Assembly: GCA_018873225.1 (NCBI GenBank) | Contig: JAEILZ010000005.1 | Span: 1,550,001-1,614,000 of the forward strand | From: [Phialemoniopsis] sp. UDSM-2020 | Taxonomy: Eukaryota; Ascomycota; Sordariomycetes; Thyridiales; Thyridiaceae | Direction: 5' to 3' | Length of the DNA: 64,000 nucleotides | Part shown: positions 1 through 64,000 of the stretch, in pieces | Numbering within the stretch: position 1 is the first letter of the stretch | Layout of the letters: every line of letters starts with the position of its first letter | The notes under the pieces: model-generated | Databases searched by the model: none | What the model was told of the DNA's origin: nothing | The model's input: the letters and a program-made list of their open reading frames with translations, nothing else | Program-made: the position numbers and the translations under genes

Positions 1-2
1 CT

Positions 3-548
3 CGCGAAGAATACCTCTACGTCTACAGTGTGTACGTCCTGGAAGCCTCGACTAGTAACCGCCTCACGCACTTCTACCCGCCCTTCAACCTTCTGGCTCT
101 GGTCATCTTCCGACCCCTGCGCATCTTTCTCCCTTCTGACGACAAGTTCCGCGCCGCGCGTATCGTGCTGCTCAAAGCAACACACTTGCCCATCGTCGGT
201 GTCATAATGCTGTACGAGCTTGTGCGGGGCAAGCTGAAGACGGCTGATGAGTTTGCCGGATTCTTCAAGGGACCTCGCCAGGAGACCACGACTCTAGGAA
301 CCCCGGTCCGGCCTTCGATCAAGACCCAGGTGAAGCGCAGTTCATACAACTCGTATCGCACACCGCGGTTTTCAAGTGTCTCGGACTTCTCGCCAAGATT
401 TGTGCGGCCGGGGAGATCCGGCAATGTCGATGAGGATACAGGAGACGCCCCGACTGATGTCGAGGTGCGCATCGCAGAGCTGTCGTCTAAGATTGATAAG
501 TTGACCGACTTGGTGGTCCGGCTTCAGGCCTCAAACGACACCAAGTGA
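3..548 (+). CDS. YVC1-like vacuolar TRP-type cation channel, C-terminal end (partial)
   Basis: The frame is open from the window edge (codon start at base 3) to a TGA at 546-548, so only the last 181 residues are present. They start with REEYLYVYSVYVLEASTSNR and go on through a hydrophobic stretch (FNLLALVIFRPLRIFLP), a basic RAARIVLLKATHLP segment and a Ser/Arg-rich tail. A short heptad-like coiled coil, VEVRIAELSSKIDKLTDLVV, lies just before the end. This order matches, from memory of the family, the cytosolic C-terminus of fungal YVC1-type TRP channels, which release calcium from the vacuole. The pore and transmembrane core lie upstream of the window. No intron is needed here. The family call rests on remembered similarity. 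Confidence 0.75.
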   Translation, partial: REEYLYVYSVYVLEASTSNRLTHFYPPFNLLALVIFRPLRIFLPSDDKFRAARIVLLKATHLPIVGVIMLYELVRGKLKTADEFAGFFKGPRQETTTLGTPVRPSIKTQVKRSSYNSYRTPRFSSVSDFSPRFVRPGRSGNVDEDTGDAPTDVEVRIAELSSKIDKLTDLVVRLQASNDTK

Positions 549-1240
549 GAACTTCTGCCCCATTCCCTGCCTGCGGGAACCTGTACGATCAAGTGGTCCT
601 GCATGCCCCGTGGCTGTCCATTTGGGGCTGGACATTCCTGGCTAATCATCGTGTTAGCGGTCAAATAACTCTCACTTAGATGGACATGACCTGTTCATGC
701 GTCTATGATTACATAAAACACTTGGCTACGCCATACACTGAATGTGCACACTGTTGGTCATAGCGGTGGCTGATTTACTCAATGTTTAGACGAAACACTC
801 TGTCCTCGATTTCTGCATTTGTACCTGTTTGCTTGTGAGGCGTGACAGTTAGGATCTTTGCATATGCAGGTACTTGATTTGAATCCAAGCAGTTCAAAAT
901 ACATTACTTGATGTTATTACGCTCCCTAGCTGTTAGTATGATCCTGCCACGGCTTGTGACAGTGGGGACCCGGAGTTCTCTCGTAGGCGGAAATGCCGAG
1001 ACTCATTCATCCGGGACCGCGGAGCAAGGGCGTCCGACAGAGCGGCGGCCCGCTCCTAGAATTGCAACTTCAGTGCCGAAGGGTACTTGTGACAATCGGC
1101 CATTTCTTTACATGTTCAAGGTTAAAACCGGAGGGCATCACTGTGTGAGATCCTTGGTAGTCCATATGTAGGACATTCGGTATCTCAAACTGCCAAATTC
1201 TTTTTTTTTCTTGGCGAGCCTGACAACAATCATCATCGAG
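549..1240. other. Intergenic region, channel gene 3' end to CE3 esterase start
   Basis: This holds the 3' flank of the channel gene and the promoter of the esterase. Short open frames here have no protein-like content. A run of T lies at 1199-1209, about 30 bases before the esterase ATG. I see no RNA gene or repeat. Confidence 0.6.
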
Positions 1241-2141
1241 ATGCTTTCATCAATCAGGACTAAGCTTCTCTGCCTCTCAGCCCTGTGGCTCGCGGCGGGC
1301 GTGTCGGCCCAGGCCCCTGCCACCGTGAAGGTCATGCCACTGGGCGACTCCATCACTGGCAGCCCTGTAAGTTCCCTGACTCCAGAATACACTCATGAAA
1401 TGGACAAAGGAGTTGACATATATGCACAGGGCTGTTGGCGGGCGCTTTTATGGAAGAAGCTCCAGGATGCCGGTGTCAAGAACATCGACTTTGTCGGCAC
1501 TTTGCCTCCTCAGGGTTGCGGCTTCACCTACGATGGCGAGAACGAGGGCCATGGCGGGTTCCTAGCCACCGGCATCGTGTCGAACAAGCAGCTCCCCGGC
1601 TGGCTGTCTCAGACGCACCCGGACGTCGTCATGATGCATCTCGGCACCAACGATGTTTGGAACAACATGAGCCCAGAGACGATCACGGGGGCGTTCAGCA
1701 CGCTTGTGGATCAGATGCGGGCTAGCAAGAAGACCATGAAGATATTGGTGAGTATCATGCATCATCTTCGAATTACCTGAGTAGTGCACTCTGTTCTTCT
1801 TCTTCCCATAAAGGGATATCTTCCCATGACGGGAGAGAATCAAAGCGAAGCTTTGGCTGACACAGCCGCATCACCGTCTGGATATCTAGGTGGCACAGAT
1901 CATCCCCATGAATCCACCCAACTGCGCCCAGTGCGCGCAGCGTGTCGTAGACCTGAACAAGGCCATCGTCACTTGGGCGGCAACGAAGAACTCCACCGAG
2001 AGTCCCGTCACAGTGGTGGATTGCTGGACCGGATTCGACGATGCGAAGGATACGGGGGATGGTGTCCATCCCAATAACTCCGGAAACCAAAAGATGGCAG
2101 AATGCTGGTATAAACCATTAGTGGCGGCAGTCAGTGGCTAA
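1241..2141 (+). CDS. Secreted SGNH/GDSL esterase, CE3 acetylxylan esterase type
   Basis: Three exons: 1241-1366, 1430-1747 and 1890-2141 (introns GTAAGT..CAG and GTGAGT..TAG, both phase 0) give 231 residues. The protein opens with a signal peptide (LLCLSALWLAAGVSA, cleavage likely before QAPAT). SGNH block I is MPLGDSITGSPGCWRALLW with the catalytic Ser. Block III is HLGTNDVWNN. Block V is DGVHPN with the Asp/His pair near the C-terminus. The GDSITGSPGCWR context is typical of carbohydrate esterase family 3, which removes acetyl groups from xylan, so a secreted plant cell wall enzyme is likely. The first intron is 63 bases and stays open in frame, so an unspliced reading would add a spurious insert. 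I chose ATG 1241 because it sits directly before the signal peptide. Confidence 0.9.
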
Positions 2142-2511
2142 TTGAAGTCCCTGAGTCTCATTTCCACAGCTGAACAGGTCCTTGAAGAATAAGGAAATAT
2201 CAACTGGAATTCATCGCAGTATCTAATGTAGCATGTGAAGAGCTTGCAAGAGCAGATAGCTCTGAGCTCAAGAGTAGGTAGCTATTATACAGTTCATGAA
2301 GGTGTAACGTGACCGATCCCCGATAGTCATGCTCGGTCGGGCTGATATCGTTTTCTCGAAAGTTTAGAGAACGAAACCTCCTAACACCCGAAGAAACGAG
2401 CCTCCATGTCGAATCGAATAAATAGTGAAATCAACGCCAGTCTCATGAATCGACCAAAGGCAGACTTTGCTTTCAGTCGCGGCTGTCGTGAGCCTCATCC
2501 TCGTCCTCCTT
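2142..2511. other. Intergenic region between convergent genes
   Basis: This is the 3' flank shared by the CE3 esterase (+) and the SNF2/RING gene (-). No gene or repeat is visible. Confidence 0.6.
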
Positions 2512-5500
2512 TCAATCTCCCTCTTCGCCGTCATCCTCAGGTTGCTCGTCGTCCTCGCTCTCTGAGTCGCTGCTCGAGTCATCCGTGTCATCAAGCACGA
2601 TCACCTCGGGCACTTTCCCTTGTACTGTCGAGACCTCTTCCTGCTTGATATGCGGCTCTTTGGGCTCCGAGATCAAGCGCAGGTTGTCGAAAGTCATGTC
2701 CTCGGCAGAATTAGCCGCAGAATAGTTGATGGCAAACCGGTCCTCCCCGTCCTCGTCCTGCCAGCTGTCATCGAGCACCCTTGTGATCAGTTCTAGGCTT
2801 TGCAGGATGTCTTTCTTGCCTTGGAGCAAGGTTTGAGCAATGGTGTCCTTGCTCTTATGCAGCCGTTCAATGCCCTCGTCGATAGTGCCCTTGATCATCA
2901 GGCGGACAAAGTGACAAACTTTGTCTTGTCCGAGGCGGTAAACCCTGCCGAAGGCCTGGTTCTCCATGGCCCGGTTCCACCAGGGGTCCAGCATGATGAC
3001 CCTATTTGTGCAAGTTATGTTCAGTGCCTGTCCGCCTGAATGTAGACTGACAATCTAATTATACTTGTTAGTGACTCCAAAGTAAACCTTGCGCAATAAT
3101 TTCCGACTTACAAGCACTTTGCAACTCGACTGTTTATGAAACTTCTTCAGTGCTGCATCTTTCTGGAACGAATTTATGCTGCCGTTGAAATAGAGGAAGC
3201 CTAGGCCCTTGTTCAAGAGTGCCTGACCAAGGATTGCCATTGTGGCCTTCCACTGCGTGAAGACTACAAATACGTTAGTATGAAGCCCCTCAGTTCTATC
3301 TAGCTCGAAACGTACTGATGATCTTGTTGTCGGGTGCCTCTTGCTGCTAGCGTCGAACTATCTCTAGTGCAGCAGTGACCTTTGCACTGAGTTTGACAGG
3401 CCGGTAGGGGTTGTTATTATCGTCATTAAGAAGCTTCAACGAAGTGTGCGGTTGTATAGTGTAGCCGTTGGTGTCCAGCCCCTTTTTCTCCGGCTTTTTG
3501 CCTTTCTTGTTCTTTCTCCCTTTCTAAGTCCTTAAGTTGGCGGATTGTTTGGAAATAGCGTTGAAGTCACGGATGGAACTCTCGCTTATCGTCTATGAGG
3601 AAGTCTGACGGCAGATCGGGTACTGCAGCTGGTCATTCTCACCTCCAACCTGGGATCTCTATTTGTCCTCGAAGCATTCGTTGCAAAGGGAATGGGTGCA
3701 CTTTGATATTAGTACCTTTCAACAATCATATACGGTTTAGAGCAACTCTCACCTTGGCAACGCGGAGCTGAGGTGAAGGGAGAATGCATCGCGAATAAAA
3801 ACCCCGTTGTGCCTCATCTCGCAGGAGCTGACCGAATCGCTCCTGTTGCTCAGCGGACTGCTCGGCTGAAATGGTAGATTTTCTAGCCTTCCGGGGTAGA
3901 TGCTCCTGGAACATGAGATAATATATCCTCTCCAGCAGACGTAACGGGCAGTTGTGCTCTTGCGGTCCAGATGCAAGTGATGTAATGTAATCCTTGTCGT
4001 ATAGCTCCATGAAGAAAGCCTCGGGGACATAGGGATGTGCCGTTATCTGGCAGAGTCGACGGAAAGCAACCAGCAGTTGAGTGATGAGTTTGACGATCTC
4101 GTCTCTGATTCTCTCCTTCTCATCTTCGTCGAATACTTCTGCCATTTCCTTTTTCAATTTTGTCTTTTTGCGGCATATCTGGTCCATGTGTTTTTTGATG
4201 TCCCTAAACATGTCAGTAAGTATCAATAGAGTAAAGTCAAGAGCGTGTACTTGTATAGGATCTGCTCATCGACCGGCTGCTTAAGCCACTATGTCTGCGG
4301 GGGGTGAGGCTTGGGGATGTCCAAGATAGGTCTCCCCAGAAAAGTATCGGTTCTATAGCTTTGACTTAATTTAGCTTCTAAGCCTGGCCATTTTATAGAT
4401 CTAGAAAGCTTACCGCTTGAGCAGAATATCATTTAAGATGCGGTCTGTCTCCTCTAGTGCTTGGTACTGCTCCATAGGTCAGTTGATTTGGGTGTCGAAA
4501 GATTCGAAAACGGTTTGTATTAAGACGTACTTTTCCGGGGAAGCGCTCCTTGTGCTCCTTGTGATTCCGGGGCTAGCCCACGCCAATGAAGTTGAAGTAT
4601 GGATACAGATCTGCCTAACGTCAGGAGAGGTAATTAACTAAGCATTCAGATCTTATACCATCAACGATGTTCTGGATTGGCGTTCCCGTTAGAGCCTAGT
4701 GATACTTCGATCGCAATACGCGGCAGGCACGAGAAGCTACAGATGATAGTCAGTAATGGCTTTATGGCTTGATAGAAGAGAGGTCCTGACTGACTCTTTG
4801 TAGCCTTGTTCTTGATTTTGTGTGCTTCGTTGAGAATAACGCGTTGGAATTTGACCTTCAATAAAAGTATGCATTCCTTTCTATACTCTTTGAACCATAT
4901 CTGTCGATCATAATCAGGATGGTCAATATGGCGACCGGCATCCTCGCTTTTCGGAAACTGTCGCATGAGTTCTTTATATGTTGTGATGCTGGATCATACA
5001 ATTCAGTTAGAGAATGCCCAGCAATTAGAGATGCAAACTCATATAATGTTGGCTTTCTTGAGTATGTTTTTGTTGACCCCTAGTTGACTATCCTTGCTGT
5101 GGATGTGAATGATATATAACTCACGGTAGTGTCGATCGATCTCAGCCCTCTACTGCTTAAGTGCAGATGTAGGTACCACAAGTAAGGTGCCCATCAGGGC
5201 ATTGGCGCCCCTCTTTTCTGCTTTCTTTCGAGGATTGTTCATAATGCAGGTAAGGGTCTGCAATGTCTTGCCCAAGCCAGGGTCGTCGGCCAGAATACCC
5301 CCTCTTGCCTGCATGCGTTGCTTTGCCTCTGGTTTCTTCTCCTCTTCATCGGAATCCTCATCGGAATCTTCTGTAGGTTTCTTCGCCGAATGATCAGCCA
5401 GCTCTCGGCACAGCATCCATGCCGCGCCTACGACTTGGTGCGGATGAAGGCTGCTCTTCATGCCAGGGACATTGAAGGGGTTGCCTTTGTCTTTGTCCTC

Positions 5501-6466
5501 GGATATGGTGCATTTGTTCCGACCAAAGCTTGGAGCAGCCTGTCTCAGAGTGTCCGCGTCGTAGAGAACCTGCTCCAGGTTCTCGAGGTCTCCATTGCGT
5601 TCTTTGATTTCCTTGCGGATCCTACTCTTGACCATGGTATCCAGCGACCCGAGAAGCGGCACATCCGGCATCGCCGCTCTTGACGCAGCTATGCTTGTGC
5701 CTTGAAGAAGCTGGTCCAAGTTGGCAGTGGGTTGGGCCCGTTTTACAGTCGATGCTGTGCCGTCTTTGTTCTCGACTTTTTTCGGCCGATTGAAACCCTT
5801 GCATCGAGTGATGAACTTCCCTGCATAACCTGGCTTCTTGGACGTCCAGTAGTCCTGTGCATTGGCAACCTTCCGTGTCGAGGATTTGCCCTTGGCTCTC
5901 TTCTTCGAGTTACCGTAGTCAGAATCATCGCCGTTCCCCTGACCCTGTCGTGGACGCTTGCGACATTTGGCTTCTGGTGATCGGTTCTTGGCACCGGGCT
6001 GAACGGCCGGCTGCTGTTCCTGGCGCCGGGGGACATCCTTGGAAGCAGACGGTGGGTCTGGTGCAGACGAGGCAGGCTTTCCTGCCTGACCTGGATACGG
6101 CTGAACTGCTCCTAGCCGCACAGGTGAGGAGGCTCTCGGCTCCGGTTTGACCTTGCTTGTGTCTTCGCGGCTGTCTCCCACAGTATGAGGAACCTTAGGC
6201 TGCATTGTGGTGCTGCGATCGGCTGGAGGACTTCGATCTTCAAAAGCGGAGCAGGCTTTCTCAGGTTCTACCGACGGAGTGTCCTGAGTATTCTGAACAT
6301 TGTTGGTGTTACCACCATCAGGGATCGTGTCCATAGCTCGATGGGGCTCCTCGGGCTGCTCCGTCTTGACTTTGACCTGGGGTCGACGTTCCATCACCTT
6401 TTTATCACGCTTTATGATCTTGATCCGCGGTATTCTGGGTTTTGTCTTACCCTCAGCACCGTCCAT
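2512..6466 (-). pseudogene. SNF2-family helicase with RING insert, interrupted by eight in-frame TAG codons (decayed or RNA-edited)
   Basis: Ten exons on the minus strand: 6466-5043, 4988-4795, 4736-4659, 4610-4531, 4469-4414, 4352-4251, 4203-3753, 3700-3316, 3263-3112, 3054-2512. They join without frameshift into 1155 codons including the final TGA. The N-terminal third is a charged, disordered NLS-rich tail. The helicase follows: motif I GGILADDPGLGKT, motif II ILNEAHKIKN (DEAH expected), motif III ALTGTPIQN, a RING (SRC..CTHSLCNEC..PIC) between the lobes, motif IV KIIIFTQWK, motif V SLHSGGQALNIT and motif VI AFGRVYRLGQ. The tail is acidic. This order fits the Rad5/Rad16-type group of chromatin or repair ATPases. 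In-frame TAGs lie at 5150, 4696, 4573, 4289, 3659, 3593, 3524 and 3347 (lowest base). Intron 1 (4989-5042) starts AT rather than GT. Read literally, translation stops after 438 residues. The gene structure is well supported; whether it is functional is unknown. Confidence 0.8.
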
Positions 6467-7745
6467 GCTTAGGGATGCAGTGAGGTAAGTGATAGTGATC
6501 AAGACATGAAAGAATTAGAAGCCAAAGAGTAGTGGTCGTGCGAAGAAAAGGGGAAAGCCTCACTCAAGGTCTGGTCAATAGAAATGTGAGACCGATTTGT
6601 GAGGGCAAATATGAGGGGTTTGATCAGTTCACAAGGGAATAAGCCCGAACCCGGGCTGCCAGTATCTGACCAGAAAGAGATCAGATATCCCGATGCTTGC
6701 AAGTGAAAAGGCAAAAGAAGCTCATTCGAAGGGCAGAAACGGGAATATCAAAAGGAGATCCTAGGTTGGTAGGAAAGTAAGGTGCGATCTTGTTTGCTGA
6801 ACGAGTTCAGATGTGAGAAAATTGAAGAATTTAGGACGTAAATAATATGTGAATGCGTCCACACGAAAAGATCGGGAGAAGTAGGAGTGGAATCAGGCCG
6901 GGGTGTGAAGATTGGACTCAAGACAACCGCCTGATGAGATGATGTACTGCAAAATCTATGCAGGCTGAAGTCCTGCTAGAAGTAAGCCGAGAAATGGCTT
7001 TAGCTTCTGAGTTTGTGACGAGGAAAGGCTGGAACGTGATCCTTAAAGTGCACAAAATTCGTCTCTAGACAGGGATTTTGATCGCCCAGCAAGTGAGTGG
7101 GATGGAGAACGGGAAGAAGAGAAGGAAGAATGTCGAGATACTCAATTTTGATAAAAGCAAGTAGTAGGTAGTGGGACGACCTCTTCTGTTCGGACGAAAC
7201 ACAGATATTTCACCCTGTTCTCGATTTTGTCTCAACTGCGCCTCACCTTTCACTGAAAAATTGCGAAGTGGGAACTGATGGACCTTTCTTGATGATATCT
7301 ATAAAATATGTCCTCACATCGCTCTACATCCTTTGAAACTTACACTATGAATATTACCCTGCCATGTTAAGCAAGGTGATGAAAATTGAGACGAATATAA
7401 GAGTCAGGGTTGCATGGCCATCAAATCCAAGAAAGCATATAAAAAGAGAACCTGTTCAAATTCACTTTGTATGAGTATTTTTCAGTGGTTGTATGACATA
7501 CAAATCAAGTTCAAGCAATGTCCAGATATTTCCTAGGTTTTCTACATTCCCGTCTTCATCAGATAGTGAAACAATCGCGAGTGAACACAGTTTGCAAATC
7601 AGAGCTTGTCATTGCCGAGTCAAATATCGTTCATTCAAATTTACACTTGTGACCATATAAGCTTAGCCACGGTGTTATATATATAAGAGAATCGAAATAG
7701 CCTTCCTCCCCCAAAATTGAAGCCCTTTTCACGTCCTAGCTACTT
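6467..7745. other. AT-rich intergenic region
   Basis: This is the 5' flank of the SNF2/RING gene and the 3' flank of the small secreted repeat protein. The only open frames are short and low in protein-like content. A TA-rich run lies near 7671-7686. I see no RNA gene or element. Confidence 0.6.
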
Positions 7746-8156
7746 TCACTCCTCAGTCTCAGTGGGTGCGGGCGGGAGAGCGACGGAGCGAGTGTGACTC
7801 GGCCAGTTGGTGGGGATGGGCACCGAGATGTGAGTCCAGGTCGGCAGGCCGGTGGGCCGAGTGTGGTGGCCGGTACCAGCAGGTCCAGAGGGGGTAGGCC
7901 TGGTGTGGTGGCCAGTGCCCGCGGGAGCAGAACCGGTCGGGCGGGTGTGGTGGCTCAGGGTGGGGAGCGGGACGGAGACGGTGGGCCAGGTGTGGTGGCC
8001 GGGTCCCTCAGGGGCCGTGTGAGAAGGACGAGGAGGCAGACCGGCAGGGCTCGTGGGCAGAGTGGGTGGGATCGGGAGCTCCGTGGTGGACACCGGGGCA
8101 GCTGCGGCTTGCTGCACGGCAACGGCCGCGATGAGGGCAAGGAGGAGACGAGCCAT
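7746..8156 (-). CDS. Small secreted His/Pro/Thr-rich repeat protein
   Basis: A single exon encodes 136 residues. The first 20 or so (MARLLLALIAAVAVQQAAAA) form a clear signal peptide. The mature part is almost all Pro, Thr, His, Gly and Ser. It carries a tandem repeat with core HHTRPT: HHTWPT, HHTRPT, HHTRPT, HHTRPT, the middle units spaced by GPAGTG-like linkers. There is no cysteine, transmembrane segment or known domain. I chose ATG 8156 because it starts the signal peptide; the frame is open further upstream but without a better start. Repeated His pairs could bind metal, and the Thr/Pro content suggests O-glycosylation at the cell wall, but both are inference. The coding part is much more GC-rich than the flanks. 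Confidence 0.7.
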   Translation of the reverse strand: MARLLLALIAAVAVQQAAAAPVSTTELPIPPTLPTSPAGLPPRPSHTAPEGPGHHTWPTVSVPLPTLSHHTRPTGSAPAGTGHHTRPTPSGPAGTGHHTRPTGLPTWTHISVPIPTNWPSHTRSVALPPAPTETEE

Positions 8157-9469
8157 TATGACAAGATACTGGTTTTGCCGAAGTTTGAGCTGTGATAGCG
8201 AAATAGAGACTTTCTGAAGTGCTTGTCGATGTTGATAGTGACGCCCAGAGAGCTTCACAGAAATCGACGAGCAGGCGACTGCAGCCTCTTTTATATCATT
8301 TGGATGGCGCGATACAGCCAAGTGATACGAAGACGTCTTGTGCCATTCTACCTCGACATGATTTCACCGCCGGACCTACAAGCCCCGTTCATGAGCAGAT
8401 CTCTTGGATTGAAGTTGTCGCCATTTCAAGGGATAGACGACGTAACGTCGGCCTTGCTACAGGTAGTCTTCGATGATCCATCTGGGTCTGCAACGTGACG
8501 TTTAATTTTCCAACGAATTCGTCAATATCATGATCAAAGGTAGAATCCTAAGCGAGGCATTTGGTGTCGCCGTCCGTGATCACGACAGTCCGGCCTGGAA
8601 CAATCTCCTTTTGCCGGCATTAATTACCACCACCCAATTCCCGGTTAGGCCACACATTGCATCGTGGGCAAGCAGACCCTTCCTGGTTTGGGCCAATTTA
8701 TCAGCCCCTGTTTGTTATTTATCTCGCACCGATACAAATTAGCTTCGACGCATCCATCTTCCCCCAACCCAGGGCAGCATTCCTAGTCCGGCCGTGTTTG
8801 AGCCGATGCCCTCCATTGGACTAACGATCCGTCTGGATTTTCCAATGCACGAATCAGGACGTCTTGATAGTTTCATGGTGACCAGCGCTGCACACAGAAG
8901 CTTTCATAGAATGCTTGGGTCATTTTAAGTGAGGAGGAGATCCTCATCTGCGGAACCGAGAACCGGGGGCTTGCCACCATATAGATCTGCGATCGCCAGA
9001 ATCTCCGCGAATAGGATATAGTTACGCGTCCGTTCCTGGGATATATGAGCCGTTTGAGGCTGATATTGCTTGGCAAATCATGATAACGCGCTTATGCGGG
9101 TCGACTGGCAGTTGATGAAGCCCCCGTCCGTGCATGGTTCCATGGTTCATCTCGACAGGGGTACCGGTATTCGTCCTACCCCAGTATCCTGATCAAGCTT
9201 TTCATGCAGGAGGTCTAGATTCGTCACGGACGGACTCGCATTCGACCCCGCACGTCATAAAGAGGAGGGTTGAGGAAATGAAGACCGACCTCTCCGCGAT
9301 GCCCAAGCAAGCGTTCTTCTGGCGGCCCAGGGGTATGCTCTGCGCGTCTCGGTGGCATGGCCAATTTTCCGCCGGCCCTATGCCATATTGTGGCAATGAC
9401 TGATGGCAGGTTGCTGCGAGACGGAGATGATGCGATAAGCGGAAAGATTGTCGACTTCGGTTACACCTC
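8157..9469. other. Intergenic region upstream of the secreted repeat protein
   Basis: About 1.3 kb with no convincing gene on either strand. Open frames near 8223-8498 and 8530-8742 lack start context, splice logic or recognisable motifs. It is probably promoter and spacer. Confidence 0.55.
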
Positions 9470-9632
9470 CAATGGGTGACAGATTCGTTGACGCTTTGCC
9501 TTCTCGAGGCACCTCAATTCTTAACTGATCACCCTGAATTATCCCACTGCCTAAGAACGTATGAATCATTCACTTTGTTAGTGTTCTGGGTAGAGATTGA
9601 TCCAAAACCGTCACACTTCTGACACCCACTTG
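9470..9632 (+). mobile_element. MITE-like element, copy 1
   Basis: This segment of about 163 bases is similar over its whole length and in the same orientation to 54155-54322; by eye roughly three quarters of bases agree. The ends are inverted: the left end begins aatgggtgacagatt and the right end closes with tgacacccacttg, whose reverse complement is caagtgggtgtca. It has no coding capacity. Size, terminal inverted repeats and dispersed copies fit a non-autonomous DNA transposon. The copies are too diverged for recent movement. I see no clear target-site duplication here. Confidence 0.65.
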
Positions 9633-9787
9633 CACCTGCACCATCCCGGCCAGATGGCAGCGAATGCTGCCATGAACTTTCTCTGAAACAGGCTGATCAA
9701 TCTCTGGTGCTTTGAGTGGAAGTTAAGACGAAGCTACAATGTTGATTCGCTACTTATTGATTACACTGAACGGACGAGGTTCCCTTT

Positions 9788-10687
9788 TTAGGACTGCAAC
9801 GACTCGGGATGATCCGCCAACCACTGTTCCACTCGATCGCACGGGGCACACCAGATCTCCTTGTGCTCCGCCAGATATTGCAAGACCTCCTCAAGGACTG
9901 CAAACTTCTCTCCGGAAGTCTGAAGAAAAGGGTGGAAAAGAATGGACATGTAGCCGCCGGCTCCGACCAATGACTTCATCTCAGAGAGGAGGTGATCCCG
10001 GAACTCCCTCGGTGACAAAACGGCTTCCTGCTCCCCGTAAGATTTCCTGATTGATGCAAACTTCTCCATGTAGTAGAAAGCGTCCACCTCCCTCCAGTCA
10101 AATGGCAGGACCGTGGCTCCACGGATTTTGCGTGCCCCTTTGTCGAGCGGAGACACATACTTGATCCCGTACTGCTGGAAAAGATCATATGTTCTGTCAT
10201 TGATCGAACCGCCCGGTGGCCTAAAGCCCTTGTACCTGATACCTGCTTCCGCCGCTTTAGCCCAGCTCTTCTTGAAGTTGAGCTCCTCGTCGGCCTGAGA
10301 GAGACTGTTCCACACTTCGTGCTGAAATCCGTGCCATGCTACTTCGTGTCCTCGAGACTGCAGCTCCTTGATAGCTTGCGGGTAGACATCAAGGCTCCAG
10401 GACTCAGCGAAATACGTCGCTTTGATGCCGTGTTTGTCGAGCATGTCCAGCATGCGGGGCAGGTTCTCCCGGACCGAAAAGTGGTCTCCGATAGGCTGGT
10501 CCGCCGGCCACACACCCTTGTTGACGTCCTGCGCCTCGCCGAGATTGTCCATGGTGAAGCTGATGGCGGCCTTGGCCCCGTTAGGCCATCGTGAGGCCAT
10601 GTTTTCGTCTTGGGCGGCTATGTCTGGTTTGGAAGCTCTTGAAGTTGTGCCAGAAGTGCCGGAGTGGAATGTGGGGTCCTCGGCCAT
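9788..10687 (-). CDS. Polysaccharide deacetylase (NodB/CE4 fold, allantoinase/PgdA-like)
   Basis: A single exon encodes 299 residues from ATG 10687 (MAEDPTFHSG). NodB motifs appear in order: SFTMDNLGEA (the motif 1 Asp is followed by Asn instead of the usual second Asp), RGHEVAWHGFQHE with the metal-binding histidines, GFRPPGGSIND, LPFDWREVDAFYY, and ILFHPF with the last catalytic His. There is no signal peptide, which with the TMDN motif points away from secreted chitin deacetylases. It points instead to the cytosolic group that includes bacterial PgdA-type and PuuE-type enzymes. Fungal members often act on small amides or amidated sugars, so the substrate here is unknown. An upstream in-frame GTG is not used as a start. 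Confidence 0.85.
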   Translation of the reverse strand: MAEDPTFHSGTSGTTSRASKPDIAAQDENMASRWPNGAKAAISFTMDNLGEAQDVNKGVWPADQPIGDHFSVRENLPRMLDMLDKHGIKATYFAESWSLDVYPQAIKELQSRGHEVAWHGFQHEVWNSLSQADEELNFKKSWAKAAEAGIRYKGFRPPGGSINDRTYDLFQQYGIKYVSPLDKGARKIRGATVLPFDWREVDAFYYMEKFASIRKSYGEQEAVLSPREFRDHLLSEMKSLVGAGGYMSILFHPFLQTSGEKFAVLEEVLQYLAEHKEIWCAPCDRVEQWLADHPESLQS

Positions 10688-10918
10688 ATATATACTCGTC
10701 CCCACTTTGACGTAGCCGTCAAGATCTTGGGATCACTGATTTGAGAAGTATGCAGCGAATACATTAACCTTACGAGGACCAAAAGTTCTTGCTAGCAATA
10801 AAATCTGTTATGCGTTGAAAATCTTGCCCCTGCAAAGCATCCTTTTGAGCACTCATGCCTCTAATGGCTTGTTTTTTGTACATCTCCCTTCATGTAAGCA
10901 ATCAACATTGCTTGCGTC

Positions 10919-13071
10919 TCAGAGCTGACGCTCTTTGAGGGCGAAAGAACCTAACAAAGCGAGAGTTGAGCAACACAAAGAAACGCCATGACTGTAGGAT
11001 AAGCCCTTGACATAAGAGGCTACAATTTCTCTCGAAATTGCTGGATCAGTGTGTAGAATGTAGTCCACAGTTGACGCAGCCTTTCGGACAATCTTTCCAA
11101 CTCGTTAGCATGCGTCTTCAGGATCGGATGGTGGCTTTGGGTGTCAACTCACCTCCTGTCTTGTGGTCTCATCAAGACCAATATCGATAAGCCGTGCCTC
11201 TAGGGAGGTCGTCATGACCTCCGTCACGACAGCCCCGACTCCCGCAAGACCGATGATCATTCCAACTGACATCGAGAGATACATACCCGATGTAGCTGCT
11301 GCTTTAGTTGCTGGTGTCACAGCGGCCTGGACACTGATGAAGGCTGCGGAAGAGACCAGACCCGTACCAAATCCTCCTGGTAGGATATAGAGCGCTTCCC
11401 AAATGTTCGTATGCCCATGCCATCTGAGCAACAGCAGCGAGTAAGACAATGAGGAGGAGATGGTTCCCAGAATCATGATGTTCCTGTACCGACCCGTTCT
11501 AAGGAGGCTGTTAGTGACTGCTCAGTGGGCCGGGACCAGCGCCGCATCCAAAGTGATTAACCCACTGTCTAATTATAAGCCCGGACAGTATGCCGCCAAT
11601 CGCGTTACCAGCGACGGCTGGAAATAAATATGCACCCGCTGCTGTGTTGGAGACTCTCTCTGTGATCCGGAAATAGAGTGGTACCGCAAACATAAGACCA
11701 AGCTGAGCCGCAATCTGGGAACCCCCTATCAAGTAAGATAGAACAACGGTCTGATCGACGAGCAGGGAAATGGGAAAGATCGGCTCTCTGGCCCATCGAG
11801 TCTCGTTGACTGAGAACACGCCGGCAAGTATTGCACTTGTGCCGAGGAGGATGAAGATTAACGGATGTGTCCAGGGAATCTTGGTACCGCCAACTTCGAT
11901 AGGAAGCAGGAGTGTCAAAACGACAAGAGATAATAGTATGGAGCCGATCCAGTCCACCCTCGAGAGGGAAGAAGACTTGCGCTGCGGCTCAACAGTACCG
12001 TTCTGCCCATTTGATGAATCATCAGCTGCTGTCGAGGGAGGTGAAACAGGGTGGTCGTGTCGGCCAATGTGAGACGGTATGAAAATGACACTCAAAACCA
12101 GAGTTAGTAGAAATATTGGGGCTTGGCCGAGAAAAGACCAGCGCCAGCCGATGGTATCTGCGAGCCACCCTCCAACCGGTGCTCCAAGACTTCGACCCAG
12201 CGTTGCCAAAAGGTTCATACCTCCTTGCCAGGCCGCCAGATCTCGTAGTGGTACAAGGTCTGGAATAGCACAGATGTAAGCAGTTGTGCCATTAGAATGC
12301 GGGATGCGAGAAGAGGTAGACTAACCTGTGACGAGGAGCATTGACAGGACGCCCATACCAGCACCTCCGCTACCTGACACAATCCTTCCCAAGATGACTT
12401 GCCACATCGAGGTACCTATCCCTACTAGGAAGCTAGAAGTTGCAACAACTTATCAGTAGTCCGAGGACTATTTCTGAAAATTTGGAAAGATGTAGCTTAC
12501 CATCCTAGAGCCAAGGTCAGGTACGCGACTATCAGCAGTGCACGCCGGCCATAGATATCGCTGAGCTTTGCAAACTAGAAATCGAGCGTGCGGTCAGCGC
12601 CATGGTCTTCGATCCAGGTGTTATGATACATACGATACTCTGTGTGGCACACCCTGCCAATGTAAAGGCAGTAAATAGCCATGCTGAATCTTCCAAGTCG
12701 TTGAACTCGGAAGCGATGGTGGGATGCGTTGCAAGAACAAGAGACCCATCCGCGTTGGCAATCAGGGTGCCAATGATCAAGACCGTCACAACTCGAAGAA
12801 TGAATGCCTTGGAGAATTTTGACGTGGTGCCAGGTTCCTGTTGTCGCTCTTCGTCGACTGGCTTACGGCCTTCCGGTTGACTAGTAACACGGGGTATGAT
12901 TCTCTTGTACCACGGCTTGGTTGTATTTGAATCGTCAGGAGGGCCCGGGAAAGATAAAAAAGCCTGGACTTCCGAGCTTGACGACGCGTTGCTGCCTGTT
13001 CTGCTACGTCCAGCAATCAATGGCGTGCGTTCGTCCAGATCGCCAGAGGCTGGCTTGACTACCACGGTCAT
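10919..13071 (-). CDS. MFS transporter, DHA2 / vacuolar basic amino acid (VBA) type
   Basis: Six exons: 13071-12634, 12574-12501, 12432-12326, 12259-11566, 11498-11153, 11092-10919, encoding 610 residues. The cytosolic N-terminus carries DERTPLI, an acidic dileucine-type signal that in this family sends the protein to the vacuole. The first membrane span leads into ADGSLVLATHPTIASEF. Loop 2-3 has the MFS signature KLSDIYGRRA, followed by VILGRIVSGSGGAGMG and APVGGWLADTIGWRWSF. A long hydrophobic second half fits 14 spans. Intron 4 uses donor GTGGGT; this was chosen because it alone keeps phase into TGRYRNIMILG. The family exports or imports drugs or basic amino acids across the vacuolar membrane, and the substrate cannot be told. 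An upstream start at 13125 is possible but less likely. Confidence 0.85.
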
Positions 13072-14071
13072 ATTCGAGAGCTCAGTATCAATTAGCCTCA
13101 ACTTGGAAGCGCAACGAAGATGCAAGGGGGTAAGTCCTCAAAAGAAGCGCTTCGAGGAATTCTGTGCCAGATGACTACTTGCACAAAGGTTGAATGACAG
13201 CTCAAAATTTTCAATTGGCGTTCACAGGTATCATACCAGTTCGGCTTGGCAGTTCCGATATGGCAATGGCGTCACATGCAATTGTATGGCGACATGCATT
13301 GCACTATTTCATTTTACGGTCCGGGCCCATTTCCCTCATAACCCCTCTCACTGAATTAACCTCGAGTCTACATTAGATAGTTTAACGATTATTTAAACAA
13401 GTTTCAATTCATTGGCATATTCGGTATCGGGCGTCCTGCCTTTTAGTCCTAGGTTCGACACCCTGTGTAGCCTGATCTTGCGGCTCCACCTCCCTCCCTT
13501 CCGCAGTCTATGTAATCCCAAACGCACATGCGCCTTGAAGAAAGCAGGTAGATTCAGACTAGATGCTTCAGGCTGCTCTTCTTTGTGCCTGGCATCCATA
13601 GGAACAACTAGGGCCCAAAGATTGAGGCTAGCGTAGAGACCAAAGATTTCGTTCTAGTTCCTTGACAGAGGTTATCCCACAACCTAAGCTTGAAAACCTG
13701 TGCTTACATGCAGCATCGATGTTGTTAGCTAGCCCTACCACCTCTATAGTGTCAAAACACAGTATTTGAAAGTTTCTCTAGTACTGAAGCAGGTGCAGAA
13801 CCATCGAGCTGGGCTAAATTCCTTATCTCGAATTTTTGAGTTGCAGATTTTAACCCATGAGCTGCGCACCCCACGTTTTGCTCATTGGGGCGCGCGATGG
13901 CGAAATAGCACGCGAGACGAGCGACAGGGATCAGCACATGCAAACAGCCACCCTACCATCATGTGTAAATGCATAATACATCACTTCATCCCAACTTCAA
14001 TTCGCCAATACTACTGTTTGCTGGATTCTCCAGCAAAGTACGACTGCGAAAGATCCAACAGTCTGGAAACA
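13072..14071. other. Divergent intergenic region, MFS transporter / sulfatase
   Basis: One kilobase between two divergent genes, so it should hold both promoters. The frame of sulfatase exon 1 is open upstream to 13766 but has no signal peptide there, so I treat that part as 5' UTR. I see no repeat or RNA gene. Confidence 0.6.
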
Positions 14072-16086
14072 ATGGTTCGCCTCCTCGAAGCTGTGTCTGC
14101 TGCCATTGTGGCTCTGTCCGGGCTGGATGTCGTTTCTTCCTCAAACACATTCCTGCAGAAGCCTCTTGATCCTCTGTCAAGCTTGTTGGATGCGGCAAAA
14201 GAGCAGAACGCCGATGTCGGGAAGGCCGGAGGGCGGCAGCCCAATGTCGTTTTCATCCTCACCGACGATCAGGATCTTCACCTACAGTCATTGGACTATA
14301 TGCCACTCACCAAGAAACACATAACCGACCAAGGAACATTCTTCAAGCGTCATTTCTGTACCACCGCGGTCTGCTGCCCTTCGAGGGTATCTCTACTCAC
14401 CGGCAAATTGGCACATAACACGAATGTCACTGACGTATCCCCTCCGTACGGTAAGTCAATTGACCACGATGAATGACAATGGAATAAAAGTGCAGCCAGG
14501 CTTACATGATTCAAACTAGGTGGTTATCCCAAGTTCGTCGCTGAGGGACATAATGACGCATATCTCCCCGTCTTTCTTCAGGACGCTGGCTATAATACAT
14601 ACTACACTGGAAAGCTCTTCAATGCTCACACGGTCGAGAACTACGCAGACCCATATCCCAGAGGCTGGACTAGTTCTGAATTCCTTTTGGACCCCTATAC
14701 GTACCAGTACCTGAACTCGACCTTTCAGCGGAATCGAGACCCGCCTGTTAGCCACGAAGGCGAGTACACGACCGACGTCCTCGCCGGCAAGGCGCTTGGG
14801 TTGTTGGACGAGGCGTTCGAGAGCGACAAGCCCTTTTTCCTAGGCGTAGGTGTGGTGGCACCGCACTCCAACGTCGATGCGTTTCCCCTCGACTTTGACC
14901 CCAGAGAAGTGAAGGCACGCAGCGAGGCTGCAAGCCTGATGATTCGAGGCGCTGATGGTCTGCCCGTCATGACGCCGCCGATAGCAGCAGAGCGCCATAA
15001 ACACCTCTTCCAAGACGTGGTCGTGCCGCGTACCGAGAACTTCAACCCGGACAAGGAGTCTGGCGCAAGTTGGATCCGGCAGCAACCTAAGCAACCTGAC
15101 GACAACGTTGCGTTCAACGACCACTTCTATCGCCAGCGGCTGCGGGCGCTCCAGGCTGTGGATGAGCTTGTCGACAGCGTATTTGAGAAATTAGAGGCTG
15201 CTGGCGTCCTGGACAACACCTACGTCTTTTATTCTACCGACAATGGATTCCACATCGGCCAGCACCGGCTGCAGCCTGGGAAGGAGTGTGGATACGAGGA
15301 AGATGTAAACATCCCCCTCATCGTCCGCGGTCCCGGCGTGCCGGCAGGCGAGGTTTCTGAAATCGTCACGACCCACACGGATTTGCTACCCACCTTCCTC
15401 AACTTAACCAACGCGAATACTGCGTCAGCCGACTTTGACGGCCTCTTCATTCCGCTTACGAAAGAAGGTCTCGACGATGCAAAAGAGACCCGGCATGAAC
15501 ATGTCACGGTGGAGTACTGGGGATTCGCCGTCTCCGAGGGTGCATGGGGCCAGTTCGGCTCCAACGAGACATACTGGATCAAGAACAACACATACAAGTC
15601 TCTGAGGGTAATATCCAAAGACTACAATCTCTACTACTCTGTGTGGTGTAGCAATGAGCACGAGCTTTACGACTTGAATGTGGGTAGTCATCCTGGCCCA
15701 TTTCGGAGTTGAAACTAACATTACTGACTGTGCAGGCTGATCCGGGTCAACTCAACAACCTTCTCCATCCAGACGCCAAAGGCCCATCGACTCTCCTAGG
15801 CCACCCCATCAGCAAAATCGTGGCGAGGCTCGATGCACTTCTCTTCGTTACCAAGTCTTGCAAGGGTAGTACTTGTGTCCGTCCCTGGCAAGCACTCCAC
15901 CCACAAGGGAACGTCGATTCTCTTAGAGACGCCTTATCGCCCCGCTTCGATGCTTTCTACAAGAAACAGCCTTCTATTGAGTACTCTCGTTGCGAATTGG
16001 GCTATCTTGTAGATGCAGAAGGGCCACAGTTTGAGCAGCACGGGCATGTCTACTGGCGGGGCACTCGTTGGAGTGATTGGACGTGA
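14072..16086 (+). CDS. Secreted sulfatase (arylsulfatase family)
   Basis: Three exons, 14072-14450, 14520-15679 and 15736-16086 (introns GTAAGT..TAG and GTGGGT..CAG), give 629 residues. ATG 14072 starts a signal peptide (MVRLLEAVSAAIVALSG). The metal-binding start of the sulfatase fold is PNVVFILTDDQDLH. The signature CCPSRVSLLTGKLAHN contains the Cys of C-x-P-S-R, which is oxidised to formylglycine in active enzymes. The second metal site is STDNGFHIGQHR. Several Asn-x-Thr sites fit secretion. The C-terminal exon keeps the usual LYDLNADPGQLNNL, which marks the end of the fold. It probably releases sulfate from aryl or sugar sulfate esters outside the cell. The length fits fungal arylsulfatases. 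Confidence 0.92.
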
Positions 16087-16453
16087 TTCAGAAGCAAAGA
16101 GCCGGAAGAGCTAGATGGGATGAGGGCAGATAAAATGCTCTGGTCTGGTCGCGTGTATCTTGAAAAAGCTTTCTGTCGACCGCGGATCATTGGTAAACCA
16201 AAGCACCACCGCCATGGTTGTGCTCCTGTTTCTTCAAAGTTTACCGAGAACCATACGTCTTGTTCATCTGGATTTTGTGTCAAAGTACCAGAGGGATTGA
16301 AATCCATCGTCTATAAATGAAAAGAATCCCCTCGGTTTGTTCGAGCAATAATTAGCTCTTCGCTTGCCTCAGATTCTGTCCACACGCCCATCGTCCTCAT
16401 TCTCCTTCCCAATCACCCTCGCCTTCTAGATCAACCATAATATCAGGGACAAT
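16087..16453. other. Short intergenic region
   Basis: This separates the sulfatase stop from the next start on the same strand. A CT-rich leader at about 16360-16430 precedes the orphan gene. Nothing else is visible. Confidence 0.55.
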
Positions 16454-17176
16454 ATGGGCCTTCTGCTTGCCGTTCGCGCACCTGACGGTGACTCCGAACA
16501 AGATGTAGTCGAGCGCTTGAAAGAACTTCGTCAGTACGAGCTCGCGGTACGCTACGGCAACTACCTACAGAGAGTGTGCAAAGACGTCAAGGCTGCATCC
16601 AGGTATTACCAGGCCAGGTATTTTCCGCAGACCTACGGATGGGATCGCTACTGGACGACAATCAACAACTACATTCAGGACGAGCGCCCAGCATGGCTCA
16701 GGTATATTGATCCTTACACTGGTACAATCGCCGACGACCAGATCAAGCATACTCTAGCTGTGTTCTACGCATGCAGAAAAATGAATCTCGACTTGAATCG
16801 TACCCTCAAGAGGATCGAGATGTATGCCAATCGGGATCAGCTTGTGCATGGCTGCTCCGTTGATATTCATGTCGCAAATGGCCAATGGCATGACCTTGCA
16901 TTCACCTTGGCATGCGACATTGATGATATTCCTGCCGTCTTTCCAGCAGATTTACGAGCCCGCACTCCGATCTTGCAAACGATCATTAACGGCGTTGTCG
17001 ACGAGTACTTCAAAAGACACAATAAGTTAAAGCTTGATGATTATAATTGCTGGTTTCAAAAACCAATCTTCTACAACACAACTATAAGAACAGATAAAGA
17101 CAAGCTTGAAGAACATATAAGGATTGCAAAGAAGGCTGTTAAGAAGTATAATAAACTAATACAACAAACACAGTAG
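16454..17176 (+). CDS. Hypothetical protein, 240 residues, no recognised domain
   Basis: An intronless open frame of 240 codons follows a CT-rich leader. I recognise no domain, signal peptide or membrane span. The protein is rich in Tyr and Arg in the first half (YYQARYFPQTYGWDRYWTTI) and Lys-rich at the end (EEHIRIAKKAVKKYNKLIQQ), where a helix is likely. Codon use changes along the gene: the first two thirds are mixed, but the last 60 codons or so are clearly AT-rich, unlike neighbouring genes. That could mark an orphan gene, a young gene or a transferred piece. The length of the frame supports a real gene, but a fortuitous frame cannot be excluded. Confidence 0.5.
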   Translation: MGLLLAVRAPDGDSEQDVVERLKELRQYELAVRYGNYLQRVCKDVKAASRYYQARYFPQTYGWDRYWTTINNYIQDERPAWLRYIDPYTGTIADDQIKHTLAVFYACRKMNLDLNRTLKRIEMYANRDQLVHGCSVDIHVANGQWHDLAFTLACDIDDIPAVFPADLRARTPILQTIINGVVDEYFKRHNKLKLDDYNCWFQKPIFYNTTIRTDKDKLEEHIRIAKKAVKKYNKLIQQTQ

Positions 17177-17964
17177 CAGGACAGTAGTGTTTATCAAAGG
17201 ACTGAGTTATTTACTTTTTACAGATATGAAAATAGTATAGCTTATTCATTAAGTCCCAATATAAAAAGAGGGAGGAGGCCTTTGCTTCAATGTTACCCAT
17301 CAGCATTGACACGGGTGACAAAAAGGTAATGCCCCGGGTACTACCTTTAGGCCCACGCCCACACTTGTGGCTGCTTTGCGCCCCGTCCCTTTCGGGTTCA
17401 GTCTTGTTCTCAAACTGCGGTATTTGTTTACGCGCCTCGCACAAGCCTCGCCCGGACCGTCATCTGTTCGATGACCCCCCCTGCGTCAAATCTCAGAGGG
17501 GTCGAATCGAACTCGGGGCCTTTGGCAGGGGCTTGCGGACGTTTCTGAAGGGGGATGGGATGGTGGTCTTTGCGAATAATCTGATGAGAGTTTGACGTTT
17601 CTCTCACCGCTGCACCATCTCTTCGTTCCTTGGGATGAGGTGTTGTTAAACTCCCTTAAAAGGGGTAGAGGGAGATAGTTGCCTTTTATTCGACGTTTCC
17701 ATTGCAACATGACCAACATAGGTTTGGGGTTTACCAGTCGCTTTGACATTAGAGGGAGCAAATCGAACAAATATTACATTCTGTCTCGCACTGTTGCAGC
17801 TCATTTTCACTCCAAGCGCTTTGCATATATCATGGGAAAACATATCAATATCCCATCAAAAGCCAAATCTCTGCTACGGTACGCATACATGGTGATGACG
17901 CGCTGCCAACGCCGACAAATAAACATATTAGAACAAATACTAGCCATCAGCCGTTCCGCCATTT
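17177..17964. other. Intergenic region with a tRNA-like degenerate segment
   Basis: About 0.8 kb between convergent genes. On the minus strand an A-box-like TGGTGCAGCGG (17607-17617) and a B-box-like AGTTCGATTCG (17503-17513) lie about 100 bases apart, but the T-stem and acceptor stem do not pair. I see no intact tRNA and no protein gene. Confidence 0.5.
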
Positions 17965-18978
17965 TCAATGCTGAGCCAAGCTCGCCACATCAGGCAAGCC
18001 CTCATCATCCCCATCCTCGACCATGGGTTCAGCAGACGTCCCCGTGCCGCTCTCCCCAGGCACACCCTCCGTCCCGTCAGGCCTCCGAGGCGGCCTCGCC
18101 CCGGACTCAATTTCATAGTCGCGCCGAATCCTCTTGATAGTCCGTACAGAAACACCATAATCCCTCGCCAGCGCCGTGGCGCTCGCCTCCCCGCCCGCAC
18201 CCGCGATCGCCCGCTCCGTCTCGTCGCTGAGCTTCCGGGGCCGGCCCGAGCGCGGCTTATCACGGTTCGTCCCCTGGTGCGCGAAGCGGTTGAGCGTGAT
18301 GTTGACGGTGCGCCGCCCCACGTTGAAGCAGTCGGCCACGACCGACTTGGGCAGGCCCGCGGCGACGGCGGCCAGGATCGCCGCGCGCATCTCGCCCGAC
18401 ATGCGCCCGTTGTCTGGGCGCGTCCGCCCGAGCTCGGTGCCCAGCTCGCGCAGGCGGGGGATGTCCGGGAACAGGTCCATGCGGGGGCCACGTGGGCGCC
18501 TGCGTGGGAAGCTCGCCGGCATGTCTTCTCCGCCCGTCGGTGGTTCCTGGGCCACGGCAGCGCCGGGCTCGCCTGAGGCGGCGGGGGCTGGGGGCTGGTC
18601 TGGCACCGGTCTGAAGGAGGGCTCTAGGGCTTCTGTGGGCACCGGGGCATACTGGAGGTGTGGTGGAGGGGCTGGTGACGCGGACTGTCCCGCAGCTGAG
18701 GAGTGTGATGATGGCGGGAAGGGGTACTGTTGAGGCTGAGGTTGAGACTGTGGGTGGAAGTAGGCCTGATCATAGGGTGCCTGATCCTGTGTGGGTATGG
18801 ATGAGTGTGGTTGTGATGTCGATCCTGGTACTCCTTGGGGGTCTAGAGCTTGAGGAGACTGGATGGGAGCAGCCTGGGCCGCATCTGAAGCTGCAGCAAG
18901 CACTCCATTCTCCTGGCCCTGCTCTGAGCCCAACGCATCTTCAGAGCTGCCATCCCGGGCCGGAGGTGAGGGCGACAT
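17965..18978 (-). CDS. Pro/Gln-rich protein with Tc1/mariner-type tandem HTH DNA-binding domain
   Basis: A single exon encodes 337 residues from ATG 18978 (MSPSPPARDGSSEDA). The N-terminal half is disordered and rich in Pro, Gln, Ser and Ala. From about residue 180 a basic linker (FPRRRPRGPRMDLFPDIP) leads into two helix-turn-helix units. The first is around MSGEMRAAILAAVAAGLPKS and CFNVGRRTVNITLNRF. Between them is DKPRSGRPRKLSDETERAI, the GRPR-type linker of Tc1/mariner transposases. The second is TALARDYGVSVRTIKRIRRD. The DDE catalytic domain is absent and the frame ends in a short acidic tail. It looks like a domesticated transposase DNA-binding module used as a nuclear regulator; that role is inference. 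The frame runs open to 19056 upstream but without an ATG. Confidence 0.7.
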   Translation of the reverse strand: MSPSPPARDGSSEDALGSEQGQENGVLAAASDAAQAAPIQSPQALDPQGVPGSTSQPHSSIPTQDQAPYDQAYFHPQSQPQPQQYPFPPSSHSSAAGQSASPAPPPHLQYAPVPTEALEPSFRPVPDQPPAPAASGEPGAAVAQEPPTGGEDMPASFPRRRPRGPRMDLFPDIPRLRELGTELGRTRPDNGRMSGEMRAAILAAVAAGLPKSVVADCFNVGRRTVNITLNRFAHQGTNRDKPRSGRPRKLSDETERAIAGAGGEASATALARDYGVSVRTIKRIRRDYEIESGARPPRRPDGTEGVPGESGTGTSAEPMVEDGDDEGLPDVASLAQH

Positions 18979-19308
18979 ATTGCTGCGTGTGTCTGGCCTT
19001 GAGGCAAAACTTTGTGACCATCCAAAACGATCCACGACGCGCTTTCGGAGGTGCAAACAAGCTCAAACGCAGTACAGGCTAAACTCAATTGCGAGCGAGC
19101 TCGGACCACTTGTGGGGAATGCCTAAAGGGGGAGGGGCGATTAATTGTTCCACCTTCCCGACCTTGAAGCTTGGCATGAGCTGCTAGGTCAACATCATCA
19201 TCATCCTCGAGAAAGGAGAGCAAGCTTTCAAAATTCAATCATTCAATGTGTCTCATTAATTTACGCTCATGATAATGTTATGCCCTCGACCTCGATGCCT
19301 TGCCACGC
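18979..19308. other. Short intergenic region
   Basis: This is the 5' flank of the HTH protein and the 3' flank of CTF18. Nothing else is seen. Confidence 0.5.
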
Positions 19309-22300
19309 TTAAAATCCCCTCAGGAAATCCTCCAGCGAGATGGGCTTCTTGACTGCATTGTTCAACCCTTCGTGGAAAGTCACCCAGACCTTCCTCTCTG
19401 ACTTGGCGTCTGCTCCGTGATCTACGCTCCTGTTCTTCTTGTGGCCCGCGTTTCCATTCACGTCTTGCAGCGGACGAGCCGTCTCGGCGATGATCCTGCC
19501 AAAGAAGTCCCTCTTGACACTCGCGGCTGCCAAGAGATCTCTGTCCACCTGCTTGGCTCCCCTGTTCTCCTTGTTGTCAAAGTGAAAGTCCTCGTGGATC
19601 CCTAGCGGATTGCCAGCCTTAAATCGGGCCTGTCGTGCAGCAGTCTCTCGTGCAGCGAGCGTCTTTTGCAGCTCCTGGTCGAGGACCTGGCGCACAGCGT
19701 AGCGAGTCGGCGCCTGGGTGGCGAGGATGTAAGCGCCTGCCGTCTCATACGTGCTGAGAACGTCAAGATCACTGTAGGTCGGTTAGCTTCAGATTCGAAT
19801 TCAACTACACTCTGCAACATCACTCACGGATCCATTCTGTACACCCACTGCGTTCTGCTGACCACAGATGGGTTCGCCTCCTCGATCTTGCCCTTCTGAA
19901 GCGCGATGCCGATATCAGCGAGCACCTCGGCGGCTCTCTTCACCATAACCTTCTCGCCTTCGCGGCGAACACTGGCCACAGAAGCACCCTTGTCACTTCC
20001 GCCGACAACTACCGGCTTCACGTCAGGAGACACCAGCCGGACGAGGTAGGGCAGCAGGTCGGTGGCCACATGTTCTGGGCTGCGGAACGATCTTGACAGT
20101 GTCGGTGAGAGCTGTGCTTGGATAGACTGGAGCATGGCCCGATTGTGCTTCTCGGCCTCGTGGGCCTCGTAGTCGGCCCTGGCACCGGAGAAGGGCACAG
20201 GAGGTGCGGCGTCGTTCTCCTCAGCATCCGCGCCCCATCTCTTATCGTAGCCAGCCGTAGGCACATGCCTGTGCGGCGACGCGAACAAGTGGTGGCAAGC
20301 CAGAACCGGTTGGCTAAAGTATTGTCCCAATTCCCATTCTTGGTTCGAGTAAATGCGATGAGTACACGTGTCGTGGAAGTGCAGCCATTCGTAGGCCAAG
20401 TTGGGTTTGCTGAGGTAGCAGTCGTCGTTGAACTCTCGGTTGGGGTACTCCAGGAAGATCTCCGTCATGATGCGGTCCACCTCGCCGCTGGTGTCAACCA
20501 TCTCTCTAAGACGGTCCATGGCGTACTTTTTCAGGTGCTCGGTGAAACCCAGTTGAGCCTGTGGTTGTTCGTGCTTCGTCTTGGTGTTAGAGGGATTTGT
20601 CGTGACCGCCTGCTTGGGAAATCCAGCACCCTCCTGAAAGACTCTTGTTACGATCTCCTTGCTGCCGCCACGCCCCAGACCTCTCGCACCGCCACCGCCG
20701 TGTGCCAGGTCGTGCATGATATTCTTTTCGAGCCATTGACGTGTGAGCTGAGGGGTGCCGGCGGGCGATGTGGCCCTCAGCCGCCCTGCGACCCATTCAC
20801 CCACCACCATGACACCACGCAGGTCGCCTTCTGCAGTGTTCTGCAGCCCCTTCTTGACGTCGATGCCCGTCGCCATGCCCCACGCAGCCTCGCATAGTTT
20901 CCGTGCAGCTTCCCTCTCGCAAGGAATGCCCTCCTTCTCGAAAACGCCCTTGAGCCGGTTGACCACGGCATCAACAGTCGGCTTGCCAACATGAATGATC
21001 TCTGCAAGACCAGACTGCCGTAGAGGTCGCAGGGAAGTGTGGTAGACATCATTGCAGATGAGAATGAGCGGCCGCATCTGTCGGAAATCGTCGCCCTTCT
21101 TCTTGCGTCTGGCGGCACCTGTCGTTGACGATGTCGAGGCGGAGCTATTCTTCTGGTCGAGGAGAATGAGGTCAATCAGAGCCTTGACGAAACCGCCCTC
21201 TCCAGAGCCTCCAGAGCCACTGACGACTCCATCCACCTCATCGACGACGACACAGACTGGTTTGGCAATCTTGGGTGCCTGGCCAGGCTCGGCCTTCCTG
21301 TGTTCGACAGTCTTGACACTCTCGGTGCCGAGTGTGGTGCGGATGCGGCCCCTCACAACATCGCGACTACGGTCATCGCTGGCGTTGATTTCCAACACTT
21401 CGTAGCCAGCCTGGCGCGCGCAGACATGGGCAAGTGTAGTCTTGCCCAAACCCGGTGGGCCGGTCAGCATGAGGATCTTGCGGTGCGGCTTCTCCTCCTC
21501 AGGCTGCTGCTGCTTCGCTCCCGGACGCCGGACGGCAGGCCTAGACTTGACAGCGTGAGGGAATACGACTGGGTCCCATCGCTTGAGCCAGCGCAGGACG
21601 TGGCGGTTGGTCATGTCGTCGCCGACCAGATCCATGAAGTTGCGCGCACGGTATTTCTCAGTCCAAAGCATGGTCTTCCTTGTCTTCCTCAGATTGGTGT
21701 CTGGGGCCTCTGTAGAGTGCATCGCTTGTTCATTGTTCGAGGGCTTCTCCGCAGCAGACGGTTTGGCAGCGATCTCTTCCTTGGCGCCGTCGACCAACGC
21801 GTGGATGTCGATGCCGTAGTAGCTCTTCTTGGCCCTGCCCTCTTTCGTCCTGGATCTAGAGGCGACCATGGACTCGTACGTCTGCGGCGCCGCTTGCTTG
21901 CGTTCCCTGATCGGCAGTGACCGCCCAGAACACGTCGAGACCTTGTATGCGCGACCCGTTGAAATCGAAGTATCGAAAATAAGAGGCAAGGATTCGGTTG
22001 CTCTGGCGTTGAAGAGCGAATCATAGCGCGCTTCCTCCAATTCTTGGGACTCTTCGATCAATTGAGCATCGGGAATCTCCTGCGAGTCCTCGGTAATCGC
22101 AGGAAGCGCTTCGCTCGTTTCGTTCTCCGTGGCTTGCGTCGTGTTTTCGGATTGGTCTTGCGTCAGGGAAAGAGGCTCAGCGTCGACGCTGAGCATTCGC
22201 TTCTTCGCCGGAGGTTCATCGTCGGAGTCGGAGTCGTCATCGACGAAGCCGCCTTTGGCACGGGGTTTCGTTGACGGGCGGCCATCGTGGGGAGCCGAGC

Positions 22301-22370
22301 GCTTCCCATGAAGGGGAGCTTGAGCAGGCGAGCTCTGGGGGAAACTGACGGGAGAGGATGCCATCAACAT
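19309..22370 (-). CDS. CTF18: CTF18, large subunit of the alternative replication factor C clamp loader
   Basis: Two exons, 22370-19828 and 19771-19309 (intron GTGAGT..CAG, phase 2), encode 1001 residues, the usual length for fungal Ctf18. A long acidic, disordered N-terminus precedes the AAA+ core. RFC box II is TEKYRARNFMDLVGDD. Walker A is GPPGLGKTTLAHVCARQAG and is followed by EINASDDRS. Walker B is VCVVVDEVDGVVSGS, and the sensor region is LILICNDVYHTSLRPL. The C-terminal exon carries the conserved Ctf18 end around KVWVTFHEGLNNAVKKPISL, which binds Ctf8/Dcc1 in the family. The protein loads PCNA at forks and supports sister-chromatid cohesion. A second in-frame ATG at 22364 could also start the protein. 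Confidence 0.92.
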
Positions 22371-22791
22371 TGCTTGGAAGCCGCGATGGTCAATTCGTGA
22401 TGTTGTCTAGTCAACTGTCAAAGCATAGTCCAAAGAGAGACAGCAGTGGAGAGTAACGACCATTCCAGGTGTTTTGTGGCTGTTGTCAAGGCCAGGCTAA
22501 GTGTACAGGGATTAGTTATTCTGGTGGGCGCAAACAGCGAGACGCGTTCTGCCACCAAAAACGCGTCCTGATCCATTAAACCTGCGAAACGGACTGGCCC
22601 ACTTTCGTATTAATCAGCCCACCGAGGGCATAATTGTCTGCATATGTGCGTGTGCATGCATGCACAAATATTGTGCGAGACAACTTGCTGCTACAGAGTG
22701 ATATCTTCTCAACATACAAAGTACTTGCTCGTATCACCCAATACCTTCAATTGCCATTATGTACAGAAGGCAGTTTGTGCCAAAGCGCCTT
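22371..22791. other. Intergenic region upstream of CTF18
   Basis: It holds the CTF18 promoter and the 3' flank of the DUF3176 gene. MluI-type ACGCG(T) words occur at 22550-22565 (aacgcgtcc) and just before at 22540. In yeast such words drive G1/S expression of replication genes, so they are possible MBF sites, though too short to be firm. Confidence 0.35.
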
Positions 22792-25017
22792 CTATGTGAT
22801 CGGGTTCTGCCCTCTGGTAGGACGACCTAGCCAGAGCGCAACACCAGACAGTCCCCTCTCCAACCTGACCCTCAATTCTGTCGCCCGCTCTTTCAGATTA
22901 TGCGAATTCTGTATCCCGCCCAGAAGCCCCCGCGATTCGTTGTCTAGGCCGCTAAGTGTGGCCAGCGATGATCCCTTCAGAACCTGCACTCTAGTCATGG
23001 ACGTCCTGACGATGACGGCGACAAGGAAGAAGAGTGTCAGGCCTAGCTGGACAGCGAGCATCGCAATGTAGGACCAGTGTATCGACACAAATGTCTGGGG
23101 GGTCAGGATTGTTCCGTTGAGGTAGGCAGTATCTGAAGAGTGCATCAGGCGAGTACCACCTTCTCGGACACTGGATACGGATTTCTTAGTACACAGTTGT
23201 CATTAGTAGGTAGAGACGAGAGGCTTACAGGTTCGTCATACTACGCGCCATGTTCTGCGTGATATTTCCGACTCCCTCGAGCTGCTCCTCTGGCGTGGGC
23301 ATCGTGAAGGTCATGAAATCGCCAAACAGAGATGCCGCGAAAGCCTGCCCCATACCGCCGCCATTCGACGCGACTAGGCCGCGCAGCCCGTCGATGAGTA
23401 CGGAGTCGTACATCGCTCCGAATATAAGAGCAGATGCTATAAGTGACGTCCACACGTTTACTAAGAACGGCCCTCCAGTCTGGTCGCCCGGCGGTGCCTC
23501 GAGCTCGACGTCTAGTCCGCCGTATGTTGAGTTGCATGTGCCCGCCATGTAGCAAGGATAGATGGTCGGATTCCAGCCAAAGTTCAAGCTATACTTGCTG
23601 CTCTTTATAGCTTTAGCCGTGGAACCTATTTCATTGGTCAAAGGAACTCCTTTCTTGACCTCAGTAGAGAAGGATTTGGTGCACCAGTAAAACCCAATCT
23701 CGAGGAATTTGATGTGCGAGAGGTCAGATGCCGTGATGTTCGTCAACAGGTCATCCGAGTAGGCAAGATAATGGTCGTTGATGAGCAGCTCAGTGATGGA
23801 GTCGTTGAACGCGCCACTTGCGGACGGGACGGGGCCGATGACGATGGGGAACGATGCAGGCACGCCAGCCAGGGCGCTGGTGTAAGTGAGACTCTCCACC
23901 ATATCAAGTGTGGAGTTGAAGATGTTGTCCAGGCGTGCGCTTGTAGAATTCTTCAGGGTGGCCAGCATAGTTTCGTTGCCCAGGGCAGTGAGGTTGGCCA
24001 CAGCACCGCAAATGCCGAGGGAGCCATATATCGGCCATCGGCACTCGCCCGAGGAACAAACAGGGGTCACTTCTGGGACGTTCTCAGAAGGAATGAAGAA
24101 GGCACCGTTGACTATCGACAGCTTTTCGCGGGCCGTTATATGCGAGGCTATGCGAGGCAAGTTAGGTAAATGCAATTCATTGTCGCTTTATTTTAGGGGC
24201 CACTCACGTATTTGGAGCTCATTTCCATCATAGAGGGAAAATGTAGTAGCTCTCGCCACCAAAGCAGTCCCGTTGCTCGACTCTGCTTCGTTGACCGGAT
24301 AGAGGATTGCCTGCTGAGTGATGGTCGATGTGAGGAAGCCGCTCAGCGTGATGATGGCTGCGAGGCATGCCAGCATGCCCTTGAACCGGAAAAGTAACTT
24401 CAGACTGCCGTATCCGCCTCTGCTCGCCTCATCAAACAGCTGGAAATCGATCAGCGGCTTGGTGCGAGGTGTTGCGAACCACATCCACTTCAATTGGCCC
24501 AGCCCTTCGACTATAGGAAGCATAAAGGCCACCTTCGCCAACGATGTGAAGAATGCCACGAATGTGTTGAGTGTGATGCCAAACGGCCACTTCGGTGGAT
24601 GCTGTCCGTCTGCCCGGTAGAGAACTACAACGATGACTATGATTTAGACAAAATTAATAAGGCTCTTAGTGATCCTCGTGAGCCAAGGACAATCATACCT
24701 ATCATCGAAGCGACCCCCAGGAGCATCGACAGAATCTCCGGCATCCACCGAAGGACACTTCTTTGTCCGGTAGCTCTGCCATATGGTCGGTCTGCCTCTA
24801 TCAAGGGCTGGTGGAATTCGGCAGCATACTCGTTAAGGGGTTCTCGAACCTCGACATTGACGAACTCGTTTTTGTATCGCAGAGGCCAGTCATCCATGGG
24901 GATGCCGGGCATCGGTCTACCGCCCCGCTCATCCACACGCTCTCTGAACGACCGTCGGGCAGAACTCGCCCCGCTTGGGTCGATGTCGGCGAAGCTGTCA
25001 AAGGTTCGAGGCCTCAT
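22792..25017 (-). CDS. DUF3176-family integral membrane protein
   Basis: Four exons: 25017-24699, 24624-24208, 24147-23229, 23170-22792, encoding 677 residues. After a basic N-terminal tail there are membrane spans around WMPEILSMLLGVASMIG, TFVAFFTSLAKVAFMLPIV and GMLACLAAIITLSGFLTSTI. The block WPFGITLNTF with WMWFATPRTKPLIDFQLFDE is the hallmark of DUF3176. A large extracytoplasmic domain follows, with many Asn-x-Ser/Thr sites and paired cysteines (VCSSGECRWPIY, YPCYMAGTC). The protein ends with one more span (SYIAMLAVQLGLTLFFLVAVI). The last intron's acceptor (CCGTATCCAG) was chosen because it alone keeps phase; it has a TACTAATGAC branch site. The function of this fungus-specific family is unknown. 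Confidence 0.85.
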
Positions 25018-27239
25018 CTTCGATCCGAGCTCCGAAGGGGGCAGGTTACACAAGCCGCATGCACCGCAGCAAACACTGCCGCTCCTGCCTTTTCTTCAAC
25101 AAGCATAGTGAAGTAGGTAGGTAGGTAGGAAGCACCTTTTGAATTTTGCGCAAACTCTAGGATAATTATTTCCCCTTTGCCTTTGGCACCGGGCAGGCAT
25201 CCGAAACATTCGGCTGGCCTAGGCTTGGGTGGCTGAAAATGCAGGCTTTCGGACTTGCACTTCTGGTATCAGGATAGGCCGTTTTGGGCCTTGGCGTCAG
25301 CCCGTGGCGTTCGCTGCAGCCAATACCACATCTCCGGATATTGATCGCCAGCCAGCTAAGGGGCTATTTATTGGGGTGGAACAACACCAACCATCAATTT
25401 TGAGTTTACGTGACAGCCCTCTTCCAGCTCCCATGAATCGGAATGTCTCTGAGCTCGTACTCGCGTGTGTATGCACGGTTGCTATAGCCGGATGAGTATC
25501 TTCAAAACGGGTTTCTTCGTTTCGATGCCTTCCTTGACCCAACTTGAACCTCAAGCGATGGTTTCGGGGCGTCCGAGCTTTCTTAAGTGTGAGAGCCATG
25601 TCTTGATTTTTGATTTGCTTGCGACCTTCGTCAACACAGTGAACGTCGTAGGCTCTTCAAAGGGTGTTTATCCCGCAGTGATCTTTCCCCGCTTGAGCAC
25701 TTCTCTGTTGGCAACTCTTCCTCATGATTTCCAGCCCTGTATCTATCTTTTCAGTGTTGACGCAACTCTTGTGCCTGTTCTTGAGGTAATATGTCGGGTT
25801 TTGTTTTCTTCTTTTGGGAAATTGCAATTTGGAAGGAGGGTCTGCGTTCCTGATTCATGTGTATGATGAAGCCTGATAACAAGATGGTAATAGCCCGCTG
25901 TAGAATGTGTTGTTTCCACCATGCTCATAAGCTTCTCCATCATACCAGCATGTAGCTATAGTTGCAAATAGATATATATTCGAGGCGATGTCGCCGCCGA
26001 GGGCTTGATCTCGCTCACAAGGCCTTTGTTGAGCTCTTAGATGTATGATTGACAGTATGTATCAAGCTGGTAAAGGCACCATTAGCAAAGACATAACAAG
26101 TGAGGGAACCTTTGCAGTAGTTACCAAGAAGTTAGGGCTGTGTCTGCAAGAAAGTCATGTTAAGATGTGGGCTTGCAGGACATAGGATATCTGTAGTGAG
26201 AAAGGCTCCAAGGTCTGTGAACCCAAATAAAAAGAAACCAGCCCGAGGCCATGTGACGTGGGTCCATGTCATGGCTGCCTCAGAATTCATTCTCAGTTTT
26301 AGATATCAGCCATTTTTCAGCGATTTCTCACTTTGTTTACACCTGTGTGTGAACTGTCACGTCAGAGGAGCCGCATCACCTGCATCAGCCTTCGACAATC
26401 TTCCTCGTTCCTATTGTATGCCCTTGATCATGCCAGGACCAGTGTCACCATAGCTGTCCATTGTTGCTACTGAATACCATTGTCACTGCCTCCCCCAGTT
26501 ACTAACCCCTGATCACTGTGTGGTTACACAAGCAGCCCCTTCATCCTACACAGAGCTTACGTAGTCAGAGCCTCTCGATAGATCGCTTCTTTTATAGCCT
26601 CGTCACTGCTTTTGCTGCGTCGGTCATAGCGCAGCCAGTCGTGAGCGATAATTTCTCCCCATATGACTAGAGCCTTGGACTGTGCCAGGTCTTTCCACGA
26701 CCGTGTATAGGTCGTCCCATCATGCCCCGTAGGCCCTGAATGCTCGAGATAGACTACGGCAAGCACGTGCAGAACCGCATAAGGCGCATAGTCGAGGAAC
26801 AAGTTCAGAGTGGCACGCCCCTAATCACTGAGTTTCTCGTGAAGGTCTGCTCCCTAACATCCACACCCCGTTGACTCAATAAATTCCCCAACAAATTTAA
26901 TCCCATTGTCGTGGAATAAGGCGGTGCACTAATCTCAAACAAATACTGCCTGGAGAACTGTCGATTCCTTTTTCTTCGAGTCACAATTCCCAGTCACGAT
27001 CAACATCGTTGGAGAGCAAGCTCGTCACGTACAACGCGGCAACGCTGGACAAGGTATGCAGTTCACTCGCCTTCCCAAAGATCTATAAAAGAAAGATCGT
27101 AATATTGACCAGCAGCATCTAGAGGTTGTCGACCAACATCGTTGAAGAAGAAGAAGAAGCCTGCCAAAGCTTCACCAGTCCCCAACCTCCAGTCTCTTGC
27201 CAGATCCGAGAAAACTGAGAAATCCACCAGGAAACCAAA
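25018..27239. other. Divergent intergenic region, 2.2 kb
   Basis: Promoters for the DUF3176 gene (-) and the bZIP-like gene (+) should lie here. It holds a short GTAG microsatellite (25113-25129) and a GAA-type purine run (27146-27159) in the leader of the bZIP-like gene. An 81-codon frame at 26557-26802 (-) has no recognisable content. No RNA gene is visible. Confidence 0.55.
25113..25129. repeat. (GTAG)4 microsatellite
   Basis: Four perfect GTAG units lie about 95 bases upstream of the DUF3176 start codon, so probably in its leader or promoter. Confidence 0.8.
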
Positions 27240-28526
27240 ATGTCTGACTACCACCACCCTTCCGGTAAGTCTTGTCCCTCCTCCAAGATCCTGCAAGGAG
27301 GAGATACCAAGACCAAAGTAGACAACGTCGTCGACGACGGATCGTCGCTCGTCAAAGCCAACACCCCGAGCCAGCACGAGATGGCCATGATGAACGGTGT
27401 TTCGCCTGCCAGTCTCAACCTGGCGAACGAGGGAGAAGAGCCAGTCAGCCCCAAGTCTGATTCGCCGTCCGCGTCGGTTGAAGATCCCTTTGGACTTCCG
27501 CTCTTCGACTATGACGGCCCTGAACTTCCACCGATGGAAGCACCGACTCCTGCGGCAACTGTTCCTCACTACGACGGCATGCCGATGTGGAACGCCGAGG
27601 GACAGCAGGTGTCCCAGTATCCTTCGCCGGCGCAGGGCCCGTCGACTTATGACCACTACCATAAACCCGGCCAGCACAGCACACCGCTGGCACCTCAGGA
27701 TCCATCATTCCCACCCCCGGGTGTTGCGAACCCGATGGGCGGCATGACGCAAGGACAGTTCGTGGGCTATGCGCAGCCCAGCCAGATCCCTAACGCGCAG
27801 ATGCCTTTCACCAACGACATGTATGGATGGCTGAACCAGACCCAGGGTGGTCTCAACATCCAGGGTATGCCTATGGGCCAGATGCCCCTGCCGGCCATTC
27901 ACAGCAGCCCCTCGAGCCTGTATGGCGTCAACACCCCGTCTCCGGGCGAGCATCTCCAAGCCATGCCAGCCCCTGCCATGGTCAACGACCCTGCGGCGAT
28001 GCCGGCCCCGGTACCCCAGCGGGTCAACAACATCGTCAACCAGGCCGAGGAGCTGTTCGCCCCTTCGCCTGCTCCAGTATTCTCTGGTGCTTCCATCTTC
28101 CCACAGCAACCGGCAGACATGGGCAGCCATCCGAACCGCCTCCAGTACGCGAAGGACTGCCTCGAGCTCGTCGGCAGCGAGAACTTTGGCAAGCTGGAGC
28201 CGTACGTCATCAAGCCCATCACTGCCGGGGAGATCAACAGGGCGGCGGAAGATGTTAAGCCGGTGCTCCGAGAGATGAACATCGAGTTTGCCAAGCTGCG
28301 CCAGGCGCGCGCCCGGTCCAACAACAACAAGGCGGCGAAGCGCGGTCGGGACCGCAAGAACCAGACCCTCACCGACCAGGAGGGACAGATCCGGGCGCTC
28401 GTCAAGGAGCGGGACCTCTGGGTGGAGGCGTGCCTCCAGGAGGCCGGTGACGAGGGCATGGAGTACCACGAAGCGTACATCGAAGCCGAGATGGCTCGTT
28501 TCAAGGCCGCCAACAATATCGCCTAG
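27240..28526 (+). CDS. Atypical bZIP-like protein with disordered N-terminus
   Basis: An intronless frame encodes 428 residues. The first 300 or so are disordered and rich in Pro, Gln, Met and Ser (many short GMPMGQMPLP-like runs), as in activation domains. The region near residues 300-345 (HPNRLQYAKDCLELVGSENF) looks folded. From about residue 358 comes RARSNNNKAAKRGRDRKNQT, which matches the bZIP basic signature N-x2-A-A-x2-C/S-R except that the Cys/Ser is Gly. The helix after it (TDQEGQIRALVKERDLWVEA) has only a weak leucine heptad. A DNA-binding regulator is likely, but the degenerate basic region leaves doubt. A GTAAGT at 27265 is not used as a donor, since the next usable acceptor is too close and the frame stays open. 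Confidence 0.65.
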   Translation: MSDYHHPSGKSCPSSKILQGGDTKTKVDNVVDDGSSLVKANTPSQHEMAMMNGVSPASLNLANEGEEPVSPKSDSPSASVEDPFGLPLFDYDGPELPPMEAPTPAATVPHYDGMPMWNAEGQQVSQYPSPAQGPSTYDHYHKPGQHSTPLAPQDPSFPPPGVANPMGGMTQGQFVGYAQPSQIPNAQMPFTNDMYGWLNQTQGGLNIQGMPMGQMPLPAIHSSPSSLYGVNTPSPGEHLQAMPAPAMVNDPAAMPAPVPQRVNNIVNQAEELFAPSPAPVFSGASIFPQQPADMGSHPNRLQYAKDCLELVGSENFGKLEPYVIKPITAGEINRAAEDVKPVLREMNIEFAKLRQARARSNNNKAAKRGRDRKNQTLTDQEGQIRALVKERDLWVEACLQEAGDEGMEYHEAYIEAEMARFKAANNIA

Positions 28527-29819
28527 GCTTCGTGCTGAGGGGATCGTTCAAGACACCTTGTGTGCTGTTTCTCGAGCAACATGAAACTCGGACTGAGCTT
28601 GGCGACGGTCAACAATGCATTGTGGACGCAAGTGTGCCACCTTGAGGGACCATTGAAGTCCTCTCGACTCTCATTTTCTTTTTTGGGCAGTATCGCAACC
28701 ATGGGACCTGACTAGATTTTGTCAGTGTCTTGCGATACTGAAGGTTTGATAAAAGCATTTCTTTGGGCGCAGTACGTACTCATAATGGAGGAAATACCAA
28801 GGGCTATCCAGCCAGAGTGTGGAAACAGGGAAAAAGGGAGGCGTACTGTTGAGGGAAGGAATTCGATGGACATTGGGGGCATGGTCTTGAAGAACTTTGA
28901 GATAGAGAGTGTGTCGGCACCAATATGACTATTTCTTCAGAAAATGTCCCGTGATTGACACGCTGCTGGTGCTCCGTTGGTGGAAGGTTTGTACATTGCA
29001 ATGGATTCTGTGCGTTGTGGGCAGGTGCCAGCCTGGTGAGAAGAAGGAAGAATAATGTACAATGAGGAAAAGAAAAGAGGGCACCGGAAGGGGAGGGGAG
29101 GCCGCCTTAAATAGAGCTCAGAATCTACGCATCCGGTATCATATCGACAAGTACAGTCTTATCTACTAAGGCTATACTATGGGGTGGAGGATACTCAGTA
29201 TGAAGTTGTGACCATACCTACCGGGATCACCTTTGGACGAAAGGCGATTTCTCAAGTGAACGCGTTCTCATTGGTCCTCACTGCACTGGATCACTTCCCT
29301 TTGAGTGCACAATTATTCTCTCGCAACTCACCAGGGCCACTTCTTCTAGTGGGCTTTGAAGTGTACTTACACTAAACATTGAATCACGCACCCATCTCAG
29401 AAACTGTGCGTTCTGGCAGGAGAACCTTGTGAGCCTTTATCCCTTCTGTTTAGGCAGGAGCATTGGAGACTTATACTTTCATTTGATGTTTAGGACGCGC
29501 TATGATGGTCACAATGAGATCTGGTTAGCAGTATCTTTTATCACATAGAAATGGGCCTTCCATGGGGCATGCTGATTCAGAGCTCCTGTTATGTCCCCTC
29601 GCAAAGGTGATTGTCTATAGTGTAAACATATCCAGGCAGCCTCATCGAACAACATCGAGGAACATCGTAGGGTATAGCAGGCTCGGAATTTTGCCCATGA
29701 CATTGTAACCTGATTCCAATAACTCTATGAACCCCCAAATGCAAATCATACATGATATCGTCAAAATTCCTCTTCAGCCCAGTCATATGGCAATCTCCCA
29801 TCTTTTCTTAAGATTCAGT
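28527..29819. other. Intergenic region between convergent genes
   Basis: About 1.3 kb of 3' flanks. Open frames are short and unconvincing. I see no repeat or RNA gene. Confidence 0.55.
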
Positions 29820-30564
29820 TCATGCGTGGTAGCTGGGTGGTTGCGCCTGAGCATGGGCGTGATAGCCATAGTCACCCTCGGAGTACTTGTTGGCCTCGGC
29901 GTCGCCCAGCTCCACCTCATCGTCCTCGTCGGCCTTGGAGAACTTCTTGCGCGCCTTGATGAAGCACACCAGGTTGGTGATGGTGAGGACCCTACGATGG
30001 AAAAATATGTCAGCTGATGAAACATTTTCATAAGTCTGAAAAGGACAATGGAGACAGGTTTGACGTACCAGATAGCAGCGCCAAAGCCAGCACAGACAGA
30101 CATCAAGATCCCAATGGTGTTGATCTGCTTGTCGCCGTCCAGGTTGTCACAATCGTCGCCTTCGCATACCGTCGTCCTCCAGAACGCCGCATGAGATGCC
30201 GACCATCCCCATGCGGCAAGCCAGAAGACGATGTTGATGGCGTACATGCCATAGGCGAAGAGGCGCCAGATCATGTGCCGCGCCCTCGACTCGGTCGCAA
30301 ACAGGATGCCGTATATGATGAGCGTCTTTACCGACTATTTGCGTAGTAATCGTCAGCAAGGGACGGTGCTTGTAAAGCGGCAATTCACGAATCTCGACTT
30401 ACAGCAAAGATGAGAAGCGAAGGGATGGTGTTGTATTTCCCTTCGGACACCTTGATGGTATCGGCGGCGAGACCGATGATAGTCGCTGCCAGGGCGAAGA
30501 TGAGGAACCGCACAATCCAGACCCATCGTGGGTAGATCTGCCAAGGAGTTACTGCAATCGCCAT
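29820..30564 (-). CDS. MARVEL-domain four-span membrane protein
   Basis: Three exons, 30564-30403, 30334-30069 and 29991-29820, encode 199 residues. Four hydrophobic spans are visible: VWIVRFLIFALAATIIGLAA, TIPSLLIFAVKTLIIYGILF (joined across intron 1), YGMYAINIVFWLAAWGWSAS, and INTIGILMSVCAGFGAAIW running into VLTITNLVCFI. An extracellular CEGDDCDNLDGD loop with two Cys lies before span 4. The cytosolic tail is acidic, then rich in His, Ala, Gln and Tyr (GYHAHAQAQPPSYHA). This is the layout of fungal MARVEL-like proteins, which sit in plasma membrane or trafficking domains. Splice phases are fully consistent. Confidence 0.85.
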
Positions 30565-31257
30565 GGTGACCTCGAGATGTGGTTTGAGGGTGCTGATCTG
30601 GTGTAGGATGCCTGTCCTACTTCGCTTTGCGTGTGGAAGCTTCAAGAGTAACCAGACTCGAGGTTCCAATTACAACGCAAGAGATATTGAAGATCTATTT
30701 GGTGTAATGAAAGTTCCTCAAGGGCACTACTCAAGTTGCTTGGGGTCCTCTATCGCTTTTATCCCGCTCTGCCAAAAACCTCGAGCGCTTACACAACCCC
30801 AGCGGCACGCAGGGCGCCAACAAAGCCCAAGATATGCGATGCCACCGTTCCCCGGACGGGTCACACACTCCAAACACAGGTGGGAAAAGTCGACTCTCCC
30901 CTCTGGTTCGTCAGTCGACCCGTTTCGAGCCATCTAAATTTGACCAGCATCGAACCGCCGGGGTTCTTGATGGTGTGGAGGGCGACCCCTGTCCGGCGCA
31001 TCAGCGCCCGCCCTGATTGGATCACGCAATTAGAATGCTGCATGCAAGTGCCGGCGACCCTTTTTGCCCGGCCTATGGCACGACGTTACGCGTATGTTGG
31101 GCTTGCTGGGACTTCTTCATCACTCAAAAGATGCTCTTTGGGAACCATTCTTATTTTTGGGTGGGTACCGCCCTCCGGATGCATGCCGGATATGCGGCCG
31201 AAGCATGCGGAGACCTACACGGCTGTCTCGGGACCCTGACCGGGACCCCTTATCTAA
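30565..31257. other. Intergenic region, 0.7 kb
   Basis: It holds the promoter of the MARVEL gene and the 3' flank of the Cys-rich membrane protein (both minus strand). Overlapping open frames on both strands around 30727-31043 shadow each other and show no domain. Confidence 0.5.
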
Positions 31258-33157
31258 CTATTTCGCAGCAGGCTGCCATTCCGCTCGCTGCTGAGGCTCC
31301 ATATTCGACGGGTCCGCAAACGGCGAGTCCTCGCCTTCCTGCAACACAGCCTCCTTCTGCCGCCGAACAACCTCGTACTCTTCCGGCAGCCGAACACTGA
31401 ATCCCTTCTTGACACCGACTGTGTGACACACCAAAAATTAGCCTCAGCAGAGCAATGAAGGGCAATACATCGAGCGACTTACAGATTTCAAGATAGATCA
31501 ACCGGGCGACAAAAGGCGCCCAAACCATGACAGCCACAACCTGCCCAAACGTCCACTGCGACGCATCGAGATCGACACGCTGGACCACATCCACCAGCCC
31601 CTTGACGTAGAAGCACGTAAACACGACCGTCGCGCTCTGCAGTATCGCCCAGATCGCTTCCAAGATGCACACCCAGACCATGCGGCCCGTGCGGGCCGCG
31701 CGCGTCTGCTGCTTCCTTCCGATCTTGCCCGCGATCCCGAGGCCGTAGAACCCGGCGCGCCGGACCGCCTCGTCCGACTTGCCGCGGCACGCGATCGCCC
31801 ACGCGACCTGCTGGATCCAGAGCCCCGGGATGATCGGGTACCCGATGCCGACGGCGTACAGGAGCGGCGCAAAGTCGGATGTGCCGGCCAGGCGGTCTAG
31901 GCCGCAGTACAGCGCGAGGGAAGGGTTACCTCCGCACGCGGCGAGCCCCTGCGCGGCCTTAAAGTTGGTTGCGAGGTCGTCAAAGTCTAGACGTGGCTGG
32001 GTGGCCAGGAGCGCGCACCCGAGGCCCCAGGAGACGGTGACCAGGAGAAGCCTCCACCAGGAGTGTGGGCTCGGGCGCTGGGCTCCCGATCTGTGGCGCA
32101 TGCAGGCGCGGCGGAGGAGGAGCTCGACGAGGAGGCACGGCAGAAAGGCGTTCATTGCGAGGTTGGTGACGCGATCCATGGTGATCATGAGGGCTGCGTA
32201 AGATCCGGCATCCGCTTGAGAAGACTCGAGGCTGTTGTTGGCGAGCAGTCCAGCGATCTGGACGGCGATGGCAAAGTAGAGCTGAATCTCGTGAAAGTCA
32301 AAGACGGCGCTGAGAAGAGCGGTGGCGGGACGGGATCCCCGTACGGCGCCTTGGATGCCGGTGGCCGTGTCCCATGCTGCTTCAGGGAGTGTACTTTCTG
32401 TCGGAGGAACAGAAGATTTGCGCTTTGACATGAAAGGATACACGACAAGGCGAATCCAAGAGGTGAATGTTTTGACAAATAGGAAGAGAACGAGCGACAG
32501 GAGAGTCTGAGCGAGGATGGAGATGGCGATCCCAGGGCCAGCGACGTCTGCACCGCTTGCATCACGAGCGTTGTCGCAGAAGGACCCCAGCGTGGCCTGC
32601 AAACTTCGCACAGCACCGGGCCCAGAAGCCAATGTGCCATTGATGCTCTCTTTCAGCTCGACCGAGCAACCGAGTCCTCCGCTGACTTGGCAACTTTCCC
32701 GGGCGCAAGTTCCAATCGCCTCGAGAGCGGCCCCTGCGTCGAAGCCAAAGGTCTGATCTTTGACGTTTCCATAGCCGAGCCTGAAAGTCTTATTTGCCGT
32801 CTGCACCGATGAGTCGTCCAAGGTCAGGGCATCGGAGCCGCCGTCCTCCACCAGGCGCGCGACTGAGGCTAGGGTTGCGCAGCTCCAGAGGTTGCGCGAG
32901 TTGGCAAAAAGGTAGTCAGGGTCTGCGCAGACAGCAGCGCAGTTCGGCACGAGCCTAGGATAGAAGCCCGGCGTGTTTGGGTAGAGACAGCTCTTGGAGA
33001 GCAGATCTACTTCGGCCGACTGGCCGCCGGCGGGATAGAGCTGAGCGATGTTATCGGATATGGACGACAAAGGCACCGGCGCTGAACCCCAGACAGAAGA
33101 GATGGAGTCCGGGTAAAGGCCCAAGTCATAGTCGCTGACGCTGGTAAAGTGCGCCAT
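31258..33157 (-). CDS. Multi-span membrane protein with Cys-rich N-terminal ectodomain
   Basis: Two exons, 33157-31483 and 31418-31258 (intron GTAAGT..CAG, phase 1), encode 611 residues. The first 210 or so have eight cysteines (SC, NC, VC, SC, TC, SC, GC, FC) and two Asn-x-Thr sites but no N-terminal signal peptide. A membrane span follows (GIAISILAQTLLSLVLFLFV), and six or so more, for example LYFAIAVQIAGLLA, WWRLLLVTVSWGLGCALLA, MVWVCILEAIWAILQSATVV and FGQVVAVMVWAPFVARLIYL. The tail is charged and rich in Gln and Glu. Without splicing, the frame would run into an unlikely Cys/Gly-rich end. I recognise no named family. It resembles fungus-specific integral membrane proteins and its role is unknown. 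Confidence 0.75.
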
Positions 33158-33855
33158 GGCTGTAGACCGAATGAGTGTGTCGTTTTAGGTGTCTGATTGT
33201 CACGGCTTCTCAGTCGTAAGAACGATGGCCCTTCCGCGCAGAACCACGAGTAGCTATTCACGAGGGACCTCCGTTCTCTAACTACTGCCCATGATACGAT
33301 GTCTAAAGGGAAAAGAAAAAAAGGGTTGCCTGCGCCGCACGCAGGGAGCGTCTCGTGGTGTTTTGCGCATAATTTAACTCAGCGGTGCTCAGCCCTGCTC
33401 CCTGACTCCACTTTCGATGATCATCGACAGGGGTTCGAGATTAGATGCGAGCTGCAGAGAGCGAGGTGATGAACCCTATTTTAAGGTTAAAACGGTATCT
33501 CATCACCTCATGTCGTAATCGTCAGCTTGCCATCGAAGTATATACATCAAGTTTCAAAACAGGGCCGGCCAGGCTTGGTCGTAGCCTTGGATCCGACCGT
33601 GCCAAAAGCTTCACTACTGGATGGACCTCTCACTGCCGTGAATAAGATTCGCATTTAAAAGATGGTCAAATTGGAATCAATGAGATAGCTGAAGACAAAG
33701 AACCCCCGGCCTTTCTCCAGATGCCCAAGGGAGTATGTTGGCGATTGCTATCCTGGATAAGTTCGCGGCCTGTCTAGGTCTATCACCAACGCCGCCAGAT
33801 CTCTCGCCCCGGACATATGCAACCCATCTCGAAAAGCAAATGAATCCCTCCAGCA
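33158..33855. other. Intergenic region, 0.7 kb
   Basis: It holds the promoter of the Cys-rich membrane protein and the 3' flank of guanine deaminase. A purine-rich run lies at 33306-33326. No gene is visible. Confidence 0.5.
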
Positions 33856-35396
33856 TCACCTCTCATGCACCAGCCTCCCCCGTACCCAAACCTTCTTCGT
33901 GTTCCGATCGTCTCCGTTGAATAACCACTTCGCAACCCGGTCCTCCCAGCTCTCCCACCCAAAGACATCGACGTTGCTCTCCTCCCCTTCACACTCGCCC
34001 TCGGCACTAACAGAAGACAAGCCGATGAGCTGCGCGTCAAACTCCATCCCGACCTCGAACCCACCGACCTTGCCCTCGAGCCCTACCACTTTCGCCCCTC
34101 CTTTCGTAGCCAGGTACAGCACCTCGTCGGCACTGAGCTTAGCATCGTCATCCCCGCTCGCAACGGCAACCTGGTTGCTGACGAGGCACGCCTGCCTCGC
34201 CGCCTCAAGCACGCTGGGGCTATACCCGCCGCTCACGTCCGTCCCGAGCCCGACGTCGATCCCCCTGCCCAGTAGCCAGCGCACGCGCGCCAGCCCCGAA
34301 GAGATGGAACTGTTGCTGCACGGGCAGTGCGCCACCTTGGCCCCGCGCTCGCTGACGAGCGCCGCCTCCTCGTCCGACAGGTGCACCGCGTGCGCGAGGA
34401 TCGTGCCCTCGCCAAGCAGGCCCGCGGCGTCGTAGACGTCGGTGTACGACGTTCGCTCGGGGAATAGCTTCCGCACGAGCTCGACCTCGTTCTGGTTCTC
34501 GCTGATGTGCGTCTGCACCGGCAGGCCCGTCTCGCGCCGCAGGTCTCCGAGCCCGCGCAGCGCCTCGGCTGTGCATGAGGGCGCGAAGCGCGGCGTGATG
34601 ATGGGGCGCACCGTCCGGTACCCGGGGTCGACATTCTGGATGTGCGCGATGCAGCTCCTGGTCGCCTCGACGGCGGCCTCGGCAGACTCGTCGCGGTACC
34701 AGGCCGGGTCGGGCCGGTCCATGCACACCCTGCCGACGAGGGCGCGCTGGCCCGCCGCGAGGCAGAGGTCGGCGAGCAGGTTCGTCGAGGCGACGTCGAC
34801 GGTGGCGAAGTAGGCCGCCGTGGTGGTGCCGTGCGAGAGGGTCTTGCGGACGCACCGGCCGTAGACGCGGCGGGCCTTGGCCCGGTCCGAGAGCGACGCC
34901 TCGAGCGGGAAGGTGTACGTGTGCAGCCAGTCTAGCAGGGTAGACTTGCCAAAGATGCCATTGTTTGGGTACTGCGAGGCGTGAATATGCGTGTCTGAAT
35001 GCTCGGTGTCAGTCAAATGGGTAAGTCTGTCGGAACTCCTCTCACCAAGCGCCGGTCGCTCGTGAGGGGGCCGGCAGGAGATGCGAACGAACCTATGAAT
35101 CCAGGAAAGAAGAATTGCCCATCTCTGCATGTCTGAACAGCAACGTCGTCTTCCGTCCAGCCAAGTTTAGCTAGTAATTCCGGCTTTATCCGTGCCAGAT
35201 CTTCGCAATCCTTCTCAATAGCAACAATCTCGCCAGTCGTATCTACACACACGACAGTGTTGTGTAGGATTTCCAATTCCTCAAGCGATCTCGACTGCAC
35301 AAAAGTGCCCCAGAATAGCTTTCTGCCACTGCCACTGCCACTGCCAGCGACCGCGTTGGCTGCAGCCTGCGGTGACCAGTCGCCAACATCACCCAT
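33856..35396 (-). CDS. Guanine deaminase
   Basis: Two exons, 35396-35093 and 34994-33856 (intron GTTCGT..CAG, phase 1), encode 480 residues. The amidohydrolase metal site DTHIHASQYPN is created exactly at the exon junction, which fixes the splice sites. Further metal ligands are QTHISENQNE, LAHAVHLSDEE and GLGTDVSGGYSPS. The guanine deaminase hallmarks PGFIDTHIHASQYPN and RFAPSCTAEAL are present. The C-terminal insert SAEGECEGEESNVDVF is acidic. The enzyme converts guanine to xanthine in purine salvage and catabolism in the cytosol. A Gly/Ser run near residues 17-24 (GSGSGSG) is probably a disordered slip-prone repeat. The length is normal for the family. Confidence 0.92.
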
Positions 35397-36482
35397 GTCT
35401 CGTCGAGTTGTTGGTTGTTAGCCTCGGTCCTGCTGTTGATGCTGGGCTCTCAGTGGCCGCGCTCCCCACCATGTGTGTAACTCGGCCGCAGCGATAGACT
35501 TGATGTTGTCTCGGGAGCGTGACGCAAACCTGGAAGTACATAAACAGAGTCACAACAGGAAGAAAGGCCAAAGAGAATAGAAATATTCCAGAACCCGGTA
35601 TCTCTCCAAGACAAAATTTCCATCTGCTATCTCGTTGAGAATTGACTTATTGAGGTTGACGCAATATCGTGGGGGTGACCAGCGGGCGGGCCTAGAAGCT
35701 GCCCCGTTATCAGCTCGCCGATGGATAACTAACCCAGTGAATCCAGCGATAAGGATGCCGCCGAGCCGGCCCTAGTGACGCCGCCGGTGCATCAAGATCA
35801 ACATCGAACTTGTGGGATTCGTCCTGCCGGCCATCGCTGACAGGTAGACCGGCTTGCACCGATCCAGTGACAGGACACCTCTGCAAGTCTTATGAAGCTG
35901 AGCAACCATCTCGGCTCGAATCTAGTGTCACACACACAACACTGAGAAGAAGCTGTAGCTTCGCTCCCACTCACCAATCGGAGGCTGCTCAATGCCACCG
36001 AGGCTAAAGATCCTGCACACAGGATTACCTTAAAAGATCTCACCGCGGACAAATCCAGCCTGCTCGGCACTAGCTGTACCTGTGTCATAATCTGTGCTCA
36101 GGTACCAGGTGACGTTTGTGACGCCAGCTGGGTGAGTTGTTTCTCTCGAAGTTGCATGTCGGCAGGCATTTCATCGGCGTAATCACGGTCCCAAACCAAT
36201 CCATCATCAAATCTGAATACGTTTCAAAAGTAAACTCATTAAATACGTTTGCGAATGTCTAAGTTCTGATCAAAACGCGAATCCCATCATTTATCTAGTA
36301 AAGAGCTACACGCGCACATTTTTGCGCACCAAACAAATCGCCCATGCTATGAGTGATTGGGAAATAATACAGCTTCACCTCTACCACCCACCCTCTGTAC
36401 CCGTTGCTCACGGGCGCTCGTTCTCCTTCTCCCAACTCCGACGCAAAGCTCGACTCCACGACTGCAGATGCGGACCAGCTGA
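35397..36482. other. Intergenic region, 1.1 kb
   Basis: This contains the promoter of guanine deaminase and the 3' flank of FAS1. No supported gene, RNA or repeat. Confidence 0.55.
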
Positions 36483-39400
36483 CTAAGCCTCGACACCGTT
36501 CACACCGTTCTCCTCGTGCTCACCGTCGACGCCGTTGCTCAAGCCCGCCGCCAGCGCCGCGCCACCGTCCTCCTGGTACTTGTCCCAGTTGGCCAGCACG
36601 TTGCCGATTCTCGGCGAGTTGGTCAGGCGGTACACATCCTCAAAGTACTCCTTGGTGAGCGCAAACGGCTTGGCCGTCACGTTGGGGATGTACTTGCCAA
36701 TAAGCTTGGCGGGATCGATGGTGGTCTTGTTGATCTTCTTGAGCAGGAAGGATCGGAAAGGCTTCACACCGCTGCGTAAGAAGGTCGAGTGGAAAGGCAC
36801 ATCGATTCCACGGAGGGGGATCGTGGCAAAGCCGCGTTGCAGCTCCACCGGCTGGGGCTTGGCCTCAGTCTGCTTCGCAGCACCCTGGATGATCTCGCGC
36901 AGGTGCTCCTTGACCTCGTCGATGGTGAGCTGAGATAGTAGTTGCTCAATGTCAATCTTCTGGACCTTGATGAAGTTGGTGACATTGGCCAGAGTGTCGA
37001 GAGCACGCAGGTCACCGGCGCACACGTATTGCATGTTGGCAATGTTGTAGTTGACAATCTCCAAGAGCCAGCCAGTCTCCTCGGCAATGCTGGAAACGAC
37101 GAAGCGCAGAGCCTCCTCGTTGAACGTCTTCGAGATGCGACTGGGGTTGACGGCGCACATCGAGTAGTTGGACCGGCCGCTGGCGTCGCGCTCCACAGCA
37201 ACTTGCATGGTGAGACCACGGTAGAAGACCACAGACACCAGGGACTCAATGGGCATGACATCAGCAAGAGCAGCCAATGCCGAGTATTCACCCAGCGAGT
37301 GACCAGCAAAGGTGCTGTCGCGAGGCACCAAGCCCTTAGCCTTCATGTCCTCAAAGCTGGCCTTCTCCATCAGAGTCAAGGCTGGCTGAGTGAACTGGGT
37401 CGCCGAAAGCAGACCAGTCGGCGACCGGTAAGTGTACGAAGGAGTCGACTCGGTGATGTCCTTGAAGATCTTCTCCGACTTGATAGAACCATCGGCGGCC
37501 ACAGTCTCAAAGGTCATGGCCATGTAGTTCTGTCTGATCGCCTTACCACGAGGGCCACCAAAGTGAATGGTGAGCTCCTTGGGGTTGTTCTTGACGATGT
37601 TCGTGATGGCGAAGCCTAGTAGAGTTAGTTAAGAACGACCAACAGTCGCGAGAAACAGTCATGAACGTACCATATGTGCTCATCAAATACTTGTCGGCGC
37701 GGTCCCAGACCTCCTTGGCCACAGGACTGCTGTTGTACAGGTCCATACCCATACCCTGCTCCTGAGAGCCCTGGCCAGTGAAGATGTAAGCAGTGATAGG
37801 CTGCTCAATCTCTGCCTCGCCCAGCAGGACCTTCTCCTCGCTGTCCTTGTTGCTGGCCTCGACCTTGATGATCTTGCGACCACCAATCATACCGACGTGC
37901 TGAAGCTTGACCTGGATATCGTCATTGGGCAGAACCATGCCAACTAGGTCAGCATGGAAGCTGCGCACACGGCCAACGTTGTTCTCTGCAGCCCATGTCT
38001 CGACGAGGCTGCGGACCGCAGCGCTCGAGTACATGCCGTGGGTGATGGTGCCGGGGAGGTCGGCATAGTTGGCAAAGACACGGGAGACGTGGATGGGGTT
38101 GTAGTCACCAGAGACACGAGCATACGTCTCATTTGAGGCGGGAGCGCGAAGGAGAAGGGGATCCTTGCCGCTCAACGGGATGGGGTTCTCAAAGTTGACA
38201 GGCTGCTCAATGGCGGATCCTTGTCTCTCCAGGTAGTCAATGACAGGGTTACCGTGAGAAGTGCCTGCCTCGTACTCAACACTGGCGACCTGGACGATCT
38301 CCTTGGTGGGGAGCTCAAGCAAGACTTGGCCCCGAGTCTCGACGCTGCTGAAGACAGTGCGGTTCTTGAACTTGACCAGAGACTGCAGACGGAAAGTGAG
38401 AGTCTGGCCGAGCAGCTCAACATCCTGTTGCTCATCAAGAACAAACCACTGCTTGGACCGCAAGACGGCAACATCCTTGGTGGTGGCAAGGTGAAGCTGC
38501 ATGGGCTTCTCGACCTTGCGCTGGAAGGTGTTCTCAAAGTCGGTGTATGCGCCACGGTAGAGGAACTGCGACGTGACCTCCATGACGGGCTCATTGTCAC
38601 GTGTAATGGTGCCGCACACCTCGACCATCTTGCCAGCTTCCTGGTTGATCACAGCATTGATCTGGGCAGTAGTCGAGACCTCATCGCCCTTCTTAAGGGG
38701 CTCAGCTCCAGGGATCATCCTGAACTCGTTCGACAAGTGAACCAGCTTCAGAAGATCACCGTCAATGGTCCGCGGGAAGATGGGCTTGGTGATAGCCTTC
38801 CATCCCACAACGATGGCGAAGTCCATGGGCGCATACGTGATCTTGCCAGGCCGTTCAACAAAAGCCTCGCCGGTGTTTCCAACGGCATAGACGAAGTCGT
38901 TGATAGCCTCGCCCGTGACAGTGGAGCTACCGCCGTCGAACTTGCCAGTGACCTGGGCATCCAGATCCAGCTTCTCGTCGGCGAACCAAGCACGCCAGTA
39001 GAACTCCTTGATGCGGTCATTGCGGCCCTCCATGATCTCGTGAATGGGAGCATATCCAGCCTCGGGCTTGTACGTAAATCGAAGCGGGAGGGCGACGGGC
39101 TTGCCAAGGGCAGTAGTGTCCTTGATCAGGTTGACCAGGATCTCATTCTTTCCGACGAGCTTGACGTTGATCACCTCGACGTACTGGTTGTGGCGGGGCT
39201 GCTCCTTGACAATGATCTCAGTCTTCTGAGGATTGTTCGGATGCCTGATCTCAACATACAGACCGCGAGCAGGAGCGAAGATCCTCTTCATCGGGTTAGT
39301 CTGGTACTTCTTGCCGTGGACAACCACCTCCGAGAGCAGCAAGGCGTGGCGCCAGCAAGGCTTGGGGCCAGCAAGAAGGTTCAACCAGGCCTCGACCGAG

Positions 39401-42400
39401 GGAGGCTGCACAGCCGGGGAAGATGACAGGCGGTAGATGTTCTTGTGCTCATCGTACGACTCAGTAAGTGCTTCAGAGTTAAGAGGAACCTCGCTCTCGA
39501 TCAGCTTGCCACCGAAGTACTCGATGGTGGGGATGAGAGACTCGTCACCCTGGTACTTGTCCTTGAGCAGGCTAGCGATGTGGGCTTCGTGGATGTTGTC
39601 AAGAATGCTCTTGACGGGCTCATCGATGACCGTGGAGAATTTGGCGGCCATGGGACCCTGGAGGACACACGTACGGCCCACGTCTTGGTCGACGATCGCA
39701 GCAAGGTCCTCCGACTGCCAGAGCGAATCCTTCTTGAAGTAGAACTCAAAGTTGGCGTCAAAAGCAGGGACAAAGTTGACTGGCTTTTGGATCGGGCGCA
39801 TGCATAGCATAAGGAAGTGCTGAACATCCTGGGCGTTGATGATCTGGGTCTCCGCCTCGGGATAGTGGGCAAGGATCCGCTCAACGGTAGAAAAGGGCTC
39901 GTGAAGGTCCGTGTAGTTTTGAAGAAGGGAGTGCTGACCCGGCTTGGATGTGAAGCGCTCCTCGACGCGGTGGATAAAGTCACCAGTGAGTCGCTCATAG
40001 GTGACGTCGATCCAGCGGTTCTCGTGCTTGACGTACATGAGCTCGACCATGCGGCGGACGACCTCACCATAGGTCATGTCCTCCAGGTCAACAGCCTCGC
40101 CAGCTTTGTTGCGACCAAACCAGGTCTTCTGGAAGTCCTCGTTGAGCCTCTTGATGTAGTAGTCTCGGTTTTTCTTGAGCTCAATGATGCGCTTCTCCTT
40201 GGGCAGGCTGAAAATCTTCTGATCCATCTCGGCCCAAAACTTGACACCACGGGTAGCGAGCTTGTGGATGGGCTCACCCATCTCGGATCGGACAGTAAGG
40301 ACACCTCCAGTGGGTGCCTTGTAGGTCTTCTCCCAGTCCTGATCCTCAACACCTTCGGCAGCGATAATGGCCTCCTTGGCAGCCTTGCTCGTGTGGGCCT
40401 CCTTGGCGACCATCATGCGACTGCCAAACAGGCAACCGTCGAAGGGCATGGGGGGATAGCCGTACTTCTTGGACCACTCACCCGTGATGTACGGGTAGGT
40501 GTCGTCAGAACCTCCGAAACCACTGCCGGCCACGAGGATAATGTTTGACCTGCGGCGGATGCGACCGTACATGTTGAGAATAGGCTGGTGGAAATCCTCG
40601 AATGAGTGATGACCACCGCCACGGCCTCCAGTCCACTGGAGGAAAACGGGGAAGGTAGGGTTTGCCTTGGCGATGTTGATGACGGCCTGGATTGCGTCCA
40701 TGGAGCCGGGCTTGAAGGAGATGTGCTTGAGACCAAGAGTCTGAATGTACTCCTGGGCAACCTCAATAGACGGCACACCAGCACCAATGGTGAGGCCCTC
40801 AATTGGAACGCCCTCTGCACGGAGACGGCCAATGAGCGGGATCTGCCAGGCCATGGCGGCAGGGTTGACGTAGATCAAGTTGACGCTGATACCCCGGCCG
40901 GCTGGGATGGCCTTCTCAATCTTGAGGAGGGCATCGGTCATCATGGGGCCCATGAAGTAACCGCCACCAGCGAGCTCGATCTGGTAACCAGCATTCATGG
41001 TGGCGGCAACGAAGTCCCATGGCACGGTTGCAGGAGTCATACCAGCCACGACGATGGGCGGAAGGCCGAGGACTCTGCTCATCTTCGTGTCGACATATGT
41101 GCGGCCACCAGTGGTTTTGACGAGTCTAGGGCCATGCTCGCGAACCCAGTCAACAGCGAACTTGACTGCGTTCTCCTCGTCTCTATCGAAGAGCTCGGGC
41201 TTGTAGCCGACCTCGGTGACGCTGCCGGACACGGAACCGGCAAGAATGACGCGGACACCGGTACCGTCCTTGTTTCGGCTGGTGAGGATACCCAGCCCAG
41301 AAATGCCACCAGGGCCGAAATCAAGAATGTGGGTAGCTCCGGGGAAGACAGTTGCCTTCTCCCAGTAGACCGGATCCCTGGTGATGAGGCGGATGAGGGT
41401 AGGGACGATATTGCCGTCAACCTCCTCACGGAGGTCTTTTCCGGTGTTGGTGTCAAAAACCGGAGTGCCCAGGTTCTTGGCGTCAATGCGAATGTCCTTC
41501 AGATCCTCGTCAATGAGAGCAGTAGCCTCCTTCAGGTACTGGCTGTGGAAGGGTGCCGTAATAGGCAGGAATCGGTTGACGAAACGGACTTTGCGCTCAG
41601 TGTGGGGAATTCGGTTCTGGTCGAGACCCGTGGGGGCCTTGACCTTGCGCAGCTGCAGGTTAAGACCGTACAGCGAAATGGGAGGGCCAGTCACCACGAG
41701 GTTGCGAGGGCTGTTGATCAGAGAGATGCTGATGTGACGATCAGGAGGGAGGTACTGGTTCGTGGCATCGATGTGCTTCTGGACCTCGGCCTGGGACAGA
41801 TCTCTAATGCTTAACATGGGTGTAGGAGTGCCCTCGCCGTTGTCGATAGAATCGCGGAGCATTGAGGGCGTAAGCGAAGTCCGGGGGAAGACTTGCTGAC
41901 TGCGAGTACCAATCCAGAAGAGGATGGTCAAGGCCGACTTGGCAATCTCGCCAAAGCTCTCCCACGAGTCGGCAGCGGCAGTCGCAGCAGCCATCACAAC
42001 ACCCTGGGAGTGACCGGTGGCACCGCGTATCCTCTCACGAAGGATACCAGGGTGAATACCGAGGACCTTGCAAGTGACTGCATAGTGGCACAGCTGAACC
42101 AAACCGATGAGGGGGAAGCTGACCGGGGCAGAGACAAGGTAGTCAAGATCGGGGGTAGTCTCGGGGTGACGCAGCCAGTTCATCACATCCAGACCCTTGG
42201 CGAAGAGCTTGACGGCGCTTGGCTCTCTGGAGAGATTCTGTAGCAGCTCGGCGGATGAGGCAACCGCGTCAGCAACAAATGAGGGGTAGGTCTCGAACAG
42301 CTCGCGGAGCTCCTCAAAGTACTCCTCAATGTTGCCCTGGCCTCCAAAGATGCTGTAGAGACTCGCTGAGCCGTCGTCCGCGGCTCTGAAGAGGGCCGAC

Positions 42401-42864
42401 TCGTGTGGCCTGATGCTCCGGTTGGTGACTGAGCGTGCTGCGAAGTAGCTGCGGATAACCTCGAGCTTCTTGGCGTCAATGCCAGGCAGGGTCGCCACCA
42501 AAGCATGCACCTCATTGCCCCGGAGGAAAGCGCGCTCAAACTCGTTCAGAATGAGCTTGAGGACCTCCTCGTATGAACCCTGGGCGTCGTCCTCGCCTTC
42601 TTCGACCTCGTGGGCCACAAAACCCATGTACCTGCCGACGAGCTCGGCAACAGATGAGGGCTCGTCATCCTGGGCGAGCTCATCCGTGGGAGCGGGCAAG
42701 CTGGCAGCGAAGCGCTCCTTCAGTTGGGAGGCATGGAAATGGAGGCTGGTGGGTACGAGGAAGGAGGTCTCGAGAGAACCATGGGAGATGGTCAAGGGGC
42801 GGAGAGACGCCGAAGACCTAGGTGTCGAGACACCGGTCTGCGGGCCGGTTCCGGTGCCGTACAT
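36483..42864 (-). CDS. FAS1: Fatty acid synthase subunit beta (FAS1)
   Basis: Two exons, 42864-37671 and 37615-36483 (intron GTACGT..TAG, phase 1), encode 2108 residues, normal for the fungal type I beta subunit. Domain order: acetyltransferase with GATGHSQG (catalytic Ser286), enoyl reductase with FMN-site motifs such as [13 protein letters not shown], dehydratase, the hot-dog segment around [18 protein letters not shown], and the malonyl/palmitoyl transferase that spans the intron, with [14 protein letters not shown] (Ser1838). The subunit joins FAS2 in the cytosolic alpha6-beta6 barrel making long-chain acyl-CoA. I chose ATG 42864 ([11 protein letters not shown]) because it is the conserved start; the frame is open upstream to 42942. 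Long open frames on the other strand are shadows of its codon bias. Confidence 0.97.
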
Positions 42865-45800
42865 TGCAAAGGGGGTATCGCTGTACACAAGTCTATGTTC
42901 GTGATGACTTGAGAGAGGAAGAGAGTTAGCTTCTTGGATCATCAGAGTCGGTGGGCAGGACTGGCGGTCCAGACATGTCGAACAGACTTACAAAAAGAAA
43001 AAGACTCCGAGTACTCAGCAAAGAGCAGGAGCCCGTTGTGGTACAAGTCTAGACTGCCTGGAATGGCAGCAACGCCTGATTTTAAAAGCCCAGGACGAAA
43101 GACAATTAGTTCTAGAGTGATTGATGCACTCCGTGATTCTCGAAGTGGTGGTGAGGGAAGGAAGAAAGCTGCCAGCCTTTGAGAGAGATGAAAAGGGACA
43201 GGCAGGAAGAGTGTGGGTGATGGAGGAGGGAAGATGCGACGAATAAGGTCAGGATAGCTTCAATTGACCTCGATGGACAAGAAAAGGAATTGGTTTCACA
43301 CTTTTTTTCGCTTTGCTTGTCACCAAACCCGACAAGTGATAGTAATCTTTTCGGATGGATGGCGATACCAAAAAGGGCCCAACAGTAAAATTAACCGACT
43401 CCCCCGACTGACGACCGACTGGGGGGGTAACGTAGCTCCCACCTCGCCAAAAATTTTAGTTTCTTGTTGGGGGAAGCTGTAATGCAGCTAATCCCGCTCG
43501 AACCATTGGATCCCTGTGGCGACGAGACCCCTAGTGGGTGAAATTTTGGGACAGGAGGGGTGGACGAGGATCCATGGATGGAGAATGGGAGGGCGTTTTG
43601 CTTTCCCAGGGCCCTTGCGTAGTGGTACAGCAGCCAAAAAGCAGGCACATCTGGACACGCCGGCCCTCCCACTAGCCCGTGTTGACCCGCCCTGGGGCCA
43701 GCCTGGAGGGTTTTCGACGTCCCCACCTCCCGCTGTTGCAGGTGCTGGGCTGGTGACAGCCAAGTACCGGTACTTACGGAGGCCGTTGTTGAGGCTGGTG
43801 AGCTTTGGACATGCAGCACAGGACGTTGGTGCAACACCACAAACTTCTATCGCGATCAAGACACAATGCTGCACTGCGTTCAACGGGAAGTGGATAGCTT
43901 GGCACTTCTGTATCCATTCCTGCTACCTGCTACGTGGTCGGTTCGGATTTACCCCAGACAAAGTCGTTTCTCCAGTCGAGCTCCGAGCGGAGTAAGAGGA
44001 AAGCGAGCCTTGCTCCCGACCTCTCAACCTCTCACCGTTCGTTCCAGTCGACATCGCTCAAAGTTACTAGAATCAGCCCGGACCCTGAAGAATCCCCGAC
44101 GCCTGGTACTCTTACCTAACCCAGGCGGACACTAGGATTAGTACTACCGAGCGATCACTCCTGCGGCAGTCTCCCGAGATGACCTTATCAGTGCCACACC
44201 TTGCTAACAAGGCGTAACGGGATCTAATCCATGTCTCGTATGTATAAGTGTATCACTCGCCTATCTTTTCAACGAATACAGGAGAGGATGGAAACTCCTA
44301 TAGTGAAAGTAAGATAGTTGTTTGACTTCTCAGTATCGACCAGTCCTTCACTGGTCCATGTGTAGGCCCGACTCTGAAAGCTTGATAACCCAACATTTGA
44401 TTGGAAGGCTTCTAGTAGCTATCAACTACAAGCCACATATGATTGCTACGTTTTCCTAGAGACGATGAGCTGAACGGTAAGTACCTTCGTAACTATCTTG
44501 AGTTTCAAGAAGGCTGGCTCTTCTGCAACAAGCGGACAATGCATAATACGCAAGCGTCGTATGCTCTACACCACAATCCTGACACCGTTGAACCTTGTGG
44601 GCACCATGTCCGTGTTGCGCTGATATCAATAATCTGAATAACAAGACGTTGAGCATGCGTTATCAACAATATGCGTCCATGCATTAGACTGATGACATCA
44701 GGAAGTGGTGGTTTCGGAGTGTTGGAGGACTGACAAGGTAGCTATACCTACGGCGACTCTCATCCTTACCATGGATACAGCTGGCGCCAGGAGCTACTGC
44801 AAGCTTAAGTTTGGGCACGACGTGTCTGGCCAGGTTCTTCGAGAAGGGAGGACCAGGGCAGGCTGCAGGCTGCATGATGGGGAAGTCTTGACGGGACGGG
44901 GGAACATGGCTCTTGTTCTTTCGAGGATACTTACCTTCCTGGGCGAGAAGTCGGACAGGATCACATAACCAGAAAATAGAGAGTAGCCTAACTTGCTTCA
45001 TATGCATTGGTAGAAATGTAAGCTGATCAATCAATCCATAATTCCAGTTGATGATACCGTGTTTCGATTATTCGCTGCGGTTGGGAATGACGGTGTGTGG
45101 TGGTGGTGACACTTTGAGTTCACCAACAATGGAGAATCGACCAGGTCCCGGAGGTACCGGTACCAGTACCGGCTTTGATAGCGCATCGAATAAAATTCCA
45201 GCTGGCCTTCCAGTGGACGCAGAAGCCCATCATCGCTGCTTGTGGGGTAAGACCCCTGGGCAGGCCATACCGCATGCGTGCTAGCGCGACCAGTTTGGTT
45301 GAGGAGCAGTGGCAGCTTTGGTGCAATCTGGCAGGGGTGGCGCATCGTTCAACAGTTGTTGGAAGCTCTCGACTTTTTTTCTCTTGTCCACCACCCCTTT
45401 GCGAGGTACCAGGATCTGCCGCCCCAAAAAAAGTCAATGGGACGACTCTGATATCACCAATCCCTGAAATCTGCACTCGGGAAGTGAACCGGGTGGAGAG
45501 AAGGCTCTGTTTTGTCCCTTTTTGCAAAATCTCCTTGGGGAATCCAGACACTACTTCCACCCTTCCACACACCAACACACCAATTGACCGGTCCGTTTCT
45601 TCCCCAACCCGTCAAACTCCGCTTCTTCCTTCTGTCCGCTGCTGCTTCTTCTTACCAGGCAGCTTCAGGTCTTGTCTTCTTACCTGTTTTCTTCCCTCCC
45701 TTCTTGTAACATCCTCTCCTCCTATCAACCTCAAGAGTTTGAGTAGACGCGACCCTTCCTCTACTCGCTCTTTCAACACTCCAACCCACCTACCTGCCCG

Positions 45801-45943
45801 GCCGACATAGACCTCGAGGGCATACCTTCTTCGCATGAGGTGATCTCCCACCACACATAGACACACGATACCCGGGAGCACTTCGAACCTCGTCTTGGAA
45901 TTTTTACTTGGTTTGCATCAGCTATTGCTGTAATTCAGGCAGG
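42865..45943. promoter_or_regulatory. FAS1/FAS2 bidirectional promoter region
   Basis: About 3.1 kb separates the two start codons, with no supported gene between. The FAS2 leader (about 45550-45800) is strongly C/T-rich, as in highly expressed fungal genes. A self-complementary run ggtaccggtaccagtaccgg lies at 45152-45171. Short frames at 43391-43996 on both strands mirror each other and look non-coding. Sharing the region would allow matched expression of the two subunits, which must be made in equal amounts. I did not find a clear copy of a named fatty-acid control element. Confidence 0.6.
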
Positions 45944-48900
45944 ATGAGGCCCGAAATCGAGCAGGAGCTCGCGCACACGCTGCTCGTTGAGCTGCTCGCC
46001 TACCAATTCGCCTCCCCCGTCAGATGGATCGAAACCCAGGATGTCTTCCTTGCCGAGAAGCTCGCTGAGCGCATCGTCGAAATTGGTCCCGCTGAGACCC
46101 TTGGTGTCATGGCCAAGCGGACACTCGCCTCCAAGTACGAAGCCTATGATGCCGCCAAGTCGGTGCAACGACAAATCCTATGCTACAACAAGGACGCAAA
46201 AGAGATCTACTACGATGTGGACCCGGTCGAGGAGGAGCCAGAGCCCGCCGCCGAGGCTTCGTCAAGTTCTGCCCCGGCTGCCACGGCCCCAGCTGCTGCT
46301 GCTGCTGCTCCGGTAGCTGCCGCACCAGCGCCGAGCGCCGGACCTGCCGCCCAGGTTCCCGATGCTCCTGTCCAGGCCATTGAGATTGTCCGGGCTTTGA
46401 TTGCCCAGAAGCTCAAGAAGCCGTATCTCGAAATCCCACTCAGCAAAGCCGTGAAGGACTTGGTTGGTGGTAAGTTGAACACCTGACGCTGCTATTTCGA
46501 GGTGGCGTTATACTAATTGTCTTGCCTACAGGTAAATCAACACTGCAGAACGAGATCTTGGGCGACCTTGGCAAGGAGTTTGGCTCCACCCCCGAGAAGC
46601 CGGAGGATACGCCTCTGGATGAGCTCGGTGCGGCGATGCAACAGACCTTCGACGGAAACCTGGGTAAACAGTCACAAGCCTTGATCGCGCGTCTTATCTC
46701 ATCAAAAATGCCCGGTGGCTTCAACATCACAGCTGCCCGAAAATACCTGGAGACAAGGTGGGGTTTGGCTTCCGGCCGCCAGGATGGTGCTCTTCTGCTC
46801 GCCATCACCATGGAGCCCGCTTCGCGTCTCGGCTCTGAGGCCGATGCCAAGGCTTTCTTGGACGATGTTACGCAGAAGTACGCAGCCAATGCTGGTGTCT
46901 CGCTCTCCACGGCCGCGGCTGCAGGCCCGGCCACTGGTGGTGGTGGCGGTATGATGATGGACCCCGCCGCCATCGACGCCCTCACCAAGGACCAACGCGC
47001 TCTGTTCAAGCAGCAGCTCGAGCTACTCGCACGCTATCTCAAGATCGACCTGCGTTCCGGAGACAAGGCTTTCCAGGTCTCGCAAGAGTCTTCCAAGATC
47101 CTTCAGTCTCAGATCGACCTCTGGGTCGCTGAGCACGGTGACTTCTATGCCGCCGGTATCGAGCCTGTGTTCAGCCCACTCAAGGCTCGGGTCTACGACT
47201 CTTCCTGGAACTGGGCTAGGCAGGACGCTCTTAGCATGTACTACGATGTCATCTTCGGCAGGCTCAAGGCTGTTGACCGAGAGATCGTCAGTCAGTGCAT
47301 CCGCATCATGAACCGTTCCAACCCTACTCTGCTCGAGTTTATGCAGTATAACATTGACAACTGCCCTACCGAGCGTGGCGAGACTTACAAGCTTGCCAAG
47401 GAGCTCGGTGTCCAGCTCATTGAGAACTGCAAGGACGTGTTGAACGAGGCCCCCGTCTTCAAGGATGTTGCCGTCCCTACTGGACCCCACACTACCATTG
47501 ACGCTCGTGGCAACCTGAGCTATGAGGAGATACCTCGCCCTAGCTGCCGCAAGCTAGAGCACTACGTGCAGCAGATGGCCGAGGGCGGCAAGATTTCCGA
47601 GTATGGAAACCGCACTAAGGTGCAGAGCGATCTCTCTCGCATCTACAAGCTCATCAAGCAGCAGCACAAGCTGTCGAAGACCTCGCAGCTTGAGATCAAG
47701 TCCCTTTATGCTGATGTTCTCCGGTCCCTGGCTATGAATGAGAACCAGATCATTCCCAAGGAGAACGGCAAGGCCAACGGTGTTGCTAAGCGAAGCGGCC
47801 TGAAGGCAAATGGAACCGCCGCCAAGGGCAAGGTCGAGACTATCCCCTTCCTGCACCTCCGTAGCCAATCGCTACACGGCTGGGACTACAATAAGAAGTC
47901 GACCGGCCTGTACCTTGATTGCTTGGAGCAGGCTGCTCGCTCTGGCGTCAGCTACCAGGGCAAATACGTCCTTATGACTGGAGCCGGTGCCGGCTCCATT
48001 GGTGCCGAAGTGCTCCAAGGTCTCATCAGCGGCGGTGCTCACGTTATCGTCACAACCAGCAGGTACTCGCGTGAGGTTACCGAGTACTACCAGGCTATGT
48101 ACGCCAGGTACGGTGCCCGGGGCTCGCAGCTCATCGTTGTTCCCTTCAACCAGGGTAGCAAGCAAGATGTTGAGGCTCTGGTCAACTACATCTACGACGC
48201 CAAGACAGGTCTTGGCTGGGATCTTGACTACATTGTACCATTCGCTGCCATTTCGGAGACTGGTCGCCAGATTGACGGTATCGACTCGAAGTCTGAGCTG
48301 GCTCACAGGATCATGTTGACCAACCTCCTGCGTCTCCTTGGTTCCGTCAAGACTCAGAAGGCTGAGCGCGGCTTCGAGACCCGCCCAGCACAAGTCATCC
48401 TTCCCTTGTCACCCAACCACGGCACCTTCGGTAGTGACGGTCTGTACTCCGAGTCCAAGCTCGGCCTGGAGACCCTCTTCAACAGGTGGCACGCCGAGGA
48501 CTGGGCTGATTACCTGACCATCTGCGGAGCTGTCATTGGCTGGACCCGTGGCACTGGCTTGATGTCCGGCAACAACATCGTTGCTGAGGGCGTCGAGCGT
48601 TTCGGTGTCCGCACATTCTCTCAGCAGGAGATGGCTTTCAACCTTCTGGGTCTGATGTCTCCCGCTATTGTAGACCTGTGCCAGACACAGCCGATCATGG
48701 CTGACCTGAACGGTGGTCTGCAATTCATCCCCAACCTTAACGACGTCATGACCAAGCTTCGCAAGGACATCATGCAGACTAGCGAGGTCCGCCAGGCCGT
48801 CAGCAAGGAGACTGCTATCGAGAACAAGATCGTCAACGGCGCCAACTCTGAGACTCTCTACAGAAAGAAGGTCGTCGAGCCCCGCGCGAATATCAAGTTC

Positions 48901-51661
48901 GACTTCCCCAACCTTCCTGACTGGAAGACCGATGTTGAGCCTCTCAACGACAATCTCAAGGGCATGGTGGACCTCGAGAAGGTGGTTGTTGTCACTGGCT
49001 TCGCCGAAGTCGGTCCTTGGGGTAACGCTCGCACGCGTTGGGAGATGGAGGCTTACGGCGAGTTCTCCCTTGAGGGCTGTGTCGAGATGGCCTGGATCAT
49101 GGGTCTCATCAAGAACCACAACGCTCCCATCAAGGGCAGACCTTACTCTGGATGGGTCGACGCCAAGACTGGCGAGCCCGTCGATGACAAGGACATTAAG
49201 CTCAAGTACGAGAAGTACATTCTGGAGCACTCCGGTATCCGTCTGATTGAGCCTGAGCTCTTCGACGGTTACGACCCGAACAACAAGCAACTGCTGCACG
49301 AGGTTGTCATCGAGGAGGACCTTGACCCCTTCGAGGCTTCCAAGGAGACCGCAGAGGAGTTCAAGCGTGAGCACAAGGACAAGGTTGAGATCTTCGAGAT
49401 CCCAGAGAGCGGCGAGTACACTGTGCGCATGAAGAAGGGTGCCGCCCTATGGATCCCCAAGGCGCTGCGCTTCGACCGACTCGTTGCTGGTCAGATCCCC
49501 ACCGGCTGGGACGCCAAGCGCTATGGTATCCCAGACGATATCATCTCCCAGGTCGACCCTGTCGCCCTCTTTGTCCTCGTTTCTACTGTGGAGGCTCTCC
49601 TCTCCGCTGGTATCACCGATCCTTATGAGTTCTACCAGTACGTCCACGTTTCAGAGGTCGGCAACTGTGTCGGCTCTGGTATGGGTGGTGCTGCTGCTCT
49701 CCGTGGCATGCACCGTGACCGCTTCCTTGACAAGCCTCTTCAGAACGACATTCTTCAGGAGTCCTTCATCAACACCATGTCTGCGTGGGTCAACATGCTT
49801 CTGCTCTCGTCCTCCGGACCTATCAAGACGCCAGTCGGTGCTTGTGCCACTGCCGTCGAGTCTGTTGATATCGGTTACGAGACCATCATGGAGGGCAAGG
49901 CCCGTGTGTGCTTCGTCGGTGGTTTCGATGACTTTGGCGAGGAGGGCTCGTACGAGTTCGCCAACATGAAGGCCACCAGCAACGCCGTCGATGAATTCGC
50001 TCACGGCCGTACTCCTAAGGAGATGTCGCGTCCTACTACCACTACCAGGAATGGTTTCATGGAGTCGCAGGGTTGCGGTGTTCAGGTCATCATGAATGCC
50101 AAGCTTGCACTTGACATGGGTGTTCCCATCTATGGTATCCTGGCCCTGACCACTACTGCCTCCGACAAGATTGGCCGCTCAGTCCCTGCTCCTGGCCAGG
50201 GTGTCCTCACCACTGCCCGCGAGAATGCTGGCAAGTTCCCTTCGCCGCTGCTCGACATGAAGTACCGTCGCCGCCAGATCGAGCTGCGCAAGAGGCAGAT
50301 TAGTCAGTGGAAGGAGTCTGAGCTGGAGTACCTGTCCGATGAGGTTCAGGCCATCAAGGCTCAGAGCCAAGAGGGCTTTGATGAGAAGTCTTACGCTGCC
50401 GACCGCGCCCACCACATCGAGAAGGAGGCTGCCCGGCAAGAGAAGGAGATGCTCCGCGCTCTGGGCAACAACTTCTGGAAGGGTGACAACACTATCGCCC
50501 CTCTCCGTGGTGCCCTGGCTACCTGGGGTCTTACCATTGACGACCTCGGAGTTGCTTCCTTCCACGGTACCTCGACCAAGGCCAATGACAAGAACGAATC
50601 TTCCGTCATCTGCCAGCAAATGGCCCACCTTGGTCGCAAGAAGGGCAATGCCGTTCTCGGTATCTTCCAGAAATACCTCACTGGTCACCCCAAGGGTGCT
50701 GCTGGTGCCTGGATGATGAACGGCTGTCTGCAGGTTCTCAACACCGGCCTGGTCCCCGGTAACCGCAATGCCGACAATGTCGACGAGGTCATGGAGAAGT
50801 TTGACTACATTGTCTACCCCAGCCGCAGCCTGCAGACCGATGGCATCAAGGCGTTCTCCGTCACTTCGTTCGGTTTCGGACAGAAGGGCGCCCAGGCCAT
50901 CGGTGTCCACCCCAAGTACCTCTTTGCTACCCTCGATGAGCAGACCTACCAGGCATACTGCGCCAAGGTCAATGCCCGCCAGAAGAAGGCCTACCGCTAC
51001 TTCCACAACGGCATGATCAACAACAGTATCTTCGTGGCCAAGGCGAACGCACCCTACAGCGAGGAGCAGCTCAGCTCGGTGCTGCTGAACCCTGACGCCC
51101 GTGTCACCCAGGACAAGAAGTCGGAGCAGCTCACCTTCCCCAACAACTTCATGAAGCTCTCTGAGAAGACTATCCCTGCTGCTGAGCAGAAGTCGACCGT
51201 CGAGAAGCTCCACGAGATGGCTGCCCGGCTCGAGACCAAGAACAACAAGGTTGGGATTGACATCGAAGACGTCAATGCCATCAACATTGAGAACGACACC
51301 TTTGTGGAGCGCAACTTTACCAAGCGTGAGGTCGAGTACTGCAGCAAGTCTCCCAACCCCCAGGCTGCATTTGCCGGACGCTGGTCCGCCAAGGAGGCCG
51401 TCTTCAAGTCCCTTGGCGTCGCCAGCAAGGGCGCTGGCCAGCCTCTGAAGGACATTGAAATCCTGAGGAACGAGCATGGTGCTCCCACTGTCTCTGTAAG
51501 TCGACCCTGAATGTCAAGTAACTATTACAATCTGCTGACTCGCCATCTAGCTCCACGGCGATGCTGCTGCTGCCGCCAAGAAGGCTGATGTGAAGGAGGT
51601 GAACGTTTCCATCTCGCACTCTGACAGCCAGGCCATTGCCATTGCTGTCGCTACCTTTTAA
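45944..51661 (+). CDS. FAS2: Fatty acid synthase subunit alpha (FAS2)
   Basis: Three exons, 45944-46469, 46532-51495 and 51551-51661, encode 1866 residues, the usual length. Domain order: N-terminal part of the transferase, an Ala/Pro-rich linker (residues about 100-140), acyl carrier protein with [11 protein letters not shown] (phosphopantetheine on Ser178, formed across intron 1), ketoreductase with [17 protein letters not shown], ketosynthase with [10 protein letters not shown] (Cys1280), [12 protein letters not shown] and [11 protein letters not shown], and the C-terminal phosphopantetheinyl transferase with [10 protein letters not shown] and [14 protein letters not shown]. All catalytic residues that I can place are intact. 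With FAS1 it forms the cytosolic synthase barrel. The last intron falls in the transferase domain and the final exon adds only 36 residues. Confidence 0.97.
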
Positions 51662-54147
51662 GAGGACCATTGTTTGGGCGTCTTGATACATGTTACATGT
51701 AATGTTGTACATCATACTTCACTCGTTTCGTGGGATTTGAAGAAAAGTCGGGGTACGAGGATGCCCTGACCTTTATACATGTATCTTAATCATTATTTAG
51801 ACTACCCGGATCCATGATTGATGCCCGGCTTAGAGAAGATCGAACAGAATGTTATGATTTGAAGCCATGAATCTCTTGTCTTCGTGATGTTTACATGCCT
51901 CTATGCCAACCTACACTGTACTGTGCACAAGCCAGGCCACTATATGCCCTTTCTTATTGGCTGGCTATCCACGGCCCGATCGCTGACGATGCGGTACTGA
52001 TCCTGCTGACCTTGAGTCAATGTCCCGAAGACTCGCAGAGCTTGAGACACGGACACAAGAAAATCTAGGTTGCTTGCCATGTATAGTGGGAGATGATTGA
52101 CTTGCAACTCGTCGTCGGCATTCCCGTCCGGCCATCTCGATCAAGGCCCAGAGAGGAAGGCATCACTCGTCTGCGCAGAGATTTTTCTTCTCAGACCACT
52201 ACATCTATAATCGCTACTACTACTTACCAAGCAAAGCATGTCTCTGGATCTACGGGCAAGCGGACACGCACCTGACCGATGCCCAAAGGAGAAATGGGGA
52301 GGGCCTTTTTTTTGGCAGCAATAAGGCCGAATGAAGCCTGCTCTGTCAGCCGAACGGAAAAAGATACGTTGGCAAGCCCGATCGAGGATTGGGTGGTGCT
52401 GAATACGCTCGCAAAGTCGAGATATGACTACTCATCGACCAAAAAACTGCGTGGTAATGCTTACAGTCATCAAGTTGTGGTGGCTTACACAGAGGTTTTT
52501 TTTCTTCTGCTTCTATCAGTTCTTCTTCCACCACTCCCACTCCGTCGTCTTCCCCGGCTTCTCTTAAGCCTTTTTTTGCCTCCTCTGGGGGCTTGCATGA
52601 GCCGTGGCGTGGGCGCGAACAGCCCATCGGCGCAAGAGCTGAACATCCCACCCACCACCAACACTCATACCACCTCTACCCGCTCTCTCCTCCTACCAGT
52701 ACCAGGGACAGGAAACGGGGGAAACAGAGGTGGGAGGGAGGGCAGGTCGAGGGAATGGGCCATCGTGTTTGGTGGTGTTCCGGGCCTGGCGGGCAGGTTC
52801 CTACTGGAAGGCCACAGGGACAGGAACCTGAATGAAACACCTGCCCTCCTCCACGTAGATCTAGGGTGGAGCTGGCGATCGAGTGTCTGTTCTTGGGTGT
52901 GGTGGGAGGGAGCCAGATGCATACAGAGAGAGAGAGGGAGGAAAACGAGGCCAAGCAGCAGCGAGAGGAGGAAGAAGGACCAAGAACCTACTACAATATC
53001 CCACGTCGTCCACGCGGACAAGGGAAAGAAAAGCAGCGCTTATGCAGGTATGAGTTCATCGCTGTATGGAAAGCCGGGAACGGGATCCCCATAATTACGC
53101 AGAAAAGGACTGTACACACTTTTCCATTTCTTGCTCCTTTGCAACCGAAGCCGAGGATGCGGGAAGTTGTGGGGAGACTGACCACCCCATGTCCATGCCA
53201 GCATGTAAGAAAAGAAAAGGTATGTAGGCATCATGTATGCATGTACATATGTACATATGTAAGTGTCAACAGCGGCCAGTAGAATACGGACCGCGCCGGT
53301 GGGTGGTGCGGAAGGAGGAGAGCTGGAGGTGGGGGTTTAACTCTTGGGCGGTGCTCGGCTTGATGATGTGGCACCTGTGCTGTTTTGGGCAACTGGCATA
53401 GGCAGAGTTGTATGTGGTCCATGATGGAGCCTCGATCAGCGGCCTTTCTCGTCCTGAGCTATTCGGGTCAGGTAAGTATCGTCATTCTAAAGGCTCACAA
53501 GTTGTTGTCGTCCCCGGTTTTCTTTCAGTGATCTCGGTGCCCAACAATACACTAACTTTCGCTTCCTCGGTCATCTGTGTTCGCAAAAGATTGACTCTTG
53601 TGATTGACACGCAGTAGCCGCTTGAAAATCCGATTTGGCAAATTCAATGATTTTGACTTGATTTGCATTGCGGGGGAGTTGCTTGCAGAGGGCAAAGATC
53701 AACATGCAAAACCAAGAATACCGTATATCAATGTGGCAGCTATGTTTCACGTCAGGAAGCTCTCCAATAAGTCTAGAGTGAGCTGTAGATCTCAAGACAC
53801 CCACTAAGCAATAGGAGAGAAGAGTGCAAATACTCTTTCATGAAGGCTGCATAGAGACATGCCATTCCGCTGCATCAGACAAGAGATGAACCTGGAGTCC
53901 TGGGTGAGCCGCAATACCTATCGGGAAGACGTGGTTGTCGGGCAGCTCGAGACACCTGCGATCCTGATGTAGCATTTGTTCTTTCGTCTGTTGATCGAAA
54001 TGCCCGGTTCTGTTGTCGCCTGTTACTGGGTCCATTCAGATTGACAAATGTAACAAGCGTGCAATACTGACATCAGGATGCAGGATATTTCCGAGTCTTG
54101 TCCAGGCAACTCACGCCCAGATACCAACATCTCTTACAGCAAGTGAA
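51662..54147. other. Gene-poor intergenic stretch downstream of FAS2
   Basis: About 2.5 kb with no supported gene. A 271-codon frame at 52279-53094 (+) is dominated by low-complexity pyrimidine and purine runs (T-run and CTT repeats near 52497-52580, GGGA repeats near 52720-52760) and shows no domain, so I do not call it. A TACATATG palindromic repeat lies near 53241-53260. Confidence 0.5.
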
Positions 54148-54329
54148 TGGACAGTCAAGTGGGTGACAGATTAGTTGACGGTTTTCCTCGTGAATGTACC
54201 TCAATGCATAACTGATTACCCAGGATTATCCCACTATCTAAGAGCATATGGAAACATTCAATTTGTTAGTGATTTGGGTAGGAATTGACCCAAAACCGTC
54301 AACCTTTCCGACACCCACTTGACAGTCCA
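54148..54329 (+). mobile_element. MITE-like element with long terminal inverted repeats, copy 2
   Basis: The ends are inverted over about 38 bases: the left end begins tggacagtcaagtgggtgac and the right end, reverse-complemented, tggactgtcaagtgggtgtc; both continue to GTTGACGGTTTT. The inside has no coding capacity. A second copy in the same orientation lies at 9470-9632. The CAGT..CAAGTG-type end resembles Tc1/mariner-like termini, so a non-autonomous member of that group is a reasonable guess. The exact ends and target duplication are unclear because the inverted match runs smoothly into the flanks. Confidence 0.72.
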
Positions 54330-57300
54330 GAGCACTACCCGTCTTAGAGCTTTGCATCTGCTCCGATTCGCAACAGCCAAGTGTAAATCTTGTAACCAAG
54401 GATCATCAACCGCAAGTGTTAGCGACGGCGACTCCCAATCAGAACACTCAACCATCCTGTACCCCGCACCGTAGTTGTCGAATCGAAATGTCTTGTCAGC
54501 ACGCGACGCAGCAGCGCCGCTACCATGAAGCACTGGTTGGGCAAGGAGAAGACAGATGTTGGAAGAGAGTGCCATCTCTACAGCAAGTCGTAGAAGATCA
54601 ACCAGCGCCGCGTACCACCATGATCGTTGTCTGGTGTCTGGATAGGCTCGATGATGACACTCTTGATATTCACAACAGCACTGGTCATTCGGAAGGAGCT
54701 GGCTACAGCAGCGCAATCGGCAGGATGGAACACAGCGCGAGATGCTGCACACGAATCGCGGGCACAAATGCGTCAACTCTCACCAAACTCGGGTCAGCCG
54801 GACGTTCTGTATGATGTGACATCGATGACTGTGACTGGGCTTGATATCTTGCCGTACCGCCCAGCGCTAAGATGCCGGATGACTGATACGCTCAAGCAAA
54901 AGAACTGATTTGTGTAGCGGGCTTCGAAAGTTCTCGTGTCGTAGTAGAGGCTTCGAAGAAGACAGGTGCCATGTCACCTGTGGCTCACTATGGCTGACGC
55001 AAGCTTCACTCTGGGGCCTCTAACAACTGTGAGAGCTGCCTAGCAGCCCATCACAATGGGTAAGAGAGAGCGGCCTCGCGAGTCGTCGCAAAGTGGGCGC
55101 AGTCTGATCATCCTGCTGCTCTGCCCTGGCCCACATGCCCATCTACAACTCATCCTCCCGCGCAAATTGCGCTTGGTCGAATCGGAAGTGAGGCAGCTTC
55201 TGAGCTTGCTGTGGCTACTCTTTGCAGATCGCCGAGGAGCTTCTCCTGGAAGTATGGGCCGCTGGTAGGTCATTGACGGAATCGTGCTTCGGGCATGCAG
55301 GCAGTCGCGAGCCGTCGGGTCAAGATCGACTTGATGAAAATCGAACGCAACGCATGCTGCATTGGGAGGGAGTGCTGGACGGGCGGCATCGACTTCCGGA
55401 AGCTGGCAAGGACCAGGAGCGCGGGAGCGATCTGGCTGCCTTTCGAGCCTTCCAGAGGCCGTCTCGCGGCCAAGTCAGCTTCCGCGACCCAGATGAGCGA
55501 CATCGGTATTGGGCTGCAAAGACCCTGGTCTGCTTGACAGGTCGTTGACGACCTGCCTGCAAGCATACCATCAGGTAGGCCACTCAAAAGGCTCAATGGC
55601 CCGTTGCGCCCTGGATCGGAATGCGGTGCTGGCTGGAGAGGCAGGGCACGTGTGTTCATGCATTGCATTTTGCGGCCAGCATGGTAAAGGGCTTCTGAAT
55701 AACGGCCGGTGTGCCTGACCAATGACGACGTGCCAGCTGTGTGTGATGCAGCCTTAGTCCCATACGGCACGTCCTGCATAACGAAGCTATCCATAGGTAG
55801 AAGTGATTTGTGCCTCATCTCGAAAGAACCTAAGCACTCCACGACGCTCTCGATCGCTGTGTGACTTGAGTTTCCAAGAGGGTGAAGTCAAGGTTGCAGG
55901 CGCTTGCTGTGAGACTCGTCGTAGCACGTCTCGCTCGATGGGGACAAACCCCCAAATGCTGTCACTGCGGAAGCACGGTCAAGGTGGCGGGCCAAAGACA
56001 GGCAGGCCATCCCCGATGAGACCACAAGGGACCTGTGCTATCAATTTCGACGTCAGAGGTAAGGCACATGACCGTATCTGTCTCACAAAGTGCCTGCAAG
56101 GACAAGTCGGGGAGCAAGAACTATTCCCTTCCAGGATAGATGCTTCAGAAACACGAAGACTAGCCTGCTCTAGTTGTGTAAGTAGGCAGCAAGAAGCAGG
56201 ACTCTGGGGTCTCGTCCCGTTGTGTGCGGCTTGTATGGGGCTGTTTGATGGGAGCTCGGCGGCGAACCAGTCACCATCTACCTAGCTGGGTTGAAAGGTG
56301 TGTGACAACGGCTCAGACATAACCCGCGATGTGGCTCCGACCAATGACGTGGGGATGGGACGCTGCATCGCAGCCCCGAACAGCGGACGCAGCGTTGTCT
56401 GTCTGTGGCTTGGCTGAGTCCGGGATCTTGACAATATTGTCTCGGGCGCCGACTGCAATGACATTGAGGTGCATTTGACAGGCAAAGCCACCCACGACAT
56501 TGTCCTGGCTCCCTGGCCGTCGACTTGAACAATTCTTCGAAATGTAGATCAAGTTGATATTCAGTCGGTGTGTGTCACGGGCGCCCATTTAGCTCGTGTT
56601 AGTGTCAAAGAGTTGGAGTCATCGTTGCGCGCGACGGGTCACTTAGTTAGACAGGCGGTGGGTTTGAACAAACGTGCCGCTAGTCTTGCCGCCTCGGGAC
56701 TTCCCTTGAAGAGCAGGAGTGAAAGCGAGGTGGAGCGCGCGACACCATGTGTCATGGTCGGTCCCCGCTCATCAAGAAAGAGACGATGTCGTTGAACAAA
56801 TTAGTTACATAGCAAATGGTACAAGTGCGCGTGCCCGAGATACCCTGTCACCTTGTCTAGCCTGGGCGAGTATCCGATTGACGGGAGCTGCAGTCGCAAG
56901 CCTGTTGACAGCTGTCGTGGCTTCCATATCAGGCAAAGGGCAACTCTAGACGCCTGAGCACCGCCCAGCCGTAACGGTTGAGCAGGATCGGGCAGAGGCC
57001 GCAAAGCCTCAGAAATGACCTATTATTGGCAAAAGTGACAGCGACTACTCCGTACTAGCTGGTAGATGAGGCGTGTCAAATACGTTTGGATCTGCCTGTG
57101 CGACTAGCTTTAGCCGTCAAAAGTCGATTGGGTTGGCATCTCGTCCCCCATGTCGACTCAAACCCACTCTTGGCAGGCAGTGATCAGGCAGTGGACAACG
57201 GAGCGTCGTTCCAATCTAGGCATCTGCACAGGCACCGCGCGTCGAAGGAGGTGGAAGATGATGGGGAGCGTGCATGATCCGGTCATGGCGAAGTCTTCAA

Positions 57301-59475
57301 GGAACCAAGGCAATAGTAAGAAGAAATCGTGGGGGAAGGAGATAGTACGATCTTGGACTATGACCACACGGGATATTCCATTCCTCGGCACGCCATAACG
57401 AGGAGTCCTCGAAACACTGCTTCAAGTAAGAAAATATGTGCGCACATCTGTATATTTGATTGGCCTCGTGCACTGCAACGTTGAAGAGATGCATGAGAAG
57501 AGAATTATCGAGAGCAGAAAGGGAAGCAGAGGCACCCAGGCAGGTTCGCACGGCAGTTGCCAGCATGGGGGAGAAAATTCAGCGCATGCTCCAAGGCCTT
57601 ATCAGCCAATTGGCACATTGCTACAGGCGATTCCTTCCCTGTATCCCGATGCTGCAGGCCGGCCGATTCACTGATCCTTTTCTCCCAGCTCATCCGACTT
57701 GAGGTACTATCGAAAGGTAAGTCAACGGTAGCATGTCAGCTGAGGGTACATCCTGGTTGCAGGCGTCTCCCATAGGCTGGAAGGGTAGTTGAGCATGCGG
57801 GAGGACCTCGAAGATTCTCGTGCCAACTGCCATGGAGGAAGAAGTCGGAAAGGTGGTGGAGAGATAATGTCGACACGACCGCCCCATGTGGTGCCACCCC
57901 GAGCTATTCCGCCAGGAAGCGTCCCTGTTAAAGTGTATTCAGTGGGCTCCTCTAGCGGGAAGACGGCGGCGCTAGCCTAAATAGACGCACTAGAACATCT
58001 GCTTTTTGCCTCTGGGCGGCGCGCGTTTCCTCCAGGGCTCTCCCCCTTTTTCTCGACAAGCAAGCCCTGCCCAATCTGCTGGGCTGAGAGAGTCAGAGTG
58101 CGTAGCATCGTGTCTTGTCCTATGAATGCTTCACGACTGGCCGCTGGCATTGATCGATCCCACCATCTGTCCGTTCGGTCCATCTCGTCTAGACCCGACT
58201 AGACCACCATCTTGCAATAAACGGCCTCGCCCGAGCATGATCTGTCTGTCACACCATTCCATCTTCTACTCAGAGCATTGATAGAGTAGAGTCAAACATT
58301 GGACTTACCCCAACCTCCCCAAGCTGGCCACAGCATTGCATGGAGGATTGAGCAAGATGGCGCACTGCCATCATTGATCTTCTTTCTCTTTTCTTGGGGA
58401 GAGAGATGCCCACGCAATTGACAAGACAGGCCTGCCTACCCACGGCAGGTTGGGGGCATCCCCCGTTCCCCCCCAAAGATTGGCACCGCGAGCCGTGGCC
58501 CAGTGGAATCATGGTGGGACGTGAACAGCGGAGTTTCAAGCATGCCCGCCTCCAAGAGGGCTGTCGCTTGCCGGCCGCATATTTTCCAATCCACTCACTC
58601 TGGCTTTTCACCCACCCTCCCAAGAGAGTCACGTCGACCACCACCATCTCCGATGTGACTGACTTATGCTACTCCTCCAAGACAGCACCATCCTTGCCTC
58701 CTCCACTCTTTGCATCCCGACCGGGGGGGAAGGGTGCCAGTATTTTCTCTTAGGGGTGCTTGGCTTGGTACCATGTCGTGCAACGTGCTCTCTGTCTCCC
58801 TGTCCGTACCATCTTAGGTACCTGTCGACCCGTTCTCACACATCTCATGTACATCTCGATTGTCGCCCATGTGAAGTACATCCCGTTCCATCTCCAACCG
58901 CCCGCGAGCTCCTCCCTACCCCCATGCATATCCACATCCCCGAGTGCATACAAGATGATGATGCCTCCCTCTTCACACGTGGGGACCTTCAAAAAGCTCA
59001 CATACCTCCCATCCCATATCGTCCTTCCCCAGAAAGACCATAACGCCCCTGCATGCCTATCCTACACGCATGTCTGATCCACCCATGTCAACCTCGTTCG
59101 CCAGATAGACATCTTGAACCAGACAACTCATCCTCCTCGAACCGCGCGACCCTTGAGGATTTCTGCAAGACTACCATATCCCCCGCACACTCAAGCTTCC
59201 CAAACGCTTCACCACTCGAAGCCAGCTCTTTGGTGCCCAAACGGAACCTGTGAGCCATCCCGCGTTGCAAGAACTCAGCAATCCAGATCCAATCATCAAC
59301 ATTTCGTCGACGCCTGGCTTTTGCCTGCCGCCCAACTTGATCAGGAGCTTCCCTCTTGGTCACCCCCTCCCCTCCTCCTCTTGTCTACATAAGGAACCCG
59401 GTCCGATCTCTGGACCCTGATAAAACACCTTCTCGCGATCTTGGAATCGCTAAGCAAACCCCAGTCCTCATCACA
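54330..59475. other. Gene-poor stretch upstream of the 459-residue protein
   Basis: About 5.1 kb with scattered open frames (for example 54330-54776, 55270-55842 and 55803-56285), none with recognisable motifs, a signal peptide or consistent splice logic. Base composition is close to that of the genes, so it is not an AT-rich RIP block. The last 0.8 kb is C/T-rich and is probably a long leader of the downstream gene. A non-coding RNA cannot be ruled out. Confidence 0.5.
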
Positions 59476-60922
59476 ATGCCTTCAACAATACGAAGTAGAA
59501 GCTCGGCCCACAGCACTGCCAGCCGAGGTTCCAGTCATGAGTCTTTTGAGTCTATGAGCTCAGTTCCCACCACCGTCACCACCTCCCCAATGCCCTCACT
59601 AGTCAAGACATCCGCCGCTAGCCAGGGTCACAAAGTCGACTACAGCTACGAGTCTGGCGACGATGACCTCTCCCCGGCGACCAACTGCTGCACTCGCGCC
59701 TCGGTCGAGACATATGCCTCGACCACTGCGTCCGAGGAGGACCTGGACGTCTCGAGCGAGTCGGACCACTCCGCCGAGTACGAGTACCAGGACATCCCGC
59801 CTCTGCCCCTGTACCGTGGAGATATCGTCGAGCCAAACGTCAGACCCTCCAACCCTCAAGACTTCGCCAAGTTGTTCCCCAGCATGAACCGCCTTTCAAT
59901 ACGACACGACGAGTTCACACCCGACGGGAACATGAACTTGAGAGTCGACACGGCCGTGCCCAGGAGACGGCATACGGTCCAGCTCTTCCACCTGCGCATG
60001 TACGATCTTGCCAAGCGCGAGTTCTCCCTGAGGCGTTACTGCAGGGACTCGGGTCGCGAGGTCTGCAACTCGAAAAGAAAGTACGTCGAGCCGGCCTCGG
60101 AGAGTAGGCCGAATCTACAACGGTCCATGAGCAGCGCCATCAAGACCCTCGGTGGCAAGCCGGCCTTCAAGCGGACCAACTCTGGCGGCTCCATGTTCTC
60201 CAACTCGTCCGGCAAGAGGCCCACCACCTCCCACTCTTCGAGCAGCGATGGCGACGACGAGTTTTCCGCCGCCTTCGGTCACTCCTTGGCCGGTGCCAAC
60301 GACAGAAGGTCTCGTCCTCTGCCCACCAACACGATCAAGCTCGAGTTCAGCAACTACGCGCGTGTCGATGTTACCCGACGCGGTGGCAAGAACGCGAAGC
60401 GTTACGAATTCGAATGGTGGGGACACAAGTACTCGTGGAAGAGAGTCATCGAGAAGCACACCAACGTGGTCAGCTTCCATTTGCTGCGGGACGGCAAGGA
60501 GGGCGCCTCGGTCGCGCATATCGTGCCCGAGACTAGGTCACCGAACCAGATCCGCACGGACGACGAGGCTGGTGGTTGGGTGCCGCCCTGCCACATGTGG
60601 TTCACCGACGAGGCTGTCCTCAACGCCCAGACAGATGTTGCCGAGTAAGTACACTACTACCCAAAGTCTACCCACCAGAAACAAATGTACTAACGTTTCC
60701 TTCTTTTAAAGTGTCATCATCGCCACCGGACTGATGGCCCTGGTCGACGACTGCATCAAGGAGAAGTGGCAGGTCAAGAAGAGCCACCGCATCCCAGTCC
60801 CACTGACCAACAAGTCCTACGACGTCGGCGCTTTCATGCAGCACGTCTTTAGCCGTCGCAACTCGGCCGAGCAGCGCGGAACTAGCCCTCTTCAATATGC
60901 CAAACCTATCTCTGCGTACTAG
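59476..60922 (+). CDS. Hypothetical fungal protein, 459 residues
   Basis: Two exons, 59476-60644 and 60712-60922 (intron GTAAGT..AAAG with a CTAAC branch, phase 2). The N-terminal 130 residues are Ser/Thr-rich and acidic (ASTTASEEDLDVSSESDHSA), and a PPLPLYRGDIVEP motif follows. The middle and C-terminal parts look folded: RRRHTVQLFHLRMYDLAKRE, then a Ser-rich insert, then IKLEFSNYARVDVTRRGGKN with RYEFEWWGHKYSWKRVIEKH, and WVPPCHMWFTDEAVLNAQTD. The last exon adds IIATGLMALVDDCIKEKW. No signal peptide or membrane span. It reads like a conserved ascomycete protein of beta-rich fold, but I cannot name the family or function. ATG 59476 follows a leader with CACA before the start; the frame is open upstream to 59356 as probable UTR. 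Confidence 0.75.
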
Positions 60923-63887
60923 GAGTCCGTGGAGAGTTGGCCATCTGAAAGAGCCAGCAGCGTCTACTTGACCTATTGCGACTGGTAAATCATGTACCAA
61001 TCGATCACCAAAAGCACTGTCCTCACATTTGAGCGTCAGTCTCTCTGCATTTGGAGCAGAATTGTTTCCCATATCGAGGCGTCCAGAACGCCATTTTTAC
61101 TGCGCAAGCGGCAGCCTTTCTTTTTCATGTTCGTCTCTTGTTCTCATTACCTATATTTTCAAGCGCTTCGCACCTGCATCATCATCACATTTGGAACGGG
61201 TTTCAGCAACCCCAGGAATTGCATTATCATATAACGACAGCTACGAGGATTTCGGCTGCACAGTCTCAGGCAAGCCACAACCAAGATACAGAAAGATATC
61301 TAGGCGCATTTGGAGGGTACAGATATCGGTGGCGTTCTAGAACGGTGTTTAGTGGATGTGTATTACATTTTGTATCTCATTATACAGGCGCTCCGGTCAT
61401 TTGAGGGGGGAGATGGGCTGTCTCCGTTGCATCAAGGGTAGCATCTGCGGAACGATGACAGTCATTCAGGGCATATTTTCTTTCTATTCATCCATGTGTA
61501 CCAACTGGCAGCGAGCGCTCACTGTCTCTTACTTCGTGTTAACATGCATCGTGCAGGGGCAAAATATGTCACTTGTCTTGTCTAAAGTATCTATCCATAC
61601 AAAAGAATGAGCTTACTTGTAACTCATCTGTTCCTCCAACTTGTACCACTAGATGATGATACGCATTTGGCAATCACTGCAGATTCAGAGGACTCGAGTC
61701 TGACGGTATGCAGATACCCCTACGTTGCACTTACCTACCATCCCTCGTCTCTGACATAAGCGTCCCCTCCGGCCGCCATCCTTGTGCCGCATGCCTTTTA
61801 CCGTCCGTACCATTCAGCATCATTCTGATGGCCTGTTTGTGTAGCAGTTGGTGCTGCGTCGTGACGCCTTCCCTGTAAGCAGGCAAACGAAAGAAGATGA
61901 GGGGAAATAAAAAGCAAATCTGCTTGTCTCCTGCGCACAGCGCTGATCCTCAACCAATCAGTTTGGGGAGTACATTTCTTCTTTCGACCCTCAACTTCCC
62001 TGCTCACATGTGCACGCCAGGTAAATGACTTTCCATGCTGTGCGATGCATCATAGGCAGGGTTAATGTAGATGCATGGTTTTTATACTTTTGATGTACCC
62101 TTTTCCTGCCAAGGTTCCCGGCCCGGTTGCACGCTCTCGCTCCGCCTCCCTTGCAAGTCACATGTGTCTCTGTCTCTTCTCTCTTCCAACTTGTCCGACG
62201 GATGCGAACCAGACTTACGCATCACATGTAATGCTGTGTCAAGCAGGGAAAAGCAGATGGATTTGCTTTTTCTTGCTCCTCAGCTTCAACACTCTGTGGA
62301 CTTGTCCCCCCTGCCTGTCTCCGTTTTGTCATCGATGGTGATGCCTGTACCCTCGAAGTGTTCACCCTGAGTGTCATGTCTAACCCATGCTTGTCACTGT
62401 CGTCATATCCACACAGACGGGACGATGACGCCTCATGATGACATTTGTCCCCGGATGCCAGTCCCAATATGACCAGTCCGCTGAAGAGACGAGGAATAAT
62501 TCACTCTCCGGGCCCGGGGATTTCACGAGGGCTTGTAATACTAGACGGAGACCCCGGGAGACCAGGGTGCAGTGTAGTACGTCGTCATGTCGCACCACCT
62601 CGTGGAACTCTTTTTGCCTTCTCGGTCCGGAGTCGGAACTCTCGGACGGGAGAGAAGCAGGCTGGACATGTTCGATAGAGAATGAAATCATGCACGTCAG
62701 GGCTAGACCAGAACGTGCACAGGGACTGTCGTGTCCCTGACAGTCTCGGAATATGCCGTGGCAAGGGGAGCAAATAGTGAGAACCAGGACTTCTTTGTTG
62801 AGATTCCTCGAATGGAGAGTCATCTAACCCCTTGCCTGAACATATGATAATGGAGTGTCTTGCAGAGGCTGTCCGAACGGCCTCTGATGAAGCACAGTCC
62901 CTTGATCATGTTAAAGTAGCCGGGTTTATCTTCGATTGACTATTTGCTGGGTGACTATGAATCTTGATGTAAACATGAAAGGATAGATGTTCGTAAACAC
63001 TCGTTAACGGAGAGGCCTAATAGTTAGGAACAGCATGGTACGTAAGATTTTTTAATCGCTGGGGACTGCACGTTATAGGATAAATATCGTCATTGCCTTG
63101 CTCTTACCCTTCTGTTCGGATTCTCTCTACAGTCGCGACGAAAGTGGTATGGTGAACAAGATAGCCCTGGAGGCTAACTCTATTACATATATGTGCATCA
63201 TTTTGGAAAGAACCCGGGTAGCGAAATGGTATCCAATACATCTTTGCCAATTGTAAGAAGAGAGTTCATATCATTGATATATCCTGGCTAACATGCGTCT
63301 CCAAGAGAACACCTACATATCTAGTCCCAGGATGAAGTCCGGCTATGCGGTTTTGAGGACCGAGAGTCAGGCCGGAGCCTCCAAGCGATCGCTGAGTGGC
63401 CCGTCTTCTTCTTCCGGCCCGTGTAAGGTATTCACTTCTCACAAGGACTTGCTCGTGCGGGAGAAAAAGGGGGGAAAAAGGGGAGAAAATTATCTCGAAG
63501 TCCAAGATTACCAGATGCGGTAATCGACTGCCAAGCTACCAAACCATCAACGGAGGGGCGTCGGGTCGGCGCCGTCTCCCCGCAAAAAAAGAAGAGCGAA
63601 AAATCCGGAGCGACCAATCATCCAACTCAATTTGGACATGACATATCTCAGCCCTGTACAAAGACAATTCACAGACTCAAACAACTAATTCGTAATTCAT
63701 CCCCACACGAAGAATCAACTTTTAATCATAGACGCAATTCATCTTCTCTTCCTCTTCCTTACTGAAGGGCTTGATCAAGATTCTGCCAGGCCCGGGTCCT
63801 GTATTGACCGGCGTCACTCGCCCGATCCGTCATTCATCAAAAAGCTGGTTGGCTCACACGAGCTGCTCATCAACAGTTGATACAAAC
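60923..63887. other. Intergenic region, about 3 kb
   Basis: This is the 3' flank of the 459-residue protein and the promoter of histidinol phosphatase. Open frames (for example 62071-62370 and 62380-62823) overlap on both strands and show no protein-like motif. No RNA gene or dispersed repeat is visible. Confidence 0.5.
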
Positions 63888-64000
63888 ATGGCGTTCACAA
63901 TGCACTCCCACTCGGGGCAGTTCTGCCCCGGCCACGCAAAGGACCAGCTCGAGGACATCATCCTGCACGCCATCAGCATAGGCTACAAGACCATGGGCCT
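63888..64000 (+). CDS. Histidinol phosphatase (PHP family), N-terminus (partial)
   Basis: Only the first 37 codons are in the window. The start MAFTMHSHSGQFCPGHAKDQ has the H-x-H metal site of PHP-type phosphoesterases. The stretch LEDIILHAISIGYKTMGL matches, from memory, the helix and strand that follow in fungal histidinol phosphatase (HIS2 type), which makes histidinol from histidinol phosphate in histidine synthesis. The gene runs past the right edge, so length and other motifs cannot be checked. Confidence 0.8.
   Translation, partial: MAFTMHSHSGQFCPGHAKDQLEDIILHAISIGYKTMG

What the first reader, a model, noticed from the sequence alone, without database searches (positions are those of the whole stretch)
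2512..6466. Ten-exon SNF2/RING gene with eight in-frame stops, all TAG: candidate for fruiting-body A-to-I mRNA editing, or strand-biased RIP
Seen directly: the exons join with no frameshift over 1155 codons. Inside are eight stops, all TAG and none TAA or TGA (lowest bases 5150, 4696, 4573, 4289, 3659, 3593, 3524, 3347). At least three replace a Trp expected in the family: SALKQ(W)RAEIDRH, SKYH(W)ALTGTPIQN and EIVRR(W)QQEAPDNK. Other TGG codons in the gene are intact (TQWK, DPWWN). Established: Sordariomycetes such as Fusarium graminearum (gene PUK1) and Neurospora edit A to I in mRNA of perithecia, favour UAG, and so restore UGG Trp from genomic stops. Inference: this gene may only be translated in full during sexual development. 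The rival view is one round of RIP acting on one strand (TpG to TpA) followed by loss. Against heavy RIP: no indels, many TpG left in the same exons, and no TAA.
Basis: partly seen in the sequence, partly recalled or inferred. Interest (0 to 1): 0.9.

Follow-up and report, generated by a model that had tools for sequence, protein, structure and literature searches.

The report
SNF2 helicase gene with eight TAGs
A fungal DNA-helicase gene keeps its reading frame but carries eight internal TAG stop codons, a changed active-site motif and a damaged splice site; it looks most like a recently mutated dead gene, although the fungus probably has the RNA-editing system that can read TAG as an amino acid in fruiting bodies.

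Summary
The eight in-frame TAG codons are real, and no TAA or TGA lies inside. The gene is a divergent SNF2 helicase of ten exons; no second copy was found. Trp is the residue of relatives at two stop sites (8 of 8 and 3 of 8 rows), and at codons 578 and 912 in 0 of 8.

All eight stops lie in a TpA-rich stretch (codons 431-952), more extreme than in 33 control ORFs. Third-position TpG to TpA is raised there; CpA to TpA is not. One round of RIP on the template strand would do this and make only TAG stops, so 'all TAG' does not favour editing.

The genome is nevertheless probably editing-competent: a kinase reads D-TAG-WS like the edited N. crassa PUK1 ortholog, and an Ame1-like gene is present. 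No fungal ortholog or RNA data could be reached. Best reading: RIP-type pseudogene (0.5); edited gene 0.22.

The parts
2512..6466 (-). SNF2/RING-type helicase gene, ten exons: 6466-5043, 4988-4795, 4736-4659, 4610-4531, 4466-4414, 4352-4251, 4203-3753, 3700-3316, 3263-3112, 3054-2512; terminal TGA 2514-2512
   Evidence: 3462 nt, divisible by 3; Pfam pieces
5153..6466 (-). open part of exon 1 (438 codons), no stop; SNF2-rel_dom begins at codon 343, Walker A GGILADDPGLGKT at 5302-5264
   Evidence: (PF00176 3e-11)
5150..5152 (-). in-frame TAG, codon 439; Trp in 8 of 8 aligned relatives
4696..4698 (-). in-frame TAG, codon 553 (before ALTGTP); Trp in 3 of 8 aligned relatives
4573..4575 (-). in-frame TAG, codon 578; Trp in 0 of 8 aligned relatives
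4289..4291 (-). in-frame TAG, codon 631, followed by an intact TGG
3659..3661 (-). in-frame TAG, codon 808, beside the RING-like motif
3593..3595 (-). in-frame TAG, codon 830
3524..3526 (-). in-frame TAG, codon 853, before a Lys-rich linker
3347..3349 (-). in-frame TAG, codon 912; Trp in 0 of 8 aligned relatives
4989..5042 (-). intron 1 whose donor reads ATGAGT instead of GT; the other eight introns are GT-AG
   Evidence: alternatives
4808..4831 (-). Walker B motif, NEAHKIKN; Asp in 8 of 8 aligned relatives at the first position
3611..3797 (-). RING-like cysteine pattern YSRC ... CTHSLCNEC ... QYPIC with Tyr at two expected Cys positions (judged by eye; Pfam RING match only E 0.07)
3176..5175 (-). 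stretch rich in TpA on the coding strand (codons 431-952) that holds all eight stops
   Evidence: (5000 shuffles, p 0.0008; 0.005 without the TAG codons, then codons 431-753)
2929..3337 (-). Helicase_C domain, unbroken
   Evidence: PF00271 3e-18; best solved relative RAD5, 6l8n, 2.4e-21

Best explanation
The locus is most likely a recently inactivated SNF2/RING helicase gene. A clustered C-to-T event of RIP type struck mainly the template strand over about 2 kb (about 5175 to 3176). On the coding strand this reads as TpG to TpA. The only stop that such change can make is TAG, from TGG; it also changed silent sites and probably one splice donor (shown: the stops, the TpA stretch, the AT donor; inferred: the ancestral bases, the RIP enzyme, the lost partner copy). 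The Walker B difference (Asn for Asp) would also be G to A, but in a CpG context. The product would be a 438-residue fragment without a working motor. If the fungus edits UAG in fruiting bodies, some stops may be read as Trp there, but that is not shown.
For: TpA stretch at codons 431-952 holds all eight stops: shuffle p 0.0008, and 0.005 with the TAG codons left out. With parameters scaled to each sequence the gene gives p 0.0018, below all 33 control ORFs (lowest 0.017). Third-position NTG to NTA: 23 of 44 in codons 439-912 against 16 of 63 outside, p 0.008; NNC|A to NNT|A: 20 of 83 against 23 of 116, p 0.49. Against the longest open frames of 47 own-genome loci (some overlap): silent NTA p 0.0075, ATA p 0.00016, NNT|A p 0.59. 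31 CAG/CAA codons in the stretch are intact, with no TAA. RIP is active in this genome: 2 of 5 reverse-transcriptase matches carry 5 TAG + 8 TAA and 3 TAG + 6 TAA, no TGA, at GC 0.12-0.26; DNA-methylase matches have no stops. In N. crassa about 91.9% of RIP clusters are purely one-strand (PMC7296669, passages). Further damage: AT donor, NEAH.
Against: No second copy in the genome by DNA, and exon 1 as protein has only one short other match, though RIP needs a duplicate. RIP seen elsewhere in this genome is very heavy and on both strands, unlike here. N. crassa coding sequence is rarely RIPped (PMC7296669 section 13). Strand asymmetry is not clean: a TpA/CpA scan with own-rate parameters is also significant (p 0.008; lowest of 33 controls 0.019), so the flat CpA result came partly from its parameters. 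Silent sites alone inside the gene give p 0.075, and 1 of 45 other ORFs has as high a silent NTA share (L020). In-frame TGG/TAG sites are TAG more often (8 of 11) than out-of-frame ones (8 of 22), p 0.07, which pure RIP does not predict. No indels over 1153 codons.
Confidence: 0.5

Rival explanations
1. The gene is a working sexual-stage gene: Tad2-Tad3-Ame1 edits each UAG to UIG (read as Trp) in fruiting bodies, as in PUK1, and full-length helicase is made only there.
For: All eight stops are TAG and the frame is otherwise open. The genome looks editing-competent: a kinase with D-TAG-TGG-S at the DWWS site, the arrangement edited in N. crassa NCU03242 (PMC4817773 section 16), and two DUF726 genes, one with Met-Val about 30 residues before the GxSxG Ser like Ame1. 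Codon 439 is Trp in 8 of 8 aligned relatives. In-frame TGG/TAG sites are TAG more often than out-of-frame ones (8 of 11 against 8 of 22, p 0.07).
Against: Walker B is NEAH; the first A of that Asn codon follows C, and C at -1 makes up only 1.25% of F. graminearum sites (PMC4817773 section 13). Intron 1 lacks a GT donor. The UAG As are not significantly more often in hairpin loops: mean probability 0.24 against 0.35 for 111 UAGs of other genes (p 0.73) and 0.16 for 15 out-of-frame UAGs of the same mRNA (p 0.29); by minimum energy 2 of 8 with 30-nt flanks, 4 of 8 with 20-nt flanks; the kinase site itself scores 0.18, so this test is weak. Trp is not the residue of relatives at 578 and 912. Third-position sites changed too. 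No match with two or more stops, all TAG, among 137 kinase, 102 P450, 43 SNF2 and 9 MFS matches; these lists are capped, and the screen would miss genes cut up by introns, this one included.
Confidence: 0.22
2. An ordinary pseudogene or fast-decaying gene whose stops are all TAG by chance and by base composition (A-rich coding strand; many CAG, GAG and AAG codons).
For: The gene departs from 43% of the columns conserved in at least 7 of 8 relatives both inside codons 439-912 (16 of 28 match) and in codons 913-1153 (17 of 30 match), so constraint may be loose. P(all TAG) is about 0.003 under random mutation, not negligible for a selected finding. In-frame TAG could also come from CAG, GAG or AAG.
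Against: No frameshift in 1153 codons, eight of nine introns with intact ends; a localised TpA stretch.
Confidence: 0.2
3. A dispensable gene kept as a truncated 438-residue product, the downstream part being unused.
For: Exon 1 is open and carries Walker A.
Against: It ends inside the SNF2 domain, without Walker B or Helicase_C, and the downstream exons still join in frame.
Confidence: 0.05

Closest known systems
PUK1 / stk-21 (NCU03242) and the about 70 premature-stop-corrected (PSC) genes of Fusarium graminearum
   Same: In-frame TAG stops in a gene with an otherwise open frame, in a genome that seems to belong to the editing lineage
   Different: Eight stops instead of the one or two in the cases described in the sections I read; Walker B and splice-donor changes; no RNA evidence; hairpin preference not seen
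OLD-ZAO / CHE1 hyphal PSC editing (Neurospora, Fusarium)
   Same: UAG corrected to UIG by a deaminase; four OTT_1508 deaminase matches in this genome
   Different: Known targets are zinc-finger factors beside the deaminase gene; this helicase lies on contig C7 and the four deaminases on C4, C6 and C9
RIP-inactivated genes of Neurospora and relatives
   Same: Clustered CpA-context C-to-T changes, usually on one strand per round, which can produce TAG; RIP clearly active here
   Different: No duplicate copy found; light change in a gene of near-normal GC
Rad5-like SNF2-RING helicases
   Same: SNF2 domain, RING-like motif between the helicase lobes, Helicase_C; best solved match RAD5
   Different: About 26-35% identical to own-genome paralogs over the longer matches, divergent at conserved sites, Walker B and RING altered

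Membership tests
PSC-edited (PUK1-like) gene | In-frame UAG within an otherwise open coding sequence | tested here: met
   8 TAG, 0 TAA, 0 TGA inside 1153 codons
PSC-edited (PUK1-like) gene | Stops stand where homologs encode Trp | tested here: inconclusive
   Trp at codon 439 in 8 of 8, 553 in 3 of 8, 578 and 912 in 0 of 8 rows; the other four sites do not align well and show no Trp; rows are paralogs, not orthologs (8 of 13 extracted sequences used)
PSC-edited (PUK1-like) gene | A-to-G mismatch in fruiting-body RNA, absent from genomic DNA | not testable with these tools
   no RNA reads available
PSC-edited (PUK1-like) gene | Stop conserved in related species | not testable with these tools
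   the protein collection gave 0 hits and 1 distant unnamed hit; this genome has no relatives in the genome tool
PSC-edited (PUK1-like) gene | Editing-competent lineage | tested here: met
   kinase with TAGTGG at DWWS as in NCU03242; two DUF726 genes, one with Met-Val before the Ser; by pattern only, no tree; editing itself not observed
PSC-edited (PUK1-like) gene | Edited A in hairpin loops | tested here: inconclusive
   no significant enrichment against either control set, but the presumed positive site also scores low (0.18)
PSC-edited (PUK1-like) gene | Protein otherwise able to work | tested here: not met
   NEAH for DEAH (Asp in 8 of 8), intron-1 donor AT
RIP-mutated gene | Clustered C-to-T change in CpA context | tested here: met
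   inferred from composition, without an unmutated ortholog
RIP-mutated gene | One strand per round of RIP | tested here: inconclusive
   third-position sites and stop types say one strand; the CpA scan is also raised
RIP-mutated gene | Duplicated target sequence | tested here: not met
   only the self match by DNA; a heavily mutated partner would escape this search
RIP-mutated gene | RIP active in the genome | tested here: met
   (two reverse-transcriptase loci at GC 0.12-0.26, TpA/ApT up to 1.8, no TGA in the matched parts)
SNF2 helicase | SNF2-related domain and Helicase_C | tested here: met
   PF00176 in two pieces (3e-11, 2.1e-11), PF00271 3e-18
SNF2-RING subfamily | RING finger between the lobes | tested here: inconclusive
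   RING match only E 0.07 on a piece cut at a stop; Cys/His spacing judged by eye

The most novel reading that the evidence does not exclude
RIP-made stops masked by RNA editing: a one-strand RIP hit on the template strand turns coding TpG into TpA, which in mRNA is exactly the UA context that the sexual-stage Tad2-Tad3-Ame1 editor prefers. RIP and this editing both act in the sexual stage, so editing could soften one-strand RIP damage and let a struck gene be translated in full in fruiting bodies. This gene, with eight TAGs, would be such a case.
Probability: 0.1. Interest if true: 0.9.

Novelty: new member of a known kind. Interest (0 to 1): 0.45.

Why it matters
If the gene is dead, it is a clean example of how one-strand RIP mimics an editing target: such a hit can make only TAG, so 'all stops are TAG' cannot by itself be used to call premature-stop-corrected genes. 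If the gene is edited, it would need far more stop corrections than the cases described in the sections and passages I read, and it would link RIP and RNA editing, two processes of the same life stage. One RNA-seq data set from fruiting bodies would decide between them.

Tried and rejected
Ortholog searches failed: exon-1 piece 0 hits at 1e-8, C-terminal piece 1 distant unnamed hit that looks bacterial. A search for a second copy found none. Of three other SNF2 matches with a single TAG only, I looked at two (L016, L017); in both the TAG is in what reads as an intron. Of five kinase matches with TAG-only stops, one (L044) is in an exon; the other four look intronic by eye. Three P450 matches with one TAG and one DUF726 match with one TAG (L059) were not examined. 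I looked for zinc-finger (ZAO-like) genes beside the four OTT_1508 deaminases and saw none convincing in the short flanks held. The whole-locus TpA scan was confounded by introns and was redone on the CDS; its CpA control used parameters too high for CpA, so one search repeated both with own-rate parameters, and there the CpA scan is also significant. Literature searches were made; of these 34 and 69 bear on RIP together with editing, and I saw no report there (listings, and passages of some papers) of RIP damage masked by editing. Only open-licence papers are held.
Full report
What is there. On the minus strand, 6466 to 2512, ten exons join in one frame to 1153 codons plus a terminal TGA. Pfam finds an SNF2-related domain in two pieces (3e-11 and 2.1e-11) and Helicase_C (3e-18); the RING match is weak (E 0.07), though the Cys/His spacing between the lobes is RING-like. 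The best solved relative of the C-terminal piece is RAD5 (2.4e-21). The DNA search of the 44.2 Mb genome returned only the gene itself, and exon 1 as protein matched only one other place, 38 residues at 50%. Own-genome paralogs are about 26-35% identical over the longer matches.

The intron-1 donor reads ATGAGT, while the other eight introns are GT-AG; the 15 listed joins from canonical donors that keep the frame all lose 21 or more codons. Walker B reads NEAH, where 8 of 8 aligned relatives have Asp. Two Tyr codons stand where the RING pattern expects Cys (by eye). Of columns conserved in at least 7 of 8 relatives, 16 of 18 match in codons 331-438, 16 of 28 in codons 439-912 and 17 of 30 in codons 913-1153, so the C-terminal part is divergent too.

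Are the stops at Trp sites? The alignment held eight of the 13 sequences extracted: seven own-genome paralogs and P0001, a distant unnamed protein. Codon 439: Trp in 8 of 8; 553: 3 of 8; 578 and 912: 0 of 8; the other four sites lie in linkers that align poorly and show no Trp. The claim of three Trp sites is therefore supported for two.

Mutation pattern. On the coding strand, TpA is concentrated at codons 431-952 (5175 to 3176): shuffle p 0.0008 on CDS alone, and 0.005 over codons 431-753 when the eight TAG codons are left out. With parameters scaled to each sequence the gene gives p 0.0018, and the lowest of 33 control ORFs gives 0.017. At third positions, NTG to NTA is 23 of 44 in codons 439-912 against 16 of 63 outside (p 0.008), while NNC|A to NNT|A is 20 of 83 against 23 of 116 (p 0.49). 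Against the longest open frames of 47 own-genome loci the stretch is high in silent NTA (p 0.0075) and ATA (p 0.00016) but not in NNT|A (p 0.59). The stretch keeps 31 CAG/CAA codons and has no TAA. This fits C-to-T change in CpA on the template strand. Limits: silent sites alone inside the gene give p 0.075; one of 45 other ORFs has as high a silent share; and the CpA scan with own-rate parameters is also significant (p 0.008; lowest control 0.019), so one-strandedness rests on third positions and stop types.

RIP in this genome. Two of five reverse-transcriptase matches carry 5 TAG + 8 TAA and 3 TAG + 6 TAA with no TGA. Their loci have GC 0.20-0.26 and 0.12-0.19, with little CpA or TpG left on either strand. 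DNA-methylase matches are present without stops. In N. crassa parent-offspring sequencing, about 91.9% of RIP clusters are exclusively C-to-T or exclusively G-to-A on a strand (PMC7296669, passages); the same paper says coding sequences are rarely hit (section 13). A template-strand hit can create only TAG, so the absence of TAA is no argument against RIP. The difference in stop types from the heavily RIPped loci (TAG:TAA 8:0 against 8:14, p 0.003) shows only that this gene was not hit heavily on both strands.

Editing context. Of 137 kinase matches (capped list), five have TAG-only stops, and one of these has the TAG in an exon: GRCD-TAG-WSIGVILYECLYGHTPF, DNA GACTAGTGGAGC. PMC4817773 (section 16) describes UAGUGG in the kinase domain of N. 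crassa NCU03242, edited to UGGUGG in perithecia, which matches. Two DUF726 genes occur; PMC11087585 (passages) places a duplication of Ame1 orthologs in the ancestor of Sordariomycetes and Leotiomycetes and names Met-Val 500-501 as essential. One copy here has Met-Val about 30 residues before the GxSxG Ser, one residue off the published spacing. So the fungus probably edits, by pattern and without a tree. For this gene the hairpin test shows no significant enrichment: mean probability 0.24 against 0.35 for 111 UAGs of other genes and 0.16 for 15 out-of-frame UAGs of the same mRNA; 2 of 8 by minimum energy with 30-nt flanks, 4 of 8 with 20-nt flanks; the kinase site scores 0.18. In-frame TGG/TAG sites are TAG more often than out-of-frame ones (8 of 11 against 8 of 22, p 0.07); this leans to editing or to chance.

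Papers seen: PMC4817773 outline and sections 12, 13, 14, 16 and part of 18; PMC11156358 parts 1 and 2 of 3; PMC12754623 part 1 of 3; PMC7306014 passages and section 7; PMC7296669 passages and section 13; PMC11087585, PMC11169179, PMC6505168, PMC10294615 and PMC12543289 passages only.

Verdict. The stops are real and not random. The better-supported origin is a RIP-type, mainly one-strand hit that also changed silent sites and probably a splice donor; the Asn at Walker B adds to the case for a dead gene. Whether the fungus still reads some stops as Trp in fruiting bodies is untested.

Noticed in passing
L044 (G000:C1:4066000-4070500, minus strand): Kinase gene with an in-frame TAG at the first Trp of the DWWS motif (TAGTGG), the arrangement of the edited N. 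crassa PUK1 ortholog; likely a conserved edited stop in this genome.
   Followed up: partly
L038 (C9:691284) and L040 (C11:3013085, near the contig end): Reverse-transcriptase loci at GC 0.12-0.26 with little CpA or TpG left on either strand: very strong RIP. Only five RVT_1 matches were found in 44 Mb.
   Followed up: yes
C4:3511730, C6:3655494, C9:2656555, C6:4332752: Four OTT_1508-type deaminase matches (OLD-like); no clear zinc-finger neighbour in the short flanks seen.
   Followed up: partly
L057/L060 (C5:3853316-3854433) and L058/L059 (C1:8507983-8509042): Two DUF726 genes; the C5 copy has Met-Val about 30 residues before the GxSxG Ser, as in the editing cofactor Ame1. The C1 copy has one TAG within a match (L059), not examined.
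   Followed up: partly
window 37543-42987 (-) and 46474-51510 (+): Divergently placed long open frames that look like fatty-acid synthase subunits (recognised by eye, not scanned against a library).
   Followed up: no
window 7746-8363 (-): Short protein with Pro/His-rich repeats of a GHHTRPT type; the DNA holds three copies of a 49-nt repeat at 7850-8027.
   Followed up: no
whole assembly: 5.8S rRNA was not found by family search (39 of 1270 candidates scored) or by an exact pattern, so the rDNA may be missing from the assembly.
   Followed up: partly
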